Assembly: GCF_002584535.1 (NCBI RefSeq) | Contig: NZ_NUOT01000035.1 | Span: forward strand, 1 to 64,000 | Direction: 5' to 3' | DNA from: Bacillus cereus | GTDB taxonomy: Bacteria; Bacillota; Bacilli; Bacillales; Bacillaceae_G | DNA: 64,000 nt | Part shown: positions 1 to 64,000 of the stretch, one piece after another | Numbering within the stretch: position 1 is the stretch's first letter | Layout of the letters: each line of letters starts with the position of its first letter | The notes under the pieces: model-generated | The model's database searches: none | Told to the model about the DNA's origin: nothing | The model's input: the letters and a program-made list of their open reading frames with translations, nothing else | Made by a program: the position numbers and the translations under genes

Positions 1-273
1 ACTATAGAGGGGCAAGGGGAGGAAACAGAATCTAAAGAGCAGTGGGGAACAACGGAAGAGTTAGAGAAAAACCCAACTCCAGAAAACCCAAATGTAACGG
101 AAGAAGAAAATAATTTACACGAATCAAAAGTAAAAGAACAAGAAAAAATAGAAGAACGTAAGAAAACATTACCACAGACTGATGGGCATGTGTCATACCT
201 ACCATATATAGGTGGAATGTTGTTAGTATTTGCTTTATTAATACTAGTAATAAATAAAAGAAAATGGAACTAA
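1..273 (+). CDS. C-terminal part of a sortase-type cell-wall-anchored protein (partial)
   Basis: Frame 1 is open from the left edge to TAA at 271-273, so only about 90 C-terminal residues are present and the start lies outside the window. The visible part is a highly charged Glu/Lys/Asn-rich stalk, then LPQTDG (169-186), a hydrophobic membrane segment of about 20 residues and the basic tail NKRKWN. This is the layout of a sortase sorting signal. The motif is not canonical: Asp sits where LPXTG has Gly, and the Gly comes one residue later. A wall-anchored surface protein is inferred. Whether a housekeeping sortase accepts the variant cannot be told from sequence. A terminator follows directly. 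Confidence 0.65.
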   Translation, partial: TIEGQGEETESKEQWGTTEELEKNPTPENPNVTEEENNLHESKVKEQEKIEERKKTLPQTDGHVSYLPYIGGMLLVFALLILVINKRKWN

Positions 274-291
274 AATGATGTGACTATTTGA

Positions 292-324
292 ACGGGCTAT
301 TAGAAGATAATAGTCCGTTTTTTT
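292..324 (+). terminator. Rho-independent terminator after the surface protein
   Basis: An 11-bp stem (ACGGGCTATTA with TAATAGTCCGT, one G-U pair) is followed by a T run. Confidence 0.8.
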
Positions 325-487
325 CAATTCACTCTATCTATCATATCTTTCGAGAGGACTCCCACCTCTAAACATATGTGAAGGTGGTGAGGTGAATCAA
401 ATGGAGTGAATAGAGAATACGATTGCTGAGTGTGTAATGTTTTTATGCGAAGGGAATCAAAAAGTGACAATGAGACAAAAATGCCAT
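325..487. other. Gap at the 3' side of the truncated peptide transporter
   Basis: No credible gene is seen. An imperfect hairpin lies at about 358-393 (CCACCT with AGGTGG). The stretch directly abuts the point where the minus-strand peptide transporter loses homology, so it may hold the deletion junction. Confidence 0.35.
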
Positions 488-1159
488 TTATAAAAATAAA
501 GAAATTGGTATCGTACCAGCTACTCCAAGAGTCTTTTTTTTCGTCAAAACAAATAGTGCTAAACCTACTACCATACCAATTGCTGCAACGCCAAAACCAA
601 CATGGAAGTTATATTGTTGACCTAATGTACCAACAACTAAAGGAGCTACAAGAGCACCTAAATTAATGCCCATATAGAAAATACTAAAACCAGAGTCTCG
701 ACGTGTATCTGATTCATGATATAAATTTCCAACGATGCTAGAGATATTTGGTTTTAATAATCCTGTCCCAAGTATTAAAAATACCATAGAAATAAATAAA
801 GTAATGATACTACCCGGCAATGCTAGAATAAGGTGGCCAATCATAATTAAAACCCCACCCCAAAAGACTGTTTTACTTGAACCGAGTAAACGATCAGAAA
901 CCCAGCCACCGATAACACTAGACATGTATAATAGAGAGCCGTAAATTGCCATGATGGAAGTGGCAGTAGCTTGATCAATTCCTAATCCACCTTTTGCAAT
1001 GGAATAGTACATATAGTAAAGTAAAATGGCTCTCATTCCATAATAAGAAAACCTCTCCCAAAACTCGGTGAAAAATAAAGTGAATAAACCTTTAGGGTGA
1101 CCAAAAAAGCCCGTTTGAGGGATATTCTCCATCATTGTTTGTTTTTCTTTCATATCCAT
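488..1159 (-). pseudogene. Truncated proton-dependent oligopeptide transporter (POT/DtpT family)
   Basis: The 223-residue frame begins like a di-/tripeptide:proton symporter, with [23 protein letters not shown]-type residues near the N-terminus, then six predicted membrane segments and the TGLLKPN motif. The family is usually about 450-500 residues, so the C-terminal half is absent. Family-like sequence stops at about [10 protein letters not shown], after which a few unrelated residues precede the stop. The start is well supported by AAGGAGA eight bases upstream of ATG (1159). It probably lacks transport activity because the second six-helix bundle is missing. The decay or deletion interpretation is inferred from length. 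Confidence 0.75.
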
Positions 1160-1462
1160 AACGCTTTCTCCTTCGTATATTTATATATTATTTTAGTATA
1201 ACGTAAATGTTGAGGATTGAAAGCAGAATATTGAAAGGTATCTCGTACTTGAATTTTGTAATTACACTTGGAAATTAGAAATTCTGCTTATCGTGAAAGG
1301 GTTGAAGGATGAGCAATATAGCTCATAAAAGAATATTGCTGATGTATAATTTTTTTCTTATATAATGAATGATGTGCCTGTAGTCTTAAAAAATCGAATC
1401 ATTTTGGTTTGTTAATTGTAATCATCCCTATGTAAGATTTTATGAATATGTTATTAAAAGCA

Positions 1463-1717
1463 TCAGGATAAGATGCCTTGTTCATCAATTATCTGAAATA
1501 ATTGGTGAATGCCACCTTGTTCTACTAAATGTGGAGCGTTTTTTTCTGCAACAACGAATGCTTCGCTAGGGTAAGTCCGTATAATAGAAAGTCTATCGAT
1601 TTTATCGCCAGCGTCTTCGTATAACCGAAATAATATAGCTTTCGTATGTCTTGTTTCCTTCAATAATTCGTAGTCTATGCGTGCCTTTTTTACTGAGGAT
1701 TCAGTTACTTTTATCAT
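1463..1717 (-). CDS. Small hypothetical protein (84 aa)
   Basis: An 84-residue frame starts at ATG (1717) behind GAGGTG. The product is soluble, charged at the N-terminus (IKVTESSVKKARIDYE) and hydrophobic near the C-terminus. There is no signal peptide, membrane helix or metal motif. I do not recognise the family. It stands alone between the truncated peptide transporter and the DHA2 efflux gene, with about 300 bp of non-coding DNA upstream of the transporter start (1160-1462) in which I see only AT-rich promoter-like sequence. Confidence 0.6.
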   Translation of the reverse strand: MIKVTESSVKKARIDYELLKETRHTKAILFRLYEDAGDKIDRLSIIRTYPSEAFVVAEKNAPHLVEQGGIHQLFQIIDEQGILS

Positions 1718-1867
1718 GGTAGCACCTCTTTCAAACTAATCGTAAACGCTCATAAAGAGACATTAGATTTTTCGAAATTCATTTAATAAGCATACGTATA
1801 AAAATCAACATTAAGAGCAGTTGAATTTACATTTAACCCTAAAAGTAGGTCGTATTGTTCATTTTGT

Positions 1868-1900
1868 AAAGACATCTTTAACTCGTAAAGATGTCTTTTT
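1868..1900. terminator. Strong hairpin downstream of the DHA2 efflux gene
   Basis: A 13-bp perfect stem (AAAGACATCTTTA / TAAAGATGTCTTT) with a 5-base loop. The T-run is better on the plus side. It lies just past the end of the minus-strand efflux gene. Confidence 0.6.
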
Positions 1901-1948
1901 GGTGTTCGTATTTAATCAATCAGCGGCTAATACAAAATTTAGGATCTT

Positions 1949-3424
1949 CTAATTTTCATTGTGTAAGAGCTGAGTGGCTTTTGCTTCCTTTTTCTGTCCT
2001 TTTAAGAAAAACGATACAACGAGGGCAATAATTATAAAGATTAACCCGAGCATGAATGCCCCTTGGAATCCCGATGTTAAGCCGTTTAACTTTTCTACTG
2101 GATTCATTGGGTTTGTTGAGTTTTGCATATATTCAGTTGTACCTGAAGACATTTTAGATATAAATATAGCCGTACCAATTGCACCAGCTACTTGCTGTAA
2201 TGTATTAAAGAGCGCTGTGCCGTGTGGGTAAAGCTCTGGTGTCAATTGATTTAAACCATATGTTTGTGCTGTCATCACAAACATGAGCCCAACCATTAAT
2301 ATGCTGTGCATTAAGATAATTTGTGTCAATGTTGTCTCTGGATTAATGCCCTTGAATAGCCACATTGCAATAGCTACTAATACAAGGCCAGGGATGATAA
2401 TAGCCTTTGGACTAAATTTATCAAATAATTTACCTGCAATCGGTCCCATTATGGCGCTAATAATACTCCCCGGTAGCATGATGAGCCCTGATTTAAAGGC
2501 TGTAACAAGTAAAACGGTTTGTAAGAACATTGGTAATAAGGTCATTGTTGAAAACAGTGACATCATGACGATGACTATTAAACCAACTGATAAAGTAAAC
2601 ATTGGAAATTTAAATGCTCGTAGTTCTAAAATTGGATTATCGATTTTTAATTGACGAACAACAAAAATGAATAACGATATAATCCCGATAATTAAAGTGT
2701 AATAAACCTTCGGATCTGACCATCCTAAATCACCTGAAGAACTAAAGCTATATACAATACCACCGAAACCTAATGTTGATAAAAGAATGGATAAGTAATC
2801 AACTTTTGGTTGTGTTAACTCGGTGACATTTTGAAGGTACTTCATTCCAATTAATATGGAAATGATTACGATAGGAATAACAAGGTAGAATAACCAGCGC
2901 CAGCTAAGTGAATCAACGATCATTCCGGATAATGTAGGACCAATTGCTGGGGCAGACATCATAACAAGTGCGATTAAGCCCATTGTGGCACCGCGTTTTT
3001 CAGGTGGACAAATAATTAAAATCGTATTCATTAGTAATGGTGAAATTAAACCAGTAGCGATTGCTTGGACAATACGACCGATTAATAAAACGGAAAATGT
3101 CGGTGCGAACCCAGCGATCAATGTACCGACTAAAAATGTTAACATGGCCGTTAAGAACATTTGTCTTGTTGTGAACCATTGTTGGAGTAAGGCTGTAATT
3201 GGTACTAAAACTCCAACAACTAACATGTAAGCTGTAGAAAGCCATTGAATTGTTGAAGCTGTGACATCAAATTCTCTCATTAATACGGTTAAAGCATTAC
3301 CGAGTAACGTCTCGTTTAATAATGCGACCATTGCACCTAAAAGTAATGCAATTAAAATGGGGGCATGTTTAATATTAGAAGTGTCAATTTTACTACTTGT
3401 AGAGCTAGTAGTTGTTATATTCAT
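1949..3424 (-). CDS. DHA2-family (EmrB/QacA-type) MFS multidrug efflux transporter
   Basis: The 491-residue protein has about 14 hydrophobic segments, the number typical of the DHA2 (14-TMS) drug:H+ antiporters. Motif C-like sequence (SAPAIGPTLSG) follows the motif A-like loop, and the LSTAYMLVVGVLVPITALL segment of EmrB/LmrB-type exporters is clear. It probably exports a toxic compound across the membrane by proton antiport. The substrate is unknown. It is divergent from a TetR-family regulator (3571-4149), and the shared intergenic region carries dyads suited to that repressor, so drug-inducible local control is likely. The assignment to the family is firm. LmrB-type specificity is only a guess. 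Confidence 0.88.
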   Translation of the reverse strand: MNITTTSSTSSKIDTSNIKHAPILIALLLGAMVALLNETLLGNALTVLMREFDVTASTIQWLSTAYMLVVGVLVPITALLQQWFTTRQMFLTAMLTFLVGTLIAGFAPTFSVLLIGRIVQAIATGLISPLLMNTILIICPPEKRGATMGLIALVMMSAPAIGPTLSGMIVDSLSWRWLFYLVIPIVIISILIGMKYLQNVTELTQPKVDYLSILLSTLGFGGIVYSFSSSGDLGWSDPKVYYTLIIGIISLFIFVVRQLKIDNPILELRAFKFPMFTLSVGLIVIVMMSLFSTMTLLPMFLQTVLLVTAFKSGLIMLPGSIISAIMGPIAGKLFDKFSPKAIIIPGLVLVAIAMWLFKGINPETTLTQIILMHSILMVGLMFVMTAQTYGLNQLTPELYPHGTALFNTLQQVAGAIGTAIFISKMSSGTTEYMQNSTNPMNPVEKLNGLTSGFQGAFMLGLIFIIIALVVSFFLKGQKKEAKATQLLHNEN

Positions 3425-3479
3425 TTATTGATTTTCCTCTCACTTTCTTTATTTTTAATACATTTGTATACAAAAGATC

Positions 3480-3553
3480 ACATGTAATATAATATACATG
3501 TGTAGATTAAAAGATAAAGAATCAATTTTCAGTAGTTGTATAATTAATCTACA
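3480..3553. promoter_or_regulatory. Divergent TetR/efflux control region with two dyads
   Basis: ACATGTA (3480-3486) is mirrored by TACATGT (3495-3501). TGTAGATTAA (3501-3510) is mirrored perfectly by TTAATCTACA (3544-3553). Both lie between the divergent efflux and TetR genes, the usual site for TetR operators. Which dyad is bound is not resolved. Confidence 0.5.
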
Positions 3554-3570
3554 GAAAAGGAGAAGTGTAG

Positions 3571-4149
3571 ATGAAAAATAATGAGGAACAGCTGGATTTA
3601 CGTGTTAGACGTACACATAAGCTATTGTGGGAGTCTTTATTTGAATTAATGACACAGTCAAAACAGAAATATAGTTCCATTACCATCAACCAAATCTGTG
3701 ATCGTGCGATGGTGCATCGAACAACATTTTATAAACATTTTGAAGATAAAGATGGGTTATTGGCATTTGGATTTAAACAATATCAAGAGAAAGCTTTTAC
3801 TATACCACTTTTAGATCGATTAACTAAACCGTTTCAAGTGATGGAACAGTTCTTGCAACATGAAAAAATTGGTAAAATATTAGAGTCACAAATGGATGAT
3901 GAACAATTTATTAGCTTCATAAATTATCAAACTCGTGAAATGAAGAAACAGGAGAATCAAGAATTAAATCGGATTTGTAAAAATCATACGATACCAATGG
4001 AGTTAATTATCGAATTTTATTCGGGGGTAATTACAACATTAAGTGCATGGTGGCTTCAAAATAGAAAAAATGTTTCAGCAGAAGAAATGGATAGATACTT
4101 TCATGAAATGATTAATCAAGATATTTTTCAATTGAAAGAGAATGAATGA
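3571..4149 (+). CDS. TetR/AcrR-family transcriptional regulator
   Basis: A 192-residue protein with an N-terminal TetR helix-turn-helix (about residues 10-55: SITINQICDRAMVHRTTFYKHF is the signature stretch) and a divergent ligand-binding C-terminal half. The C-terminal part resembles TetR-C domains found in Firmicute regulators. ATG (3571) is preceded by AAAAGGAGAAG. It is divergent from the DHA2 efflux gene and probably represses it and itself, releasing DNA when an exported compound binds. The pairing is inferred from layout. Confidence 0.88.
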   Translation: MKNNEEQLDLRVRRTHKLLWESLFELMTQSKQKYSSITINQICDRAMVHRTTFYKHFEDKDGLLAFGFKQYQEKAFTIPLLDRLTKPFQVMEQFLQHEKIGKILESQMDDEQFISFINYQTREMKKQENQELNRICKNHTIPMELIIEFYSGVITTLSAWWLQNRKNVSAEEMDRYFHEMINQDIFQLKENE

Positions 4150-4325
4150 ATACTCCCCCATTTAACTTCGTTTGAAGCAGGGGTACTCTTTCGGTAAAAT
4201 CTGATAGAGACATTTCTGAGACAGGGGATGTATGGAAGTATGATTTAACACTTCTAAAATTTATATGTTAGGATAATTTTGCTATAATGTATGAGTATGA
4301 GTTACATATAGAGGAGTGCTAGAAA

Positions 4326-4730
4326 ATGCGATCATTTAATGTCGATGAATTTATTGCCAGTGTCTTACAATGGATATTAAATATAGCCCTTATCATATTA
4401 TCCATTGTTTTATCTATCTTTTTAATTAATGAAACGATCACATTTATACAATACATATTTTCCACAAAAAAATATACGTCCTATAAATTAGTTGAAAGTA
4501 TTATTGTTTACTTTTTATACTTTGAATTTATTGCATTAATTATTAAGTACTTCAAATCGAATTATCACTTTCCGTTACGTTATTTTATTTATATTGGAAT
4601 TACAGCGCTAATTCGATTGATTATCGTTTCTCATGAGGAACCACTTGAAACATTATTATATGCAGGTGCTATTCTTATTTTAGTTATTGCTTTATATATA
4701 TCTAATATGAGGGATTTGAAGAAACATTAA
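4326..4730 (+). CDS. psiE: PsiE-family membrane protein
   Basis: A 134-residue protein with four hydrophobic segments, matching the length and topology of the PsiE (phosphate-starvation-inducible) family. The conserved FxxxALIIKYF and [17 protein letters not shown]-type stretch is present, as is the SHEEP sequence near the last loop. PsiE was named from phosphate-starvation induction in Escherichia coli. Its biochemical role is unknown, and Bacillus homologues need not respond to phosphate. ATG follows GAGGAG. It is monocistronic, with a terminator immediately after. Confidence 0.85.
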
Positions 4731-4736
4731 ATAAAG

Positions 4737-4777
4737 AAGTAGTGCAAGCCAAGCAGTTGGTTCGCACTACTTTTTTT
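4737..4777 (+). terminator. Terminator after psiE
   Basis: AGTAGTGC pairs with GCACTACT across an 18-base loop, followed by a T run. Confidence 0.75.
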
Positions 4778-4820
4778 ATTATAGTGATGAAAAGAGACAA
4801 AACGCATATTTACTTCCTCC

Positions 4821-4851
4821 TTGACCTTCAAGTTACTTGAAGGATTAGAAT
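4821..4851 (+). promoter_or_regulatory. MerR-type promoter and operator upstream of speG
   Basis: A -35 TTGACC (4821-4826) and a -10 TAGAAT (4846-4851) are separated by 19 bp. The 8-3-8 dyad CCTTCAAGTTACTTGAAGG (4825-4843) fills the spacer. A long 19-bp spacer with a central dyad is the hallmark of promoters activated by MerR-family regulators. The regulator gene that should follow has been lost except for its first codons. Confidence 0.75.
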
Positions 4852-4883
4852 GTGAGTAGAGAGCTGTAAAGGAGCGTTTTGAA

Positions 4884-4931
4884 ATGAAAACTGTTAAGAA
4901 ATTAAGTGGAAGAATGGAGATTGAAAAATGA
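4884..4931 (+). pseudogene. Stub of a MerR-family regulator gene (15 codons)
   Basis: After AAAGGAG, an ATG opens the peptide MKTVKKLSG, which is how many MerR-family regulators begin (M-TVK-LS-LTGVS...). After the Gly the sequence goes to RMEIEK and stops, its TGA overlapping the speG start (ATGA). The helix-turn-helix and all of the rest of the protein are missing. I interpret this as an internal deletion that fused the regulator's start to the end of its frame, leaving promoter and translational coupling to speG intact. It is too short for domain searches, so the call rests on the start peptide plus the MerR-type promoter. Confidence 0.55.
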
Positions 4932-5446
4932 GTCAAGAACTTAAACTGCGCCCATTAGAACGAGAAGATTTGAAATTTGTTCATGAACTTAACAACAATG
5001 CACATATTATGTCTTATTGGTTTGAAGAACCGTATGAAGCTTTTGTGGAGTTGCAGGATCTATATGATAAGCACATTCATGATCAAAGTGAACGCCGGTT
5101 TATAGTAGAAAAAGATAATAATATGATTGGGTTAGTTGAATTAGTGGAGATTGATTACATTCATCGAAGAACAGAATTTCAAATTATCATTGATCCAAAG
5201 TATCAAGGATATGGTTATGCAGCGTGCGCAACCCGTTTAGCGATGGATTACGCCTTTTCAGTATTAAATATGCACAAACTTTATTTAGTAGTGGATAAAG
5301 AAAATGAAAAGGCTACGCATATTTACAAAAAAGTCGGCTTTATCATTGAAGGTGAGTTGCAGGATGAATTTTTCGTTGATGGTGACTATCATAATGCGAT
5401 TAGAATGTGCATTTTCCAACATCAATATTTAGAAATGAAATCATAA
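4928..5446 (+). CDS. speG: Spermidine N1-acetyltransferase SpeG (GNAT family)
   Basis: 172 residues aligning from end to end with E. coli SpeG as I recall it: [10 protein letters not shown] at the N-terminus, [27 protein letters not shown], the acetyl-CoA-binding region (QGYGYA) and the C-terminal [13 protein letters not shown]. SpeG transfers acetyl from acetyl-CoA to spermidine or spermine, lowering polyamine stress. The start overlaps the stop of the merR stub (ATGA), so translation is coupled to it. Expression presumably starts at the MerR-type promoter at 4821-4851. With the regulator gone the gene may be uninducible or controlled by another MerR protein. Confidence 0.92.
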
Positions 5447-5501
5447 GTTTTAATGTATGATGAAAAATAAATATTTATTTCATGTACCGTTTTAAATATA
5501 T

Positions 5502-5539
5502 AAAAGGAAGCATAACTTAGGGTTATGCTTCCTTTTTTG
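5502..5539 (+). terminator. Terminator after speG
   Basis: A 15-bp stem (AAAAGGAAGCATAAC with GTTATGCTTCCTTTT) ends in a T run. Confidence 0.85.
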
Positions 5540-5579
5540 ATTGTCCAAGGGTATGCTTCATCGTTAGTAATAAACAAAG

Positions 5580-5614
5580 AAGGCTCAATCTTTATAAAAA
5601 GATGGGCTTTTTTG
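5580..5614 (+). terminator. Second, weaker terminator-like hairpin
   Basis: GGCTCAATCTTT pairs imperfectly with AAAGATGGGCTT and is followed by six T residues. No gene lies between this and the speG terminator. Confidence 0.45.
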
Positions 5615-5698
5615 TCTAATCATACATCCAATTATAAGTTTTTGATAGTAGAAGGCTAATATCAAAAAGAAAGTAATGATAAAGCTTTGAATGGATTA

Positions 5699-5722
5699 AA
5701 TTTCCGTACATCAGACATAATA
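5699..5722 (+). promoter_or_regulatory. Possible forespore (sigma G-like) promoter of the ger operon
   Basis: CATAATA (5716-5722) fits a sigma G -10 (CATNMTA) about 65 bp before the first start of the germination operon. The -35 (GATTA, 17 bp upstream) is poor. Known ger operons are forespore-expressed. The site itself is only suggestive. Confidence 0.25.
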
Positions 5723-5787
5723 ATGCTTAAGAAATTCCAATTAGGGTGAGAAATCGCAGTGTCAACTGCGGATATTGGGTGATTAAA

Positions 5788-5913
5788 ATGTGGAAAACGC
5801 TTGTTTCTTATCTTCCAGATTGGAAAGTGTTTGTGCAAACTTTTATCGTATTTTTCGTTCCTTATGTGACCTCAAGAGTTTTTAGTTGGATCCGTACATT
5901 AGAGAAAGAGTGA
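5788..5913 (+). CDS. Mini-protein leading the germinant receptor operon (possible D-subunit-like)
   Basis: A 41-residue ORF (ATG at 5788 behind GGGTGAT; GTG starts at 5779 or 5746 would lengthen it) encodes an amphipathic N-terminus, one clear hydrophobic segment ([14 protein letters not shown]) and a charged tail. Its TGA lies within a few bases of the GerA-subunit start, so coupling is likely. Some Bacillus ger operons carry a small membrane D-subunit gene that tunes receptor activity. The position fits, but this peptide is shorter than those and I cannot prove homology. It could also be a coupling leader. Confidence 0.45.
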
Positions 5914-5918
5914 TGAGG

Positions 5919-7484
5919 ATGAAAGAGAAGGAATCAAAGATGGAGCAACAAACCGATACATATCAGGATAAGCCTTTTCAAAACGTAACAGATTATTTTA
6001 CAGGCGATTTTACCTTGGATCTAGAGCTTGTAAAAAAAGAAGTTAGTTATAACTCGGATGCCCACTTTCGAGAGTTTAACATAGGGGGGACAAATATTCG
6101 AGCGGCGCTTGTTTTTGTGGAAGGACTGTCGGATAAGGATCTCATTAATATGCATATTTTGAAGTCATTGATGTTTAATTTTTATGAAGAATATAAGAGT
6201 GCACCATCTTATGTGGAGGGTACCATTTCAAAAGAGTTTATTAAGAATCGCGTCCTTTCTATTAGTGAGGTAGAAGAAGTCTATTCTATAAAAGAGTTGA
6301 TGGCAAAAGTGTTGATAGGTTCAACTGCACTTTTAGTTGATGGATTAGCAGGTGTATTAATTCTTGGTACAAAAAAAGGGAAAACACGCAATGTTGAAGA
6401 GCCCATATCAGAGGGATCAGTTAGAGGTCCACGGGTAGGTTTCACAGAAGTTTTGTCTGATAATACCGCTCTTTTACGGCTACATGGCGAAAATGAGGGA
6501 TTGTCATTAACAAAATTTCATGTAGGAGAGCGGGCAAAAAAAGAGTTGGTTATTGCCTATATGAAAGAGATTGCTGATTCGGAATTGGTAGAAGAGGTTA
6601 AGAAAAGAATTCAGAAAATCAATATTGATAATGTGCCAGAATCAGGATATGTGGAGCAGCTCATCGAAGATAATTACCTCAGCCCGTTTCCACAAGCACA
6701 GAGTACGGAGCGCCCTGATCGCGTCATCGCAGCGTTGATGGAAGGGCGTGTTGCGATTTTATTGGATGGAACACCTTTTGCCCTGATTGTTCCAGTTACA
6801 TTTAGCATGCTGATGCAATCGCCGGAAGATTACTATGAACGTTGGATTCCAGGTACGTTTATCCGTTTATTGCGCTTTGGAGCAGCTATTATTTCTCTTT
6901 TTGCACCTGCTTTGTACATTTCCTTTATCTCATTTCATCCTGGATTAATTCCGACCAAGTTGGCTATTTCAATTCTTGGGGGACGGGAAGGAGTTCCGTT
7001 TCCTGCAATTATAGAGGCATTATTTATGGAAATAGCCATCGAAATTTTGCGGGAAGCAGGGCTACGCCTGCCTAAGCCGATTGGTTCAGCGATGGGAATT
7101 GTCGGTGGATTAATCATTGGACAGGCTGCCGTAGAAGCGGGAATTATTAGTCCAATTATGGTAATTGTAGTAGCGGCCACTGCTATTTCTTCCTTTGCGC
7201 TCGCTCATTATAGTGCGGCAATTCCACTACGGATCCTTCGCTTTGTAGCCATGTTTTGCGCTGCCATATTTGGACTATACGGAGTCATTCTGTTTTTTCT
7301 CGTTCTATGCAGTCATATAGCGAGATTGAAGAGTTTCGGCGTACCCTATGCCAGTCCAGCTGTTGTTTATCATTTAAGTGATTGGAAAGATTTCGTGATT
7401 CGCATGCCACTTCAAATGATGAAACGCCGTCCCAAAATGATGAATATGAAAGATTCGATACGAAAAGGAAGTGAAGAGGGGTGA
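5919..7484 (+). CDS. Spore germination protein, GerA-subunit family
   Basis: About 521 residues: a soluble N-terminal half with the two-lobed GerA ligand domain ([16 protein letters not shown] and, later, [18 protein letters not shown]) followed by several membrane segments. The conserved [20 protein letters not shown] and [11 protein letters not shown] stretches are clear. GerA, GerB and GerC subunits form the germinant receptor of the spore inner membrane. The A subunit with B senses nutrient and passes ions. The start is ambiguous: ATG at 5913, 5919 or 5940 are all in frame, and 5919 is chosen after GATGAGG. TGA overlaps the GerB start by four bases. The nutrient recognised is not predictable. 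Confidence 0.92.
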
Positions 7485-8587
7485 TTACCAACTCTAAAGA
7501 TCGAATTCCGACTTCGCAAGCGGCTGTCATTCTTATCAATTATATACTCGCAGTAGGAATTCTCACCTTGCCTAGAACAGCTGCTGAGAAAGTAAACACA
7601 CCAGATGTTTGGATAACCGTTATTTTAGGCGGGTTAATTGCGATGGTTGCAGGGATAATCATGGTCAAATTAAGTCAACAATTTCCTGGAAAAACATTTT
7701 ATCAATATAATCAAGAAATTGTAGGGAAATGGGTAGGAGCGATACTTAGTCTATTTATTGTAGGTTACTTTTTTATGCTTTCTTCATTTGAAGTCAAAAC
7801 GCTGGAAGGAATAACAAGTTTCTTTTTACTGGAAGGAACACCTGGGTGGGCTATTATCATGCCATTTATGTGGGTGAGTCTCTATTTAAACCTAGGCGGA
7901 ATAAACTCAATAGCACGTTTATTTGAAATTATATTTCCAATTACAGTCTTTATTTTCTTGCTCACTTCCTTTATGAGCATTGGAATATTTGAGATAGACA
8001 ATCTTCGTCCTGTATTAGGGTTAGGGATTATCCCAGTACTAAAAGGTTTAAAAACAACAACGCTTGCATATTCAGGTGCCGAAATTATGTTGCTCCTTTT
8101 GGCATTTATGAAACAACCACGCCAAGCTGTAAAAGTCGTTCTAATCGGAACTGCTATTCCCTTAATTTTTTATGTCACTACAGTTGTGATGGTTATAGGA
8201 ACGTTTTCTGTCGATGGGGTATTAATGAGAACATGGCCTACGATCGATCTTATGCGAAGTTTTGAACTCCCTGGTTTGATATTTGAGCGATTTGAGTCTT
8301 TATTACTTGTGGTATGGATTATGCAAATCTTCGCGACTTATACAATTTGCTATTATGCTGCTGCTTTGGGACTGGCACAGCTCTTTAATAAAAATATCCA
8401 TTCCTTCTTGTATGGGTTACTCCCGGTTATTTATATCGTTTCTCAAATTCCGAAAAACATTAATGATCTATTTAAATTGGGAGATGTGATTGGTAATGCG
8501 GCGATGATATTGTTTGGTATCCTACCACTGCTTCTCCTTGTAATTTCAAGATGGAGGAAGAGAAAGAATGAATCGAAGTGTGAATAA
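7481..8587 (+). CDS. Spore germination protein, GerB-subunit family (endospore permease)
   Basis: A 368-residue membrane protein with about ten hydrophobic helices, of the APC-superfamily endospore germination permeases. It opens with the family's [21 protein letters not shown] motif. GTG (7481) overlaps the GerA-subunit TGA (GTGA), indicating translational coupling. The B subunit is the part of a germinant receptor most closely tied to amino-acid or other nutrient recognition. The ligand cannot be read off. It overlaps the following GerC gene by 20 bp. Confidence 0.92.
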
Positions 8588-9770
8588 TATACGACTTCTT
8601 TTGGCTTTATCATCAGTTCTTTTGCTTCTGGCTCTTACAGGGTGTTGGAGCAGTCATGAAATTGAAGAGCAGGGGTTCGCGGTAGGGTTGGCATTTGATA
8701 AAGGGAAGGAGACGAAAGTTGAGAAAGAGATAGAAGAACATGGAGGAGGTTATCGAAAAAGAAATCTTATAACATCGACCTATCAGTTTGTTAAACCAGA
8801 ATTATCAGGTAAAGGAAAGGGTGGAGGGGAACAACAAAAAGCCTACACGAATATTTCTGAAACCGGAGATTCTCTTCATCAATCGATTCGTGAAGTCGCA
8901 TTAAGAAGGCAGCGTCCTATAATCTTTCATCACACGAAAGTGATTGTTGTTAGTGAAAGTCTTGCACGAATGTATAGTTTGAAGCAGTTACTGGATATTT
9001 ATATCCGTGATAATGAGATGAGACCAAGTTGCCTCGTGTTAATTAGTAAAGGACGAGCTAGTGAGACATTGAAATCGAGGGAAGCAGGAGAAATTCCAGC
9101 GTTCATTTTGCTTGGAATTGCGGATAATCAATATAGATCATCACGGATTTTACCTCCCATGCCGCTTGCTAAATTACCAGGGAAGATAAAATCAGGGGCT
9201 AGTTTTCTTTTGCCAAATGTGATTTCGGTAAATGGAGAAGTGAAATATGCGGGGGCTGCCGTAATAAAAGGAAAGACAAAAAAGCTACGAGGTTTTTTGA
9301 ATGAAAATGAATTAGAAGGCTTAACATGGATAACTGGAAAAGGAAAAAGCGGTTTGGTGAAAAGTTTTGATGAAAAGACAAGAAAACCCATCTTGTATGA
9401 AGTGAAATCTATGAAAAGCAAAATCCAACCCCACGTTAAAGGAAATAACATCTCTTTTGATGTGAACATCCAATCAGAGGGACGGCTATCTGAAAACTGG
9501 GTCCCTTCAGGAGAACCTTTTGAAAATAAATTTCTAAGAAGTGTAGAAAAATCTGCGGAACAAGAAGTGAATCGATTGGTGAAGCGGACATTAAAAAAAA
9601 TTCAAAAGGATTATCAAGTTGATGTTGCTGGCTTCGGTAACAGATTAAAAATTGAGTACCCAAAAGTATGGAAAAAGGTTGAAAAAGACTGGGATAAAAC
9701 ATTTAGTAAGCTTCCAATCAAATATAGCGTAAAGTTAACTATTGAGGACTATGGTACGGAAGGGATTTAG
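8568..9770 (+). CDS. Spore germination lipoprotein, GerC-subunit family
   Basis: 400 residues with a lipoprotein signal peptide ending in LTGC (Cys near residue 26), then the GerAC-type body beginning CWSSHEIEEQGFAVGLAFDKG. Conserved features include HHTKVIVVSESLAR, the IYIRDNEMRP stretch and the AAVIKGKTKKLRGFLNENELEGLTWITGK region. It is anchored on the outer face of the spore inner membrane as the third receptor subunit. ATG (8568) lies inside the end of the GerB gene after GGAGGAAGAG. The A-B-C order with overlaps makes this one tightly coupled tricistronic receptor unit. Confidence 0.92.
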   Translation: MNRSVNNIRLLLALSSVLLLLALTGCWSSHEIEEQGFAVGLAFDKGKETKVEKEIEEHGGGYRKRNLITSTYQFVKPELSGKGKGGGEQQKAYTNISETGDSLHQSIREVALRRQRPIIFHHTKVIVVSESLARMYSLKQLLDIYIRDNEMRPSCLVLISKGRASETLKSREAGEIPAFILLGIADNQYRSSRILPPMPLAKLPGKIKSGASFLLPNVISVNGEVKYAGAAVIKGKTKKLRGFLNENELEGLTWITGKGKSGLVKSFDEKTRKPILYEVKSMKSKIQPHVKGNNISFDVNIQSEGRLSENWVPSGEPFENKFLRSVEKSAEQEVNRLVKRTLKKIQKDYQVDVAGFGNRLKIEYPKVWKKVEKDWDKTFSKLPIKYSVKLTIEDYGTEGI

Positions 9771-9816
9771 AAGTGAGATTCTTTATTGCATGACATAGTA
9801 TGAGATAAATGAAAAA

Positions 9817-9858
9817 ATGTTGGTGGAATAGTGAGTGACCTTCCGCCAACATGTTTTA
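9817..9858 (+). terminator. Terminator of the ger operon
   Basis: ATGTTGGTGGAA pairs with TTCCGCCAACAT (one G-U), followed by TTTT. Confidence 0.7.
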
Positions 9859-9905
9859 TGTTTACAATTTCCTATATGAAAGTTGAAAATACGTATATAT
9901 TCTCT

Positions 9906-10820
9906 TTATAAAGCTATTCTTATTTCTCTACATATTTTCTTCACGCGCTCTTTATAATGTAGTTCTTTCTCAGGTATTTTCAGCCGATCAATAAAAAGGT
10001 TAGCTAGCATCACTGCTGTGTCCAGTTGATAAAACGAGCGGACAATAGGAGAAAGAGATTTGAAAATGTCCTTGTTTCCATACCCTTCTTTAAATTCCTC
10101 CCAATTGAGTTCATTCGTTTCTAATATTCTCATTAAGTCTAATAGTGGATGACCAATCAAAGCATTATCCCAGTCAACGATTGCTTTTATTTCTCCGTTA
10201 TAACCAATGAGGTTCACAGGTCGAATGTCCATATGTAGCAATCTTTTTAAGGAATCTCCTTCTTTTAATATTTGTTCAATTTCTGTTTCATTTGGTAACT
10301 GAATGTTATAATTCGCGATTCGATTGAATGCTTCTATTCTTGTTACAAGGCGTTTAGCGAGTAATTTACTACAAGACTCCTCATTTTCATTTTGATAAGG
10401 TAAATCCTGAATTGATATATTGTGGAGCTTGCGAGTGATTTCCCCAATTTTGCAGGCGGAAACAGGGGTAGAATCAGTTGCTACATAATTTGAAATTAAG
10501 AAATCTAATTCTGTAGAAAGGTGTAATCCATGAATTTCTGGTACCGAAAGGCCTTTGGAAAAGCAAAAATTAGAAAGTGTAGCTTCTTTTTGTAAGGAAA
10601 TTCGGCTACTAAACACCCCGTCATTTAGGTTGTTCACTTCACGCTCCCAAGGTACACGGAAAGCTAATGGGCCTTTTTCAGAATCGCCCCGAAAAACAAC
10701 GTTTTGTACACCATTTCCTATGATGTCTAAATGTTTTACTGCTAGGTGTGGATACGTGTCAGCTAATATAATGTATAACTTCTCCTTTAATTCCTCTGCC
10801 TTGGACTGCGTATGAATCAT
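9906..10820 (-). CDS. Aminoglycoside/choline phosphotransferase-like kinase
   Basis: 304 residues of the APH/choline kinase fold. The catalytic loop HMDIRPVNL matches HxDxxxxN and is followed by the magnesium-binding VDWDNA, about 20 residues on. An N-lobe with NVVFRGD and AFRVPW fits nucleotide binding. The start is ATG (10820) because AAGGAGG lies seven bases upstream. A GTG/ATG further out lacks such a site. These enzymes phosphorylate a hydroxyl on small molecules. The substrate is unknown, and an antibiotic-resistance role should not be assumed. It stands alone and convergent with the ger operon. Confidence 0.78.
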   Translation of the reverse strand: MIHTQSKAEELKEKLYIILADTYPHLAVKHLDIIGNGVQNVVFRGDSEKGPLAFRVPWEREVNNLNDGVFSSRISLQKEATLSNFCFSKGLSVPEIHGLHLSTELDFLISNYVATDSTPVSACKIGEITRKLHNISIQDLPYQNENEESCSKLLAKRLVTRIEAFNRIANYNIQLPNETEIEQILKEGDSLKRLLHMDIRPVNLIGYNGEIKAIVDWDNALIGHPLLDLMRILETNELNWEEFKEGYGNKDIFKSLSPIVRSFYQLDTAVMLANLFIDRLKIPEKELHYKERVKKICREIRIAL

Positions 10821-11014
10821 TTTATCCCTCCTTATTTGCAAGAATCGAGTTTGGAGTATTCTGTTAATTTCATATTATCATATATGGTCTTTAGAGGAAT
10901 GGAATATAAGTATTAGATAAAAAGGAAAAATTAAACCAATTGATTTTCTTCTCATTATCTGCCAAGCTTAAGAAGACAAAATACTTCAGAGAAAGAAATG
11001 TATAGGTGACGAAT

Positions 11015-11410
11015 ATGATTGAAATCAAGACTTCCACATTGAGCGATGGAGAATTTAATAGAGGAGTATTTGCAACACGTGATATAAAAAAAGGTGAACT
11101 TCTACATGAAGCACCAGTTATCTCTTATCCGAATGAAGAACATCAATTTATAGAGAAAACACTACTTGCTGACTACGCATTTGAGTATGGGATAAATCAT
11201 TCTGCAATCCTTTTAGGATACGGTATGCTATTTAATCATGCTTACAAGCCAAATGCGACGTATGAAATTAACTTTGATAATCATACATTTGATTTCTATG
11301 CTTATAAGGATATAAAAGCAGGGGAAGAGATTCTGATCAACTACAATGGTGACGTTGATGATGATGAGTTACTATGGTTTGATAAGGAGAAAGAAGAAAA
11401 CGATAAGTAA
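11015..11410 (+). CDS. Small SET-domain protein
   Basis: 131 residues forming nearly only a SET domain: GVFATRDIKKGELL near the N-terminus, the GYGMLFNHAYKPNA core (the NHxxxPN pseudoknot motif) and AYKDIKAGEEILINY at the C-terminal side. SET domains transfer methyl from S-adenosylmethionine to lysine. Bacterial single-domain members are common in the B. cereus group but their targets are unknown. ATG (11015) follows AGGTGA. The GTG nine bases earlier has no better site. It is monocistronic with its own terminator. Confidence 0.85.
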   Translation: MIEIKTSTLSDGEFNRGVFATRDIKKGELLHEAPVISYPNEEHQFIEKTLLADYAFEYGINHSAILLGYGMLFNHAYKPNATYEINFDNHTFDFYAYKDIKAGEEILINYNGDVDDDELLWFDKEKEENDK

Positions 11411-11418
11411 TTAAGTGT

Positions 11419-11451
11419 AAAAAGAGCACATTCAGTTGGATGTGCTTTTTT
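11419..11451 (+). terminator. Terminator after the SET gene
   Basis: AGCACAT pairs with ATGTGCT, flanked by A and T runs. Confidence 0.8.
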
Positions 11452-11522
11452 GCATGAAATAAAAAAAATTTTGAAACCAAGCTGGCTTTTTATCTATCTA
11501 ATAAGTGAAAGGAGGGGATACA

Positions 11523-12083
11523 ATGGATGAAATAAAATTAGTCAAAAAGGCAAGGAAAGGTGACGATGCAGCTTTCGAACAGCTCATTCATCTATATCAA
11601 GATCAGTTGTACCGCACTGCGTATCTGTATGTACAGAATAAAGAAGATGCACTGGACGTTGTGCAAGAAACGGTGTATAAAGCGTACTTATCCATAGAAC
11701 AATTAAAGAAACCAAACTATTTTTTGACATGGTTGACACGTATTCTTATACATCATGCCTATCAGTTATTAGGTGAAAAGAAAAAAGTGAAGAAGCTAGA
11801 GGATGGAAGAGAAACAGATACATATGGCGGGATGCCAAACAAACTACATCAAATTGAACAAAATATTGATTTGCAGGAAGCGATTCAAAGGTTGGATGAA
11901 AATTATCAAACAGTAATCATTTTATATTATTATTATGATTTTTCAATTAATAAAATTGCTTGGCAAATGAATATACCGGAGGGAACGGTAAAGACGTATT
12001 TGCACCGGGCGAGAAAGTCTCTAAAAAAATTATTAGGGGGGAGTGATGAGAATTGGATAAGCAGTGGTTTAATGACGAAGTAA
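11523..12083 (+). CDS. ECF-type RNA polymerase sigma factor
   Basis: 186 residues with sigma-70 region 2 (about 20-90: EQLIHLYQDQLYRTAYLYVQNKEDALDVVQETVYKAY) and region 4 (about 120-175: YYDFSINKIAWQMNIPEGTVKTYLHRARKSLKKLL), with no regions 1 or 3, as in extracytoplasmic-function sigma factors. ATG (11523) is chosen for AAAGGAGGGG just upstream. The gene overlaps its downstream partner by 31 bp. It likely directs a stress regulon released when the membrane partner is inactivated. The signal is unknown. Confidence 0.9.
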   Translation: MDEIKLVKKARKGDDAAFEQLIHLYQDQLYRTAYLYVQNKEDALDVVQETVYKAYLSIEQLKKPNYFLTWLTRILIHHAYQLLGEKKKVKKLEDGRETDTYGGMPNKLHQIEQNIDLQEAIQRLDENYQTVIILYYYYDFSINKIAWQMNIPEGTVKTYLHRARKSLKKLLGGSDENWISSGLMTK

Positions 12084-13447
12084 ATAAAATTGATGTTCCG
12101 AAACAAGAATTGAATCTGGCTATACAAAAAGGGATTGTTAGGGCAAAGGCAGAAAAACCGGTTAAAAAGATATATAAGAGAAGAAAAATTGCTGTGTTAA
12201 CTGCAGCTTCAATCTGTATAGGGATACTAGGCTCAGGATTTGTATTTCCACAAATGACTCGTGTATTAGCGGAAGTTCCGATTATTGGGAAAATCTATTC
12301 GCATTTTCATGATTCAATTGGTCAAAATCTGTCAGCAAGTAAGCTTGTAACCGAACTAAACCAGCAAGCGGTAAGCAATGGGATTAGTGTAACGATGAAC
12401 AGTGTGTATTATGATGGTGGTAGAATTGGGATTACATTTAAAGTAGATAATCCAGATGAAGTAGAGTTAAAGAATACTGTTGCCAATGGTTTTTACTATA
12501 ATTTTAAACTAGTTGATGGAAGCGAGAAATGGGGGCGTGCAGCTTCATTTGATGGGAAAATTACAAAAGACGGTTGGTTTGGGAATATACACATTAATTA
12601 TCCAGAAAAAGAGCTTCCTAAAAATACTACATTACCAATTACGATTACATCGATTGGAGACACAAAAGGAATTTGGAAATTTGATATTCCCGTACAACAA
12701 TTGGAGAATAAAATGATTCATCCTCAGCAATCCGTAAGTAGTGAAGATAAAGAACATACATTGAACTTTGAAAAGATTACAGTTGGAAAAGGGTCTGTTG
12801 CCATTGATTATAAAGCGATATATCCACTTGCTGGAGAGAATGATTTGGCAAGAATTGAGAAGGTGACGGATGATAAAGGTAATGAAATGGATTTTAAAAC
12901 ATCTGGGATTGAATTTGGAAGAGAAAAGGTTGGAAATCAGGTTGAATCTGATGAAAGGTCTATTTTTGGACAAGTTCCAGAGAACGCAGAATTTATTACG
13001 CTACATCCAAATGTGAGGTTATCTGAAAAGCCATCTATTCAGTCTTTAAATCAAAAGACACCATTTGAAATAAAAAGTGCTCGTAGTGATTTAAAGGTTG
13101 TCGTCAATAAAATTCAGCATAAAAAACAGCGATTAATCGTGCAATATACACTTCAAAATGCCGATACAAAACATAAGTCTATGGATGAATTGATCAATTG
13201 TGGGGAAGTTATGAATTTAATGGATTCTTCATATGTAGATAAGGAATTTGCACCAATTGGTCATGTGATAAAGGGAAGCGATGTGAAGGTATTGAATAAG
13301 GAAAAATTACAATTCCAAGCAACATTTCAGCTAGATGGGGAATATGGTGTGAAGAATTTTAGTTTAAAGAATTATGTATTAGAAGTAGAGATGTCACCAT
13401 ATCATCCTGAAAAATCATTACCGCCAGTCAAAATTCAATTAAAATAA
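12053..13447 (+). CDS. DUF4179-containing membrane protein, probable anti-sigma partner
   Basis: 464 residues starting at TTG (12053) inside the sigma gene. There is a short cytoplasmic N-terminus (about 45 residues with the basic KKIYKRRK), one membrane helix (IAVLTAASICIGILGSGFVF) and a large extracytoplasmic part with the DUF4179 region just after the helix (FPQMTRVLAEVPIIGKIYSHF...). DUF4179 proteins are typically encoded next to ECF sigma factors and are taken to hold them inactive. The 31-bp overlap supports such a pair. The anti-sigma role is inferred from context. The outer domain could sense envelope change. Confidence 0.82.
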   Translation: MDKQWFNDEVNKIDVPKQELNLAIQKGIVRAKAEKPVKKIYKRRKIAVLTAASICIGILGSGFVFPQMTRVLAEVPIIGKIYSHFHDSIGQNLSASKLVTELNQQAVSNGISVTMNSVYYDGGRIGITFKVDNPDEVELKNTVANGFYYNFKLVDGSEKWGRAASFDGKITKDGWFGNIHINYPEKELPKNTTLPITITSIGDTKGIWKFDIPVQQLENKMIHPQQSVSSEDKEHTLNFEKITVGKGSVAIDYKAIYPLAGENDLARIEKVTDDKGNEMDFKTSGIEFGREKVGNQVESDERSIFGQVPENAEFITLHPNVRLSEKPSIQSLNQKTPFEIKSARSDLKVVVNKIQHKKQRLIVQYTLQNADTKHKSMDELINCGEVMNLMDSSYVDKEFAPIGHVIKGSDVKVLNKEKLQFQATFQLDGEYGVKNFSLKNYVLEVEMSPYHPEKSLPPVKIQLK

Positions 13448-13452
13448 TCGAA

Positions 13453-13489
13453 AAAAGGATGCCCTTAACATATAAAGCGGCATCTTTTA
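13453..13489 (+). terminator. Probable terminator of the sigma/anti-sigma pair
   Basis: AAGGATGCC pairs with GGCATCTTT (one G-U) over a 14-base loop, with a short T-rich tail. Confidence 0.5.
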
Positions 13490-13679
13490 TATTACAACAG
13501 CCTTACATTTTTATAATGCCTATTCTTGATGTGACAAAATATCGACATTTTTATCAGTTTGAAAAGTTCCTTCTTTAATCATATTTTTTCACATTGACAT
13601 GCGATATAATAGAGTTTTGTAAAGGAAGAGATTAGATTTCAAGTTTCTTTGTCTTAAACTTGGTTATACCGGAAAATTT

Positions 13680-13892
13680 TTGAAGCTAAAGTTTTCTTCT
13701 CGATTTTTTGATAAGATAGAGACGGAAGCTATCTTACTAAACTATTTAGGTAATCTATGTGGTGGCCGATTATCTACTTATTTTCAGCATGGCATTACAT
13801 GTAGTGTAGTAAATGAACTTGTAAGCGGAATGAAAGAGAATAAGGAAAATGGTTTTAAGAATGCTGGAACTATCGAGAGGATAGGCCATTAA
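13680..13892 (+). CDS. Doubtful 70-aa ORF before murB
   Basis: A TTG-start frame of 70 codons ends 28 bp before murB. It has a poor ribosome site and no similarity I recognise, and its composition is not typical of a membrane or secreted protein. It may be an untranslated murB leader rather than a gene. I list it because otherwise the 470 bp between the sigma operon and murB would appear empty. No T-box or riboswitch signature is visible there. Confidence 0.2.
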   Translation: MKLKFSSRFFDKIETEAILLNYLGNLCGGRLSTYFQHGITCSVVNELVSGMKENKENGFKNAGTIERIGH

Positions 13893-13920
13893 TTATTAAT
13901 AGAAATAGAGGAATCATAGA

Positions 13921-14838
13921 ATGAATATGCAGGAAGTATATAAATATTTACGTACAGTATTACCAGAAGAACATGTAAAACAAGATGAAATGTTAAAGAA
14001 TCATACGCATATAAAAGTAGGTGGAAAAGCAGATATATTTGTACAGCCTACTACCTATACTGAAATTCAACAAGTTGTACAGTATGCAAATGAACATAAC
14101 ATTCCAATTACGTTTTTAGGAAACGGCTCTAATGTGATTATAAAAGACGGTGGTATTCGCGGGATTACAGTAAGTTTAATTCATATTACAGATGTGACTG
14201 TGACAGGAACAAAGATTGTAGCACAATGTGGTGCGGCGATTATTGATGTATCACGAATTGCGTTAGATCACTGTTTAACAGGACTTGAATTTGCTTGTGG
14301 TATACCTGGTTCAGTTGGAGGAGCGTTATACATGAATGCCGGTGCATACGGCGGTGAGATTGCGTATGTGTTAACGGAAGCTATTGTAATGACAGGTGAT
14401 GGAGAGTTACGTACTTTAACGAAAGACGACTTTGATTTTGGATATCGTAAAAGTACATTTGCTAACAATCATTACATTATACTTGAAGCGAAATTTGAAC
14501 TTACAGAAGGTGTACGTGAAGAGATTAAAGAAAAGATGGATGATTTAACGTTTAAACGTGAATCCAAACAGCCTTTAGAGTATCCTTCATGCGGTAGTGT
14601 ATTTAAGCGCCCGCCAAATAACTTTGCTGGTAAGCTTATTCAAGAATCAGGACTGCAAGGAAAGCGAATTGGCGGCGTAGAAGTTTCAATAAAACATGCT
14701 GGGTTTATGGTAAACGTTGATAATGGAACCGCGCAAGATTATATCGATTTAATTCATTTTGTACAAAAAACAGTTGAAGAAAAATTCGGTGTGAAGTTAG
14801 AGAGAGAAGTAAGGATTATTGGAGAAGATATACAATAA
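13921..14838 (+). CDS. murB: UDP-N-acetylenolpyruvoylglucosamine reductase MurB
   Basis: 305 residues. MurB reduces the enolpyruvyl group to make UDP-N-acetylmuramate in the cytoplasm using FAD and NADPH. The FAD-binding part is visible ([42 protein letters not shown]) and the active-site serine lies in the [11 protein letters not shown] stretch of the C-terminal domain, which together with the length marks a type II enzyme. ATG (13921) follows AGAGGAATC. The B. cereus group carries two murB genes. This one is adjacent to tyrS rather than in the division/cell-wall cluster, so it is likely the second copy. Confidence 0.93.
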
Positions 14839-14896
14839 TCTTTGAAATAAAGGCGCATAAAAATGCGAATTATTTCAAAATACCTTTTGGTTATTA

Positions 14897-14925
14897 TTGA
14901 CAATGAATTATAAATTCAATATAAT
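14897..14925 (+). promoter_or_regulatory. Consensus sigma-A promoter of the tyrS T-box transcript
   Basis: TTGACA (14897-14902), a 17-bp spacer and TATAAT (14920-14925): a perfect match to the vegetative promoter consensus, about 30 bp ahead of the T-box leader. Confidence 0.85.
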
Positions 14926-14949
14926 GGCTAATAATTTAACATATGAAAT

Positions 14950-15195
14950 ACGTTGAAAGAGCCCAGTAGCAGTTTGTCACTGTTATCGAGAGAGCTAGGG
15001 GTTGCTGGAACCTAGCACAAACAAACTTGTGAATTACACTCTGGAGTATCTTAGGTAATGCTAAGCGGAGTAGCAATCGATATTATTGCTAAGAGTGGTA
15101 TGAATAGTAATATTGGCGCTATTCGTGCAATCTGGGTGGTAACACGGTTCATAATCGTCCCTATGTCTAGTGTAGACATAGGGGCTTTTTGTTTT
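14950..15195 (+). promoter_or_regulatory. Tyrosine T-box riboswitch leader
   Basis: The leader has a long stem I, an AGAGAG opening and a specifier region GAATTACACTCT in which TAC (Tyr) occupies the codon position. It ends with the T-box sequence TGGGTGGTAACACGG, then a terminator hairpin (CCCTATGTCTA / TAGACATAGGG plus T run). Uncharged tRNA-Tyr should stabilise the antiterminator and switch on tyrS. Confidence 0.9.
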
Positions 15196-15230
15196 TTATA
15201 GGAAATTTAAATTAAAGGGGATGGAAAGAC

Positions 15231-16493
15231 ATGAACATTATTGATGAATTAGAATGGCGCGATGCTGTTAATCAACAAACAGATGCTGAAGGGTTACGCA
15301 AACTAGTAGAAGAGAAAAAGATTTCCTTATACTGCGGTGTCGATCCAACTGGTGACAGTATGCATATTGGACACTTAATTCCGTTTATGATGATGAAACG
15401 GTTTCAATTAGCTGGACATCAACCAGTTATTTTAATTGGAGGGGCAACAGGGACAATCGGTGATCCAAGTGGACGTCAAACAGAACGTCAGTTACAAACA
15501 TTGGAACAAGTACAACATAATGTGGATGCATTAACAGCGCAAATGAAAAAGCTATTTGACTTCGGTGGCAATAGTGAAGTGAAAATGGTAAACAACTATG
15601 AATGGACACATCAAATCAATATTATCGAGTTCTTACGAGATTACGGTAAAAACTTTAGTATAAATAGTATGTTAGCGAAAGATATAGTGGCTAGTCGTCT
15701 AGATACAGGGATTTCATTTACAGAATTCACATATCAAATTTTACAAGCGATGGATTTCCATCACTTATACAAAGAAGAAGGTGTCCAATTACAGATTGGT
15801 GGTAGTGACCAGTGGGGGAACATTACGAGTGGTTTAGATTTAATTCGTAAATTAGAAGGGCATGAGGCAAAGGTATTTGGATTAACAATTCCGTTATTAC
15901 TAAAATCAGATGGTACGAAGTTTGGTAAATCAGCAGGCGGAGCAGTATGGTTAGATTCTGCAAAAACAACGCCATTTGAGTTCTACCAGTTCTGGGTGAA
16001 TACAGATGATCGTGATGTCATTAAGTACTTGAAATACTTTACGTTCTTAACGAAAGAGAAAATTGATCAATTAGCAGTTAAAGTTCAAACGGAGCCTCAT
16101 AAACGCGAGGCGCAAAAAGTATTGGCTGAAGAAATGACAAAATTTGTTCATGGTGAGCACGCACTTTCGCAAGCATTAAAAATTACAGCAGCGTTATTTA
16201 GTGGGGATATTAAATCATTAACTGCTGATGAAATTGAACAAGGTTTTAAAGATATGCCAACTTTCCATACTTCAAAAGAAACAAAAAATATTGTCGAGTG
16301 GTTAGTTGATTTAGGAATTGAACCTTCTAGACGTCAAGCGCGCGAAGATATTAATAATGGAGCAATCTTGATGAATGGAGATAAAGTAACGGATGTGAAT
16401 ATAGATGTTACGGCAGAAAATTCATTCGATGGAAGATTTATCATTATCCGTAAAGGTAAAAAGAATTACAGCTTGGTGAAATTAGGAGCATAG
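15231..16493 (+). CDS. tyrS: Tyrosyl-tRNA synthetase
   Basis: 420 residues, the normal length for TyrRS. Class I signature HIGHL near residue 46, the YTFLQ-like tyrosine pocket (FTYQILQAMDF), the QIGGSDQWGN motif, the KFGKS loop (KMSKS equivalent) and a C-terminal S4-like RNA-binding domain (ARQAREDINNGAILMNG). It charges tRNA-Tyr with tyrosine in the cytoplasm. It sits directly downstream of a tyrosine T-box and has GGGGATGG before ATG (15231). The expression logic is thus tyrosine starvation. A second TyrRS gene often occurs elsewhere in bacilli. Confidence 0.95.
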   Translation: MNIIDELEWRDAVNQQTDAEGLRKLVEEKKISLYCGVDPTGDSMHIGHLIPFMMMKRFQLAGHQPVILIGGATGTIGDPSGRQTERQLQTLEQVQHNVDALTAQMKKLFDFGGNSEVKMVNNYEWTHQINIIEFLRDYGKNFSINSMLAKDIVASRLDTGISFTEFTYQILQAMDFHHLYKEEGVQLQIGGSDQWGNITSGLDLIRKLEGHEAKVFGLTIPLLLKSDGTKFGKSAGGAVWLDSAKTTPFEFYQFWVNTDDRDVIKYLKYFTFLTKEKIDQLAVKVQTEPHKREAQKVLAEEMTKFVHGEHALSQALKITAALFSGDIKSLTADEIEQGFKDMPTFHTSKETKNIVEWLVDLGIEPSRRQAREDINNGAILMNGDKVTDVNIDVTAENSFDGRFIIIRKGKKNYSLVKLGA

Positions 16494-16642
16494 AATTTGG
16501 ATATAGGGTGGAAGTGAGGAGAGATCCTTGCTTCTACTTTTCTGTATACACAATTTCGCCACAAAAAAATCAGTATATTAGGACTATTAAAGAGGTTTAT
16601 CTAGCCTTTTTGCCGAATAAACATAATATAGATAATTACGGA

Positions 16643-16677
16643 CAAAAAACCCGAATCATGTTTCATCATGATTCGGG
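16643..16677 (-). terminator. Terminator of ndh (shared with tyrS)
   Basis: An 11-bp perfect stem (CCCGAATCATG / CATGATTCGGG) with a T run on the minus strand. Confidence 0.8.
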
Positions 16678-16689
16678 CTAGTAGTTGGA

Positions 16690-17868
16690 TTAGTAAGCTA
16701 AGCTGAATAATCCTTTAATGTGTGATAAGTAACGAACGTTACTTGCTTCTTTCATTAATGATGCTGGTAGACCTTTAAGTGGAGTTGAGCTTGCTCCGAT
16801 TGTAGCAACAGCATCTTTACGGCCTAGACTTGCAAGTGTTCCAGAGTTTACTGGTGCGAACTCTTCGAATGCCTTGCCTTCTAGTGCTGCGTATAAGTTG
16901 TATCCAATTAACTCACCCATTTGCCAAGCGATTTGTGCAGTTGGTGGGTATGGGCGACCTTCTGGACCGAAGACAACAGCGCTGTCTCCAGCAACGAATA
17001 CATCTTTGTGAGAAGTAGATTGTAGGTATGCATCAACAGTTGCACGGCCACGGTTTACTTCAAGACCTGATTCGCCGATCAATGGGTTACCTTGTACGCC
17101 GCCTGTCCAAACGAATGTGTTTGCAACGATTTTTTGACCGTCTTTTAAGTCAATCTCATTGCCTGCAACGTTTGTTACAGGAAGACCTGTTAAGAATTTA
17201 ACGCCGCGTGCTTCTAAGCTAGTAGTTGCACGTTCAATTAAATCATCTGGTAATACTGGAAGGATTTTTGGACCTGCTTCAACAAGAAGTAATTTTACTT
17301 CTTTAGGATTTACGCCGTGGCTTTTTGCAAGTTTAGGCATAATGTCAGCAAGTTCACCAACTAGCTCAACGCCAGTTAATCCGCCACCACCGATTAAGAT
17401 TGTAGCATCAGCCTCATTTTTTGTTTTTGCGTATTCACGAATACGATCTTCAACGTGTTTGAAGATTTTGTTTGCATCAGCAGCAGATTTTAATACCATG
17501 CTGTTTTCTTCTAGTCCTGGAATACCGAAGTAAGCCGTTTTACTTCCTAAAGCAACTACAAGTGCATCGTAAGATAAAGTAGTGCCACCAGCTAGTTTTA
17601 TTTCTTTTTTATCTACAGAGAATGACTCAACAGTTGCAATTTTAAGATCGATGTCTTTGCCTTTGAAAAGTTTTGTAAGCGGCATTGCAATTGCTTGCTC
17701 AGAAACGTTACCTGCTGCTAAGCGGTGTAGTTCTGTAATGATTTGGTGTGTTGGGTATTGGTTAATCACTGTAACTTGTGCTTCTGATTTGCTGTAATAT
17801 TTACGTACATTTAAAGCGGCAAGAAGTCCGCCATAACCAGCGCCTAAGATGACAATTTGTTTTGACAT
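16690..17868 (-). CDS. ndh: Type II NADH dehydrogenase
   Basis: 392 residues, the same length as B. subtilis Ndh (YjlD). The N-terminal FAD-binding ILGAGYGGLLAAL motif, the NAD-binding ILIGGGGLTGVELVGELAD motif and the FVAGDSAVV flavin-contact sequence are clear. The enzyme oxidises NADH and reduces menaquinone at the inner face of the membrane without pumping protons. The C-terminal hydrophobic segment is membrane-associated. It lies 44 bp behind the DUF1641 gene, the yjlC-ndh arrangement of B. subtilis, where Rex represses the operon according to NADH/NAD+. Confidence is high for function. Confidence 0.92.
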   Translation of the reverse strand: MSKQIVILGAGYGGLLAALNVRKYYSKSEAQVTVINQYPTHQIITELHRLAAGNVSEQAIAMPLTKLFKGKDIDLKIATVESFSVDKKEIKLAGGTTLSYDALVVALGSKTAYFGIPGLEENSMVLKSAADANKIFKHVEDRIREYAKTKNEADATILIGGGGLTGVELVGELADIMPKLAKSHGVNPKEVKLLLVEAGPKILPVLPDDLIERATTSLEARGVKFLTGLPVTNVAGNEIDLKDGQKIVANTFVWTGGVQGNPLIGESGLEVNRGRATVDAYLQSTSHKDVFVAGDSAVVFGPEGRPYPPTAQIAWQMGELIGYNLYAALEGKAFEEFAPVNSGTLASLGRKDAVATIGASSTPLKGLPASLMKEASNVRYLSHIKGLFSLAY

Positions 17869-17912
17869 AGTATGATATCCCCCGTCTTTACTAATTGTTG
17901 TTATAAGATAAA

Positions 17913-18353
17913 TTATTTATTATTGCGTTCTGCACTAATTTGAAGATAAGCATTGATGAAGCGGAACATTTTTTGTGCTTGTGGATCTTTTAGTAATTTT
18001 AAAAGACCGAAAAGGCCGATAACTTCAGTGCTTTCATCAGCACGATCTTTTGCTTCGATAGCAGTTGCTGCCATGCTTTTCACTGTATCTTTGACAGGTT
18101 CTACAATCTCTTGGATTGCGCCAACAGTGTCGCTTTTTAATACTTCATCAGTAGCAACAGTTTGAGCAAAGTCATAAGACTTCGTTAAAATGTTAACAAG
18201 CTCAGTTAATTTTGGAAGCTGTTCTACTAGTGTAGTTAATGATTCTTGTACCTCAGGTTTTAACAATTGATCAAGTACATCAAGTTGTCCTTGGCTAGCA
18301 GAAATTTGTAAAGATTCTTGTTCAGGCTTTGTTTGAGTCATAGTTTCTGGCAT
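17913..18353 (-). CDS. yjlC: DUF1641 protein YjlC
   Basis: 146 residues. The start is ATG (18353) behind AAGGAG. A TTG two codons upstream is less suitable. The mostly helical sequence includes the family stretch VGLFGLLKLLKDPQAQKMFRFI near the C-terminus. There is no signal peptide or membrane helix. DUF1641 proteins occur next to NADH dehydrogenases or formate dehydrogenases. Function is unknown. Gene order yjlC-ndh as in B. subtilis supports shared transcription and redox control. Confidence 0.85.
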   Translation of the reverse strand: MPETMTQTKPEQESLQISASQGQLDVLDQLLKPEVQESLTTLVEQLPKLTELVNILTKSYDFAQTVATDEVLKSDTVGAIQEIVEPVKDTVKSMAATAIEAKDRADESTEVIGLFGLLKLLKDPQAQKMFRFINAYLQISAERNNK

Positions 18354-18447
18354 CTCCAATTCTCCTTTACGATAGCAATACTCTTATTTTTTTAGGAATA
18401 AAACATTCCCCAGTAACAGGTAAGCGTTAGCAAAAATTTGCAAAACT

Positions 18448-18465
18448 TTATACAAAGCTTCACAA
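18448..18465 (-). promoter_or_regulatory. Degenerate Rex-like site upstream of yjlC-ndh
   Basis: On the minus strand TTGTGAA is followed by an imperfect second half (TTGTATAA), compared with the Rex consensus TTGTGAA-N4-TTCACAA. It is about 95 bp from the yjlC start. A plausible but weak match. Confidence 0.3.
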
Positions 18466-18489
18466 AACGCAATAAAATGCCTTTAAATT

Positions 18490-18763
18490 TATGATTGCAA
18501 GTAGTAGATAATCATAAATCCAAAACCATAATTCCTTACCTAATTATTTATGAACTGTCCGATACATGGCTTGTCCGCATAATGGAAAGTTCCTTTATCG
18601 GAAAGTGTATATAATATATATCTTATATTATATACTATATACACCCAGGTTAACATAAAAATGATTCCTAATTATTTGACTTTGAATCCGTAACCTAGTA
18701 TTTGCAAGGGAAAAAAGCATATATTTTATTTTATTATTACTTAAAATGTACTTAAATATAGAG
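18490..18763. other. Intergenic stretch without recognisable gene
   Basis: AT-rich DNA between the yjlC promoter region and the HxlR terminator. It contains an ATATAA/TTATAT-rich imperfect palindrome at about 18608-18640. No credible ORF, RNA motif or mobile element is seen. Confidence 0.4.
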
Positions 18764-18812
18764 AAAAAAAGGAAAAAATGAGCAAATAAATACTCATTTT
18801 TTCCTTTTTTGA
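18764..18812 (-). terminator. Terminator of the HxlR gene
   Basis: An 18-bp perfect stem (18765-18782 with 18793-18810) directly downstream of the minus-strand gene. The stem is itself A/T-run rich, so it can work both ways. Confidence 0.75.
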
Positions 18813-19163
18813 TTAGGATTGGTCTACTTGCGAGATAGGCATGGATGAATTCCCATTCTTTTCGAGATGGCATTCTCCCCATGTGCAAAGAGAATCCAAA
18901 ATCGCTTCTAAGGACCAACCATATTCAGTAAGTGAGTACTCTACTTTTGGTGGAACTTGATTATATACCTTCCTTTGAATAACCCCATCTTCTTCTAATT
19001 CACGCAATTGCTGTGTGAGCATCTTTTGTGTAATGCCAGGCATTAAGCGTTTTAATTCACTTGTTCGTTTTGTCCCTTTTGTTAAGTGGCAAAGAATAAC
19101 GACTTTCCATTTTCCGCCGATTACTTCTAAGGTTGCTTCTACAGGAATGTTGTATTTCTTCAT
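18813..19163 (-). CDS. HxlR-family transcriptional regulator (YtcD-like)
   Basis: 116 residues with the HxlR winged helix-turn-helix: VIGGKWKVVILCHL at about residues 14-27, RTSELKRLMPGITQKMLTQQLRELEEDGVIQR and the wing VEYSLTEYG. ATG follows AAAGGAG. It is divergent from an MFS transporter and an aldo-keto reductase, which is the B. subtilis ytcD/ytbD-ytbE arrangement. HxlR proteins often respond to electrophiles such as aldehydes or quinones. The residue Cys in the DSLCTWGEC segment could sense, but this is inference. Two 39-bp direct repeats lie in the shared promoter region. Confidence 0.88.
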   Translation of the reverse strand: MKKYNIPVEATLEVIGGKWKVVILCHLTKGTKRTSELKRLMPGITQKMLTQQLRELEEDGVIQRKVYNQVPPKVEYSLTEYGWSLEAILDSLCTWGECHLEKNGNSSMPISQVDQS

Positions 19164-19198
19164 ATATTACAACTCCTTTAATGAGTCTTTTATAGTCA

Positions 19199-19237
19199 TA
19201 TGTTACTTTTTAGTGCCTATAGTACTTGAAAGTACGT
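19199..19237. repeat. Direct repeat copy 1 in the HxlR/MFS intergenic region
   Basis: A 39-bp element beginning TATGTTACTTTTTAG and containing TAGTACTTGAAAGTACGT. It is near-identical (about four differences) to 19314-19352. Position between divergent genes suggests a duplicated operator. Confidence 0.6.
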
Positions 19238-19313
19238 ACTGTTTTTTATGTTGAACATGTTTCATAATAGCATATGTAAGAGGCAAATGAGTAGTACGTT
19301 ACTAAAAGGTGCC

Positions 19314-19352
19314 TATGTTACTTTTTGGTACCTATAGTACTTTAAAGTGCGT
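19314..19352. repeat. Direct repeat copy 2 in the HxlR/MFS intergenic region
   Basis: The second copy of the element at 19199-19237, 115 bp away, same orientation, and about 125 bp before the MFS start. Confidence 0.6.
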
Positions 19353-19478
19353 TCTTCAAAAAAAGAATGAAACCATTCATAATAGCGTTTATAGGTATTA
19401 AATATATTTTTTAGAAGATAAAAGGGCCTTTTTATCATACTATTATGATTGGATTTCTTGTGATAAGGAGGAGTTCAA

Positions 19479-20693
19479 TTGAGTTCATATACAGTATCAT
19501 CTTCGGAAGTTCAGACGAATCGAAGAAGTATGTTTGCATTATTAGCACTAGCAATTAGTGCATTTGGCATTGGTACAACTGAATTTATTAGTGTCGGTTT
19601 ATTGCCGTCTATTTCAAATGATTTACATGTTTCAGTTACAACAGCTGGTTTAACCGTTTCTTTATATGCATTAGGAGTAGCGTTTGGCGCTCCTGTATTA
19701 ACGTCGTTAACAGCTAGTATGTCGCGAAAGACGTTATTAATGTGGATAATGATTATTTTCATTATTGGTAATGGAATTGCGGCAGTAGCAACAAGTTTTA
19801 GTGTCCTACTTATCGCGAGGGTTGTATCTGCTTTTGCACATGGCGTTTTTATGTCGATTGGATCTACAATTGCGGCTGCACTCGTACCAGAGAATAAACG
19901 TGCCAGTGCGATTGCTTTTATGTTTACTGGTTTAACTGTTGCGACCATTACAGGTGTACCAATTGGAACATTTATTGGTCAACAATTCGGCTGGAGAGCA
20001 TCGTTCATGGTGATTGTAGTAATTGGAATCGTTGCTTTAATCGCCAACAGTATGCTAATTCCGTCTAATTTAAAAAAAGGTACGTCTGTATCATTTCGTG
20101 ATCAATTCAAACTGATTACGAATGGAAGACTATTACTTGTTTTCATCATTACTGCATTAGGATACGGTGGAACATTCGTAACATTTACGTATTTATCACC
20201 ACTATTACAGGAGATAACAGGGTTTAAAGCAAGTACAGTTACTATCATTTTACTAGTGTATGGAATCGCAATTGCGATAGGAAATATGATTGGTGGAAAA
20301 CTATCGAACCATAATCCGATTCGTGCATTATTCTATATGTTTTTTATTCAAGCGATCGTGCTATTTGTACTCACATTTACGGCGCCATTCAAGGTGGCGG
20401 GGCTCATCACGATTATTTTAATGGGATTATTCGCGTTTATGAATGTTCCAGGATTACAAGTATATGTCGTGATATTAGCTGAACGCTTTGTTCCGAGCGC
20501 TGTAGATGTTGCATCAGCAATTAACATTGCAGCGTTTAATGCAGGAATTGCTCTTGGTGCTTATTTAGGTGGTATTGTAACGAACTCGTTAGGGTTAATT
20601 CATACAGCCTGGGTAGGTGGCATTATGGTAGTAGGCGCTGTTATTTTAACAGCGTGGAGTATGACATTAGAAAAAAGAGATCAAGTGAAATAA
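19479..20693 (+). CDS. DHA1-type MFS transporter (YtbD-like)
   Basis: 404 residues, 12 predicted helices, of the AraJ-like branch of the major facilitator superfamily (FGIGTTEFISVGLLPSISNDL at TM1; GVPIGTFIGQQFGWRASF as the motif C region). It starts at TTG (19479) because AAGGAGGAG lies at the right distance. Probable efflux of a small compound. The substrate is unknown. It is 16 bp upstream of an aldo-keto reductase gene and divergent from an HxlR regulator, matching ytbD-ytbE/ytcD, so export and reduction of a toxic carbonyl compound is a reasonable inference. Confidence 0.87.
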   Translation: MSSYTVSSSEVQTNRRSMFALLALAISAFGIGTTEFISVGLLPSISNDLHVSVTTAGLTVSLYALGVAFGAPVLTSLTASMSRKTLLMWIMIIFIIGNGIAAVATSFSVLLIARVVSAFAHGVFMSIGSTIAAALVPENKRASAIAFMFTGLTVATITGVPIGTFIGQQFGWRASFMVIVVIGIVALIANSMLIPSNLKKGTSVSFRDQFKLITNGRLLLVFIITALGYGGTFVTFTYLSPLLQEITGFKASTVTIILLVYGIAIAIGNMIGGKLSNHNPIRALFYMFFIQAIVLFVLTFTAPFKVAGLITIILMGLFAFMNVPGLQVYVVILAERFVPSAVDVASAINIAAFNAGIALGAYLGGIVTNSLGLIHTAWVGGIMVVGAVILTAWSMTLEKRDQVK

Positions 20694-20709
20694 AGGAGAG
20701 AAAAATATA

Positions 20710-21549
20710 ATGAAAAATTTACAAAGTAAAACAGTATTGCATAATGGTGTAGAAATGCCATGGTTTGGCTTAGGAGTATTTAAAGTAGAAGAAGGTCCAG
20801 AACTTGTTAATGCAGTGAAAACAGCGATTAAACAAGGATATCGCAGCATTGATACCGCGGCAATTTATGCGAATGAAAAGGCTGTGGGAGAAGGAATACG
20901 TGAAGGTATGAAAGAAGCAGGTATTTCTAGAGAAGACTTATTTATTACTTCAAAAGTATGGAACGCAGATCAAGGGTATGAAGAAACGTTAGCTGCATAT
21001 GAAGAAAGTCTAAAAAAACTCGAGCTTGAGTATTTAGATTTATATCTTGTTCATTGGCCTGTAGAAAAGAAATATAAAGATACATGGAAAGCATTAGAAA
21101 CGTTATATAAAGAAGGACGAGTACGTGCAATTGGCGTGAGTAACTTCCAAATCCATCATTTGAAAGATGTAATGGAAGGGGCCGAAATTAAACCGATGAT
21201 TAACCAAGTGGAATATCACCCTCGTTTAACGCAAAAAGAATTACAAGCTTTCTGTAAAGAGCAAGGTATTCAAATGGAAGCATGGTCACCACTTATGCAA
21301 GGTCAATTATTAGATAACGAAACATTAAAAGAAATAGCTGATAAATATGGAAAAACAACAGCGCAAATTATTCTGCGCTGGGATTTACAAAATGAAATTG
21401 TAACCATTCCGAAATCAACAAAAGAGCACCGTATTATCCAAAATGCGGACATATTTAATTTTGAATTAGCAACAGAAGATATGGAGAAAATTGCTGCGTT
21501 AAATCAAAATCATCGCGTTGGTCCAGATCCGGATAATTTTGATTTCTAA
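20710..21549 (+). CDS. Aldo-keto reductase (YtbE-like)
   Basis: 279 residues, a full AKR barrel. The catalytic tetrad is visible: Asp in SIDTAAIYANE, Tyr in AIYANE, Lys in FITSKVWN and His in LVHWP. The NADPH phosphate-binding IPKSTKEHRI motif is near the C-terminus. The enzyme reduces aldehydes such as methylglyoxal to alcohols. The exact substrate is not set by sequence. AAAGGAG overlaps the end of the MFS gene, so the two are one operon probably controlled by the divergent HxlR protein. Confidence 0.92.
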   Translation: MKNLQSKTVLHNGVEMPWFGLGVFKVEEGPELVNAVKTAIKQGYRSIDTAAIYANEKAVGEGIREGMKEAGISREDLFITSKVWNADQGYEETLAAYEESLKKLELEYLDLYLVHWPVEKKYKDTWKALETLYKEGRVRAIGVSNFQIHHLKDVMEGAEIKPMINQVEYHPRLTQKELQAFCKEQGIQMEAWSPLMQGQLLDNETLKEIADKYGKTTAQIILRWDLQNEIVTIPKSTKEHRIIQNADIFNFELATEDMEKIAALNQNHRVGPDPDNFDF

Positions 21550-21563
21550 AATGAACAAGAGAG

Positions 21564-21595
21564 AAGGGCACAAAAGAATTTGTGTCCTTTTTTTT
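21564..21595 (+). terminator. Terminator of the MFS/aldo-keto reductase operon
   Basis: AAGGGCACAAA pairs with TTTGTGTCCTT (one G-U), then a T run. Confidence 0.85.
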
Positions 21596-21692
21596 AATTG
21601 GTAAAAACTAAATATTCAAACAAAATTATTTACTCCGTATATTGAATAGGATATCTTAAATTTATAATATGAATTTTTCTGGGGAGGCACAT

Positions 21693-22253
21693 ATGAATAA
21701 TCATCGTACAAATCATTTTCGCATGCTAATTGTGACTGCACTATTTGCTGCTATTATTGGTATTTTGGCTCAAGTTACCATCCCACTGCCGCTTGTTCCG
21801 ATAACAGGACAGACGCTAGCGATTGGTCTTACTGCTACAATTTTAGGTTCACGTTATGGCACTTTATCTGTATTATTATATGTTTTAATTGGTGCAACTG
21901 GAATTCCTGTGTATGCGGGGTTTAGTGGCGGTTTATCTGTTTTATTCGGTCCTACAGGTGGCTTCTTATTAGCCTTCATCCCAACTGCTTTTTTAATTGG
22001 TTTGTTAACGGAAAAAACAAAACTTACATTTTGGAACTCATTAATGGCAAATATTTTAGGGATGCTCGTGACATTAACAATTGGAACTGTATTTTTAAAG
22101 TATGTAGCATCACTAGGGTGGCAAGCGGCGTTCATGGGTGGTTTTGTTCCCTTCCTTATTGTAGGTGTAATAAAAGCTGCATTAGCAGCATGGATTGGAA
22201 TTAAGGTGCGAGGAGCATTAGTACGTTCAAACCTACTTCTTCAAGAAAGTTGA
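21693..22253 (+). CDS. bioY: Biotin transporter substrate-binding protein BioY
   Basis: 186 residues with six hydrophobic helices: the S-component of the energy-coupling-factor biotin transporter. Conserved TIPLPLVPITGQTLAIGL and GATGIPVYAGFSGG...FGPTGGFL stretches are diagnostic. It binds biotin in the membrane and works with the EcfA-EcfT module encoded elsewhere. ATG (21693) follows GGGGAGG. An upstream in-frame start at 21669 has no ribosome site. No BirA-type operator is apparent upstream. It is monocistronic. Confidence 0.93.
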   Translation: MNNHRTNHFRMLIVTALFAAIIGILAQVTIPLPLVPITGQTLAIGLTATILGSRYGTLSVLLYVLIGATGIPVYAGFSGGLSVLFGPTGGFLLAFIPTAFLIGLLTEKTKLTFWNSLMANILGMLVTLTIGTVFLKYVASLGWQAAFMGGFVPFLIVGVIKAALAAWIGIKVRGALVRSNLLLQES

Positions 22254-22267
22254 ATAATTTTGAAATG

Positions 22268-22297
22268 AAAAAGCATAGGGCAGCCTATGCTTTTTTA
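22268..22297 (+). terminator. Terminator after bioY
   Basis: AAAAAGCATAGG pairs with CCTATGCTTTTT. Confidence 0.85.
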
Positions 22298-22392
22298 TTT
22301 TGCAGGAATCTAAGTGAATGCAATGCATAAAAAATTTTTCTAACTAAATACTATGTAGTAGTAAATTTGTTATTTTATAAGGGGTTGTGAAC

Positions 22393-23295
22393 ATGAATAT
22401 GAAACCATCGTATAAATTATTGGCTGTTTTCTTTGGTCTATTATTGGTATTTGCGAACTTATTATTCCCACTTCAACAAGCATTCGCAGTAGTTATGGAT
22501 CATACAAAGTATCAAATGGATTGGAGTTATAGTAAATCAAAAAAGAAACCAATCCGAACAGAGCTTATTAAAACAGCAGATGGGAAAATTGCATTCTGCT
22601 TAAATGTAGATTTGAAATCACCAAGCGGTCAAGATTTACCTGAACTCGGTAAGGTGGATATTGGCGTGTATCGTGTATTGTTAAATGGATACCCACAAAA
22701 AAGTCCACAAGAATTGGGTGTGTCTGATTGGAGAGAGGCTCACTATGCGACGCAGCTCGCTGTATGGAATGCACTGGGACAAGTGGATATTAATGATTTA
22801 GATTTTCGTAATAAAAATGTAGAAAGAGTAATGAGAGATATTGTTGCGAGAGCAAAGAGCAGTGAAGAAGTGCAAGAGATTACGATGAGTGTTACACCAT
22901 CAGAAAAGCAAGAAGCAGTATTGGAAGGGGAGTTCTTCCAAACAGATTTATATACGGTTCAAACAAATGCGAAAAGTGGAACGTACCAAGTACAGGCAAC
23001 TGGTGCACCTGAAGGTGTTAAATTTGTGAATGAACAAGGTGAAACAAAAACACAGTTTAATGTAGGTGAAAAGTTCCGCGTCTTAATTCCAAAACAAGCG
23101 CCATCTGGTGAATTTAGCTTTAAAGTATTAGGAACTTTAACAAAGTTACAAGGTATCGCGCATAAGGGGACACCGAAAATTCAAGATGCGGTTGTTCTAT
23201 TAGAACGTAGTGAAGAAAAAGCAAGCCCGGATTTAGCGGTAAGCTGGAAAAAGGCCGGAGTTCCGCAGAAACCGAATAAACCTTCTAAACGATAA
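22393..23295 (+). CDS. Secreted thioester-domain (TQXA-type) surface protein
   Basis: 300 residues. A signal peptide (hydrophobic stretch to about residue 32, cleavage near QAFA) is followed by a thioester domain: Cys in AFCLNVD (about residue 69) and the ATQLAVWNALG motif with Gln about residue 121. In this family Cys and Gln form an internal thioester that can bind host or surface amines. A second beta-rich region covers about 155-285. The C-terminus (PQKPNKPSKR) has no LPXTG, membrane helix or other anchor, which is unusual because such proteins are normally wall-anchored. ATG (22393) follows AAGGGG. The thioester assignment is by motif only. Confidence 0.75.
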   Translation: MNMKPSYKLLAVFFGLLLVFANLLFPLQQAFAVVMDHTKYQMDWSYSKSKKKPIRTELIKTADGKIAFCLNVDLKSPSGQDLPELGKVDIGVYRVLLNGYPQKSPQELGVSDWREAHYATQLAVWNALGQVDINDLDFRNKNVERVMRDIVARAKSSEEVQEITMSVTPSEKQEAVLEGEFFQTDLYTVQTNAKSGTYQVQATGAPEGVKFVNEQGETKTQFNVGEKFRVLIPKQAPSGEFSFKVLGTLTKLQGIAHKGTPKIQDAVVLLERSEEKASPDLAVSWKKAGVPQKPNKPSKR

Positions 23296-23325
23296 AAAAG
23301 CGCTGGCGTTTGCCAGCGCTTTTTT
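23294..23325. terminator. Bidirectional terminator between convergent genes
   Basis: AAAAAGCGCTGGC pairs perfectly with GCCAGCGCTTTTT. Confidence 0.9.
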
Positions 23326-23962
23326 ACTCAGCTTCTGAAACAACTGTAAAGCGTTTGTTCACATGTTTTGGATTTTCAATTTCGTCAAGTGCAGCTACAG
23401 CGAAATCTTCGTAACTTACATAGCTGTTGCCTTTTGCGTTAACAAGAAGGTGATCTTTACCTGCTTTGTAAGAACCAGTACGTTTACCTAATGAAAATAG
23501 TGCAGAAGGGCTAATGAATGTCCAAGTGATATCATTTGTTTGTTGTAAAATTTCAAGGTTTTGGCCTTGATTTTGAGCTGTTGCAAGATATTCGTTTGGG
23601 AAACCTGGTGTTTCAAATACACGCGTTGTTTTTGCATCATCTACAAATAAGCTTCCAGCACCACCAACAACAAGTAATTTTGTGCTAGGTGCACCTTTCA
23701 TCGCTTCGATTAATACGTTACCTGCATCTACATGGAGATATTCTCTTCCTGCTGGAGCGCCAAATGCATTTACAACCACATCAAATGCTTGAAGATCATC
23801 AGCAGTAAGATCGAATACGTCTTTTTCTAAAACTTTCACGTTATTTTCTGTAATTTTTGCTGCGTTTCTTACGATTGCAGTAACTTCGTGACCGCGATCA
23901 AGAGCCTCTTTTAAAATGCGACTTCCAGCTTTTCCGCTTGCTCCGATAATTCCAATTTTCAT
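23324..23962 (-). CDS. NAD(P)-binding oxidoreductase (YwnB-like, NmrA/SDR-type)
   Basis: 212 residues with an N-terminal Rossmann motif IGIIGASGKAGSRI and the NAFGAPAG and LLVVGGAGSLFVD stretches of atypical NAD(P)-binding reductases in the YwnB group. The start is ATG (23962) behind GGAGG. The long upstream extension in frame is not coding. It probably reduces a quinone or carbonyl compound, or acts as an NADPH sensor. The substrate is unknown. Transcription is likely from a promoter at 24062-24091 whose -10 lies inside a 35-bp perfect-armed palindrome, so it is tightly regulated by an unlinked repressor. Confidence 0.82.
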   Translation of the reverse strand: MKIGIIGASGKAGSRILKEALDRGHEVTAIVRNAAKITENNVKVLEKDVFDLTADDLQAFDVVVNAFGAPAGREYLHVDAGNVLIEAMKGAPSTKLLVVGGAGSLFVDDAKTTRVFETPGFPNEYLATAQNQGQNLEILQQTNDITWTFISPSALFSLGKRTGSYKAGKDHLLVNAKGNSYVSYEDFAVAALDEIENPKHVNKRFTVVSEAE

Positions 23963-24046
23963 AATATATACCTCCGAATGTTTAATAGAATTAATGTTAA
24001 AAATATATGTGTAATAATGAATCGATATCGTTAAGCAGAGGTGACA

Positions 24047-24091
24047 CCACCTGTTGTAACTAGTATAGTTACAACAGGTGGTTTTTGTCAA
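24047..24091 (-). promoter_or_regulatory. Promoter with overlapping large palindromic operator
   Basis: On the minus strand TTGACA (24091-24086) and TATACT (24067-24062) are 18 bp apart. The region 24047-24081 is a palindrome with perfect 16-bp arms and a 3-bp centre; its core reads TTGTAACTA-N3-TAGTTACAA. An operator covering the -10 implies repression of the oxidoreductase gene. No regulator is adjacent. Confidence 0.65.
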
Positions 24092-24178
24092 TCGCTTTGT
24101 TTATCAAAAATATTTCTTCAAGTAGCATGTAGGCTTTTAAAAATAACGAGTCATATTTCTTAACAAGTGACATGGTTG

Positions 24179-24195
24179 TGTTATAAAACCTAACA
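24179..24195 (+). promoter_or_regulatory. GlnR/TnrA box
   Basis: TGTTATAAAACCTAACA matches TGTNA-N7-TNACA exactly. It lies about 95 bp ahead of the AGCS symporter gene, suggesting nitrogen-responsive control by GlnR or TnrA. Confidence 0.75.
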
Positions 24196-24288
24196 TTTGG
24201 AAGTAATAACCTGTCGAAAAATGTTGATTTTTGGATATTTTTTAAATATAATTCAATTTATGAGGAGAAAAGGGAGGGGACTAATCGT

Positions 24289-25725
24289 ATGAACATTTTA
24301 GAACAGTTCGTTTCATCAACGAATACGATTCTTTGGTCATATATTCTTATCGCAATGTTAATAGGTCTAGGGCTTTATTTTTCTTTTAAATTGAAATTTG
24401 TACAAATTAGCCATTTAGGCGAAATGGTGCGTTTGATGAGTGATGGATTAACTGGAAAGACACGCAAAAAGGGCAGCGTATCTTCTTTCCAAGCTTTCTG
24501 TATGAGTTCAGCAGCCCGCATTGGGATCGGTAACTTAGCTGGTGTAGCGTTAGCGATTTCTATGGGAGGACCTGGCGCAGTATTTTGGATGTGGGTAATC
24601 GCAATCATTGGGGCATCTTCAAGTTTCGTAGAAAGTACACTTGCACAAATTTATAAAACAAAAGATGGCAGTGGGTTCCGTGGTGGCCCTGCTTATTATA
24701 TGGAAAAAGGTTTAAATAAGCGTTGGATGGGAATTTGGTTTTCTATTCTTATCACAATTAGTTACGGTTTAATTTTCAATTCAGTACAGGCGAATACAGT
24801 TACATTAGCATTTGAGAATGCTTTCGGTTTAGAGCGCTATGTTGTTGGGTTTGTATTAGCTGCATTAGTCGCGGTTATTATTTTTGGCGGTGTTAAAAGT
24901 ATTGCACGTATGTCAGAAATGATTGTTCCACCAATGGCAATTATTTATATTGGAGTGGCTCTTTTTGTTGTTATTAAAAACTTCTACTTGCTACCAGATG
25001 TTTTTACAGAAATCTTTAAAGGTGCATTTGGTTTAGATTCAGCTGTAGGTGGCGGTATCGGAGCGGCAATGAAGTATGGTATCCAGCGCGGCCTATTTGC
25101 GAATGAAGCAGGTATGGGTAGTGCACCGAATGCGGCTGCGACAGCAGATGTAACGCATCCAGCTAAACAAGGATTTATTCAAACAATTGGAGTTTTAGTA
25201 GATACATTCTTAGTATGTACATCAACAGCATTTATCGTATTATGCTCTGGTGCATATAAGGCAACAAATTTAGAAGGTATTGAATTAACGCAAATGGCGC
25301 TAAGCTCTCAGATTGGTTCGTGGGCAAGTAGCTTCTTAGCGATTATTATTTTCTTATTTGCGTTCAGTTCACTTCTAGGAAACTATTATTATGGTGAAAC
25401 GAATATTGAATTCATTAAACAAAGTAAAACTTGGTTAATGATTTACCGTATTGCGGTAGTGGGAATGGTATTATTCGGTTCTGTTGCGACACTTCAAGTC
25501 GTATGGAATATGGCAGATTTATTTATGGGGCTAATGGTAATCACAAACTTAATTGCGATTACACTTCTTGGTCGATTTGCATATGCTGCATTGGCAGACT
25601 ATGTGAAACAAAAGAAACAAGGGAAAGATCCAGTCTTCCATGCAGACTCTATTCCAGGTTTAAAAAACACAGAGTGCTGGGGAGATTCTAGGGTAACAAA
25701 AGAAAAAGAAGAACAAGCTGTATAA
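24289..25725 (+). CDS. alsT: Alanine/glutamine:sodium symporter (AGCS family)
   Basis: 478 residues with about ten membrane helices. The family signature is clear: SSAARIGIGNLAGVALAISMGGPGAVFWMW near residues 75-105 and NEAGMGSAPNAAATADVTHPAKQGF. Imports alanine, glycine or glutamine with sodium. The precise amino acid is not set, but the GlnR/TnrA box upstream matches the nitrogen control of alsT in B. subtilis. ATG (24289) has GGGAGGGG upstream. It is monocistronic and ends in a terminator. The gene symbol follows the B. subtilis orthologue name. Confidence 0.88.
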   Translation: MNILEQFVSSTNTILWSYILIAMLIGLGLYFSFKLKFVQISHLGEMVRLMSDGLTGKTRKKGSVSSFQAFCMSSAARIGIGNLAGVALAISMGGPGAVFWMWVIAIIGASSSFVESTLAQIYKTKDGSGFRGGPAYYMEKGLNKRWMGIWFSILITISYGLIFNSVQANTVTLAFENAFGLERYVVGFVLAALVAVIIFGGVKSIARMSEMIVPPMAIIYIGVALFVVIKNFYLLPDVFTEIFKGAFGLDSAVGGGIGAAMKYGIQRGLFANEAGMGSAPNAAATADVTHPAKQGFIQTIGVLVDTFLVCTSTAFIVLCSGAYKATNLEGIELTQMALSSQIGSWASSFLAIIIFLFAFSSLLGNYYYGETNIEFIKQSKTWLMIYRIAVVGMVLFGSVATLQVVWNMADLFMGLMVITNLIAITLLGRFAYAALADYVKQKKQGKDPVFHADSIPGLKNTECWGDSRVTKEKEEQAV

Positions 25726-25731
25726 TAAGGG

Positions 25732-25767
25732 AAGAGCATCAGAAAAAATTTGATGCTCTTTTTTTAT
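25732..25767 (+). terminator. Terminator after the AGCS symporter
   Basis: AAGAGCATCA pairs with TGATGCTCTT, then a T run. Confidence 0.85.
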
Positions 25768-25776
25768 TTAGAATGG

Positions 25777-25845
25777 TTAAGGCTTGTATGTGGTGCAACG
25801 TTAGTGAGTATTTTATCAGCACTTATTGTTGGTGTTATGTTATAA
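25777..25845 (+). pseudogene. 3' relic of a second nupC-type nucleoside transporter gene
   Basis: These 69 bp read as 22 codons plus TAA ([20 protein letters not shown] at the end) and closely parallel the last codons of nupC at 27281-27349 ([20 protein letters not shown]). About 14 bases differ, so it is a diverged paralogue, not a recent copy. Everything upstream of the relic is missing: it begins right after the terminator of the symporter gene. A tandem nupC pair that lost one member by deletion is the simplest reading. Confidence 0.8.
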
Positions 25846-26035
25846 GCAAAAAAAGCAGTGAGCATACGCTCATTTCTTTTTTCTTTCAGAAGGGATAAAT
25901 TAACATATAATTTATTGAAAAAATTATATTGCAATTCATTTAGATAACGCTTACAATTTGATTTATAGGTGGTATCATTTTCATACTTTAAATCGAGTAG
26001 AGAAGAAGAGACTACTAATAATAAATTGCAATTTG

Positions 26036-26049
26036 TGTAAACGCTTACT
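26036..26049 (+). promoter_or_regulatory. cre-like site (CcpA) upstream of nupC
   Basis: TGTAAACGCTTACT matches TGWAANCGNTNWCA at all but the last base, 119 bp before the nupC start. A second partial match lies at 25942-25955. Carbon catabolite control of nucleoside uptake is consistent with this. Confidence 0.5.
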
Positions 26050-26167
26050 GATTTTAGGTTACATTGTAAAGTAAATAGTATTTAGGGGTTCTTATTTTTT
26101 TTAATATCAATGGTCAGACGTCATTCGTTGGACAACCAATAACTCATAGAAAGTGGAGGATTCACAT

Positions 26168-27349
26168 ATGAAACTAGTTATGTTTCTAGTCGGTTTACTT
26201 GCTGTATTTGTACTAGGTTTCCTTGTAAGTTCAGATCGGAAGAAAATTAAATATAAACCAATTGCAATTATGCTTGTTCTTCAATTAGCATTGGCATACT
26301 TCTTATTAAATACAAAGATTGGGTATGTGTTAGTAAAAGGGATTTCAGATGGTTTTGGTGCTATTCTAAAATACGCAGAAGTAGGGGTTAACTTCGTATT
26401 TGGTGGTCTAGCGAATGATGGACAAGCACCTTTCTTCTTAACAGTATTATTGCCAATTATTTTCTTAGCAGTATTAATTGGGATTTTGCAACACATTAAA
26501 ATTTTACCAATTATTATTAAAGCAGTCGGTTTCGTATTAAGTAAAGTTAATGGTTTAGGAAAACTAGAATCATATAATGCAGTAGCAGCAGCGATTGTTG
26601 GTCAAGGTGAAGTATTTATTACAGTAAAAGATCAATTAAGCAAATTACCAAAAAATCGTTTATATACGCTTTGCGCATCTTCAATGTCAACGGTATCGAT
26701 GTCAATTGTCGGTTCTTATATGAAAATGATTGATCCAAAATATGTAGTAACAGCACTTGTATTAAACTTATTTAGTGGATTCATTATCGTTCATATTATT
26801 AATCCTTATGATATTAGTGAAGAAGAAGATATCTTAGAATTAGAAGAAGATAAGAAGCAAACGTTCTTCGAAATGTTAGGCGAATACATTATGCTTGGAT
26901 TCTCTATTGCAGTTACGGTAGCAGCAATGTTAATCGGATTCATTGCATTGATGGCAGCAATTAACGGTTTATTCGATTCTGTTTTTGGTATTACGTTCCA
27001 GGGTATTTTAGGTTATATCTTCTCGCCATTAGCATTTATTATGGGTATTCCAACATCAGAGATGCTACAAGCAGGACAAATTATGGCAACAAAATTAGTA
27101 ACAAACGAGTTTGTTGCGATGCTTGATTTAGGAAAAGTAGCTGGCGATTTATCAGCTCGTACAGTAGGTATTTTATCGATCTTCCTTGTATCATTTGCAA
27201 ACTTCTCATCTATCGGGATTATCGCAGGTGCAACGAAGAGTATCGATGGAAAACAAGCGAACGTTGTATCTTCTTTCGGATTAAAACTTGTGTATGGTGC
27301 AACGTTAGTAAGTATATTATCAGCGGTTATCGTTGGGGTTATGCTATAA
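26168..27349 (+). CDS. nupC: Concentrative nucleoside transporter NupC
   Basis: 393 residues, the same length as B. subtilis NupC. Signature sequences of the CNT family are visible: [10 protein letters not shown]..., [46 protein letters not shown] and [28 protein letters not shown]. It imports pyrimidine or purine nucleosides with protons or sodium. ATG (26168) is used because GGAGG is nine bases upstream; the GTG 15 bases earlier overlaps that site. A cre-like site is upstream. The tail of a lost paralogue lies 320 bp upstream. Confidence 0.92.
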
Positions 27350-27356
27350 AATAAGG

Positions 27357-27390
27357 AAAGCAATGAGCGAGATGCTCATTGCTTTTTTTG
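27357..27390 (+). terminator. Terminator after nupC
   Basis: AAAGCAATGAG pairs with CTCATTGCTTT, then T residues. Confidence 0.85.
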
Positions 27391-27391
27391 T

Positions 27392-27733
27392 TTAATTTAC
27401 TTTCTTTAACTTACGTGTAAAAGCAGGCCTTTTAAAATATGTATCAAGACGCCATACGTATTCAACTGGCCCTATGCGATACCTTTGTAACCAATAGGTA
27501 CTAGCGTATAATTGGATGACGTAAATGACAACTGTTAATATAATGCTAAAGAAGTAGCTGATTTCCCCATATAAGACATATACGTTAGTAAAGGCGATGC
27601 CTTTTTGTGATGAAATACTAGCATAATCGAGCTTCCGTAAAAAAGGGCCATGCTTATTGGTGTAACATTGTCTTTTAACATAATGAGAAGCGGTTGTTTT
27701 GTTAATAGTTCTAAGATCTTTACTGTGAAATAA
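27392..27733 (-). pseudogene. C-terminal relic of a DUF418 membrane protein gene
   Basis: On the minus strand two frames carry family-like sequence. The upstream one gives VKILELLTKQPLLIML...NVTPISMALFYGSSIMLVF, and the downstream one gives YGEISYFFSIILTVVIYVIQLY, then the DUF418-typical YRIGPVEYVWRL and a TAA at 27394-27392. The two parts are in different frames and a stretch between HHKKASPLL and NVYVLYGE is short of the expected length, so there is a frameshift or deletion. No start is present. DUF418 proteins are multi-helix membrane proteins of unknown function, usually about 380-400 residues. Confidence 0.65.
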
Positions 27734-27734
27734 A

Positions 27735-27764
27735 TATCACCTTAACAAACTAGTTAAGGTGATA
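27735..27764 (-). terminator. Terminator of ferritin gene
   Basis: TATCACCTTAAC pairs with GTTAAGGTGATA, with a T-rich minus-strand tail. Confidence 0.7.
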
Positions 27765-27770
27765 AGGATA

Positions 27771-28277
27771 TTACTCAGCAGGAGGGGTAAATGTGCGTTT
27801 TTCCAATTCCGCATCTAACATAAATAAAGCGTTAGAATCATTTGTAATGCGTTTTAGTTTCTGGATGATGCTATCGAAAGAAGCTTCTTCTTCAACCTGT
27901 TCGTCAACGAACCATTTTAAGAACGTAATTGTCGCGTGTTCACGCTCATCCCAAGCGATATCGGATAAGTTGTAAATACGTTTTGTTACTTCACGCTCAT
28001 GCTCAAGTGCGATTTCAAATGCACTTAAAACAGATTTGTATTCGTTGTTTGGGTTTTCGAATCCAGTAATAATGGCACGCTCTCCGCGGTCATTAATATA
28101 ATTATAAAGTTTCATTGCATGGAAACGCTCTTCTTCTGCTTGAACAAGAAAGAAATTTGCAAACCCATCATAGCTTTCCGCCGTGCAATAAGCAGCCATT
28201 GCCATATAAACATGGGCAGAGTAAAATTCAAAGTTCATTTGATCATTAAGCGCGTCGTGTAATTTTGTAGATAACAT
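27771..28277 (-). CDS. ftnA: Ferritin (FtnA type)
   Basis: 168 residues. The four-helix ferritin fold shows the ferroxidase ligands: Glu in MNFEFYSAHVY, the EEERFHAMK motif (E and H) and the EREHATITFLKWFVDEQVEEE helix. It stores iron as a ferric mineral in a 24-mer. ATG (28277) follows AAGGAGGG. The upstream GTG-type extension is not used. It is followed by a terminator and precedes a DUF418 relic. No haem-binding methionine as in bacterioferritin is evident. Confidence 0.92.
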   Translation of the reverse strand: MLSTKLHDALNDQMNFEFYSAHVYMAMAAYCTAESYDGFANFFLVQAEEERFHAMKLYNYINDRGERAIITGFENPNNEYKSVLSAFEIALEHEREVTKRIYNLSDIAWDEREHATITFLKWFVDEQVEEEASFDSIIQKLKRITNDSNALFMLDAELEKRTFTPPAE

Positions 28278-28332
28278 AAATTCCCTCCTTTGTATCATGT
28301 CGGGAATATTATATCACAATTGATAAATATTC

Positions 28333-28656
28333 TCAGTTTGTTTCTTGAAAACGTTTAGACAGTTTCTCGACATGTGCGTTCATAATATCCTGTAAGTCTA
28401 AATCATATTTTTGAGAAAGAATAATGAGATTGGCAAGTACATCCCCAAGTTCTTCTTTTAATTCCATCTTTAGTTCTTCTACTTGCTTTGTTTGTTCATC
28501 TGGGCGATCGCGTCCAATTTCAATGGCGCGTACAACGCGTGAAACTTCGCCTACTTCTTCTGTTAAGAAATTTAGGCGAATAAAAGAGTTATATTGTGAC
28601 CAGCTTCGTTTTTCGTAAAATTCCTCTACCCATCTTTGAAATTCGACTATATTCAC
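28333..28656 (-). CDS. MazG-like nucleotide pyrophosphohydrolase
   Basis: 107 residues of the MazG fold with the metal-binding EExxE...ExxD set: TEEVGEVSRVVRAIE and KEELGDVLANLIIL. It hydrolyses nucleoside triphosphates to monophosphate and pyrophosphate, probably as a house-cleaning enzyme. The family's single-domain members are dimeric or tetrameric. The start is GTG (28656) with GGAGGG about 11 bases upstream. It is 55 bp upstream of ferritin on the same strand but no joint transcript is proved. Confidence 0.87.
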   Translation of the reverse strand: MNIVEFQRWVEEFYEKRSWSQYNSFIRLNFLTEEVGEVSRVVRAIEIGRDRPDEQTKQVEELKMELKEELGDVLANLIILSQKYDLDLQDIMNAHVEKLSKRFQETN

Positions 28657-28729
28657 TTCTTTTTCATCCCTCCAATATGTTGTACAATATTTATTGTATC
28701 ATAACAATATATAGTTTCGGGGTGTAGGT

Positions 28730-29308
28730 ATGAGAAAGATTTGTGTGTTCGCAGGTTCTAATTTAGGAGAGAGACCTGAATTTAGGGAACAAGCAATTAA
28801 GCTTGGCGAACTACTTGTTCAAAATGATTGTGAATTAGTATACGGCGGTTCATGTGTTGGTTTGATGGGGGAAGTAGCAAATGAAGTGTTACGTTTAGGC
28901 GGACGTGTCACAGGTGTTATGCCTCGTGGTTTATTTCGCGGAGAGATTGTTCATGAAGGATTAACGGAATTAATTGAAGTGGAAACGATGCATGAGCGCA
29001 AAGCAAAAATGGGAGAGCTTGCAGATGCATTTATTGCACTGCCAGGTGGGTATGGAACATTTGAAGAGCTATTTGAGGTTGTATGTTGGTCACAGATTGG
29101 TATTCATGACAAGCCAGTTGGGTTATTGAATATTAAAGATTTTTACGGTCCAATCTTGCAAATGGTTAATCGTGCAGCAGAAGAAGGGTTTATGAATCCA
29201 TCGAATAAAGAGCTGATTGTTTCGGCGGATAATGCAGAAGAATTATTGCTCCACATGAAAAATTATAAGAGACCTGTTATGGGGAATAAGTGGAAGCAGT
29301 TATCATAA
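28730..29308 (+). CDS. LOG-family protein (phosphoribohydrolase, YvdD-like)
   Basis: 192 residues with a Rossmann-like fold and the family's PGGYGTFEELFE motif (PGGxGTxxE) and GVMPRGLF. LOG enzymes split nucleoside 5'-monophosphates such as cytokinin ribotides into base and ribose 5-phosphate. The Bacillus homologue is YvdD. Arg/Glu catalytic residues fall in MHERKAKM and the PGG motif. In vivo role in bacilli is unclear. ATG (28730) is preceded by a GGGGTGTAGG stretch. It is divergent from the MazG gene. Confidence 0.9.
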   Translation: MRKICVFAGSNLGERPEFREQAIKLGELLVQNDCELVYGGSCVGLMGEVANEVLRLGGRVTGVMPRGLFRGEIVHEGLTELIEVETMHERKAKMGELADAFIALPGGYGTFEELFEVVCWSQIGIHDKPVGLLNIKDFYGPILQMVNRAAEEGFMNPSNKELIVSADNAEELLLHMKNYKRPVMGNKWKQLS

Positions 29309-29318
29309 TAAGATGAAT

Positions 29319-29357
29319 AAAAAAGAGGCATTCCGTTCATTTCGGAATGCCTTTAGA
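29319..29357. terminator. Bidirectional terminator
   Basis: AGGCATTCCG pairs with CGGAATGCCT between convergent genes. Confidence 0.8.
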
Positions 29358-29534
29358 TTTATCTCTCATAGATTTTTTATATAAGTACCAGCCACTCCAA
29401 CCACCAAGTATCGCGATACAGATAAGAAAAGGATAGCTTTCTACATCTAAGTTTATGCCTAAAATATTGGCTATTATGAAAGTAATTCCAACAGCTAATG
29501 AAGCGAAAAACACTCGGATCAAATAGTCTTTCAA
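29337..29534 (-). CDS. Small two-helix membrane protein, unknown function
   Basis: 65 residues from TTG (29534), preferred because GGGAG lies about eight bases upstream. An ATG six codons earlier (29552) has no ribosome site. Two hydrophobic helices (VFFASLAVGITFIIANILGI and YPFLICIAILGGWSGWYLY) and a basic C-terminus are visible. I do not recognise the family. Its 3' end overlaps the shared terminator stem. Confidence 0.65.
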   Translation of the reverse strand: MKDYLIRVFFASLAVGITFIIANILGINLDVESYPFLICIAILGGWSGWYLYKKSMRDKSKGIPK

Positions 29535-29668
29535 CTGAACCACTCCCGTCATTTGATGGTGATATTACCTAAATGATGAACTTGGAAAAGTATTGTTTAG
29601 ACGTAACTATTAGAATGTTATTTTCTATATTTTAACATAAATATGGTTAGGATATATCGATATAATAA

Positions 29669-29700
29669 TAAATCCCCTCAAGTGAATTGAGGGGATTTTA
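29669..29700. terminator. Hairpin with flanking A and T runs
   Basis: AAATCCCCTCAA pairs perfectly with TTGAGGGGATTT. It marks the edge of a GC-rich intergenic repeat block. Confidence 0.7.
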
Positions 29701-29984
29701 TCCAATCAGAGCTAAACGAGCCACCTCTGCTTTTAATAGTATCCAGCTCCAGCGGCTAGAACAGTCGGTCGTTTCACTCCTTCATCTGAGGCAAAAAGCG
29801 CCTCTGAATCAGGAGTTCCAACGCCCTCCTATTCTGACCGAGCCGCTTGCGCTTTTAATAGTATCCAGCTCCGCCTCCTAGCCCTTCGCGTCTAAGAACC
29901 TTCCGCACGAGAAAGTAAAGAACACTTTCTGTGCGGAAGAACCTTATCCGTCAGGGCTAAACAGTCGGCTCCGCTTTTAATATA
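29700..29984. repeat. B. cereus-type dispersed intergenic repeat block
   Basis: GC-richer than its surroundings and without a credible ORF. The 22-mer starting GCTTTTAATAGTATCCAGCT occurs at 29729-29750 and again at 29851-29872, with a partial third copy at about 29973. ATTCTGACCGAGCCGCTTGC (29831 on) recurs with few changes at 41211 in another intergenic gap. A near-perfect hairpin occupies 29895-29945. The B. cereus group is known for such bcr-type elements. The exact type number is not assigned. Confidence 0.6.
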
Positions 29985-30425
29985 TTACTGATTCAAGAAT
30001 GCGCGTAGCATCCAAGCGTGTTTTTCTAGTTCTGTGTAGATACCAAGTAGTAAGTCAGATGTCATTTCGTCGTCAGCGCCCTGTGCGATTTCCATACCTT
30101 TTTTCAGTTCGCCTAGCATCATTTCGTAGTCTTTCATAATTACTTCGACCATCCCTTCTGCAGTTTCTCCGTAAACCGCTTCTTGAATAGAAGATAGTTC
30201 TAAGTATTCTTTCATTGTTGCTACTGGTTTACCGCCGATTGCTAAAATACGTTCTGCAATTTCATCAATGTGTTGAGCTGCTTCTGTATAAAAGTGTTCA
30301 AATTTCTCATGTAGTGTAAAAAATTGAGGCCCTTTTACATACCAATGGAAGTTGTGTAGTTTTGTGAATAATACATTCCAGTCTGCTACCTGTTTGTTTA
30401 ATACTTCGATTACTTGTGTGTTCAT
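29985..30425 (-). CDS. dps: Dps-like iron-storage and DNA-protection protein
   Basis: 146 residues, the length of B. anthracis Dlp-type proteins. The inter-subunit ferroxidase residues are visible: [20 protein letters not shown] and [12 protein letters not shown]. Dodecamers oxidise iron with peroxide and store it, protecting DNA. It lies under a perfect PerR box at 30471-30485, so it should be derepressed by peroxide or by iron/manganese status. The ATG (30425) follows AAAGGGAG. The C-terminus ends at the edge of the intergenic repeat block. Confidence 0.93.
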
Positions 30426-30470
30426 ATGATCAATCTCCCTTTGAGTTATTATATTATATCGTTTACTAAT

Positions 30471-30485
30471 TTATAATTATTATAA
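30471..30485 (-). promoter_or_regulatory. PerR box of dps
   Basis: TTATAATTATTATAA matches the PerR consensus TTATAATNATTATAA at every position, 46 bp upstream of the dps start. Confidence 0.9.
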
Positions 30486-30638
30486 TCTAGTAATTTGTAT
30501 AAATCAACCCTTTCCAAACATTATTTTTGAACATTTTTTGAAACTAGATGTCATGTTACATTGCAATATATGTTTATTTTTTATCGCATTGTGGCATATG
30601 TATAGGAAAAGGGAATTTAGAAAGGAGAATGGAGGTTA

Positions 30639-31073
30639 ATGGAACTCCAACTTCAAAACGTATATCAGCAAGCTGGAAATTGGTATGTGCTGGACTCAGA
30701 GTTTCCGTGGGATATTCAGCGGGTGAAAAATGATATATTTTCACTTATTGAGAAACGCGAAATTCCAGTTATTTTTTGCGATACGTGTGATACAAATAAT
30801 GTGCTTGTAAACTTAGGGGAAGAGGAAGAAGAATTCTTATTTCCTTTAAGCGGTTTTTATCATAAAGAAAGACAAATGATTTTTATTTGTATGTGGGAAC
30901 AATATGAACAAGTGCTCAAAACATTACTACATGAATTCAGGCATTCCATGCAACATGAGAAAAATGTATTATACATTGGAAAAGAAGCGTACGAAGCTCG
31001 TTGGATTGAAAAGGATGCCCGAGCATTTGCAGAGCGTAAAATGAATGAATATATGAGAAGAAAATTAGGTTAA
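30639..31073 (+). CDS. DUF3920 protein with zincin-like HExxH motif
   Basis: 144 residues. A HEFRH motif at about residues 98-102 followed by a helix and later Glu residues (EAYEARWIEKDARAFAE) has the form of a compact metalloprotease (HExxH ... E). The N-terminal part is beta-like with a DTCDTNN segment containing two Cys. The DUF3920 family is restricted mainly to the B. cereus group. Protease activity has not been shown to my knowledge. ATG (30639) lies just after GGAGG. It is monocistronic between dps and a MarR gene. Confidence 0.7.
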   Translation: MELQLQNVYQQAGNWYVLDSEFPWDIQRVKNDIFSLIEKREIPVIFCDTCDTNNVLVNLGEEEEEFLFPLSGFYHKERQMIFICMWEQYEQVLKTLLHEFRHSMQHEKNVLYIGKEAYEARWIEKDARAFAERKMNEYMRRKLG

Positions 31074-31130
31074 GGCATAGTGATGGGGTGATTGCTATGC
31101 TTTCGTTTATAACTTACTAAAATAAAGTTA

Positions 31131-31162
31131 TTGACAATTTTAAAGTTTAGTTCTAAACTAAA
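31131..31162 (+). promoter_or_regulatory. Promoter and operator of the MarR-pirin operon
   Basis: TTGACA (31131-31136), 17-bp spacer and TAAACT (31154-31159). A perfect 7-3-7 palindrome TTTAGTTCTAAACTAAA (31146-31162) covers the -10, a standard place for an autoregulatory MarR operator. Confidence 0.7.
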
Positions 31163-31187
31163 GACATCAAGCAAGCGAGGTGATGGA

Positions 31188-31595
31188 ATGAAAACAGAAG
31201 AAAGACTTGGGTTATTGTTATGGTTTCGTTTGTCACGCTTTTATAATAGGAGTGTCCGAGAGACAAATCAGCATTTGAAAAAATGGGGTTTATCTGCTGC
31301 TCAGTTTGATGTGCTAGCACAAATTGGAGGACAAGATCGATTAACACAGCAAGAGCTTGGGAAAAAGCTATTTGTTACAAAAGGGAACATCACGCAACTT
31401 ATAAATAAAATGGAACAGCTCGGTTTTGTGAAAAGAGAGCAAGAAGGTACTGCGAAATATCTTTCGTTAACAGAAGAGGGAAGAGCTTTATATGAAGAGG
31501 TTGTTCCAACGCAGGAGATGTTTCAAGCAAAACAATTTTGTAAGCTGAATCGCGATGAGCAAAAACAATTATTAGAATTACTTCGAAAGTTATAA
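31188..31595 (+). CDS. MarR-family transcriptional regulator
   Basis: 135 residues with a winged helix-turn-helix: LTQQELGKKLFVTKGNITQLINKMEQLGFVKREQ and the wing KYLSLTEEGRALYEE. ATG (31188) follows GAGGTG; the in-frame TTG upstream has no such site. It probably binds the palindrome over its own promoter. The next gene encodes a pirin, matching a common Firmicute pairing in which quinone or phenolic stress relieves repression. The inducer here is not known. Confidence 0.87.
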   Translation: MKTEERLGLLLWFRLSRFYNRSVRETNQHLKKWGLSAAQFDVLAQIGGQDRLTQQELGKKLFVTKGNITQLINKMEQLGFVKREQEGTAKYLSLTEEGRALYEEVVPTQEMFQAKQFCKLNRDEQKQLLELLRKL

Positions 31596-31647
31596 TAAAA
31601 AATTTAAAATAAATATCTTGAATTCGAGATAACATGAGGTGAAGGAT

Positions 31648-32346
31648 ATGTTTAAAAAAGTTGATCATAAAAATATGGGAAGAGCAAATCACGGTTGGTT
31701 AAATACACATTTTCATTTTTCATTCGCAGATTATTACAATCGAGATAATATGAGCTTCGGGGCGCTTCGCGTGATTAATGATGATTTAGTAGCAGCACAA
31801 ACAGGATTTGATATGCATCCGCACCGTGATATGGAGATTGTTTCTTACGTTGTAGATGGAGCATTAACACATCAAGATAGCATGGGGAACCGCGGCACAA
31901 TTGAGCGTGGACATGTACAATATATGAGCGCTGGTACAGGTGTTTTTCATAGTGAACATAATTTAGGAAATGAGACATTACGTCTATTACAAATTTGGAT
32001 TTTACCAGACCGCGTAGGACACACACCAAACTACGGTGAGTTCAAGTTTGATTGGAATAAACGTGAAAATAATTGGTTCCATATGGTATCTCCAATTGAT
32101 GGTGGTGCAGCAATTGAGATTCATCAAGATACAAATTTATATTCACTTTCTTTAGAAGCAGGAAAAGAAATTAATTTCCCTGTTAGCGAAGGTCGTCAAG
32201 TTTATCTTGTGCAAATTGAAGGAAGTGGTGTTATAAATGGTGAGACACTTGTAATGCGTGATGCAGCAGAAGTAGTTGAAGAAGATATTCGTATTCAAGC
32301 AAAAGAGCAATCGCATTATATAGCGATTGAGATGAAAAAACAATAA
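31648..32346 (+). CDS. Pirin-family protein (YhhW/quercetinase type)
   Basis: 232 residues. The metal-binding cupin motif is intact: FDMHPHRDMEIVSYVVDGALTHQDS supplies His residues and GVFHSEHN a further His and Glu. Pirins of this group can act as quercetin 2,3-dioxygenase in vitro. The physiological substrate is uncertain. The start is ATG (31648) in a GAGGTGAAGG context. It is 52 bp downstream of a MarR regulator and is likely cotranscribed under its control. Confidence 0.88.
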   Translation: MFKKVDHKNMGRANHGWLNTHFHFSFADYYNRDNMSFGALRVINDDLVAAQTGFDMHPHRDMEIVSYVVDGALTHQDSMGNRGTIERGHVQYMSAGTGVFHSEHNLGNETLRLLQIWILPDRVGHTPNYGEFKFDWNKRENNWFHMVSPIDGGAAIEIHQDTNLYSLSLEAGKEINFPVSEGRQVYLVQIEGSGVINGETLVMRDAAEVVEEDIRIQAKEQSHYIAIEMKKQ

Positions 32347-32356
32347 AGAATGAAGG

Positions 32357-32390
32357 AAAAGGGAGTGTCTAACAAGATACTCCCTTTTTT
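32357..32390 (+). terminator. Terminator after the pirin gene
   Basis: GGGAGTGTCT pairs with AGATACTCCC (one G-U), with a T run. Confidence 0.85.
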
Positions 32391-32502
32391 GGAATAAATT
32401 GCAAGAAAACTGTTTCTCAATATTTTTTTGAAGGAAATATATATTTTTTTTCGAAATGTATAAAAGTGTTAAAAAAATTTTTGGGGAATGGGGAGTGTTA
32501 GA

Positions 32503-34152
32503 TTGAAAAAGCAAGTCGTTTCATCAGCATTAGCTTTATCCGTTATCGTTGGAGGTTTTGGAGCATTTGGAGCAACAAAAACACAAGCGGAAGAACAGCA
32601 AATTCAATATCACCAAGAATTTAAAACACCAGCTTACATAGGTGAGGAATGGAAAGCGCCAGAAGGATTAGATAAAAAAGAAACAGTATTTCAATATTTA
32701 GAGAGTAAGAAGGATATGTTTAAATTAGCAGGAAATATTGACAAACATTTTAATATTGTCGGGGAAGAAAAGGATGCTGAATCAGGTACAACACATGTAA
32801 AGTTAGTTGAGAAACATAATAATGTTCCTGTATATGGATCTGATCAAACAGTTACACTTGATAAAGACAATAATGTAAAAGCGTTCTTCGGGCAAGTTAT
32901 CCCGAATTTAGAAGATAAAAATATTCCAGCTACAGCTAGCATTACTGATGAGCAAGCGGTAGATGTTGCGAAAGCCGATATTGAGAAAGAAATTGGCAAA
33001 GTGGATAAATATGATGGTATTAAAAAAGATTTATATGTGTATGAAAAGGATGGGCAATATTACCTTTCATACCTTGTAAAAGCATCTGTTTCAAAACCAG
33101 CTCCAGGTTACTGGCATTACTTTGTTGATGCAACGAATGGAAATGTGATTGAGAAATATAATGCAATCGATCATATTACTGGTTTTGGATATGGCGTTCT
33201 AGGAAACAAGCAATCATTTGAAATTGCTCAAGATGAAAAAACAGGAGCATTTAACTTGTTTGATGGAAAACGAGGAAATGGTGTTCATACGTTTGATGCA
33301 CAAAATATGGATGAGAACTGGTTTAATATTTTCTCACAATGGTTTGGATATACAGGTGAAGAAGTAGAAAGTAAATCAAAGTTTTTTGAAGATAAAGCGG
33401 CTGTTGACGCACATGTAAATGCAGGAAAAGTATATGATTATTATAAAAAGACATTTAACCGTAATTCTTTCGATAATAAAGGTGCAAGGCTGATTTCTAC
33501 TGTTCACGTAGGAGAGAGTTGGAATAATGCTGCGTGGAACGGTGTGCAAATGATGTATGGTGATGGAGATGGAAAAACATTTATTCCATTATCTGCAGGC
33601 TTAGATGTTATTGGACATGAGTTAACACATGCTGTAACAGAGCATACGGCGAACCTTGTTTATAAAAATGAGCCAGGTGCATTAAATGAATCGTTATCTG
33701 ATATTATGGGTGTAATGGTCGAGAAGAAAAGCTGGCAGTTAGGTGCTGACATTTATACACCTGGTATCGAAGGTGATGCACTTCGTTCTCTAAGTGATCC
33801 AGCATCTATTCCGAATCCATTAAAACCTGGTGAAGGTTACCCAGATCATTACAGCAAGCGCTACACTGGTCCATATGATAATGGCGGCGTTCATATTAAC
33901 AGTAGTATTAATAATAAAGCTGCATATTTAGTGTCTGAAGGTGGCACTCATTATGGTGTGAAAGTAAATGGCGTGGGACGCGTAGCGACAGAAAAAATTT
34001 ACTACCGAGCTCTTACAAAATATTTAACAGCAAACTCTAACTTTAAAATGATGCGCCAAGCTGCACTTCAATCTGCAGAAGATTTATATGGTAAAAACTC
34101 TAAAGAAGTACAAGCTGTAACGAAGGCTTATGATGCAGTTGGTGTAAAATAG
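32503..34152 (+). CDS. nprB: Bacillolysin, thermolysin-family neutral metalloprotease (M4)
   Basis: 549 residues from TTG (32503), preceded by GGGGAG. A signal peptide (VVSSALALSVIVGG..., cleavage after about TQAEE) is followed by an FTP/PepSY propeptide to about residue 225 and the M4 catalytic domain. HELTH at about residue 371 and the downstream NESLSD Glu supply the zinc ligands and the GVHINSS stretch the C-terminal active-site His. It is a secreted protease matured by self-cleavage. A longer in-frame ATG start (32488) is possible. The AT-rich 150 bp upstream hold no other gene. Confidence 0.93.
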   Translation: MKKQVVSSALALSVIVGGFGAFGATKTQAEEQQIQYHQEFKTPAYIGEEWKAPEGLDKKETVFQYLESKKDMFKLAGNIDKHFNIVGEEKDAESGTTHVKLVEKHNNVPVYGSDQTVTLDKDNNVKAFFGQVIPNLEDKNIPATASITDEQAVDVAKADIEKEIGKVDKYDGIKKDLYVYEKDGQYYLSYLVKASVSKPAPGYWHYFVDATNGNVIEKYNAIDHITGFGYGVLGNKQSFEIAQDEKTGAFNLFDGKRGNGVHTFDAQNMDENWFNIFSQWFGYTGEEVESKSKFFEDKAAVDAHVNAGKVYDYYKKTFNRNSFDNKGARLISTVHVGESWNNAAWNGVQMMYGDGDGKTFIPLSAGLDVIGHELTHAVTEHTANLVYKNEPGALNESLSDIMGVMVEKKSWQLGADIYTPGIEGDALRSLSDPASIPNPLKPGEGYPDHYSKRYTGPYDNGGVHINSSINNKAAYLVSEGGTHYGVKVNGVGRVATEKIYYRALTKYLTANSNFKMMRQAALQSAEDLYGKNSKEVQAVTKAYDAVGVK

Positions 34153-34196
34153 CAAAATAGTATGTGTATCGTTCTTTAATGGATAAGCTACCTTAT

Positions 34197-34228
34197 TTCC
34201 CCTGTAAAAGCTACAGGGGATTTTTTTT
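34197..34228 (+). terminator. Terminator after nprB
   Basis: TCCCCTGTA pairs with TACAGGGGA, then a run of T residues. Confidence 0.85.
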
Positions 34229-34245
34229 ATTGCGTTTTACAAGGG

Positions 34246-34289
34246 ATAAAAACTAAGAAGGATGTTTAAATAGAAAACATCCTTCTTAG
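34246..34289 (-). terminator. Terminator of the MIP18-family gene
   Basis: 15-bp perfect stem CTAAGAAGGATGTTT / AAACATCCTTCTTAG with TTTTT on the minus strand. Confidence 0.85.
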
Positions 34290-34309
34290 CTTGTTATGTT
34301 TATGTGATG

Positions 34310-34624
34310 TTAATCGCGAATACCTAGCGCAATTTTTGCCATACGTGACATACGCTCTTTTGACCAAGGTGGATTCCAAACGACATTAACCTCTATTTCA
34401 TTTACTTCAGGTACATTTGTTGATAATACTTTTTTGACATCCGACACGATTTGTCCGGCCATTGGGCAACCGATAGAAGTCATCGTCATTGTAATAACGG
34501 CATTATTATTTTCATCCGCTGTCACATCATATACTAAACCAAGATTGATAATATCTACACCTAATTCAGGATCGATAACAGCCTCTAAATTGGCATATAA
34601 CTTCTCTTCGAATTCTTGCGACAT
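34310..34624 (-). CDS. MIP18/DUF59-family iron-sulfur assembly factor
   Basis: 104 residues. The family core is visible: VIDPELGVDIINLGLVYDV, the invariant Cys in TMTSIGCPMAGQIVSDV and NPPWSKERMSRMAKIALGI. These proteins (SufT, PaaD, MIP18 relatives) assist maturation of iron-sulfur proteins. The group found alone in Bacillus is annotated as a metal-sulfur cluster assembly factor. ATG (34624) has AGGAGTG six bases upstream. It is divergent from the decayed radical SAM gene, whose product would have needed Fe-S clusters. No link is proved. Confidence 0.87.
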   Translation of the reverse strand: MSQEFEEKLYANLEAVIDPELGVDIINLGLVYDVTADENNNAVITMTMTSIGCPMAGQIVSDVKKVLSTNVPEVNEIEVNVVWNPPWSKERMSRMAKIALGIRD

Positions 34625-34757
34625 GCACAACACTCCTAACATTAATGATATCCATTCTCATTATAAAGGAAATAAAATAAAGATGCAGTGAAATAGCTCA
34701 CAGTGTTTTTTTAGAATCTTCCCTATACTGATTATAAGTATGTAGGAAGGAGCAAGA

Positions 34758-35849
34758 TTGAAAATGAACTATGATGAAAATCCTTTTATTGTGATATGAG
34801 AAGTTACACGAGCTTGCGAATTAAAATGCTTGCATTGTCGAGCTGAAGCGCAGTATAGGAGAGATCCGAGAGAATTAACTTTTCTTGAGGGACAGAAATT
34901 AATTGATGAAATATATGAAATGAACCAGCCGATGCTAGTCTTTTCAGGCGGGGACCCGCTTATGAGAGAAGATATTTATAAGCTAGCAGATTATGCAGTG
35001 CAAAAAGGATTACGTGTTTCGATGACGCCTAGTGCGACTCCGAATGTGACGAAAAAGGCCATTCAAAAGGCAAAGGAAGTTGGACTTGCACGCTGGGCCT
35101 TTAGTGTGGATGGTGCTACAGCTGAGACACACGATCGTTTTCGCGGCACGGCAGGATCTTTTCAGCTTACGATGGATGCGATTCAATATTTAAATGAATT
35201 ACAGATTCCTGTGCAAATTAATACAACCATTTCTAAGTACAATATTCATGAAGTAGAGGAGATGGCAACACTTGTTGAACAATTAGGTGGTGTGCTATGG
35301 AGCGTATTTTTCCTTGTTCCAACTGGAAGAGGAAATATAGATGATATGATTTCGCCGGCAGAACATGAACTTGTATTTCACAAATTATATAAAATAGGGA
35401 AAAAGGCTTCATTTGATATAAAGACAACGGCTGCTCAGCATTACCGGCGCGTTGTGATGCAGCAAAAAAATAATCGGAAAATTCGTTATGAAGATGCACT
35501 GTAAAATGGTTTAACTGGAAAAATTGATGGTTTAGGACGAGCACCCAAAGGAGTTAATGATGGGAATGGTTTTGTGTTTATTTCACACATTGGCGATGTA
35601 TATCCTAGTGGATTATTACCGATTCAAGCTGGGAACGTGAAAGAGCAGCGTTTACGGGATATTTATCGTGATTCTCCAATTTTTCAAGCTTTACGTGATC
35701 CAGATAGCTATAAAGGGAAGTGCGGGAAATGTGAATACCGCTATATATGTGGTGGTTCGCGCTCTAGAGCGTATGCAATAACGGGTGATTATTTAGAAAG
35801 TGAGCCATATTGTGTATATGTACCGAAAGTTTTACGAAGAAAAATATGA
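34758..35849 (+). pseudogene. Radical SAM/SPASM protein gene with two in-frame stops
   Basis: One reading frame runs from TTG 34758/ATG 34764 to TGA-side end 35849 but contains TGA at 34797-34799 and TAA at 35502-35504. The first stop falls in FIVI*EVTRACELKCLHC, where the family has Trp, so TGG became TGA. The second lies in DAL*NGLTGKIDGLG. The radical SAM Cys set (CELKCLHC) and a C-terminal SPASM Cys set (CGKCEYRYICGG) are otherwise intact. The family resembles the NirJ/TIGR04053 peptide- or haem-modifying group. Reinitiation could yield fragments only. Two separate stops argue for a true pseudogene. The sequence is too well kept to be old. Confidence 0.85.
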
Positions 35850-35896
35850 AAATCCTATTGTGTTTTAAAAAAACATCATGTATACTTCTAATTAGT

Positions 35897-35911
35897 TGAT
35901 AACGATTATCA
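35897..35911. promoter_or_regulatory. Orphan Fur box
   Basis: TGATAACGATTATCA matches the 7-1-7 Fur inverted repeat (TGATAAT-N-ATTATCA) with one difference. The nearest genes both end here (radical SAM relic on the left, methyltransferase on the right), so no start lies in reach. Confidence 0.65.
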
Positions 35912-36050
35912 ATATCAACAAAACATTACTCTTCGTTATGTTGGTCATACCCCTTTTGACTGCGTAAGTCAGAGACAAAATGTTGAAATACCTTGTGTCC
36001 TATTCTACAGAATTATGGTAATCTCCAACCTCAACTTATATGCGTTAAGC

Positions 36051-36096
36051 ATGCAAAAAGGATCCTATCCGTGAAAGGATCCTTTTTGCATTATTT
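36051..36096. terminator. Bidirectional terminator
   Basis: ATGCAAAAAGGATCC pairs perfectly with GGATCCTTTTTGCAT. It overlaps the last codons of the methyltransferase. Confidence 0.85.
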
Positions 36097-36885
36097 TGTA
36101 GCAATTAATGTGTACAAACCAGGGATGCGTTCTTCAATTCCTTCTGGGGCTGAAGAAGGAAAGACCCATCGTTGGTGCGGACCATGCTCTTCAGTAAACT
36201 TTTCAATGTGCAGGTTCGCTCCGGCAACTTCTGTAATAATTTCTCCTAACGTCCAGCGACGAATTAGTGTTTTGGGTAGTGTTTCTTGCTTCGTTTTATC
36301 AAGTAGGCTGCTATAAGCAACAGTATCCTCAATAATTTCTTCAAAAAAATAATCTCCGTTTGCCTTAAATTTTGGATCGTCTGTTGCTAATAATTTTGTA
36401 TAAAGGGGATGATAGTCACGAAGTATAAAAGTACCGCCATTTTTTAGTAGTCCCGAGATAAGCTGAAAAAGTGGTTTGAGATCTAAAAAGTAATGAAGTA
36501 CACCTAATTCTAGCAACACAACATCGAATGATTGAGAAGGTGTTATTTCTAACACATCTGAAACGATATATTCAATAGATACTCCCGCGGCATCTGCTAG
36601 TTCAGTTGCATATTTTGCGTTGCTTTCAGAAATATCTACAACGGTTACGTCAGCGCCTAATAATGCGAATGCCACAGCTTTATTTCCTTTTGAGCCGAGT
36701 AAATTGATGATCCGTTTCCCTTGGAGATTCTGTATGTAAGGTAAGTAGTAGGCTACTTCACGAGCGGGATTTTGCATTAGTTTCTTTGCGTATTCCTGTG
36801 GAGTACCGTGCCGATTCGTCCACGCTTCATAAGCAGCTGCACTCCAGCCTTTTTTATTGGCGGTGCTTAATTGTTGTTGATTCAA
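36091..36885 (-). CDS. Class I SAM-dependent methyltransferase
   Basis: 264 residues from TTG (36885), chosen because GGGAG is eight bases upstream; an in-frame GTG three codons earlier touches that site. Motif I is the modified INLLGSKGNKAVAFALLGADVTVVDIS, followed by SFDVVLLELGVLHYFLDLKPLF (motif IV/post-IV). It resembles small-molecule methyltransferases of the UbiE/Tehb-like fold. The substrate is unknown. It is monocistronic with its promoter facing the MetRS leader. Confidence 0.82.
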   Translation of the reverse strand: MNQQQLSTANKKGWSAAAYEAWTNRHGTPQEYAKKLMQNPAREVAYYLPYIQNLQGKRIINLLGSKGNKAVAFALLGADVTVVDISESNAKYATELADAAGVSIEYIVSDVLEITPSQSFDVVLLELGVLHYFLDLKPLFQLISGLLKNGGTFILRDYHPLYTKLLATDDPKFKANGDYFFEEIIEDTVAYSSLLDKTKQETLPKTLIRRWTLGEIITEVAGANLHIEKFTEEHGPHQRWVFPSSAPEGIEERIPGLYTLIATK

Positions 36886-36957
36886 TGAAATCACTCCCTT
36901 TTCTGAACATATAAATATTCGGAAGGGATTTTATATTTCCTTTTTTCGAATAAAAGT

Positions 36958-36986
36958 TTGATTTTTCTGTATTTTAGTCGTAAAAT
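36958..36986 (+). promoter_or_regulatory. Probable promoter of the metS T-box transcript
   Basis: TTGATT (36958-36963), 17-bp spacer and TAAAAT (36981-36986), about 20 bp before the leader. Confidence 0.5.
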
Positions 36987-36999
36987 ACGTGTTATATAT

Positions 37000-37305
37000 G
37001 AAAAGCGTTGAAAAGGAAAAGTAGAGTGAAACCATTCTTTCCAGAGAGCTTCGGAAGCTGAGAAGAAGCAAGAATGTTCATTTGAACAATGGCCTTTGAG
37101 CTTCGTCCTGAACTTATCAAATGGTAATAGTAGGCGGCGACGAGAGTTGGTTCTCGTTATCAAAATCACAGTATAAGAGCATACGATTGCTCCGTACTTG
37201 ATGAGGTCAGTTATGTGAATAGCTGGCGAAATAAGGTGGTACCGCGACTGTTTATACAGCCCCGCCCTTATCTTTTTAAAAGATAGGGGCGGGGCTTTTT
37301 TATAT
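37000..37305 (+). promoter_or_regulatory. T-box riboswitch leader of methionyl-tRNA synthetase
   Basis: Contains AGAGAGCTTC (stem I start), a candidate ATG specifier in the CAATGGCCTTTG segment, the canonical T-box AAGGTGGTACCGCGA (37231-37247 area), and a strong GC-rich terminator (GCCCCGCCCTTATCTTTT with AAAAGATAGGGGCGGGGC). A Met T-box is expected from the gene that follows. The specifier call is by alignment with the tyrS leader. Confidence 0.85.
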
Positions 37306-37324
37306 TTAAAAGGAGGAATGTAAG

Positions 37325-38959
37325 GTGAGTATTTTTATTGGAGGAGCTTGGCCATATGCGAATGGATCTTTACATCTTGGGCATGTTGCGTCCTTGTTAT
37401 CAGGGGACATTTTAGCGCGTTATTATAGAGCAAAAGGAGAGCGCGTTCTTTACGTATCAGGAAGCGATTGTAATGGAACACCGATTGCCATTCGGGCAAA
37501 ACAAGAAGGGGTTACTGCAAAAGAAATTGCTGATTATTATCATGAAGAGTTTGAGCGATGTTTTCAGCAGATTGGTTTTACGTATGATTGTTATACGCGT
37601 ACAGATGCGCAGCACCATCATGAAACAGTACAAAAGATTTTCTTACGTTTATTAGAAGAAGGTTTTATTTATAAAAAGGTAGTGGAACAAGCATACTGCG
37701 AAACGTGTGCACAATTTTTACCAGATCGATATGTAGAGGGAGTTTGTCCACATTGTCATGAACCGGCGCGCGGAGATCAATGTGATGCTTGCTCGGCCAT
37801 TTTAGATCCACTTGATTTATTAGAAAAGAAGTGTAAGCTATGTGGAAATACGCCAGCAGTTAAGGAAACAGAGCATTTCTATTTTGCATTGCATAAATTT
37901 CAAGAACAGATGAAAGATGTAGTAACAGCTGCAAAACAAAAAGGAACATGGCGTGATAATGCCATTCAATTAACGGAGCGTTACTTACAAGAAGGATTAC
38001 AGGACAGGGCTGTATCACGTGATTTACCAATTGGAGTACCAATTCCAGTGAAGGGATATGAGGATAAGAAAATTTACGTGTGGATTGAAGCAGTTTCAGG
38101 TTATTATTCAGCAAGTAAACGATGGTCTGAAGAAACAGGGGAAGATGACGGGGAGTTCTGGAGTAGTAATGCGAAGACATATTATGTGCACGGTAAGGAC
38201 AATATCCCGTTCCATTCTATTATTTGGCCAGCTGTATTATTTGGAATCGGAGAAAAGGCAATTCCTCGTCATATTGTATCCAATGAATATTTAACGGTCG
38301 AGAAACGGAAGTTATCAACAAGTAAAAACTGGGCTGTATGGGTACCTGATATATTAGAGCGGTATGATTCAGATTCGATTCGGTATTTCTTAACGATTAA
38401 TGCACCAGAAAATCGTGATACAGATTTTTCTTGGCGAGAATTTATTTATAGTCACAATAGTGAGCTTCTAGGTGCATATGGGAATTTTGTGAACCGTACA
38501 CTGAAATTCATTGAGAAGTATTATGACGGTGTAGTACCGAATAGAAAAGTAAATGTAGAGCTGAAAGCAAGAATAGAGGAATTATATCAGAAAGTAGGAG
38601 ATGCAATTGAACAGGCTCATTTTAAAGTAGCGCTGGAAACAATATTTGAAACGGTGCGCTTTGCAAATAAATATTTTGATGAGCGAGCGCCTTGGAAACA
38701 AAGGGAGGAAGACCCTATTGCTTGTGAAGATACAATTTCTCATTGTGTATATTTCATTGTGAATTTTGCGCAGTTACTTGAGCCGTTTTTACCATTTTCT
38801 AGTGAAAGAGTGCGGGATATATTATCAATTACAAGTGTGAACTGGAAATGCGAAAATACATTGCCAGAGCGAATCAGTCATGTGCAGCCATTGTTTGAGC
38901 GAATTGATATAAAGCAAATTGAAACAGAGATAGAAAAGCTATACGGAGCATTAAAGTAA
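37325..38959 (+). CDS. metG: Methionyl-tRNA synthetase, second (MetRS2-like) type
   Basis: 544 residues. Class I with HLGH, two Cys4 zinc knuckles (CETCAQF...[19 protein letters not shown]...CKLCG), a variant KMSKS (KRKLSTSKN) and an anticodon-binding helical domain. It lacks the C-terminal EMAP/Trbp111 tRNA-binding domain of the main Bacillus MetRS. Published work on B. anthracis describes an extra, drug-insensitive MetRS2 of this type. GTG (37325) follows AAAGGAGG. It charges tRNA-Met. Whether it is a second copy depends on another metG elsewhere, which I cannot see. A T-box controls it. Confidence 0.9.
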
Positions 38960-38987
38960 GAAGAGCACATGATGTGCTCTTTTTTTA
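38960..38987 (+). terminator. Terminator after metG
   Basis: AAGAGCACAT pairs with ATGTGCTCTT, then a T run. Its tail overlaps the end of the convergent DMT transporter gene. Confidence 0.8.
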
Positions 38988-39887
38988 GGCGCTTTGTTCC
39001 ACGTTCCGTCTCTTTTCTCTTCGTGCTGTAAGAATTTGCGGTGTAAAAATACCAATCAATATAAAAATGATGCCGAGCCATTGCAATAGCGATACGACTT
39101 CATGAACAAGTGTAATAGAAGCGATGATTGCTGTTGGTAGTTCAGCAGCACCTAAAATCGTTCCAAGTCCTGTTCCTACTTTTGGGACACCGATTGAGAA
39201 GCAAATAACTGGTACAATAACACCGAAAAATCCAAGGAAGAAAGCATATTTCCATAATCCAGCCTGCAAGGCACCGTCTGTTAAGAAGGTTGGAGGAAAG
39301 ATTAAGCAAACAATCAGTGTAGCACTTGTTGTCATAAGGAAGCTTTTTGTATACGGTGGTACAGTTGTAGCAACGCGTCCACTAGCAAAGATATAAAAAG
39401 AAAAAGAGACAGCGGCTAATAGTCCAAAGATAATGCCTTTTGTAGAGAAGTTTTGTCCGAGCCCTTCAAACACGCCACCTGCAAATAATGTTCCGGCAAA
39501 TAAAATGAGAATCGAGCTTACCTTTTCCCGGCTTGGTAACGTTTTGTTAGCGACGGCTTCAATGACAACCCCAATCCATGTAAATTGAAAAAGTAAAACA
39601 ACGGCGATAGAAGCGGGTAATTCTTCTACAGAAATTGCGTAGAAAATTCCGGTCATGCTCATTGTTGTTCCGACAGCTAATAAAGAAAATGTTTGTTTTT
39701 TCGAGATGTTATGACGAGAGAAGAATAGAACAAGTAATAAAAGTCCAATCCAGCCAAATACATATTGTCCACCTAATAGCTCATGCGCAGAAAAACCATT
39801 CATAAAGCCGAGTTTGAAAATTGTCGAAAGTACGCCATAGCTGCAGGCGCCAAATAAAACTAATAATGAAAACTTAAATTTCTCCAT
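38985..39887 (-). CDS. DMT-superfamily (EamA) transporter
   Basis: 300 residues with ten predicted helices in two EamA repeats (about 5-145 and 150-295), ending in TARREKRRNVEQSA. EamA proteins export or import metabolites, often amino acids. The substrate is unknown. ATG (39887) follows AAGGAGG. It sits behind an unusual leader of about 240 nt with a terminator placed just before the ribosome binding site, so its expression probably depends on an antitermination event. The gene is convergent with metG. Confidence 0.87.
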   Translation of the reverse strand: MEKFKFSLLVLFGACSYGVLSTIFKLGFMNGFSAHELLGGQYVFGWIGLLLLVLFFSRHNISKKQTFSLLAVGTTMSMTGIFYAISVEELPASIAVVLLFQFTWIGVVIEAVANKTLPSREKVSSILILFAGTLFAGGVFEGLGQNFSTKGIIFGLLAAVSFSFYIFASGRVATTVPPYTKSFLMTTSATLIVCLIFPPTFLTDGALQAGLWKYAFFLGFFGVIVPVICFSIGVPKVGTGLGTILGAAELPTAIIASITLVHEVVSLLQWLGIIFILIGIFTPQILTARREKRRNVEQSA

Positions 39888-39907
39888 AAAAATCCTCCTT
39901 TATAAAT

Positions 39908-40150
39908 AAAAAACGCCCGCTGTCCAATAAAGGACAACGGGCGAACGAAACAGAGTAAAAACTCTACAAAATTCCGCCACTCACAAAAGGGTGTGAGTTT
40001 GGGTATAGAATAATTAAAAACTGATAGATCCTTTTCTGCGCCATGCCAAGTGAACCAAAAAAAGAAAACGAGAGCAGGTTACAGTTTGTTCTTCATAGTC
40101 GCGACTTATACGCTTGAAAATCAAAGTAGGTCTGATTGTAGTTTATAGCA
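39908..40150 (-). promoter_or_regulatory. Uncharacterised transcription-attenuator leader of the DMT transporter
   Basis: On the minus strand the leader ends with a strong terminator (CGCCCGTTGTCC / GGACAGCGGGCG, T run; 39943-39908) only 10 bp ahead of the gene's AAGGAGG. Upstream hairpins include CTCACA/TGTGAG at about 39979-39998 and AGAG/CTCT next to the terminator. A possible leader ORF of 26 codons lies at 40044-39964. No T-box, SAM, lysine, purine or guanidine-I signature is recognised. The boundaries are approximate. Confidence 0.6.
39964..40044 (-). CDS. Possible leader peptide of the DMT attenuator (26 aa)
   Basis: ATG (40044) to TAG (39966-39964). The peptide starts MAQKRIYQF, carries PNSHPFVSGG near the end and is hydrophobic in the middle. 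Its stop lies directly upstream of the terminator hairpin, the layout of a ribosome-mediated attenuator. The ribosome binding site is weak. It is listed as a hypothesis. Confidence 0.3.
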   Translation of the reverse strand: MAQKRIYQFLIILYPNSHPFVSGGIL

Positions 40151-40164
40151 ATCCCTTTTACATT

Positions 40165-40508
40165 TTCAATATAAAATACATGTAATGTTTTTCACAAGTC
40201 TTTGTGCTTCTTTAGAAGTTACGTGTATTCCATAAAATAAGAAGCTTTATAGAATTATCGGTGAGGAAAATGACGAAAAACGCTATTTTTTCATACATAA
40301 TGAAGGAAAAATGGAAAAAAACGAAAATATATAATAGTTATTAGGGAATTTTGCATGAATATAGTTTATTTTGGTAGTTTCCTTACAAAAATGTAAGCTA
40401 AATGTAAGCTATTGTGATAGTTATTTCGACAATTTTTTTATACAATAATAATAACAGTTCGTACGTGATGGTGGATGCTGTAGATAAGAGCGAAAAGGAG
40501 AGATCGAC
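40165..40508 (+). other. Gap between the divergent DMT and DedA genes
   Basis: AT-rich with no credible ORF. It must hold the promoters of both genes; TACAAT-like -10 elements are numerous near 40440. A GGAG-type ribosome site (AAAAGGAGAGATCGAC) precedes DedA. Confidence 0.4.
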
Positions 40509-41123
40509 ATGGAATGGATTCATGAGTTATTTCAGCAATACGGTTATTGTGTAGTACTTTTTGGCTTGCTATTAGAGTATATTGCCCTTCCGTTTCCTGG
40601 AGAGCCAACACTAGCATACGCAGGGTTTTTGGCGCAAAAAGGAGATTTGCACTTACCTATTTTAATTATTTTGTCATTTATTGGTACAAGTGTTGGGATG
40701 ACAATTCAGTACTTTTTAGGAAATAAACTAGGTATGCCTTTTGTACAGAAATATGGGAAGTATGTGTTTTTAACACAAAGAAAAATTGATTTAACAAGAA
40801 TGTGGTTTGATAAATATGGATATTTCCTTATCTTTATCGGATTCTTTATTCCAGGCGTACGTCACTTTACAGGATACTTTGCAGGGATTATTAATTTGCC
40901 GTTCCGTCGCTTTGCAATGACGATTTACGCTGGTGCACTATTCTGGGTATCTTTCTTCTTAATTGGTGGTTATTGGTTAGGTGGAAACTTACATGATATT
41001 TTTGGATTGCTTGAACAGCACATTGGAAAAATTATCTTCGGAGTCATCGTTATTGTAGCGGTTACGTTAGGCGTTCGTTTCCGTAAACAATTAAAACGCG
41101 TATTTGTACAAAGTGTAAATTAA
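40509..41123 (+). CDS. DedA-family membrane protein
   Basis: 204 residues, about five to six helices. The DedA (SNARE-associated Golgi protein) core is visible: LPFPGEPTLAYAGFLAQKG with the membrane-embedded acidic residue, and FIPGVRHFTGYFAGIINLPFRRF with the conserved arginine. DedA proteins include undecaprenyl phosphate and phospholipid translocases that recycle lipid carriers across the membrane. ATG (40509) follows AAAGGAGAG. It is monocistronic. Which lipid it moves is not known. Confidence 0.9.
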   Translation: MEWIHELFQQYGYCVVLFGLLLEYIALPFPGEPTLAYAGFLAQKGDLHLPILIILSFIGTSVGMTIQYFLGNKLGMPFVQKYGKYVFLTQRKIDLTRMWFDKYGYFLIFIGFFIPGVRHFTGYFAGIINLPFRRFAMTIYAGALFWVSFFLIGGYWLGGNLHDIFGLLEQHIGKIIFGVIVIVAVTLGVRFRKQLKRVFVQSVN

Positions 41124-41152
41124 TATGGAATCCATTCTATGTCGAAAATTGG

Positions 41153-41184
41153 AAGAACAGTGCGAGCGAGCACTGTTCTTTTTT
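41153..41184 (+). terminator. Terminator after dedA
   Basis: AAGAACAGTGC pairs with GCACTGTTCTT, followed by T residues. Confidence 0.85.
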
Positions 41185-41187
41185 ATT

Positions 41188-41290
41188 GAAATCTAGCTCC
41201 ATCCCCTCACATTCTGAGCGAGCCGCTTATGCTTTTTATCCTAAAATCCCCGCCTCAAGATTCAGAGAGAAATAGGGAAGCTAGGTGGGG
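41188..41290. repeat. Partial copy of the dispersed intergenic repeat
   Basis: ATTCTGAGCGAGCCGCTTAT (41211 on) matches ATTCTGACCGAGCCGCTTGC at 29831 with three differences, and the next bases (GCTTTTTATC) also align. It is preceded by TCTAGCTCC, a motif also present in the first block. No ORF. Confidence 0.5.
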
Positions 41291-41295
41291 GTAGT

Positions 41296-42072
41296 TCAAT
41301 GTATGTTCCATTTTGCTTTTATTTTACCTGTAAGGTTTTCACCGGTAACTACAATATAATAGGTTCCTGTTTTTGTTGCTGCGAGTTGATAAGTATCTGT
41401 ATTTATTTCGGAAACAGGTACGTTTTTGTTAAATTCACTAGCAAAGTGGAGACCATGACCATAGCTATTATTTCCCCCAACTAAAAATTGAACATTCATT
41501 TCAATAATTGCTCCCTCTTTAGCATAAATAGGGATTTTATGTTTCCCATTAAAATAGGAGAAGGTTGCTTCAAATTCATTTTCTGTCGTGTGTTCCACCC
41601 ATTGTTCCTTCTTTGTAAAATCGATTGCTGCAATTGTAATAAATAAAATGGGAATGAGAATAGGGATACTATAGCGAAACCATTTTGCTTTTTGAGCGAT
41701 ATATGTGCATAAGTAAAAGAAAAGAGCACATATTGCTCCAATTGAACCTGCAATGAAATAGATGATAAATGGATCGCTACTAAACAACGGAAAAGGAAGA
41801 AAAAATAGATAACCAAAAATGATATACAGTAATGCTTTTTTTGTAATGTTTGTTTGTTTTAGAGCGAGTTTATCAATAATGAATGAGCACAAAATAGCAT
41901 AGCAAAAGAGAGCATAGAACCAAGGGTTATACAGTAATGCAGATAATAACGCTGAGAGTTTATAGAAATCAAAGCTATCTTGTATAAAGAAAAAAAGTAT
42001 AACAGAAAAAGAGAGAAAACAGGCGGCACAAAGTTTGATGAGAAGATCAGAAAAAATCTTTTTTTTATCCAT
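41296..42072 (-). CDS. Membrane protein with extracellular C-terminal beta domain, unknown function
   Basis: 258 residues. Five or so hydrophobic helices in the first 165 residues, then an extracytoplasmic domain of about 90 residues (EHTTENEFEATFSYFNGKHKIPIYAKEG to the end) that looks like a small beta-sandwich of pre-peptidase type (TGTYYIVVTGENLTGKIKAKW). ATG (42072) follows GAGGTG. No family recognised beyond that. It sits alone, ahead of a terminator-free 3' side that abuts an intergenic repeat. Confidence 0.65.
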   Translation of the reverse strand: MDKKKIFSDLLIKLCAACFLSFSVILFFFIQDSFDFYKLSALLSALLYNPWFYALFCYAILCSFIIDKLALKQTNITKKALLYIIFGYLFFLPFPLFSSDPFIIYFIAGSIGAICALFFYLCTYIAQKAKWFRYSIPILIPILFITIAAIDFTKKEQWVEHTTENEFEATFSYFNGKHKIPIYAKEGAIIEMNVQFLVGGNNSYGHGLHFASEFNKNVPVSEINTDTYQLAATKTGTYYIVVTGENLTGKIKAKWNIH

Positions 42073-42181
42073 AGTTCACCTCGCATATTATGTGTTTTAA
42101 ATATATTAGATAGAACTTTTTAATATGAATGCATAATTATTTTTGATACATATCAATGTCAAAATGGAAATTATAATTGAT

Positions 42182-42220
42182 AAAAAAGAGGCTGGAAGAT
42201 TTATCTTCCAGCCTCTTTTT
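42182..42220 (-). terminator. Terminator for the 128-aa membrane protein gene
   Basis: A stem of at least 14 bp (GAGGCTGGAAGAT / ATCTTCCAGCCTC) flanked by A and T runs. Confidence 0.85.
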
Positions 42221-42221
42221 A

Positions 42222-42608
42222 TTAAGAATTGCTCTCGATTCCTCGGCTATTCTCTTCTTCAGAATCTTGCAATAGGTTAAATACATCTGCCAAGCAAAAG
42301 GCGATAAACCAAGTCCAAAGACCGTGGAAGACAGCTGAGCTTAATTGAAGTGGTAATGTATAGTTTGTCATTGAGTAGGAAATACATCCCCCAACGATTC
42401 CGATCATTGTTAATAGCATTGTTTTTTGTGCATTTTCTTCTGGATTAAAGAGGAAAAAAATGTATCCGCCTAATATTGAAGCGCTTACAGCGGATTCGAT
42501 TCCATTAAAAATGATATGTTCTCCAAGCTGAATGTTTGTCCAGAAGCAAATCATGCCTCCAATGATAGCAAACAGGGCAGCTACCATGTACCGTATATGC
42601 TGATTCAT
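42222..42608 (-). CDS. Four-helix membrane protein, unknown function
   Basis: 128 residues with four hydrophobic segments (YMVAALFAIIGGMICFW, ASILGGYIFFLF, TMIGIVGGCISYSM, GLWTWFIAFCLADVF) and an acidic, serine-rich C-terminus. ATG (42608) follows AAGGAG. Not recognised. Its neighbours are also small membrane proteins of unknown role. It ends in a strong terminator. About 360 bp of AT-rich DNA up to the next gene (42609-42969) contains no feature I can support. Confidence 0.7.
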   Translation of the reverse strand: MNQHIRYMVAALFAIIGGMICFWTNIQLGEHIIFNGIESAVSASILGGYIFFLFNPEENAQKTMLLTMIGIVGGCISYSMTNYTLPLQLSSAVFHGLWTWFIAFCLADVFNLLQDSEEENSRGIESNS

Positions 42609-42969
42609 ATGTTCATCTCCTTATGTAATAAGATGATTTGGAAGTCAAAAAGGTAGGTATAGTAAGTAAATAGAAGTTAATTTTAATTGTGTGAATCTTT
42701 TTGATAAAAGATTAATAGAAGAATAACTAAGATGGTTGTCTTTTTTTTTTACGGTGTGACAATTATAACTGAAATATACCTGACTTCTCATTTCTTTTTT
42801 TGTAAGTCTTACTGTATTATAACATATTTAGCTTAATAATAATAGAATTATCTGATTTTGTAATAAGTGTAAAATAATTTTAAGAAATAAAGTATATGGA
42901 TTAATATTCCATTTTATTGTACAATTAATTTAATTGAATTTTTAGTTAATTTAAAAGGGAGGGCATTAG

Positions 42970-43239
42970 ATGGGGACACAAAAGCAGCATATCATAGTTA
43001 CACCTACGAAAAGTATAGGCATTTCTTTAGTATTAACGTTTTTGTTTGGTTCTTTTGGAATGTTGTATTCAACAATTATTGGTGCAATTATTATGATTAT
43101 TATTGAGTTAATTGTTGGTATTGTAACATTTGGTATAGGGCTTTTTGTTACACATTTTATTTGTATGGTTTGGGGAGCAATTGCCGCTCATAATTACAAT
43201 CAAAGATTATTGAGTGGAACGAATACTTATACATCATAA
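42970..43239 (+). CDS. Small two-helix membrane protein
   Basis: 89 residues: a polar N-terminus (TQKQHIIVTPTKS), two long hydrophobic helices with glycine-rich turn (FLFGSFGMLYSTIIGAIIMIIIELIVGIVTFGIGLFVTHF) and a short polar tail ending NTYTS. ATG (42970) follows GGGAGGG. The layout resembles small TM2-like or superinfection-immunity-like proteins but I cannot assign a family. It is monocistronic. Confidence 0.7.
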   Translation: MGTQKQHIIVTPTKSIGISLVLTFLFGSFGMLYSTIIGAIIMIIIELIVGIVTFGIGLFVTHFICMVWGAIAAHNYNQRLLSGTNTYTS

Positions 43240-43294
43240 TTTAGCTGGCATAAGTAATTGATATGAACGAACATGCCGGCCATTGGTAATGAGG

Positions 43295-43334
43295 TAAAAA
43301 AAGACGCAAGGAATTGTAATTCCTTGCGTCTTCT
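43295..43334. terminator. Bidirectional terminator
   Basis: AAGACGCAAGGAATT pairs perfectly with AATTCCTTGCGTCTT, loop GT. Confidence 0.85.
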
Positions 43335-44251
43335 TATATTCGTTTGAAACGTCCAACGATTTCAACGGTTTCTGTAATATTCATAAACGCATGATTGTCT
43401 ACATGACGAATGATACGCTTTATTTCTCCTAATTCGTAACGAGTTACGACAGTATAAATCATTTTTTTCTTATGGTTGGTATAGCCACCGACAGCGTCTA
43501 CCATTGTTACGCCACGTATGCCGTGATGCAGTAGTGCGCTTTTAATTTCCTCGCCTTTTTCTGTAATTGTCATTATCGTTAATTTAATGTGTTTTGTATG
43601 CACAGCATCGATTACCTTGCTGGCAACAAAACGGCTAATTAACGTGTACAGTGTAATGTCCCATCCGAAAATAAAGCCAGCGACAACAAGTAAGGCTAGG
43701 TTGAAGCCAAAAATAATGGCACCAATTGAAATGTCTTTATATTTCGCTACAATCAATCCAACAACATCAAAACCACCAGTGGATGATGCAAATCGGAATA
43801 TAATTCCGGATGCTGCACCACAGATAACACCACCAAATACAGATGAAAGTAAAATGTCATTCGAAACTTGATGTACTGGGATAATGTTCATGGCTGCAGA
43901 TGATACTGCCACGAAGTAAGCTGTTAAGAAAGTTGTTTTCTTCCCTAAGTAAAAATGACTTAGAACAAGTAGTGGGATGTTTAATAAAAAGATAAGTGCA
44001 CCGATATTATAATGCATTAAATAACCGATAATCATCCCCACACCAGCGAAACCACCGCTAATCATATTATGCGGGATAAAAAACATATTCATTGAAATAG
44101 CATACAAAATGGAAGCTATAAAAATAACAATCAACTGTATTACAAATTCTAAATGAAATGTTCTAGCTGCTGGGAAGGATAAAAAGGCGGTGTCGGGAAC
44201 GTAATCGGTGTCTCCTAATTGACCCATAGTATGTTTCATCTCCATATTCAT
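43334..44251 (-). CDS. YitT-family membrane protein (DUF161/DUF2179)
   Basis: 305 residues: five or six membrane helices (NMFFIPHNMISGGFAGVGMIIGY and GASSGIIFRFASSTGGFDVVGLIVAKY are typical of the YitT core) then a cytoplasmic DUF2179 domain (YTVVTRYELGEIKRIIRHVDNHAFMNI). Function unknown; bacilli carry several paralogues. ATG at 44251 lacks a good ribosome site and 44239 or 44227 are alternatives. It is convergent with the two-helix protein gene. Nearly 220 bp to the next gene holds no other feature. Confidence 0.85.
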   Translation of the reverse strand: MNMEMKHTMGQLGDTDYVPDTAFLSFPAARTFHLEFVIQLIVIFIASILYAISMNMFFIPHNMISGGFAGVGMIIGYLMHYNIGALIFLLNIPLLVLSHFYLGKKTTFLTAYFVAVSSAAMNIIPVHQVSNDILLSSVFGGVICGAASGIIFRFASSTGGFDVVGLIVAKYKDISIGAIIFGFNLALLVVAGFIFGWDITLYTLISRFVASKVIDAVHTKHIKLTIMTITEKGEEIKSALLHHGIRGVTMVDAVGGYTNHKKKMIYTVVTRYELGEIKRIIRHVDNHAFMNITETVEIVGRFKRI

Positions 44252-44476
44252 TTTTGATTACAAGAAGAGAATAATGCTTTTTTCAAAAACTGGCAATAGT
44301 TTTATGGTAATGAAAAAATGTTTTAAATTTATGAAAATTCTAACCTAATTGGTGGTATATGTGGTTATAAGAAAAGAAGTGAATACAATGGAATTTTGTA
44401 TCATATTTTGAAAAGAAAAGGAAATAGAGAACATCCAAAGAATGTGCTAAAATGAGCTTATTAAGGATGTGAAGCG

Positions 44477-44761
44477 ATGGAATTTTTATTGCAAGATGCA
44501 ATTCTATATATATCTTTTGTAACGACAGCGCTTTGTTTATTAGAAGTCTTTTTTCTCACTAATGTTTCTCGTTTTGTACGTCAACAAACATCAAGTGGTA
44601 GACAAAAAGCGTTTGCACTAGTTGATACATGTGAAGATAGTCTCAATAATGTTCCACTCTTTTCTATTTTCTATAAATATGGAATGGTTCGTTCGGTTCG
44701 TAGACAAGAATCGAGCGGAGAGAGTGACGAGGTCGGTCCGTATACACCAATGTTTCGCTAA
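44477..44761 (+). CDS. Hypothetical protein (94 aa) upstream of yidC
   Basis: An N-terminal hydrophobic helix (ILYISFVTTALCLLEVFFL) is followed by a basic-polar half with SSGRQKAF and RRQESSGESDEVGP segments, suggesting a membrane-anchored cytoplasmic or extracytoplasmic tail. ATG follows AAGGATGTGAAG. It lies 28 bp upstream of yidC and is probably cotranscribed. I do not recognise a family. The repeated SSG near both halves may be chance. Confidence 0.6.
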   Translation: MEFLLQDAILYISFVTTALCLLEVFFLTNVSRFVRQQTSSGRQKAFALVDTCEDSLNNVPLFSIFYKYGMVRSVRRQESSGESDEVGPYTPMFR

Positions 44762-44789
44762 ATAATTACGAAACATTGGAGGAATGAAC

Positions 44790-45572
44790 ATGTTAAAATC
44801 ATACCGAGCTGTGCTCGTTAGTTTATCATTATTATTTGTTTTTGTTTTATCTGGTTGTAGTAATAGCGGTCCAATTGATGCAAATAGTGCAGGGCTTTGG
44901 GACCATTATTTTGTTTATCCAATCTCATTTATGCTTCAATTTGTTGCTCATCATGTGCCTAGCGGAAGCTTTGGTATTGCAATCATTATCATTACGCTTG
45001 TGGTTCGTTCAGCGATGATTCCATTAGCTGTTTCGCAATATCGCAGTCAAATGAAAATGAAAAAAATGCAGCCTGAATTGCAGAAGCTAAAGAAAAAGCA
45101 CGGTGATGTAAGCAAAGATATTGAAAAACAAAAACAGTATCAAAAAGAAATGTCAGAACTAATGAAAGCAGGCGGTTGGAACCCACTCGCTGGGTGCTGG
45201 CCAATCTTTATACAAATGCCAATTTTCTCAGCATTGTATTATGCGATTAGCCGGACTGAAGAGATTCGTACATCTTCATTTTTATGGGTAAACTTAGGAC
45301 ATGCAGATCCGTATCATATTTTACCGATTATCGCAGCGTTAACCACGTTTATTCAAATGAAAATTATGCAGTCAAATATAGCAGCAGGAGAGCAGGTTTC
45401 AATGCTTAAAATGCAGCAAGTTATGATGCCAGCAATGATCTTATTTATGGGATTTGCTGCACCATCAGGACTTGTCTTGTATTGGATTACAGGTAATCTA
45501 TTTACAATGACACAAATGATTGTACTCAGAAAAGTGATGGAACGTGAAGAAGGACAATTACAAAATGCATAG
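44790..45572 (+). CDS. yidC: Membrane protein insertase YidC/OxaA
   Basis: 260 residues. A lipoprotein signal (VFVLSGC) is followed by the 60KD inner-membrane domain with five helices: FGIAIIIITLVVRSAMIPLAVSQYRSQMKMK carries the groove Arg, then GCWPIFIQMPIFSALYYAI and the C-terminal SGLVLYWITGNLFTMTQ. Inserts membrane proteins with or beside SecYEG. Bacilli have two paralogues (SpoIIIJ and YqjG-like). Which this is cannot be decided. ATG (44790) follows GGAGG. The gene is away from the rnpA locus, so it is probably the second copy. Confidence 0.93.
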   Translation: MLKSYRAVLVSLSLLFVFVLSGCSNSGPIDANSAGLWDHYFVYPISFMLQFVAHHVPSGSFGIAIIIITLVVRSAMIPLAVSQYRSQMKMKKMQPELQKLKKKHGDVSKDIEKQKQYQKEMSELMKAGGWNPLAGCWPIFIQMPIFSALYYAISRTEEIRTSSFLWVNLGHADPYHILPIIAALTTFIQMKIMQSNIAAGEQVSMLKMQQVMMPAMILFMGFAAPSGLVLYWITGNLFTMTQMIVLRKVMEREEGQLQNA

Positions 45573-45576
45573 AAGG

Positions 45577-45605
45577 AAGCCACTCATTTAGGAGTGGCTT
45601 TTTTG
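45577..45605 (+). terminator. Terminator after yidC
   Basis: AAGCCACTC pairs with GAGTGGCTT, then T residues. Confidence 0.85.
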
Positions 45606-45758
45606 TGCTACTGAAGTTTGCTATTACATTTATGGTTGGAAATTCTTTTAAAAGTAGTTAAGGAAAAGTTAAGAAAGCAATTTTAGTATATGCAGTGTAT
45701 ACGAAAGTGTACAAGTTTTCGAAATCTATGTGATACAAAATGAAGGAGGAAGTTTCCT

Positions 45759-46598
45759 ATGAAGAAGAAAAAAACAGTTGGATATTTAGTAGCTGCCGGA
45801 GCTTTATCACTAGGAATCATGGGGGGAGCAGGTATCCCTGCTTTCGCAGCAACTAACGATGCAAATTCTACAGTAGTATCAGACCAAACGACAAAGGGGA
45901 ATTCGAATCAAAAATTGGATGAAGCAACGAAACAACAAGTAAAAACAATTATGGAGAACGCTAAAAAGCAATTAGCTGAATTAGGTGTGAATCTTCCTGA
46001 AAAAGGGAAGCGAGGAGAAATGTTCGCAAACCTTGATGATCAGACGAAAGAAAAAGTAAAAGCGATTATGGAGCAGAAGAAAGCAGGAACATTAACGCAT
46101 GAACAAGTAAAAACAAAATTAGCTGAATTAGGTGTGAATCCTCCTGAAAAAGGGAAACGAGGAGAAATGTTCGCAAACCTTGATGATCAGACGAAAGAAA
46201 AAGTAAAAACGATTATGGAGCAGAAGAAAGCAGGAACATTAACGCATGAACAAGTAAAAACAAAATTAGCTGAACTAGGTGTGAATCTTCCTGAAAAAGG
46301 GAAGCGAGGAGAAATGTTCGCAAACCTTGATGATCAGACGAAAGAAAAAGCAAAAGCAATTATGAAGCAAAAGAAAGCAGGAACATTAACACGTGAACAA
46401 GTAAAAGAGAAATTGGCTGAACTAGGTGTGAACCTTCCTGAAAAAGGGAAGCGAGAAGAAATGTTTGCAAACCTTGATGATCAGACGAAAGCAAAAGCAA
46501 AAGCAATTATGGACAAAGCAAAAGCACAATTAGCTGAGCTAGGTGTCGATTTTCCAATTAAGGATCATAAATTTTCGATGAAGAAAGCGAGTAACTAA
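45759..46598 (+). CDS. Secreted tandem-repeat protein (DUF2680/YckD-like)
   Basis: 279 residues. A signal peptide (TVGYLVAAGALSLGIMGGAGIPAFA, cleavage before ATND) is followed by tandem 49-residue repeats, each running MFANLDDQTKEKVKAIMEQ, KKAGTLTHEQV and KTKLAELGVNLPEKGKRGE. The first and last units are partial. The helical, Lys/Glu-rich repeats look like the YckD/DUF2680 type of exported Bacillus proteins. Function unknown. ATG follows GAAGGAGGAAG. The repeats are nearly identical at DNA level (147-bp period), so copy number may vary between strains. Confidence 0.75.
   Translation: MKKKKTVGYLVAAGALSLGIMGGAGIPAFAATNDANSTVVSDQTTKGNSNQKLDEATKQQVKTIMENAKKQLAELGVNLPEKGKRGEMFANLDDQTKEKVKAIMEQKKAGTLTHEQVKTKLAELGVNPPEKGKRGEMFANLDDQTKEKVKTIMEQKKAGTLTHEQVKTKLAELGVNLPEKGKRGEMFANLDDQTKEKAKAIMKQKKAGTLTREQVKEKLAELGVNLPEKGKREEMFANLDDQTKAKAKAIMDKAKAQLAELGVDFPIKDHKFSMKKASN
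46020..46556 (+). repeat. 147-bp coding tandem repeat
   Basis: Unit starts at 46020, 46167, 46314 and about 46461, exactly 147 bp apart. Units 1 to 3 are near-identical; the fourth (last) unit is more diverged and partial. Confidence 0.85.
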
Positions 46599-46682
46599 TT
46601 GAAATATAGAAAGTGTAAAAACTATTGATAGAGGTCTCTTTCGTTTGGGCAACCGAAAGAAACGACATAAAGTGTATTCGAG

Positions 46683-46719
46683 GACAGATTTCTCTCTTGA
46701 AGAAATCTGTCTTTTTTTA
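46683..46719 (+). terminator. Terminator after the tandem-repeat gene
   Basis: GACAGATTTCT pairs with AGAAATCTGTC, then a T run. Confidence 0.8.
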
Positions 46720-46849
46720 TCGAAAATTAGAGAAATGTATTAGGTTCTGTTATAATATCAAGAAGAAATATTTTTTGTATGTTACATAAAAATATATTGA
46801 TTATTTCTAAAAATTCAATATAATGAACAATAACTACAAAATTCGACAT

Positions 46850-47112
46850 CAAGAAGTGATGATGAGGACACAATCAATTTTTTACGATTCTCAGAGAGGG
46901 AGGCCTTTGGCTGTGAGCTTCCTAATACGGAAAAATAGATTACCACCTCTGAACTGCAGCAGTGAACGAACAACTAGTAATTGCTTGCCGGCAAACACCG
47001 TTATCTAGACTTGAGAAATTGGTGAAGTATGCTTTATTTTATCAATTAAACAAGGGTGGAACCACGAATACAACACTCGTCCCTTTTTTAGGGAGGAGTG
47101 TTTTTTTATTTC
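46850..47112 (+). promoter_or_regulatory. T-box riboswitch leader, probable threonine specifier
   Basis: Contains AGAGAGGGAGG (stem I start), the specifier region GATTACCACCTCTG in which ACC (Thr) occupies the position that TAC holds in the tyrS leader here, the T-box AAGGGTGGAACCACGA (about 47049-47064), and a terminator (ACACTCGTCCCT / AGGGAGGAGTGT with T run). Uncharged tRNA should switch on the amino acid permease. Threonine is inferred from the specifier alignment. Confidence 0.8.
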
Positions 47113-47152
47113 ATTTTTGCACCACACTAGGATTGGAAGGAGGAAATGCGGT

Positions 47153-48466
47153 ATGCATCATGATGAGAAAAACAAAATTGGTTTAACTGTAGCACTATCT
47201 ATCGTTGTTGGGACTATTATTGGGTCTGGTGTATTTATGAAGCCAGGAAGTGTATTAGATTACTCAGGGAGTTCTAATATGGCAATTCTCGCTTGGGTAA
47301 TAGGTGGCTTGTTAACATTGGCTAGTGGTTTAACGGTAGCTGAAATCGGAGCGCAAATTCCAAAAAATGGTGGATTGTATACGTATTTAGAGGAGATTTA
47401 TGGAAGTTTTTGGGGGTACTTATCTGGCTGGATGCAAACAATTGTTTATGGCCCAGCTATTATTGGGACATTAGGTTTGTATTTTAGTTCATTAATGATT
47501 AACTTTTTCTATTTAGATAAATCATGGAATTTACCAATTGCAATTGGAACAGTTGTATTCCTTGGTATTGTAAATAGTATGGGAACAAAATATGGGGGCA
47601 TTGTCCAAACAATTACGACGGTCGGAAAGATGATTCCAATTGTATTAATTGTTGTGTTAGGTTTTTGGAAAGGGAATAGTGATATCTTTAATGTAGTTGT
47701 ACCATTATCAGAGAATCAAAGTATTGGAATGGCGATTTTAGCAACGCTATTTGCATATGATGGTTGGATTTTACTGGCTTCTATTGGTGGTGAAATGAAG
47801 AATCCGACAAAGTTATTACCTAAGGCAATGACAGTGGGAATTTTAATTGTAACAGCTGCTTATGTATTAATTAACTTGGCATTATTAAAAGTGTTACCAG
47901 CAGCGAAAATTGTAGATCTTGGAGAAAATGCAACAGCGACAGCGGCTAATATGCTTCTTGGAGAATATGGCGGAAAAATTATTAGTATTGGTATTATCAT
48001 TTCTATTTTCGGTTGTTTAAACGGAAAAATTTTAACATTCCCGCGCATTCCAATGTCAATGGCGGAACGTGGACAACTTCCATTTTCTAAGTTCATTGCA
48101 AAAGCACATAAGAAATTTAAAACACCTGCAAATGCAATTACGTTTGAAATTATATTAGGGATTATTTTAATGATTATTAGTGATCCAAATAAGCTCTCTG
48201 AGATTTCCGTGTTTATCATTTATATTTTCTATGTGATGACATTTATCGGTGTCTTTATTTTACGAAAACGAAATGAAGGAAAAGACCGTGCATACAGCGT
48301 GCCGTTATTTCCAATCGTACCAATTTTAGCGATTTTGGGGTCATTATTTGTAATTGGAAGTGCGATTATTAATGATCCGCTAAGTTGTTTCTTATCCATT
48401 GGAATGGTGTTTACAGGTCTTCCAGTTTATTGGTATTTAAATAAGAAAAAAGAAACTGAGATGTAA
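47153..48466 (+). CDS. APC-family amino acid permease (SteT/LAT-like)
   Basis: 437 residues, 12 predicted helices. The family motifs are GTIIGSGVFMKPGSVL (TM1), a glycine-rich GGLLTLASGLTVAEIGAQIPKNGGLYTYLEEIYG and LFAYDGWILLASIGGEMKNP (TM6). It resembles the Ser/Thr exchanger SteT and LAT-type permeases. ATG (47153) is used for AAGGAGG nine bases upstream. The T-box in front with an apparent Thr specifier suggests threonine uptake or exchange is induced in threonine shortage. Substrate is otherwise unproved. Confidence 0.88.
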   Translation: MHHDEKNKIGLTVALSIVVGTIIGSGVFMKPGSVLDYSGSSNMAILAWVIGGLLTLASGLTVAEIGAQIPKNGGLYTYLEEIYGSFWGYLSGWMQTIVYGPAIIGTLGLYFSSLMINFFYLDKSWNLPIAIGTVVFLGIVNSMGTKYGGIVQTITTVGKMIPIVLIVVLGFWKGNSDIFNVVVPLSENQSIGMAILATLFAYDGWILLASIGGEMKNPTKLLPKAMTVGILIVTAAYVLINLALLKVLPAAKIVDLGENATATAANMLLGEYGGKIISIGIIISIFGCLNGKILTFPRIPMSMAERGQLPFSKFIAKAHKKFKTPANAITFEIILGIILMIISDPNKLSEISVFIIYIFYVMTFIGVFILRKRNEGKDRAYSVPLFPIVPILAILGSLFVIGSAIINDPLSCFLSIGMVFTGLPVYWYLNKKKETEM

Positions 48467-48471
48467 GAGTT

Positions 48472-48506
48472 AAAAAGCAGACGTATGATACGCCTGCTTT
48501 TTTTCT
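48472..48506 (+). terminator. Terminator after the permease
   Basis: AAAAGCAG and CTGCTTTT pair, with CGTAT/ATACG forming the upper stem. Confidence 0.75.
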
Positions 48507-48566
48507 TTGTAAAAAATTGTTATTGATATGTAGGAGGATTTACACTTGATTGCAAATATCTTTTTG

Positions 48567-48586
48567 GTTACTATAGCTGTAGTAAC
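48567..48586 (+). promoter_or_regulatory. Dyad upstream of the MFS gene
   Basis: GTTACTA (48567-48573) is the exact inverse of TAGTAAC (48580-48586) across 6 bases, directly ahead of the MFS start. Probable operator; no regulator adjacent. Confidence 0.4.
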
Positions 48587-48607
48587 TAAAAGAGAACGAG
48601 AGAAAGT

Positions 48608-49792
48608 GTGGGGAAAAACTTGAATTTTCGTGTATATATTTTAGCCATTGCGGCATTCGTAGTCGGGACGGTTGAGTTAATTATTGGGGGCACGCTGGAT
48701 TTGGTAGCTGATGATTTAGGTGTATCCATTAGTGCAGCAGGTCAACTTATTACAATATTCTCAGTTGTATTTGCTCTTTCAGGGCCAATTCTATTAGCAG
48801 TGACAGGAAAAATTGAGCGTAAAACCTTATATATTGGGGCATTATCTGTTTTCTTGATCGGAAATATTGTTTCAGCGTTTAGTTTGAATTATACGATGAT
48901 TATGTTTTCAAGGGTCATTTGTGCGGCAAGTGGATCTCTTATTATTGCATTGTCAGTAACGCTAGCTTCTAGTGTTGTAGAGCCGTATTTCCGTGCGCGT
49001 GCAATCGGAATTATTTTTATGGGAATTAGCGGATCGCTTGTACTGGGCGTACCATTAGGCCTTGTGCTTGGGAATGTATACGGGTGGCGTGCACCATTTG
49101 TTTTAATTTCGGTATTAACAGTTATTGCAATTGCTAGTATTTCTTTATTCTTAACAAAGGTTCCACCGGTAGCGATATTGTCTGTAAGAGAACAGATTGC
49201 TACCTTGAAAGATAAAAAGATCGTGAGTGCGCAGTTAACATCATTTTTATTTTTAACAGGACATTTAACGCTATATGCATATTTAACACCGTTTTTAAAA
49301 GATGTGATGCATGTGGAAGCGAACTGGATTAGCGCATTTTACTTTATTTTCGGTATTGCAGCAGTAATTGGTGGCGGCTTTGGTGGTTGGCTTGCAGATA
49401 AGTGGGGCTCTAAGAAAAGTATTATCTCTATTATTATCGTCTTTGCATGTGCCATCTTCACCTTACCGATGATGACATTCTCATTCCCGTTATTTATCAT
49501 CGTGATGGGACTTTGGAGCATGTTAAGCTGGGGGATTTCACCAGCACAGCAAAATTATTTAATTGAAATTGCACCCGAATCAGCCGGTATCCAGCAAAGC
49601 TTAAATAACTCCGCGCTTCATTTAGGTATTGCACTTGGCTCAACAGTGGGCGGAGCTGTTATTGAACAATCGTCTGTTATATATAATGCTTGGGTAGGCG
49701 GAGGTTTTGTGATTTTAGCATTACTTTGCGCAATTTTCTCGATCACGAGAGGGCAATCTACTCATATGGTAAAGAAGGAATCTATCGTTTGA
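48608..49792 (+). CDS. DHA1-type MFS transporter
   Basis: 394 residues and 12 predicted helices of the AraJ-like group (FVVGTVELIIGGTLDLVADDLGVSISAAGQLITIF at TM1-2, SGSLVLGVPLGLVLGNVYGWRAPF as motif C). Close in type to the transporter at 19479 but not a recent copy. Likely efflux; substrate unknown. The start is GTG (48608); a TTG four codons in (48620) with GGGGA upstream is an alternative. A dyad lies just before it, as expected for inducible efflux. Confidence 0.85.
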   Translation: MGKNLNFRVYILAIAAFVVGTVELIIGGTLDLVADDLGVSISAAGQLITIFSVVFALSGPILLAVTGKIERKTLYIGALSVFLIGNIVSAFSLNYTMIMFSRVICAASGSLIIALSVTLASSVVEPYFRARAIGIIFMGISGSLVLGVPLGLVLGNVYGWRAPFVLISVLTVIAIASISLFLTKVPPVAILSVREQIATLKDKKIVSAQLTSFLFLTGHLTLYAYLTPFLKDVMHVEANWISAFYFIFGIAAVIGGGFGGWLADKWGSKKSIISIIIVFACAIFTLPMMTFSFPLFIIVMGLWSMLSWGISPAQQNYLIEIAPESAGIQQSLNNSALHLGIALGSTVGGAVIEQSSVIYNAWVGGGFVILALLCAIFSITRGQSTHMVKKESIV

Positions 49793-49867
49793 TAGGTTCT
49801 TTTTTATTGGGCTTGATGTAAAATATTGTTAATGTGAAGAGGATTTAAATGGAAAGGCGTGATAGAT

Positions 49868-50047
49868 ATGAATATGGATATAATAACATCTAGTATAGGA
49901 ACTTTTTTTGCGTTAATCCCTATTCTTTTAATTGTATTTGTTTTTCGGTGGATTCGGCTCATGTATCTCAATTCTGAAGAACAGTTAAAACAAAATGAAA
50001 AGATAATCAAATTGTTGGAAGAGATAAAACAGCAAAATAAAAAATAG
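49868..50047 (+). CDS. Small membrane-anchored protein with coiled tail
   Basis: 59 residues from ATG (49868). An upstream in-frame GTG is too close to AAAGG. One helix (IGTFFALIPILLIVFVFRW) is followed by a charged heptad-like tail (EQLKQNEKIIKLLEEIKQQ). Such single-pass peptides are common in Bacillus. Role unknown. A shared terminator follows. Confidence 0.65.
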   Translation: MNMDIITSSIGTFFALIPILLIVFVFRWIRLMYLNSEEQLKQNEKIIKLLEEIKQQNKK

Positions 50048-50073
50048 CAGAGGAAGGACCTTTGCTATTTTTA
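50041..50073. terminator. Bidirectional terminator between convergent genes
   Basis: AAAATAGCA pairs with TGCTATTTT, with an inner AGG/CCT. Confidence 0.65.
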
Positions 50074-50829
50074 ATATCTCAGCTTCATTAAAATGCTTCG
50101 TATTTCCTCATCGTTCATAAAGAGGTCATGATGCTTCTCTGTAATTTTTGCAAGCGCGACATCGTGGTAGAAAAACTCTGTAAAGAACTTTACGAATGGC
50201 TGAGACATTGTTTTCATTGCTTGCCAAGATTCTTGTTCCATCCCAGCAAATAAAATTTCTCGATCATCCACGATAAGCAATAAGTAACGTTCTAATGCGT
50301 TAGGTTCTTCGGTTGGAATGAGAAAGTGAACCTTTGTCAGTTCTGTCTCCACATTGCCAACTACAAGTGCCTCAATATCAACACCTTGCTTTGCTTTTTC
50401 TTCAAGTAAAGGAAGATACCCCAAAAATGTATCATTCCAAGCGGAAATGCGAATGGAGTGTTTAGCCTCTGCTACGATTTGTTTGCTTTGAACTTGAATA
50501 GAAGATTGCATTTTTAAGCTCCAAACACGGTCATCTATAAAGGAGCGTTTTGAAATGTTTGTTTGGAGTTCTTTAATATTTGATTGGAATTCTGTCGTTA
50601 ATTTTTGAATGGCAAGGTCTAGTGGCAGGGCTGTATATAGTTTTTTCTTTTCTGAGACGGAATCCATAACCATTCCTTTATCGATGAGCCGTGCTAATAC
50701 TTCATATATTTTCGCTTTTGGAACACCCGAATGCTTTACAATTGTTGTTGCATCTAGTGGTTCATCGCTTGATACTACGACTTCATATGCCTGGCTTTCA
50801 TATTGAGAGAAACCGAATTTTTGTAACAT
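50071..50829 (-). CDS. TrmB-family transcriptional regulator
   Basis: 252 residues. A TrmB winged helix-turn-helix at the N-terminus (SQYESQAYEVVVSSDEPLDATTIVKHSGVPKAKIYEVLARLIDKGMV), a helical linker and a C-terminal phospholipase-D-like effector domain (about 115-250). TrmB-type regulators respond to sugars in archaea; the bacillary paralogues are mostly uncharacterised. ATG (50829) follows GGGAGGC. No divergent target gene is obvious: the lipoprotein upstream is on the same strand but separated by a terminator. Confidence 0.88.
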   Translation of the reverse strand: MLQKFGFSQYESQAYEVVVSSDEPLDATTIVKHSGVPKAKIYEVLARLIDKGMVMDSVSEKKKLYTALPLDLAIQKLTTEFQSNIKELQTNISKRSFIDDRVWSLKMQSSIQVQSKQIVAEAKHSIRISAWNDTFLGYLPLLEEKAKQGVDIEALVVGNVETELTKVHFLIPTEEPNALERYLLLIVDDREILFAGMEQESWQAMKTMSQPFVKFFTEFFYHDVALAKITEKHHDLFMNDEEIRSILMKLRY

Positions 50830-50910
50830 AATGCCTCCCGAACAAGATAGATTCTATACATAAGAATAAAGAAGTATGTCCATTTACACAAGTGCTTCAC
50901 TTTTTAACCA

Positions 50911-50946
50911 AGAAAAAAAGAATAGAATCCGAATGGATCCTATTCT
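50911..50946 (-). terminator. Terminator of the proline-rich lipoprotein gene
   Basis: AGAATAGGATCC pairs with GGATTCTATTCT (one G-U), then T residues on the minus strand. Confidence 0.8.
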
Positions 50947-50955
50947 GGTGTCGGT

Positions 50956-51633
50956 TTAGTTATGAATCGCTTTGAACATGAGCGCACCATTGTTTTCAGT
51001 AACAGTTAATGTACCGTTAATTGCTTGAGTTGAGAATTGCTTGGTTTGAAAGTAATCTTTCGAACCAAGTCTTTCTAATATGTTATTTAAATCTTGTTCG
51101 CTTAGAGATGAATCTAGAGAACGAATAACAGTCTTTATTGTGGAATAAAAGGCATCGATTTGTTCCTTAGATGTACCTGATCCAGCGATAGCAACAGCGG
51201 CAATTCCACCAGTTGCTTTATAAATGGAAACGCCTAATCCAAATGTAGTATTAAATGTTCCATTATATGTCGCGATTTGTGTTGTTTCAGAAAAGAGTTT
51301 AATGTTACTGATGCTAATACCATTTGAACTGCCAACTGAGTTAATTGCATTTACTAGCTTTTGCATGATTTGAGCCGTATCTACTGAAGCTGGTGGCGGA
51401 GTTGGATTAGGTGGCGGAGTTGGATTAGGTGGTGGAGTTGGATTAGGTGGTGGGGTTGGATTAGGTGGTGGAGTTGGGATAGGTTGTGGGGTTGGACTAG
51501 GTGTAGGGGCTGGCTTTGGCTCAGGCTTCGCTTCAGATTTTTCTGCGGGCTTTGTGTCCTTCTGCCCTGTGTCACACGCTGTTGCTCCAAATAGAAGAGG
51601 AATAGCTAATAAAGTAAGAAATAATTTTTTCAT
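50956..51633 (-). CDS. Lipoprotein with proline-rich repeat spacer
   Basis: 225 residues from ATG (51633) behind AAGGAAGTGG; the longer frame upstream is not used. A lipobox (ATAC, Cys about residue 19) is followed by a Lys/Glu segment, a Pro-Thr-rich stalk of about 45 residues with PTPPPN units, and a C-terminal domain of about 140 residues (VDTAQIMQKLVNAINSVG...) that looks compact and helical/beta. The stalk likely holds the domain away from the membrane through the wall. The domain is not recognised. The coding repeat is 18 bp per unit. Confidence 0.75.
   Translation of the reverse strand: MKKLFLTLLAIPLLFGATACDTGQKDTKPAEKSEAKPEPKPAPTPSPTPQPIPTPPPNPTPPPNPTPPPNPTPPPNPTPPPASVDTAQIMQKLVNAINSVGSSNGISISNIKLFSETTQIATYNGTFNTTFGLGVSIYKATGGIAAVAIAGSGTSKEQIDAFYSTIKTVIRSLDSSLSEQDLNNILERLGSKDYFQTKQFSTQAINGTLTVTENNGALMFKAIHN
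51399..51475 (-). repeat. 18-bp coding tandem repeat (PTPPPN units)
   Basis: Four to five tandem units of the 18-bp motif reading GGTGGAGTTGGATTAGG on the plus strand, differing at only a few positions. Such arrays often vary in copy number. Confidence 0.75.
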
Positions 51634-51821
51634 GTGTCCACTTCCTTTCAAAAGGATAAGGTGATTAAAAAAGGATAACATCAATATATGCACAACAGAT
51701 GGAGAAGGATTACTGCGAATAAGCATATTATGAAAAATAAATGAAAAGTATAGTTATGGTTAGTAAAGTAGGAGAGAGTTTTGTACAATAGAAATGAAGC
51801 AAATATAGGAGGGAAACTATC

Positions 51822-52124
51822 ATGGCAATTGTTGATGTATCGATTATTCCAGTTGGAACAGGTAATCCAAGCGTAAGTGAATACGTAGCAGAAGTACAAA
51901 AAGTGTTAGAGAAAAATGCGGACCGCGTGAAGTATCAATTAACACCGATGAATACAGTAATTGAAGGAGATCTTCCTGTATTACTTGAAGTGATTCAACA
52001 AATGCATGAAGTACCATATACAAAAGGTGCAAAGCGTGTAGCGACAACAATTCGTATTGATGATCGTCGTGATAAAGAGAGCACAATGGAGAAGAAATTA
52101 AACTCTGTAAAATCGAAGCTATAG
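51822..52124 (+). CDS. MTH1187-family thiamine-binding protein (YqgV-like)
   Basis: 100 residues: MAIVDVSIIPVGTGNPSVSEYVAEVQKVLE at the N-terminus and YQLTPMNTVIEGDLPVLLEVIQQMHE as the ferredoxin-like core. The family (also DUF77) binds thiamine or a related ligand. Single-domain Bacillus members are called YqgV. ATG (51822) follows AGGAGGGA. The function in cells is not settled. It ends in a strong terminator ahead of the giant repeat gene. Confidence 0.85.
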   Translation: MAIVDVSIIPVGTGNPSVSEYVAEVQKVLEKNADRVKYQLTPMNTVIEGDLPVLLEVIQQMHEVPYTKGAKRVATTIRIDDRRDKESTMEKKLNSVKSKL

Positions 52125-52133
52125 GATGGAATG

Positions 52134-52162
52134 AAAAGCAACCCAATGGGGTTGCTTTTTTT
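52134..52162 (+). terminator. Terminator before the giant repeat gene
   Basis: AAAAGCAACCC pairs with GGGTTGCTTTT. Confidence 0.85.
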
Positions 52163-52239
52163 GTACGTATGAGAACAGGCACTTATAGAAAACGAGCTAA
52201 TAAGATAATAAAAACTTAAAAAGAAAGGAGTGTTCTGAC

Positions 52240-55200
52240 TTGGGATTTCCAAGTGGTGTACAATTTACGCCAGTTTTAGTGAATGGAAATGTATATACTG
52301 ATATTGTCGGAGATCAGTCTCCTGCAAGTACGGATATTGTTGGTACTTCTTCGTTTCCGGCGCTTTACTACGCATACGATGGAGTAAATATATACTTTCG
52401 CTTACGCTTAAACGCAGATCCACGTAACAGTAAGCTAACAGGTTTCCAAAACTATGCGTGGGGTATTTTGTTTAATACAACGGGTACAGTGGGCACATAT
52501 CAATGGTTATTAAATGTAGATGGGAATCGGAATTCAGTAAACTTAATTCAAAATGTAATAGAGGAGTTCAATTCTTGGAACGATTCTGCTGAAGGAATAG
52601 ATGGGCGAGGTGCGCCTAATTTTAGTCGACCGATTGTAAACTTTGACGTAGCTCGCGTTGTACAAGCCGATTCTAGTTTAGGCGGAAATCCAGATTATTT
52701 TTTAGATTTTTTCATAGATACTTCTACTTTATTTTCTTTTTTAGGAATTACTATAAATTCAAACGTCCGTCTACTCGCCTTTACCTCTGCAAATTCTAAT
52801 AATTATAATAAGGATTCTTTGCAAACAGCAGAAGGATTTCCATTTGAACATGCACAATCGAATTCACTTCTTGCAAGTAAAGGAGATGTAAGAGCGGAAT
52901 TGAGCATAGAAAAAACATTAATATCTGGGCCAACTTTCATTTTAAATGGAGTGCAAGGACAATGGGCGGGAAGTATTCGAGTAACGAATGTTGGTAAAAG
53001 CACAGCGACGACAGTGTTTGTCAATGATGTTATTTCTCTAGATCTTCTTAACTCTGTTCAAATCACGAGTGTCTCACTTGGAACGACAGTAATTAATGGG
53101 GATACCATAACATGGAATATCGGGAATTTACCTGCTGGTTCGAGCGCTACGTTACAATTTGGTCAAAAAGGCAGTTTTACTATACCTGGAAGCCGTACAT
53201 TAAATACAGCAACAGCTACAGGAATTGATAGTTATTCAGGTGGAGCGCTTGCTGCTGTTCAAAGCAGCCTTACAGTCACTGCTCAAGCGACTGGAGGAGT
53301 GACTGGTACTGTGACTGATAGTGTAACAGGAGTACCTATTAATGGAGCAAATGTTCAAATTTTATTAAACGGGAATCCAGTGGCAACAACTGTAACAGAT
53401 GCTTCTGGTATATATAGCTTAACGGATATTGCGCCGAATACGAATTCTGTCGTGCAAATTATGACTTCAAATTATACTACCATTTCACAACCTCTCTCTA
53501 TTCAATCTAATGTAACGTCGGTGTTAAATATAACTTTATCTCCTGTTCCAGGTAATATTCAAGGAACTGTTAGGAATAACCAAACTAATACACCAATCGA
53601 TGGTGCAACTGTAACGGTTACAAATGTGTTAGGTGCAATCATAACACAAACGATAACAGATGGTAGCGGTCAATATGTAGTTAATTCTATTGTACCTGGA
53701 ACTTATCATGTCGCGGTGTCTGCAACTACTTATCAATCTCAAGTACAGTCGGTATTAGTGCCAGCAAATGCAAGCGTAACAGTAGATTGTTTGCTTATTT
53801 CTAACCCTGGTAGTATGCAAGGGTTTGTGAGAGATAGTGTAACCAATATAGCTATAGTAGGAGCAACTGCTATTTTACGTGATAATAATGGAATCCTTGT
53901 TGGTACAACAACTACGGATGGTACAGGAGTATATATATTTAATGCATTAGCACCAGGGGCTTACTGCATTTCAGTAAATGCAGTAAATTATGATACACAA
54001 ACGGTAGGGAGCACAGTATCTTCAAATCAAACAACAAATGTTGATATAGACTTAACAGCTAATCCAGGAACATTATCAGGGACTGTGACAGATTCTAAAA
54101 CGGGTACAGGGGTTAACCGAGTAACAATACGTGTCGTGAATCAGTTTGGTATTACTGTTACGACAGTGCAAACAAATAATACGGGAGAATACACAATTCC
54201 ATCCTTATCTCAAGGAACATACTCTGTGACATTTGCTGCAGAGGGATATGGTACACAAACAATTGGAGCTATAATTGTTTCTAATCAAGTATCAACGACA
54301 AACGTTGCTCTTTTTCCTTTAGCAGGAAGTGTAATAGGAACTGTGATTGATAGTCAAACCAATATACCAATAAGTACGGCGGCAGTTGCTATATTCTTAA
54401 ATAATGTTTTAATAGCCAATACCGTTACTGATAGTACGGGTAACTATACGATGGCAGGATTGGTACCAGGTAATTATACGGTAACATTTACTGATGAAAA
54501 TTATGGTACACAAACAATTGGAGCCATCATACAAGCGAATACGATAATTAATGTAAATGGATCATTATCTCTATTACCAGGTAGTTTGCTAGGTAGTGTT
54601 AGCGGAGGAAATCAACCTATGGCAGGAGCGGTAGTCGTTGTTCGGGATGGGGTTTCTGATACGATTGTAGCTCGCAGTGTAACGGATAGTAATGGAGTAT
54701 ATACGATCCAAAATTTAGCGCGGGGAGCATATAACGTAACAGTATCCGCTACTGATTTTCAAACGAGTATGAAAGGAACCGTTATTTCAGCAAACACTCC
54801 TTCTAATCTTAATTTTGTATTGTTACCAATTCCAGCAACGATTACAGGCACAATTACAAATGCACAAACCGGAACGCCTATTGCCAGTACGAATGTAGAA
54901 GTGCGGGTGCTTGATGCGAATGGGGTGTTAATTGCCTCTGTTTTCAGTGATAGGAATGGCATTTATTCTGTTCAAAATTTAGGGTCTGGTACGTATAGTG
55001 TTGTAGTATCCGCAGCAAATTTTCAAGTTAATATTATGACAATTAAGTTGACACCTGGAGAAATAGACACAGCTAATATAGCGTTGTTACCAGATCCGGG
55101 GTTTATTATGGGCAATGTAAAAGGTGTCATAACAAATGCTCCTATACCAGGAGCGGCTGCTAACATTTCGGATAGTAATGGAGTATTGGTAGATACAGTT

Positions 55201-58200
55201 CTTACTGATACAAACGGAAGTTTTATGACAGTCGGCTTATCTCCTGGTATGTATACAGTTACGGTCATTGCTCAAGATTATCAAAATCAAATCATTGGAG
55301 CGATTGTGACAGCTGATGTTACAACGCCTGTTTCAGTAGTGCTGCAACCAAATCCGGGACAAATTACAGGAGTTATAACACCTACCAACATAGACGCCAT
55401 TGTACAGTTGTATACAACAGATAACTTATTTATTAATAGTATCGCAGTAGATGAAAACGGAAACTATCAATTTATGAATTTAGCACCCGGTATGTACATT
55501 ATAAAGGCGGTAGCACAAAATTATGCAGTATCTCAGGCAGGAGTGACTGTTATTTCTGCTCAAACGCCAATTGTAAATTTAACAATAAATCCAAATCCGG
55601 CTCAAATTCAAGGAATGATTCAAAGTAACGCTGGAGATCCTATTGTAAATGCTACGGTCAAAATAATAGATGCTGGTGAAACGATTATTGGTATTGGCTT
55701 AACGAATCAAGAGGGACGATACAGTATTGGAAGTATACCACCAGGTAGTTACAACGTTATTGCTACAGCTCCAAAGTTTCAGAGTGAACAACGTGGAATA
55801 TTTGTTAATGCAAATCAGAGCGTTACAAATTTTGATTTTATATTACAGTCAAATCCAGGGGCAATATCTGCCCAAGTTACAGATGAAATGACGGAAAATC
55901 CATTAGCAGGAGCAACAGTTTTAATTAGAAACAGCCAAGATGTGTTAATTGCATCTACTGTAACAAGTCCATTTGGTAACGTTATTGTTTCAGGATTAAA
56001 AGAAGGAAACTATACAGTTGCAGCTACTGTAACGAATTATGCTACGGAAATTACAGGAGTAATTGTAAGAAGTGATGAGATAACAGGAGCGAATATTTCA
56101 TTAACAAGTACAGTAGGGAGTATTAACGGTACAGTAGTCGATGAGAATCAAAATCCAGTTATAGGGGCAAATATTCAAGTTCGTTTATTAAATGGAACGG
56201 GAATATCACTTCAATCTTTTTTAGCAAATCCAGATGGAACATTTGTTATACAAGGCTTGGCACTAGGACAGTATTTGTTAAATGTAACAGCACCTAATTA
56301 TGGGGGAAGAACAGTATCTGTAATGGTAGAAGCTAATCAAACAACCAATATAATTGTTCCGTTAGCCTCTTTATTAGGTACGATTATCGGCACTATTACA
56401 GATAAACAAACAGGAGCGGGCATTAGCGGTAGTACGGTTACAGTAACATCTAATACGGGTATCTTCTTAGGAAAAGGTATCACAGATGAGAATGGTAATT
56501 ATACTATTAGGAACTTACCGCACGGAATAGTGAATATTACAGTTGTAGCTCCGTCTTATGGAAGTTCAGGAACAACGACCACATTATTGGCAGATGAGAT
56601 ACAAAATGTTTCAATTGCTTTGCAGGAAGATGCTGGTGTAATTACAGGGTTTGTAACAGATTTCAACACCGCTTTACCACTTCCTGGTGCGAATATCGTT
56701 ATTACAACATTAGGAAACATTGTAATTGCAACTACTGTGGTGGGGCAAACAGGAAGATATCATGTAGATGGATTGGCGCCGGGTTCTTATCGTGTAGTAG
56801 CAAGTGAACCTCAATATTCAACCGCTGTATTAACGGTAAATGTCATTTCGGATACAGAGGCATTGGCTAGTTTTGTATTATCTCCAGACCCAGGATATGT
56901 TTCAGGAGTTGTAACAGAAGACCTAATGGACGGGGTGCCTTTAAGGAATATTAATATTCAGGTTCGTTATTTAACAATAAGCGGCCCTGTTATTCAAACA
57001 TTATTAACAGATAGTGAAGGAAGATATATAACAAGTGGGTTATCTCCTGGTACGTATGTATTAACTGCATTTAGTAGTGAATATGGTGATCAAACTTCTT
57101 CGGTTTTGGTAACAAGTGATACAACAACGATATTGAATTTTGTTCTTTCACCCAATACAGCTTTCTTGCGAGGAACGGTGACAGATAGTAGTGCGATACC
57201 GCTTCCAAGTACGATTGTTCGATTATTTGATAGTAATAATGCACTTACGCAGGCAACGGAAACAAATGCAAATGGTTTATATGGCTTTACTGGAATTACA
57301 CCCGGAGCATACACAATTGTTGCTATTCACCCAAACTTTGAGAGACAGCAAATTGCTTTTACAGCAACGCCTAATGAAACAGCAACTGTAAATTTTGTTT
57401 TAAGTGGAATTCCAGGTACTCTTGTAGGAACTGTGAAGGATAGTGAAACAAATACACCGCTTGTAGGAGCGCTTGTGGAAGTATTTCCAAGTGGCGGTAC
57501 ACTAGCTGTAGCACGCAGAACGACTGATGGAACGGGGCAGTTTAACATTTCAAGCTTAGTATCCGGGAACTATACAGTAGTAGCGTCTAATTTAAATTAT
57601 GAATCTCAAACGGTTGGAGCAATTATTGTCCCTGGAGAGATAACGAATGTCGAGGTTATTTTGCTTCTCGATCCAGCTATAGTTTCAGGGACGGTTACAG
57701 AATTAAATGGAAACCCTATAAATAATGCTGGTCTTTCTTTCTTCAATCAAAGTGGAATTTTAATTGGATCCACGGTAACGGATGTGAATGGAAATTATGT
57801 AATGGGGGGATTACCAGCAGGATCGTATACAGTAGTAGCATCGGCTCCTCAATTTGCACATGTAAGTAAAGGGTTGATAGTGGCTCCAGGACAAAATATA
57901 AGGAACTTTAACTTTGAATTAAGTAGAGATGTTGGAAAAATCGTAGGTACTATCACGGGAGATGGGATATCATTGGTAGGGGTAACAGTTTCTCTACTTG
58001 AAGATAATGTATTTATTGTATCGACAGTCACCAAAAGCGATGGAACATATATGTTTGAAAATATCGCTCCTGGAGCCTATACAGTCTCTGCTAGTGCTTC
58101 AGGTTTTGGAGTAAATCAAGTAGGAGCAGTTCTACAAGTGAATATGGTCACAGAAGCGAATATAGATTTACATTTTTTGATAGGAACGATTGCTGGAACT

Positions 58201-59958
58201 GTGACGGATACCTCAGGAATGCCAATTGTAAATATAGCTGTTACAATTCAAGTTTTTAATATAAATGGGCAGTTGCTTCGTAAAGTGCAAGCAGACCATA
58301 CAGGTGTATTTGTAGTAACAGGATTAGTTCCTGGATCTTATGTCTTGACGGCAAGTGCTCCTCAGTACCAAACAAATACAGTAGGGGCAAATGTAAAAGC
58401 AAATGAGGTAACAAATGTAGAGGTGTCTTTACTAGCAGCGGCAGGAGCCATTGCTGGAACTGTTGTAGAGTTTGGGACGAATGAACCAATTGTAGGAAGT
58501 AGCGTGAAGATTACAGATATAAATGGTTTTATTATCGGAACAGCAGTTACAGATGAGAGCGGTCGATTTCGCATTGAAAGTCTTCTTGTTGGTACCGTAA
58601 ATGTGATAGCAACTGCAGAGGGATATACCTCAATTTCTCGTGCAGCCATTATTCCTCTAAATACGACTGTTGATATTATATTGTCATTACAGTTAAATCC
58701 TGGTCGCATTGTTGGAACGATTACCGATATTCAAGGTTTTCCAATAAGTGGAGCAGTTATTACTGTAATTGATGGTACAACCGCAGTGATTACGAAGGTT
58801 CTGACGCAAAATGATGGAAGTTACCGCGTGGAATCTCTTACGCCAGGAGCATACACAATTTTAGTTAATGCTACTGGATTTGGTCAGGGGATCTCGAGTG
58901 GAGTTGTAGCATCAGGAGGTACGACGGATGTTTCTTTACAATTAATGGGGAATACAGGGGCGATTGCTGGAGCTGTTCAAGATAGCGAGACTGGTTTACC
59001 TATTAAAGGAGCAGCCATTCAAATCCGTTTGATTAATCCATCAGGACCAATTGTATTGACTACAGTAACAGATACAGGTGGGAATTTTGTAGCTCCAAAC
59101 TTAAACCCAGGATTTTATGCAGTCGTTGCTTTTGCGGAAGACTATGGAAGTAACGTAGCTTCTGTTCAAGTAGTAATAAACGAAACAGCCACTGTTGCAT
59201 TATCTCTATCAAGCTTAGTTGGGGCTGTAAGAGGTACGGTAGTGGATGAGGCATTAGAGTTGCCTCTAGTAGATACATTGATTAGACTTACTAGTGAAAG
59301 TGGGATTGTACTTCGAGAAGTACAGACAGATGTAACAGGGAATTATTTTATTGATAATATTACCCGAGGAAATTATACACTGGTATTTATTAATGCTAAT
59401 TATCAAAATGTTGTTGTATCTGTGACGGTAGTAGCAAATGAAACAAAGATAATAAGTGTTACTTTACAGCCTTATCCAGCTTCTATCGCAGGAACAGTAG
59501 TTGACGCGAATTCAAGTGCACCGCTTATTGGTGCTGTGGTTCAAGTACTAAATGCAAATGGTCAATTTATTACCAATGCAATTTCAAATACAGAAGGAAG
59601 GTATAGCATAACAGGATTAGCAGAGGGAACGCATACGGTTGTTGCAATTACGCAAGGCTACATCGCAAGTAGTCTTAATATTTCATTAACACCAGGGACC
59701 GCTGCTCAAGTTGATTTTCAATTGATTACAAATCATGCATCTATTCAAGGAGAGATCATTGATCGAAATGGAAATCCAGTCAATAATGCTCTTGTCCGAG
59801 TATTAGATCAAAGTGGAGTATTCATCAATTCTGGTGTATCGGATGCAAATGGAATGTATATTGTTGGAAATATGCCATCCGGGACGCTTCAGGTTATTGT
59901 TTCAGCAAAAGGTTTTCAGAGTGTAACACGATTTATAACGGTACGTGCTGGTGAGTAG
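52240..59958 (+). CDS. Giant carboxypeptidase-regulatory-like repeat protein (main part, 2572 aa)
   Basis: Starts at TTG (52240) with AAAGGAG. Residues 1-220 form an unrecognised N-terminal domain (a DOMON-like or other beta fold cannot be excluded). About 225-345 is a DUF11-type beta domain (IRVTNVGKSTATTVFVNDVI...GNLPAGSSATLQF). From about 350 come some 26 repeats of about 80 residues, each opening G-I-x-G-T-V-T-D...P-I-x-G-A and passing through ...T-x-T-D-x-x-G-x-Y...L-x-P-G-x-Y: carboxypeptidase regulatory-like folds, likely a long fibre of beta sandwiches. There is no signal peptide, membrane helix or wall anchor, so export route and site are unclear. An exosporium or spore-surface role is a guess. 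The frame is stopped by TAG at 59956-59958. Confidence 0.85.
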   Translation: MGFPSGVQFTPVLVNGNVYTDIVGDQSPASTDIVGTSSFPALYYAYDGVNIYFRLRLNADPRNSKLTGFQNYAWGILFNTTGTVGTYQWLLNVDGNRNSVNLIQNVIEEFNSWNDSAEGIDGRGAPNFSRPIVNFDVARVVQADSSLGGNPDYFLDFFIDTSTLFSFLGITINSNVRLLAFTSANSNNYNKDSLQTAEGFPFEHAQSNSLLASKGDVRAELSIEKTLISGPTFILNGVQGQWAGSIRVTNVGKSTATTVFVNDVISLDLLNSVQITSVSLGTTVINGDTITWNIGNLPAGSSATLQFGQKGSFTIPGSRTLNTATATGIDSYSGGALAAVQSSLTVTAQATGGVTGTVTDSVTGVPINGANVQILLNGNPVATTVTDASGIYSLTDIAPNTNSVVQIMTSNYTTISQPLSIQSNVTSVLNITLSPVPGNIQGTVRNNQTNTPIDGATVTVTNVLGAIITQTITDGSGQYVVNSIVPGTYHVAVSATTYQSQVQSVLVPANASVTVDCLLISNPGSMQGFVRDSVTNIAIVGATAILRDNNGILVGTTTTDGTGVYIFNALAPGAYCISVNAVNYDTQTVGSTVSSNQTTNVDIDLTANPGTLSGTVTDSKTGTGVNRVTIRVVNQFGITVTTVQTNNTGEYTIPSLSQGTYSVTFAAEGYGTQTIGAIIVSNQVSTTNVALFPLAGSVIGTVIDSQTNIPISTAAVAIFLNNVLIANTVTDSTGNYTMAGLVPGNYTVTFTDENYGTQTIGAIIQANTIINVNGSLSLLPGSLLGSVSGGNQPMAGAVVVVRDGVSDTIVARSVTDSNGVYTIQNLARGAYNVTVSATDFQTSMKGTVISANTPSNLNFVLLPIPATITGTITNAQTGTPIASTNVEVRVLDANGVLIASVFSDRNGIYSVQNLGSGTYSVVVSAANFQVNIMTIKLTPGEIDTANIALLPDPGFIMGNVKGVITNAPIPGAAANISDSNGVLVDTVLTDTNGSFMTVGLSPGMYTVTVIAQDYQNQIIGAIVTADVTTPVSVVLQPNPGQITGVITPTNIDAIVQLYTTDNLFINSIAVDENGNYQFMNLAPGMYIIKAVAQNYAVSQAGVTVISAQTPIVNLTINPNPAQIQGMIQSNAGDPIVNATVKIIDAGETIIGIGLTNQEGRYSIGSIPPGSYNVIATAPKFQSEQRGIFVNANQSVTNFDFILQSNPGAISAQVTDEMTENPLAGATVLIRNSQDVLIASTVTSPFGNVIVSGLKEGNYTVAATVTNYATEITGVIVRSDEITGANISLTSTVGSINGTVVDENQNPVIGANIQVRLLNGTGISLQSFLANPDGTFVIQGLALGQYLLNVTAPNYGGRTVSVMVEANQTTNIIVPLASLLGTIIGTITDKQTGAGISGSTVTVTSNTGIFLGKGITDENGNYTIRNLPHGIVNITVVAPSYGSSGTTTTLLADEIQNVSIALQEDAGVITGFVTDFNTALPLPGANIVITTLGNIVIATTVVGQTGRYHVDGLAPGSYRVVASEPQYSTAVLTVNVISDTEALASFVLSPDPGYVSGVVTEDLMDGVPLRNINIQVRYLTISGPVIQTLLTDSEGRYITSGLSPGTYVLTAFSSEYGDQTSSVLVTSDTTTILNFVLSPNTAFLRGTVTDSSAIPLPSTIVRLFDSNNALTQATETNANGLYGFTGITPGAYTIVAIHPNFERQQIAFTATPNETATVNFVLSGIPGTLVGTVKDSETNTPLVGALVEVFPSGGTLAVARRTTDGTGQFNISSLVSGNYTVVASNLNYESQTVGAIIVPGEITNVEVILLLDPAIVSGTVTELNGNPINNAGLSFFNQSGILIGSTVTDVNGNYVMGGLPAGSYTVVASAPQFAHVSKGLIVAPGQNIRNFNFELSRDVGKIVGTITGDGISLVGVTVSLLEDNVFIVSTVTKSDGTYMFENIAPGAYTVSASASGFGVNQVGAVLQVNMVTEANIDLHFLIGTIAGTVTDTSGMPIVNIAVTIQVFNINGQLLRKVQADHTGVFVVTGLVPGSYVLTASAPQYQTNTVGANVKANEVTNVEVSLLAAAGAIAGTVVEFGTNEPIVGSSVKITDINGFIIGTAVTDESGRFRIESLLVGTVNVIATAEGYTSISRAAIIPLNTTVDIILSLQLNPGRIVGTITDIQGFPISGAVITVIDGTTAVITKVLTQNDGSYRVESLTPGAYTILVNATGFGQGISSGVVASGGTTDVSLQLMGNTGAIAGAVQDSETGLPIKGAAIQIRLINPSGPIVLTTVTDTGGNFVAPNLNPGFYAVVAFAEDYGSNVASVQVVINETATVALSLSSLVGAVRGTVVDEALELPLVDTLIRLTSESGIVLREVQTDVTGNYFIDNITRGNYTLVFINANYQNVVVSVTVVANETKIISVTLQPYPASIAGTVVDANSSAPLIGAVVQVLNANGQFITNAISNTEGRYSITGLAEGTHTVVAITQGYIASSLNISLTPGTAAQVDFQLITNHASIQGEIIDRNGNPVNNALVRVLDQSGVFINSGVSDANGMYIVGNMPSGTLQVIVSAKGFQSVTRFITVRAGE

Positions 59959-60468
59959 TTGACAAATATAGATTTTATTTTAGAATGGGATAGTTTTGGA
60001 GAAATTAAAGGGAACGTATATAACCAACTTACGAATGAACCGGTTGTAAATGCTACAGTTGAAGTGCGAAATTCTTTTGGTACGATAGTTACTGTGTATA
60101 CAGATAGATTTGGGGATTTTAGTATTTCTTCTCTTGCTGCCGGTTCTTACACTCTGATAATTTTGGCACAACCTTTTCAAACAAAGACAATTACAGTGAA
60201 CGTGGAGTTAGGTGAAATAACTCGTGTTACAGTTGGCTTAGATCCAACCTTTATTCCACCCTTTCCAAGAAAAGCAATATATATTATTCTTTTAAAAGAG
60301 ACAGGAAAGGCATTAAGTCTTCCTTGTGCTTCAAATCCAACAATATTTCATTTAGTGAAATTGGATGAAAATAAGAATTTTGCAATATTCTCCTATGAAG
60401 CAGTGTTAGAGGGATTACAGTATATAACAATAGATCTAAGCTGTGTTTGGATTATAAAAATAAAATAA
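59959..60468 (+). pseudogene. Separated C-terminus of the giant repeat protein
   Basis: In exact frame with the preceding gene, directly after the TAG. It encodes the missing last strand of repeat 26 (TNIDFILEW matches the TNFDFIL end of earlier units), a 27th repeat (FGEIKGNVYNQLTNEPVVNATVEV...) and a unique tail of about 65 residues (KAIYIILLKETGKALSLPC...DLSCVWIIKIK) that no other repeat carries. A TTG right at the junction could restart translation, but there is no ribosome site. The TAG probably replaced a CAG, GAG or AAG codon. Either a fresh nonsense mutation or readthrough explains it. Confidence 0.8.
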
Positions 60469-60577
60469 GTATTAAGAAATGAAAGTCTATCTTTAAATAA
60501 ATGGGGCACAAAGTTTGTATCCTTCTATAAACTTCTTTATTATCAAAATAAAACGTGATAAAGGAGAGATAGCAGAG

Positions 60578-60826
60578 ATGAGTGAAAAATTTAATGAGCA
60601 GTTTGATGGCTTGCTTGAAAAGTATACAGAACTATTGTTAGGGGAAAGCAGTGAAGAGAGGAAAGAGCAGGTACAAAAGTGGGCACTGTACTCTTACATC
60701 GCAAAAACAATGCCAGCTTTAGTCAAGCATTGGAATGAAACGTATCCAGATGGAAAAGAAGAAATGGTACATTTAATAGCTGATATTAAGAAGTTAAATG
60801 AAGAACACCGTAACCATAAAGACTGA
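60578..60826 (+). CDS. DUF2573-family protein (YusU-like)
   Basis: 82 residues. The family stretch NEQFDGLLEKYTELLLGES is followed by a charged helical body (VQKWALYSYIAKTMPALVKHWNETYPDGKEE). It resembles B. subtilis YusU. ATG (60578) is used, with GGAGAG upstream, although spacing is long; an upstream in-frame start has no ribosome site. The role is unknown. It has its own terminator. Confidence 0.75.
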   Translation: MSEKFNEQFDGLLEKYTELLLGESSEERKEQVQKWALYSYIAKTMPALVKHWNETYPDGKEEMVHLIADIKKLNEEHRNHKD

Positions 60827-60854
60827 AAAAACCACTTATAGAGTGGTTTTTTAT
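60826..60854 (+). terminator. Terminator after the DUF2573 gene
   Basis: AAAACCACT pairs with AGTGGTTTT. Confidence 0.8.
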
Positions 60855-60936
60855 TATTTTCGACAGAATATGACATTGTAAAATTTATATGTTTGATATT
60901 GTTTATTTAAATTTACATATAAGGGGAGAGATTAAA

Positions 60937-61128
60937 GTGGATGCTGAAAAGAAGTCGAAGATTTGGGAGTATGTCGGATGGGGCGCAATTGTCATAGTTG
61001 GCGCTTTTACTACATTTATGTTATTGATGCTTATTTTTGGTGATCCGAAAACGAAAGATAAAGCGGGAGAAGTGACAACAGATGGACAAGAGGTTCAATA
61101 TGCCGGAAAGGATTTGAAAAAAGAATAA
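60937..61128 (+). CDS. Small single-pass membrane protein (63 aa)
   Basis: From GTG (60937) behind AAGGGGAG. A short cytoplasmic N-terminus (DAEKKSKIWEYVGW), one helix (GAIVIVGAFTTFMLLMLIFG) and a hydrophilic tail (DPKTKDKAGEVTTDGQEVQYAGKDLKKE). Not recognised. It lies next to another small membrane gene and may form a short cluster with it. Confidence 0.7.
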   Translation: MDAEKKSKIWEYVGWGAIVIVGAFTTFMLLMLIFGDPKTKDKAGEVTTDGQEVQYAGKDLKKE

Positions 61129-61173
61129 TCTGTTGGAAAACTTGCTATTAAGGAATAAAGGGGATAATTAGTT

Positions 61174-61386
61174 ATGAATAAAAAAGTGAAAAATTTTAAA
61201 TATCTTATGATTATATTAGCCTGCATTGCAATTTTTGGTACAGTTTTACCTAATGCATTAGATCCGAATGAAACATTAGCAGGTAAAATTTCAATTGCAG
61301 TTTTTGGTACAATGGGTACTTGTTTATTATTTTCTATTACTTATTTTATTGTAAAAAAAGCTATTATAGCTTCGATGAAAAGGTAG
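61174..61386 (+). CDS. Small two-helix membrane protein (70 aa)
   Basis: ATG (61174) follows AAGGGGATAATTAG. Two hydrophobic segments (YLMIILACIAIFGTVLP and ISIAVFGTMGTCLLFSITYFIV) with basic ends (MNKKVKNFK and ASMKR). Not recognised. It is 45 bp after the 63-aa gene, so the two may share a transcript. Confidence 0.65.
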   Translation: MNKKVKNFKYLMIILACIAIFGTVLPNALDPNETLAGKISIAVFGTMGTCLLFSITYFIVKKAIIASMKR

Positions 61387-61411
61387 ATTATTATATGTCC
61401 TTAGGATTTGG

Positions 61412-61498
61412 ATGGTTTCAGAACAGTTTTTTTGGGCGGAATTTGCCGATGAAGGTAAAGGAGTTCCGATTATTCTTTTAAAAGTAAAAAAAATATAA
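61412..61498 (+). other. Short ORF, possible gene relic
   Basis: 28 codons starting MVSEQFFWAEFADEGKGV and ending TAA. Composition looks protein-like but no ribosome site or family match is clear. It could be the tail of a lost gene. Confidence 0.2.
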
Positions 61499-61516
61499 TT
61501 CACTTTAATGTTGAAG

Positions 61517-61570
61517 AAAGAGGCTATCCCATAAGTCGGTGAAATCGTTTATGGGATAGCCTCTTTATGA
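61517..61570 (+). terminator. Large terminator hairpin
   Basis: 18-bp perfect arms (61517-61534 with 61549-61566), 14-base loop. Confidence 0.8.
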
Positions 61571-61996
61571 AAAAATCCTACACAATATGTAGAGGTAGGA
61601 GCAAATATCTTTACATGTTTCGCATTTAAATGAAACGGAATCCTATGTTTCTACACGTAATTTTTATAGGAGTGAATTACGTGCACTTAGGGCTTTATAT
61701 TTGTATTCATCTTGAGTCATATTAGTATCTTTGTATAATGTATAGGGAGAAGTAAGAGGTGTGCGAGTAGTGTCGAATATTTATTTTAAATGAGCCTTCT
61801 CACCTATTTTTATAGTTTTTTCTAAATGTCGAAAAAAATTTATGAATATTTGAAAGCGACATTATAGGTTTTTAAACATTTTTATAGTATTTTATAAATT
61901 ATCTAAATAATTATTTGTATCAAATAATTTTAAACAATGATATAATTTAGAAGAGGGGTAAAAAACAGACAAAGTACAGTCATAGGGGTGAATTAC
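61571..61996 (+). other. AT-rich stretch before putB
   Basis: No credible gene. ACGTAATT / AATTACGT (about 61658-61682) forms an inverted repeat across 12 bases. Otherwise the stretch contains only AT-rich sequence, presumably with the putB promoter near the end. Confidence 0.4.
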
Positions 61997-62914
61997 ATGG
62001 AACAATTAATGCGCAATTCGTTTCTTTTTTTGTCAAAAAATAAAGCGTTAACAAAACTGGCTAAGAAGTACGGTTTACGCTTTGGTGCAGGGCGCTTTGT
62101 CGCAGGGGAGACAATTGATTTAGCTGCTGCAGCCATTAAACAATTAAATCAGCAAGGACTTTGTGTAACAATCGACTATTTAGGTGAGTTCGTTGATAAT
62201 GAAGCAGAAGCAAACGAAATGGCAGATCAATCGATTGAAGCAATTCGCGCAATTGGACGCGAAAAACTCAATTCACAGCTTTCTTTAAAAATGACTTCTA
62301 TGGGATTAGACATCTCAGATGAAATTGTAATGAATAATATGCGCCGCATTTTAGAGGCTGCAAAAGAAAACGGTGTGTTTGTTACGATTGATATGGAAGA
62401 CTATACGCGATGTGGGAAAACAATTGAGATCTTTAAGCAATTAAAATCTGAATACGATAATATCGGTACTGTTATTCAAGCTTACCTATATCGTACAGAA
62501 AAAGACATCGAGGATTTAAATGCATATAATCCTAATTTGCGTCTTGTAAAAGGGGCTTATAAAGAACCAGAAGAAGTGGCGTTCCCGGACAAGAAAGATG
62601 TAGATGAAAATTATAAAAAAATTATTAAAATGCACTTATTAAATGGAAATTATACAGCTATTGCTTCACACGATGAAGCAATTATTGAATATACGAAGAA
62701 ACTTGCCGAAGAACATAACATTTCACGCGATCAATTCGAATTCCAAATGCTATATGGTATTCGTACAGAACGTCAGCTTGAGCTTGTAAAAGAAGGCTAC
62801 AAAATGCGTGTTTATGTGCCGTATGGAAATGACTGGTATGGCTATTTCATGCGCCGCCTAGCAGAACGCCCAGCAAACGTTGCGTTCGTTTTAAAAGGAA
62901 TGGTGAAAAAATAA
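61997..62914 (+). CDS. putB: Proline dehydrogenase
   Basis: 305 residues, the length of stand-alone Bacillus proline dehydrogenase. The FAD-binding barrel shows DYLGEFVDNEAEA, FVTIDMEDYTRC, LRLVKGAYKEP and the C-terminal RRLAERPANVAFVLKG with the conserved arginines that hold the proline carboxylate. It oxidises proline to pyrroline-5-carboxylate with FAD, passing electrons to the membrane. The partner P5C dehydrogenase is not in the window. ATG (61997) follows GGGGTG; an in-frame GTG three codons upstream is inside that site. Confidence 0.93.
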   Translation: MEQLMRNSFLFLSKNKALTKLAKKYGLRFGAGRFVAGETIDLAAAAIKQLNQQGLCVTIDYLGEFVDNEAEANEMADQSIEAIRAIGREKLNSQLSLKMTSMGLDISDEIVMNNMRRILEAAKENGVFVTIDMEDYTRCGKTIEIFKQLKSEYDNIGTVIQAYLYRTEKDIEDLNAYNPNLRLVKGAYKEPEEVAFPDKKDVDENYKKIIKMHLLNGNYTAIASHDEAIIEYTKKLAEEHNISRDQFEFQMLYGIRTERQLELVKEGYKMRVYVPYGNDWYGYFMRRLAERPANVAFVLKGMVKK

Positions 62915-62945
62915 CCAAGGAGCTAAAATACTCCTTGGTTATTTT
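62911..62945. terminator. Bidirectional terminator between convergent genes
   Basis: ATAACCAAGGAG pairs with CTCCTTGGTTAT. Confidence 0.85.
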
Positions 62946-63781
62946 AATTGCTTGAATGCATAATTTGCCATTTTTTTCGTATCTGGATATAACTGCGTAC
63001 GAGTAGAAGACAGTACAACGTTAATAACTCGTTTGCCATCTTTTTCATCGACTGTGACGACAGTGTATTTCCCAAGCGCAGATAAACCGCTTTTACTTCC
63101 AATTGCATATGGATCATCGTAAAGTTCCTCGCGGCCATAGTTTGCAATTTTTGGGGCGCGCTGTGAAGTATGCAATGTTGAGCGCGTTGTATTCATATAA
63201 TCTAGCACAATTGGGTATTTTAATGCTTCTTTCGTAATGATGGCGATGTCATAAGGTGATACTTTATTACCTAATGCGTCAGCTCCGCTCGCGTTTTTAA
63301 ACGTTGCATGCTTTGTCCCGAGTTCTTTCGCTCGTCTATTCATCATTTTGATAAACTCTTCTTTTGATCCTGCAATATGTTCGGCAATGGATTCAGAGAT
63401 TGGATCGGCACTGATGATTAGCATGAGTTTCAATGCTTCATCTCTTTTTAATTTTTCACCAGCATGAAGTTTAATTTTTTTGCTTTGACTCTCCGTTGTT
63501 ATTGCGTTTTTAGTGACTGTAATTTCTTCATCTTTTTTCACATTCTCTAGTAAAAGAAGAGTTGTCATCATTTTTGCTATGCTAGCTGGATACGAACGTT
63601 CTTGTTCCCGTTTTCCATATAGAATTTCACCAGTATCAGCATCGATTGTAACGGCGTATTTCCCAGTGATAGCAGGCTGATTCTCTCTCACGTCTTTTTT
63701 CTGGTTTGCATAAGAGAAGAAAATCATACTTGTAAACAGTGTAGCGATCATCACAATCATGAGTATTGTTCGTTTCATCAT
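62939..63781 (-). CDS. D-alanyl-D-alanine carboxypeptidase-like protein (peptidase S11, short)
   Basis: 280 residues. A signal peptide (RTILMIVMIATLFTSMIFFSYA) leads into a penicillin-binding fold with SIAK (Ser about 67, Lys about 70) and KSG (about 230). The middle motif, SxN in the family, reads SAD here (about 124-126), so a key Asn is Asp. It also lacks the C-terminal PBP5-C and membrane-anchoring part that makes DacA/DacF about 390-440 residues. It may be secreted and of reduced or altered activity. ATG follows AGAGGGAACG; a second ATG is adjacent. Confidence 0.82.
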   Translation of the reverse strand: MMKRTILMIVMIATLFTSMIFFSYANQKKDVRENQPAITGKYAVTIDADTGEILYGKREQERSYPASIAKMMTTLLLLENVKKDEEITVTKNAITTESQSKKIKLHAGEKLKRDEALKLMLIISADPISESIAEHIAGSKEEFIKMMNRRAKELGTKHATFKNASGADALGNKVSPYDIAIITKEALKYPIVLDYMNTTRSTLHTSQRAPKIANYGREELYDDPYAIGSKSGLSALGKYTVVTVDEKDGKRVINVVLSSTRTQLYPDTKKMANYAFKQLK

Positions 63782-63817
63782 CGTTCCCTCTTTTGTTTTT
63801 CCTTATGTACAAATAAA

Positions 63818-63866
63818 TTGGGCAGAAAAGTGGCCCAATACTCATTATGCCACGTTCTCTGCCCAA
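63818..63866. repeat. Inverted repeat between the carboxypeptidase and the right edge
   Basis: TTGGGCAGA (63818-63826) pairs with TCTGCCCAA (63858-63866) and inner TGGC pairs with GCCA. It could be a terminator for a gene coming from the right. Confidence 0.5.
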
Positions 63867-63884
63867 AAATATAGCGGAAGTTCA

Positions 63885-64000
63885 AAAAGTCCGGTAAAGA
63901 TCGCCGCCCGCTTTCTTCGCTACATCGCCAGTCCGGTTCACATGTAGCTCCACCTACACTCCGTATCTTCCCAGCTTCCGTACGTCGAACTGCTCGGCTC
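63885..64000. other. GC-rich non-coding end of window
   Basis: A GC-rich stretch unlike its neighbours, cut by the window edge. No ORF credible on either strand. It may be another dispersed intergenic element or the end of a gene outside, which I cannot decide. Confidence 0.3.

What the first reader, a model, noticed from the sequence alone, without database searches (positions are those of the whole stretch)
52240..60468. Giant repeat gene interrupted by a single in-frame TAG before its last repeat
TAG at 59956-59958 splits one frame of about 2740 codons. The sequence after it is in exact frame, finishes repeat 26, adds a 27th repeat and a unique tail. Counted by eye, 26 carboxypeptidase-regulatory-like units precede the stop. 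No other frame disruption is visible in over 8 kb, so the stop is very recent, programmed, suppressed or a sequencing error.
Basis: seen in the sequence. Interest (0 to 1): 0.8.

Follow-up and report, generated by a model that had tools for sequence, protein, structure and literature searches.

The report
Stop codon truncates giant spore-protein gene
A very long repeat gene, probably coding for a fibre on the surface of bacterial spores, carries a stop codon just before its end that cuts off the piece likely to anchor it; this looks like an ordinary damaging mutation, in a gene family for which we found no description.

Summary
TAG at 59956-59958 splits one frame: 2572 codons with 26 CarboxypepD_reg repeats before it, 169 codons with a 27th repeat and a tail after it.

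Relatives settle the anatomy. 35 long homologous frames were read in other Bacillales. In 13 of 35 the tail found after the TAG is the extreme C-terminus of one open frame. Seven of those 13 have exactly 27 repeats, the window's total (26+1); same-number repeats are best matches at 12 to 18 of 27 positions. The real gene end is therefore TAA 60466-60468, and TAG is an internal nonsense codon.

The tail belongs with small Cys-rich proteins that are remote relatives of the spore coat/exosporium proteins CotZ/CotY/ExsY. With no secretion signal seen and a sigmaK-like promoter candidate, the gene most likely makes a long spore-surface fibre, and the TAG removes its putative anchor.

A nonsense mutation in this strain is most likely (0.7). 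A sequence error is possible (0.15). Programmed or suppressed reading is unsupported: no relative has the stop, and no RNA structure was found near it. A second gene in the window carries two in-frame stops. Same-species genomes and raw reads were not available, so age and frequency are unknown.

The parts
52181..52207 (+). sigmaK-like promoter candidate (AC, 16 nt, AATAAGATA; 5 of 6 consensus bases), -10 element 41 nt before the start codon
   Evidence: in 8 of 36 upstream regions (the window's included) a site with at least 5 of 6 matches lies at -37 to -44; mean 0.54 hits per 7-bp window. Alone, the window site is not significant (31 of 100 shuffles do as well). Consensus recalled.
52240..59958 (+). 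giant gene up to the in-frame TAG, 2572 codons
52240..53289 (+). conserved N-terminal module, about 350 aa, no signal peptide seen by eye; its C-terminal part (52972-53223) matches DUF11
   Evidence: (33 of 397 genomes, three of them weak)
53299..59955 (+). repeats 1-26, CarboxypepD_reg (PF13620) type; repeat 26 core ends at the stop
59956..59958 (+). in-frame TAG
59959..60468 (+). continuation of the same frame, 169 codons and TAA
60004..60216 (+). repeat 27
   Evidence: E 4e-25; PF13620 E 5.7e-15
60250..60465 (+). C-terminal tail domain, about 72 aa, homologous to the C-terminus of 13 of 35 giants and to small Cys-rich CotZ-like proteins

Best explanation
A nonsense mutation has truncated a giant spore-surface gene in the sequenced strain. 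The full gene spans about 2742 codons: an N-terminal module with a DUF11-like part, a rod of 27 transthyretin-like repeats, and a C-terminal domain related to CotZ/CotY/ExsY. Shown here: the anatomy, the tail homology and the open frame in relatives. Inferred: the protein is made in the mother cell late in sporulation, the rod forms a fibre on the spore, and the tail locks it into the Cys-rich coat/exosporium lattice. The TAG would give a chain with 26 repeats, the last lacking its final strand, and no anchor: made but poorly attached, or degraded.
For: The tail after the TAG aligns with the extreme C-terminus of 13 of 35 giants, which end 1-4 residues after the match. 7 of those 13 have exactly 27 repeats, the other six 35 or 36; the window has 26+1. 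Against the seven 27-repeat relatives, same-number repeats are the best match at 12 to 18 of 27 positions, and the zero-offset diagonal is the best in each of the seven. The tail profile matches small Cys-rich proteins (98.3%, E 1.4e-14), and those match CotZ (91.6%, E 8.4e-7); 0 of 100 column shuffles reach either score. A model of the small proteins, built without the window, finds 59959-60465 (E 1.6e-6). A second gene in the window, radical SAM/SPASM, carries two in-frame stops, and 2 of 35 relatives of the giant and the gene piece L066 are frame-shifted, so lesions in such genes are ordinary. Precedent: bclA1 of C. difficile R20291, a spore-surface gene with two nonsense mutations and otherwise kept downstream sequence (PMC13188886, passages read).
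Against: No raw reads and no same-species genome, so an error cannot be excluded. The post-stop part shows no clear decay: its tail identity is in line with its N-terminal identity (residual -0.029, range of the 13 others -0.034 to +0.025). It does depart at 2 of 7 tail columns that the 13 others share (others 0 or 1). Direct tail-CotZ comparison is weak (14.9%, E 0.0018), and a CotZ model finds nothing in the window at E 0.1. Repeat 27 is not the best match of repeat 27 in relatives (ranks 5-15). Only 13 of 35 giants carry this tail, and two giants of 74 repeats end without any C-terminal domain, so this anchor is not universal. Spore location is not shown.
Confidence: 0.7

Rival explanations
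1. Sequence or assembly error: the strain has an intact gene.
For: The frame on both sides is otherwise intact over 8.2 kb and the tail keeps the family pattern.
Against: No homopolymer at the stop; repeats too diverged for a mis-join. A second gene with in-frame stops lies in the same window, which fits real lesions or a poor sequence.
Confidence: 0.15
2. The TAG is read through or suppressed, so that a minority of chains receive the C-terminal anchor.
For: The tail shows no clear decay; TAG ends only 6 of 53 window ORFs, so it is a minor stop.
Against: 0 of 13 full-length tail-bearing relatives and 0 of 6 further ones have a stop before the tail; the seventh further tail, L066, is interrupted by a frame shift instead. 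No unusual RNA fold around the TAG (z 0.15 to 0.34). Five other window ORFs end in TAG, and the second interrupted gene is cut by TGA and TAA, which a TAG suppressor would not read. Suppressor tRNA genes could not be looked for: no genome held.
Confidence: 0.07
3. Termination-reinitiation: ribosomes restart at TTG 59959 and make the repeat 27 + tail piece as a separate protein, like the stand-alone small CotZ-like proteins of other genomes.
For: TTG directly follows the TAG, and GGTGAG lies 7 nt (from its GG) before it; stand-alone proteins with this domain exist.
Against: GGTGA(G/A) is a Gly-Glu codon pair that recurs in the repeats (by eye); the piece lacks the CVC-containing N-terminal part of the small proteins; none of the 13 tail-bearing full-length relatives is arranged so.
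Confidence: 0.06

Closest known systems
CotZ/CotY/ExsY Cys-rich coat and exosporium lattice proteins (PF10612)
   Same: The tail is remotely homologous through the small Cys-rich proteins.
   Different: Window tail is only about 72 aa, has 2 Cys, lacks the CVC...SC N-terminal half and the Cys that all 20 relatives' tails examined keep (by eye); direct profile match weak, CotZ model does not find it.
F-Anchor-3 of Clostridium aceticum (PMC11952670, abstract and passages read)
   Same: One protein with DUF11 modules and a lattice-like domain, proposed by its authors to plug into the exosporium lattice.
   Different: That one has DUF4183 domains and a CsxA-like domain, 0-4 DUF11 domains; this one has a different N-terminal module, 27 CarboxypepD_reg repeats and a CotZ-like tail.
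BclA-type spore-surface filaments with nonsense pseudogenes (PMC13188886, passages read)
   Same: Repetitive spore-surface gene cut by nonsense codons with the downstream part kept.
   Different: Collagen-like repeats, other family, other genus.
'Carboxypeptidase regulatory-like domain-containing protein' of Priestia plasmids
   Same: N-terminal module about 52% identical over 97-99% of it; the name shows the same repeat type.
   Different: C-terminus not compared in full; plasmid-borne.

Membership tests
Giant N-module/CarboxypepD_reg family (defined here) | N-terminal module of about 350 aa | tested here: met
   35 strong places in other genomes, 49-56% identity; 33 of 397 genomes at E <= 0.001 (three of these only weak or partial); best elsewhere 57%
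Giant N-module/CarboxypepD_reg family (defined here) | 27 repeats (or another subfamily-typical number) | tested here: met
   26 before + 1 after the stop; 7 of 13 tail-bearing relatives have 27, six have 35-36
Giant N-module/CarboxypepD_reg family (defined here) | One uninterrupted frame | tested here: not met
   TAG 59956-59958; 2 of 35 relatives and the piece L066 are also broken, by frame shifts
CotZ/CotY/ExsY | Profile homology | tested here: inconclusive
   Through small proteins E 1.4e-14 and 8.4e-7, 0 of 100 shuffles; direct only E 0.0018; Pfam CotZ not hit by the tail, own CotZ model does not hit the window; of 8 small proteins one hits Pfam CotZ, below its cut-off (E 0.0012)
CotZ/CotY/ExsY | Cys-rich, CVC N-terminal part | tested here: not met
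   Two Cys in the window tail; CVC part absent
CotZ/CotY/ExsY | Self-assembly on spores | not testable with these tools
   Known for ExsY/CotY (PMC5434927, passages read); not testable for this tail
Pseudogene by nonsense mutation | Disabling stop with intact relatives | tested here: met
Pseudogene by nonsense mutation | Further decay | tested here: inconclusive
   No second stop or frame shift in 169 codons; about 1.1 extra stops expected at 5% divergence; tail identity not an outlier, but 2 of 7 shared tail columns changed
Programmed stop-codon readthrough | Stop kept in relatives | tested here: not met
   0 of 19 tails in full frames; the twentieth, L066, has a frame shift instead. Same-species genomes not seen
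Programmed stop-codon readthrough | Stimulating RNA structure | tested here: not met
   z 0.15 to 0.34 for three stretches at the stop
Nonsense suppression | Suppressor tRNA in the genome | not testable with these tools
   No whole genome held; no tRNA gene in the window

The most novel reading that the evidence does not exclude
The gene belongs to an undescribed class of giant, non-secreted spore-surface fibres whose length is set by a fixed, positionally conserved array of repeats (27, or 27 plus a block of about 8) and which plug into the coat/exosporium lattice by a CotZ-like C-terminal domain; the strain of the window is a natural anchor-less mutant of it.
Probability: 0.4. Interest if true: 0.6.

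Novelty: new member of a known kind. Interest (0 to 1): 0.4.

Why it matters
The stop itself is an ordinary lesion, of a kind reported in another spore-surface gene. What it exposes is more interesting: a giant protein family of 18 to 76 repeats with a repeat number that hardly varies within subfamilies, and a tail linked to the coat/exosporium lattice proteins. If the spore location holds, fixed-length fibres of this kind would be a new component of spore surfaces, and strains with and without the anchor would be a natural test of what it does.

Tried and rejected
True end at TAG: rejected, since 13 of 35 relatives continue into the same tail. Mis-assembly between repeats: unlikely. Programmed readthrough: not supported. 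Phage or plasmid origin: no phage match to the N-terminal module, no near-identical plasmid match; plasmid relatives are Priestia and one Paenibacillus, under 60% identity.

Led nowhere: scan of genome contigs with the tail found no relative; CotZ Pfam model in 10 chosen genomes with the giant found none; PDB searches with tail, small proteins and N-terminal module gave nothing credible. PDB searches with three neighbour proteins did not identify the species. Literature searches did not show this family (terms as listed there; others returned no paper; for the others listings and starts of abstracts seen). Searches were on readthrough, CotY/ExsY and pseudogenes. No fold search was made.

Weak points: the relatives come from 397 sampled genomes of one order plus family sets of 19 and 34 genomes; three weak N-terminal places (G037, G045, G098) were not fetched. 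The absence of Pfam CotZ in 10 genomes is a chosen set: several genomes with giants of other tail types do have CotZ (G081, G105, G134, G160, G186, G190). The tail and repeat counts use my own models. Start codons in relatives for the promoter test were chosen as the nearest upstream start codon, and the upstream regions are not independent.

Full report
What is there. The frame 52240-59958 begins with TTG behind a ribosome-binding site and ends with TAG at 59956-59958. The same frame continues for 169 codons to TAA 60466-60468. Pfam finds 26 CarboxypepD_reg stretches before the TAG and one after it; a repeat model built here gives the same 26 + 1, with a period of 243-267 nt. An N-terminal module of about 350 aa precedes the repeats; its last part matches DUF11. 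After repeat 27 comes a tail of about 72 aa that no Pfam or NCBIfam model recognises.

Is it more than chance? Of 53 non-overlapping ORFs of at least 100 aa in the window, two have 100 or more open codons in frame beyond their stop: the giant (169) and a radical SAM gene (114). Six of the 53 end in TAG, 40 in TAA, 7 in TGA. The repeats are old: mean amino-acid identity 29%, longest exact DNA repeat 23 bp, so a mis-join between repeats is unlikely.

Relatives. No whole genome is held for the window, and no near relative turned up: the best N-terminal match found was 57%. In 397 genomes of one order (that of Metabacillus indicus), 33 had an N-terminal match at E 0.001 or better. I fetched all 35 strong places and left three weak ones (G037, G045, G098). 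The 35 open frames are 1896 to 7162 codons long, stop to stop. They carry 18 to 76 repeats.

The tail is the real end. Profile search finds the window's tail at the extreme C-terminus of 13 of the 35 frames, 1 to 4 residues before their stop. Seven more tails came from further genomes or places: six lie in open frames of 2748 to 3517 codons. The seventh, L066, comes from a contig piece of G399, the genome with the highest N-terminal identity; there two repeats and the tail are in one frame, but the repeats before them are in another frame, so that gene piece is frame-shifted. None of the 20 shows a stop like the window's. Of the 13, seven have exactly 27 repeats and six have 35 or 36. The window has 27 when both sides of the TAG are counted. 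Against the seven 27-repeat relatives, the same-number pairing is the best offset in each (mean excess 35-50; next best offsets +8 and -8), and the same-number repeat is the single best match at 12 to 18 of 27 positions. Individual ranks are first or nearly so for repeats 4-13, 17 and 24, middling for others, and not first for repeat 27 (ranks 5-15). An offset of 8 also ranks second for the 35- and 36-repeat forms, which suggests a block of eight repeats as the unit of growth (inference).

What the tail is. Used as a profile, the tails also find stand-alone proteins, mostly Cys-rich, in open frames of about 87-165 codons in the same genomes. Profile comparison of tails with nine of these gives 98.3%, E 1.4e-14. 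Those nine against ten CotZ proteins gives 91.6%, E 8.4e-7. Tails directly against CotZ gives only 14.9%, E 0.0018. Column-shuffled controls never reach the true score in 100 trials for each of the three comparisons, and comparisons with the unrelated N-terminal module give E 0.1 to 0.83. A model of the nine small proteins, which contains no window sequence, finds 59959-60465 in the six-frame window (E 1.6e-6), but the CotZ model itself finds nothing there at E 0.1. Of eight small proteins scanned, one hits Pfam CotZ, below its cut-off. In 10 chosen genomes that carry a giant, eight of them with this tail, no Pfam CotZ was found (0 of 10), against 107 of 199 genomes of the order; but several genomes whose giants have other tails do have CotZ (G081, G105, G134, G160, G186, G190). 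The small proteins may take its place where it is missing (inference). ExsY and CotY build the crystalline, disulphide-linked basal layer of the exosporium (PMC5434927, passages read).

Setting. There is no signal peptide by eye, as expected for proteins that the mother cell lays on the spore from inside (established knowledge). A sigmaK-like -10 sequence lies at -37 to -44 in 8 of 36 upstream regions, the window's among them, against 0.54 hits per 7-bp window on average. For the window alone this is not significant (31 of 100 shuffles do as well). Downstream lie DUF2573 and proline dehydrogenase genes. In five other species the stretch around DUF2573 holds no N-terminal module, repeat or tail match (0 of 5 loci, up to 10 kb on each side); proline dehydrogenase is close to DUF2573 in 4 of 5 (the fifth contig ends there).

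How it most likely works. Shown: module, repeats, tail, repeat number shared with half of the tail-bearing relatives (7 of 13), and the stop. Inferred: a rod of 27 beta-sandwich repeats stands on the spore, held by the CotZ-like tail in the Cys-rich lattice. An analogue is F-Anchor-3 of Clostridium aceticum, which combines DUF11 modules with a CsxA-like domain and is proposed by its authors to sit in the exosporium lattice (PMC11952670, abstract and passages read). The TAG would leave a chain without repeat 27 and without the anchor.

Why a nonsense mutation. Intact relatives exist; no relative seen has the stop; there is no unusual RNA fold around it (z 0.15, 0.21, 0.34). Lesions of this kind are not rare here: a radical SAM/SPASM gene in the same window has an in-frame TGA near its start (34797-34799) and an in-frame TAA between its two domains (35502-35504), and 2 of 35 relatives of the giant are frame-shifted with repeats continuing in another frame (L044, L056), as is L066. 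Draft errors could explain some of these. In C. difficile, bclA1 of strain R20291 carries two nonsense mutations with the downstream sequence kept (PMC13188886, passages read).

Results against this reading, or neutral. The piece after the stop shows no clear decay: its tail identity to relatives is what its N-terminal identity predicts (residual -0.029; the 13 others -0.034 to +0.025). It departs at 2 of 7 tail columns shared by the 13 others, which themselves depart at 0 or 1: a Cys, kept in all 20 other tails, and an Arg, kept in 18 of 20 but also lost in L066 and L084 (by eye). About 1.1 further stops would be expected in the 507 nt at 5% neutral divergence, so the stop is probably not old, but no tighter statement is possible. 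Two giants of 74 repeats end without any C-terminal domain.

Verdict. Observation confirmed; interruption of a real gene confirmed by relatives; cause most likely a nonsense mutation in this strain (0.7), with sequence error next (0.15). The stop is ordinary. The gene family, its steady repeat number and its coat-protein-like tail are the part worth following.

Noticed in passing
window 34797-35849 (+): A radical SAM/SPASM gene carries two in-frame stops, TGA 34797-34799 just before the Cys motif and TAA 35502-35504 between its two domains, with no frame shift seen. With the giant's TAG that makes three nonsense codons in two genes of one 64 kb window.
   Followed up: partly
L027-L064 (relatives' giants): Repeat number hardly varies within groups (23, 26, 27, 35-36, 74-76; other forms with 18, 20, 30) and a super-period of 8 repeats shows in the comparison with the window.
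   Followed up: partly
L033, L035, L036, L038, L040, L041, L043, L046, L064: Giants with 23 repeats end in a different, Cys-containing C-terminal region of about 200 aa ('AVCLPEGMD..NVNCSIVD' and similar); Pfam did not recognise it in L033, the only one of these scanned.
   Followed up: partly
L041 (G361): Two giant genes in tandem, open frames of 2533 and 2573 codons.
   Followed up: no
L044, L056 and L066: Relatives interrupted by frame shifts: repeats go on in another frame (18+5 and 37+9; L066). L065 and L066 are pieces of one genome (G399) and may be one gene on two contigs.
   Followed up: partly
L085-L096 and others: Small Cys-rich proteins related to CotZ in genomes where the CotZ Pfam model finds nothing (0 of 10 chosen genomes); a possible unrecognised branch of the crust/exosporium family.
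   Followed up: partly
window 59959-59986 (+): A sigma70-like site (11 of 12) starts at the base after the TAG; promoter-like sites in the region are no more frequent than in shuffles, so probably chance.
   Followed up: no
window 50956-51726 (-): Lipoprotein-like protein (by eye) with a run of PPPNPT repeats just upstream of the giant; no Pfam family.
   Followed up: no
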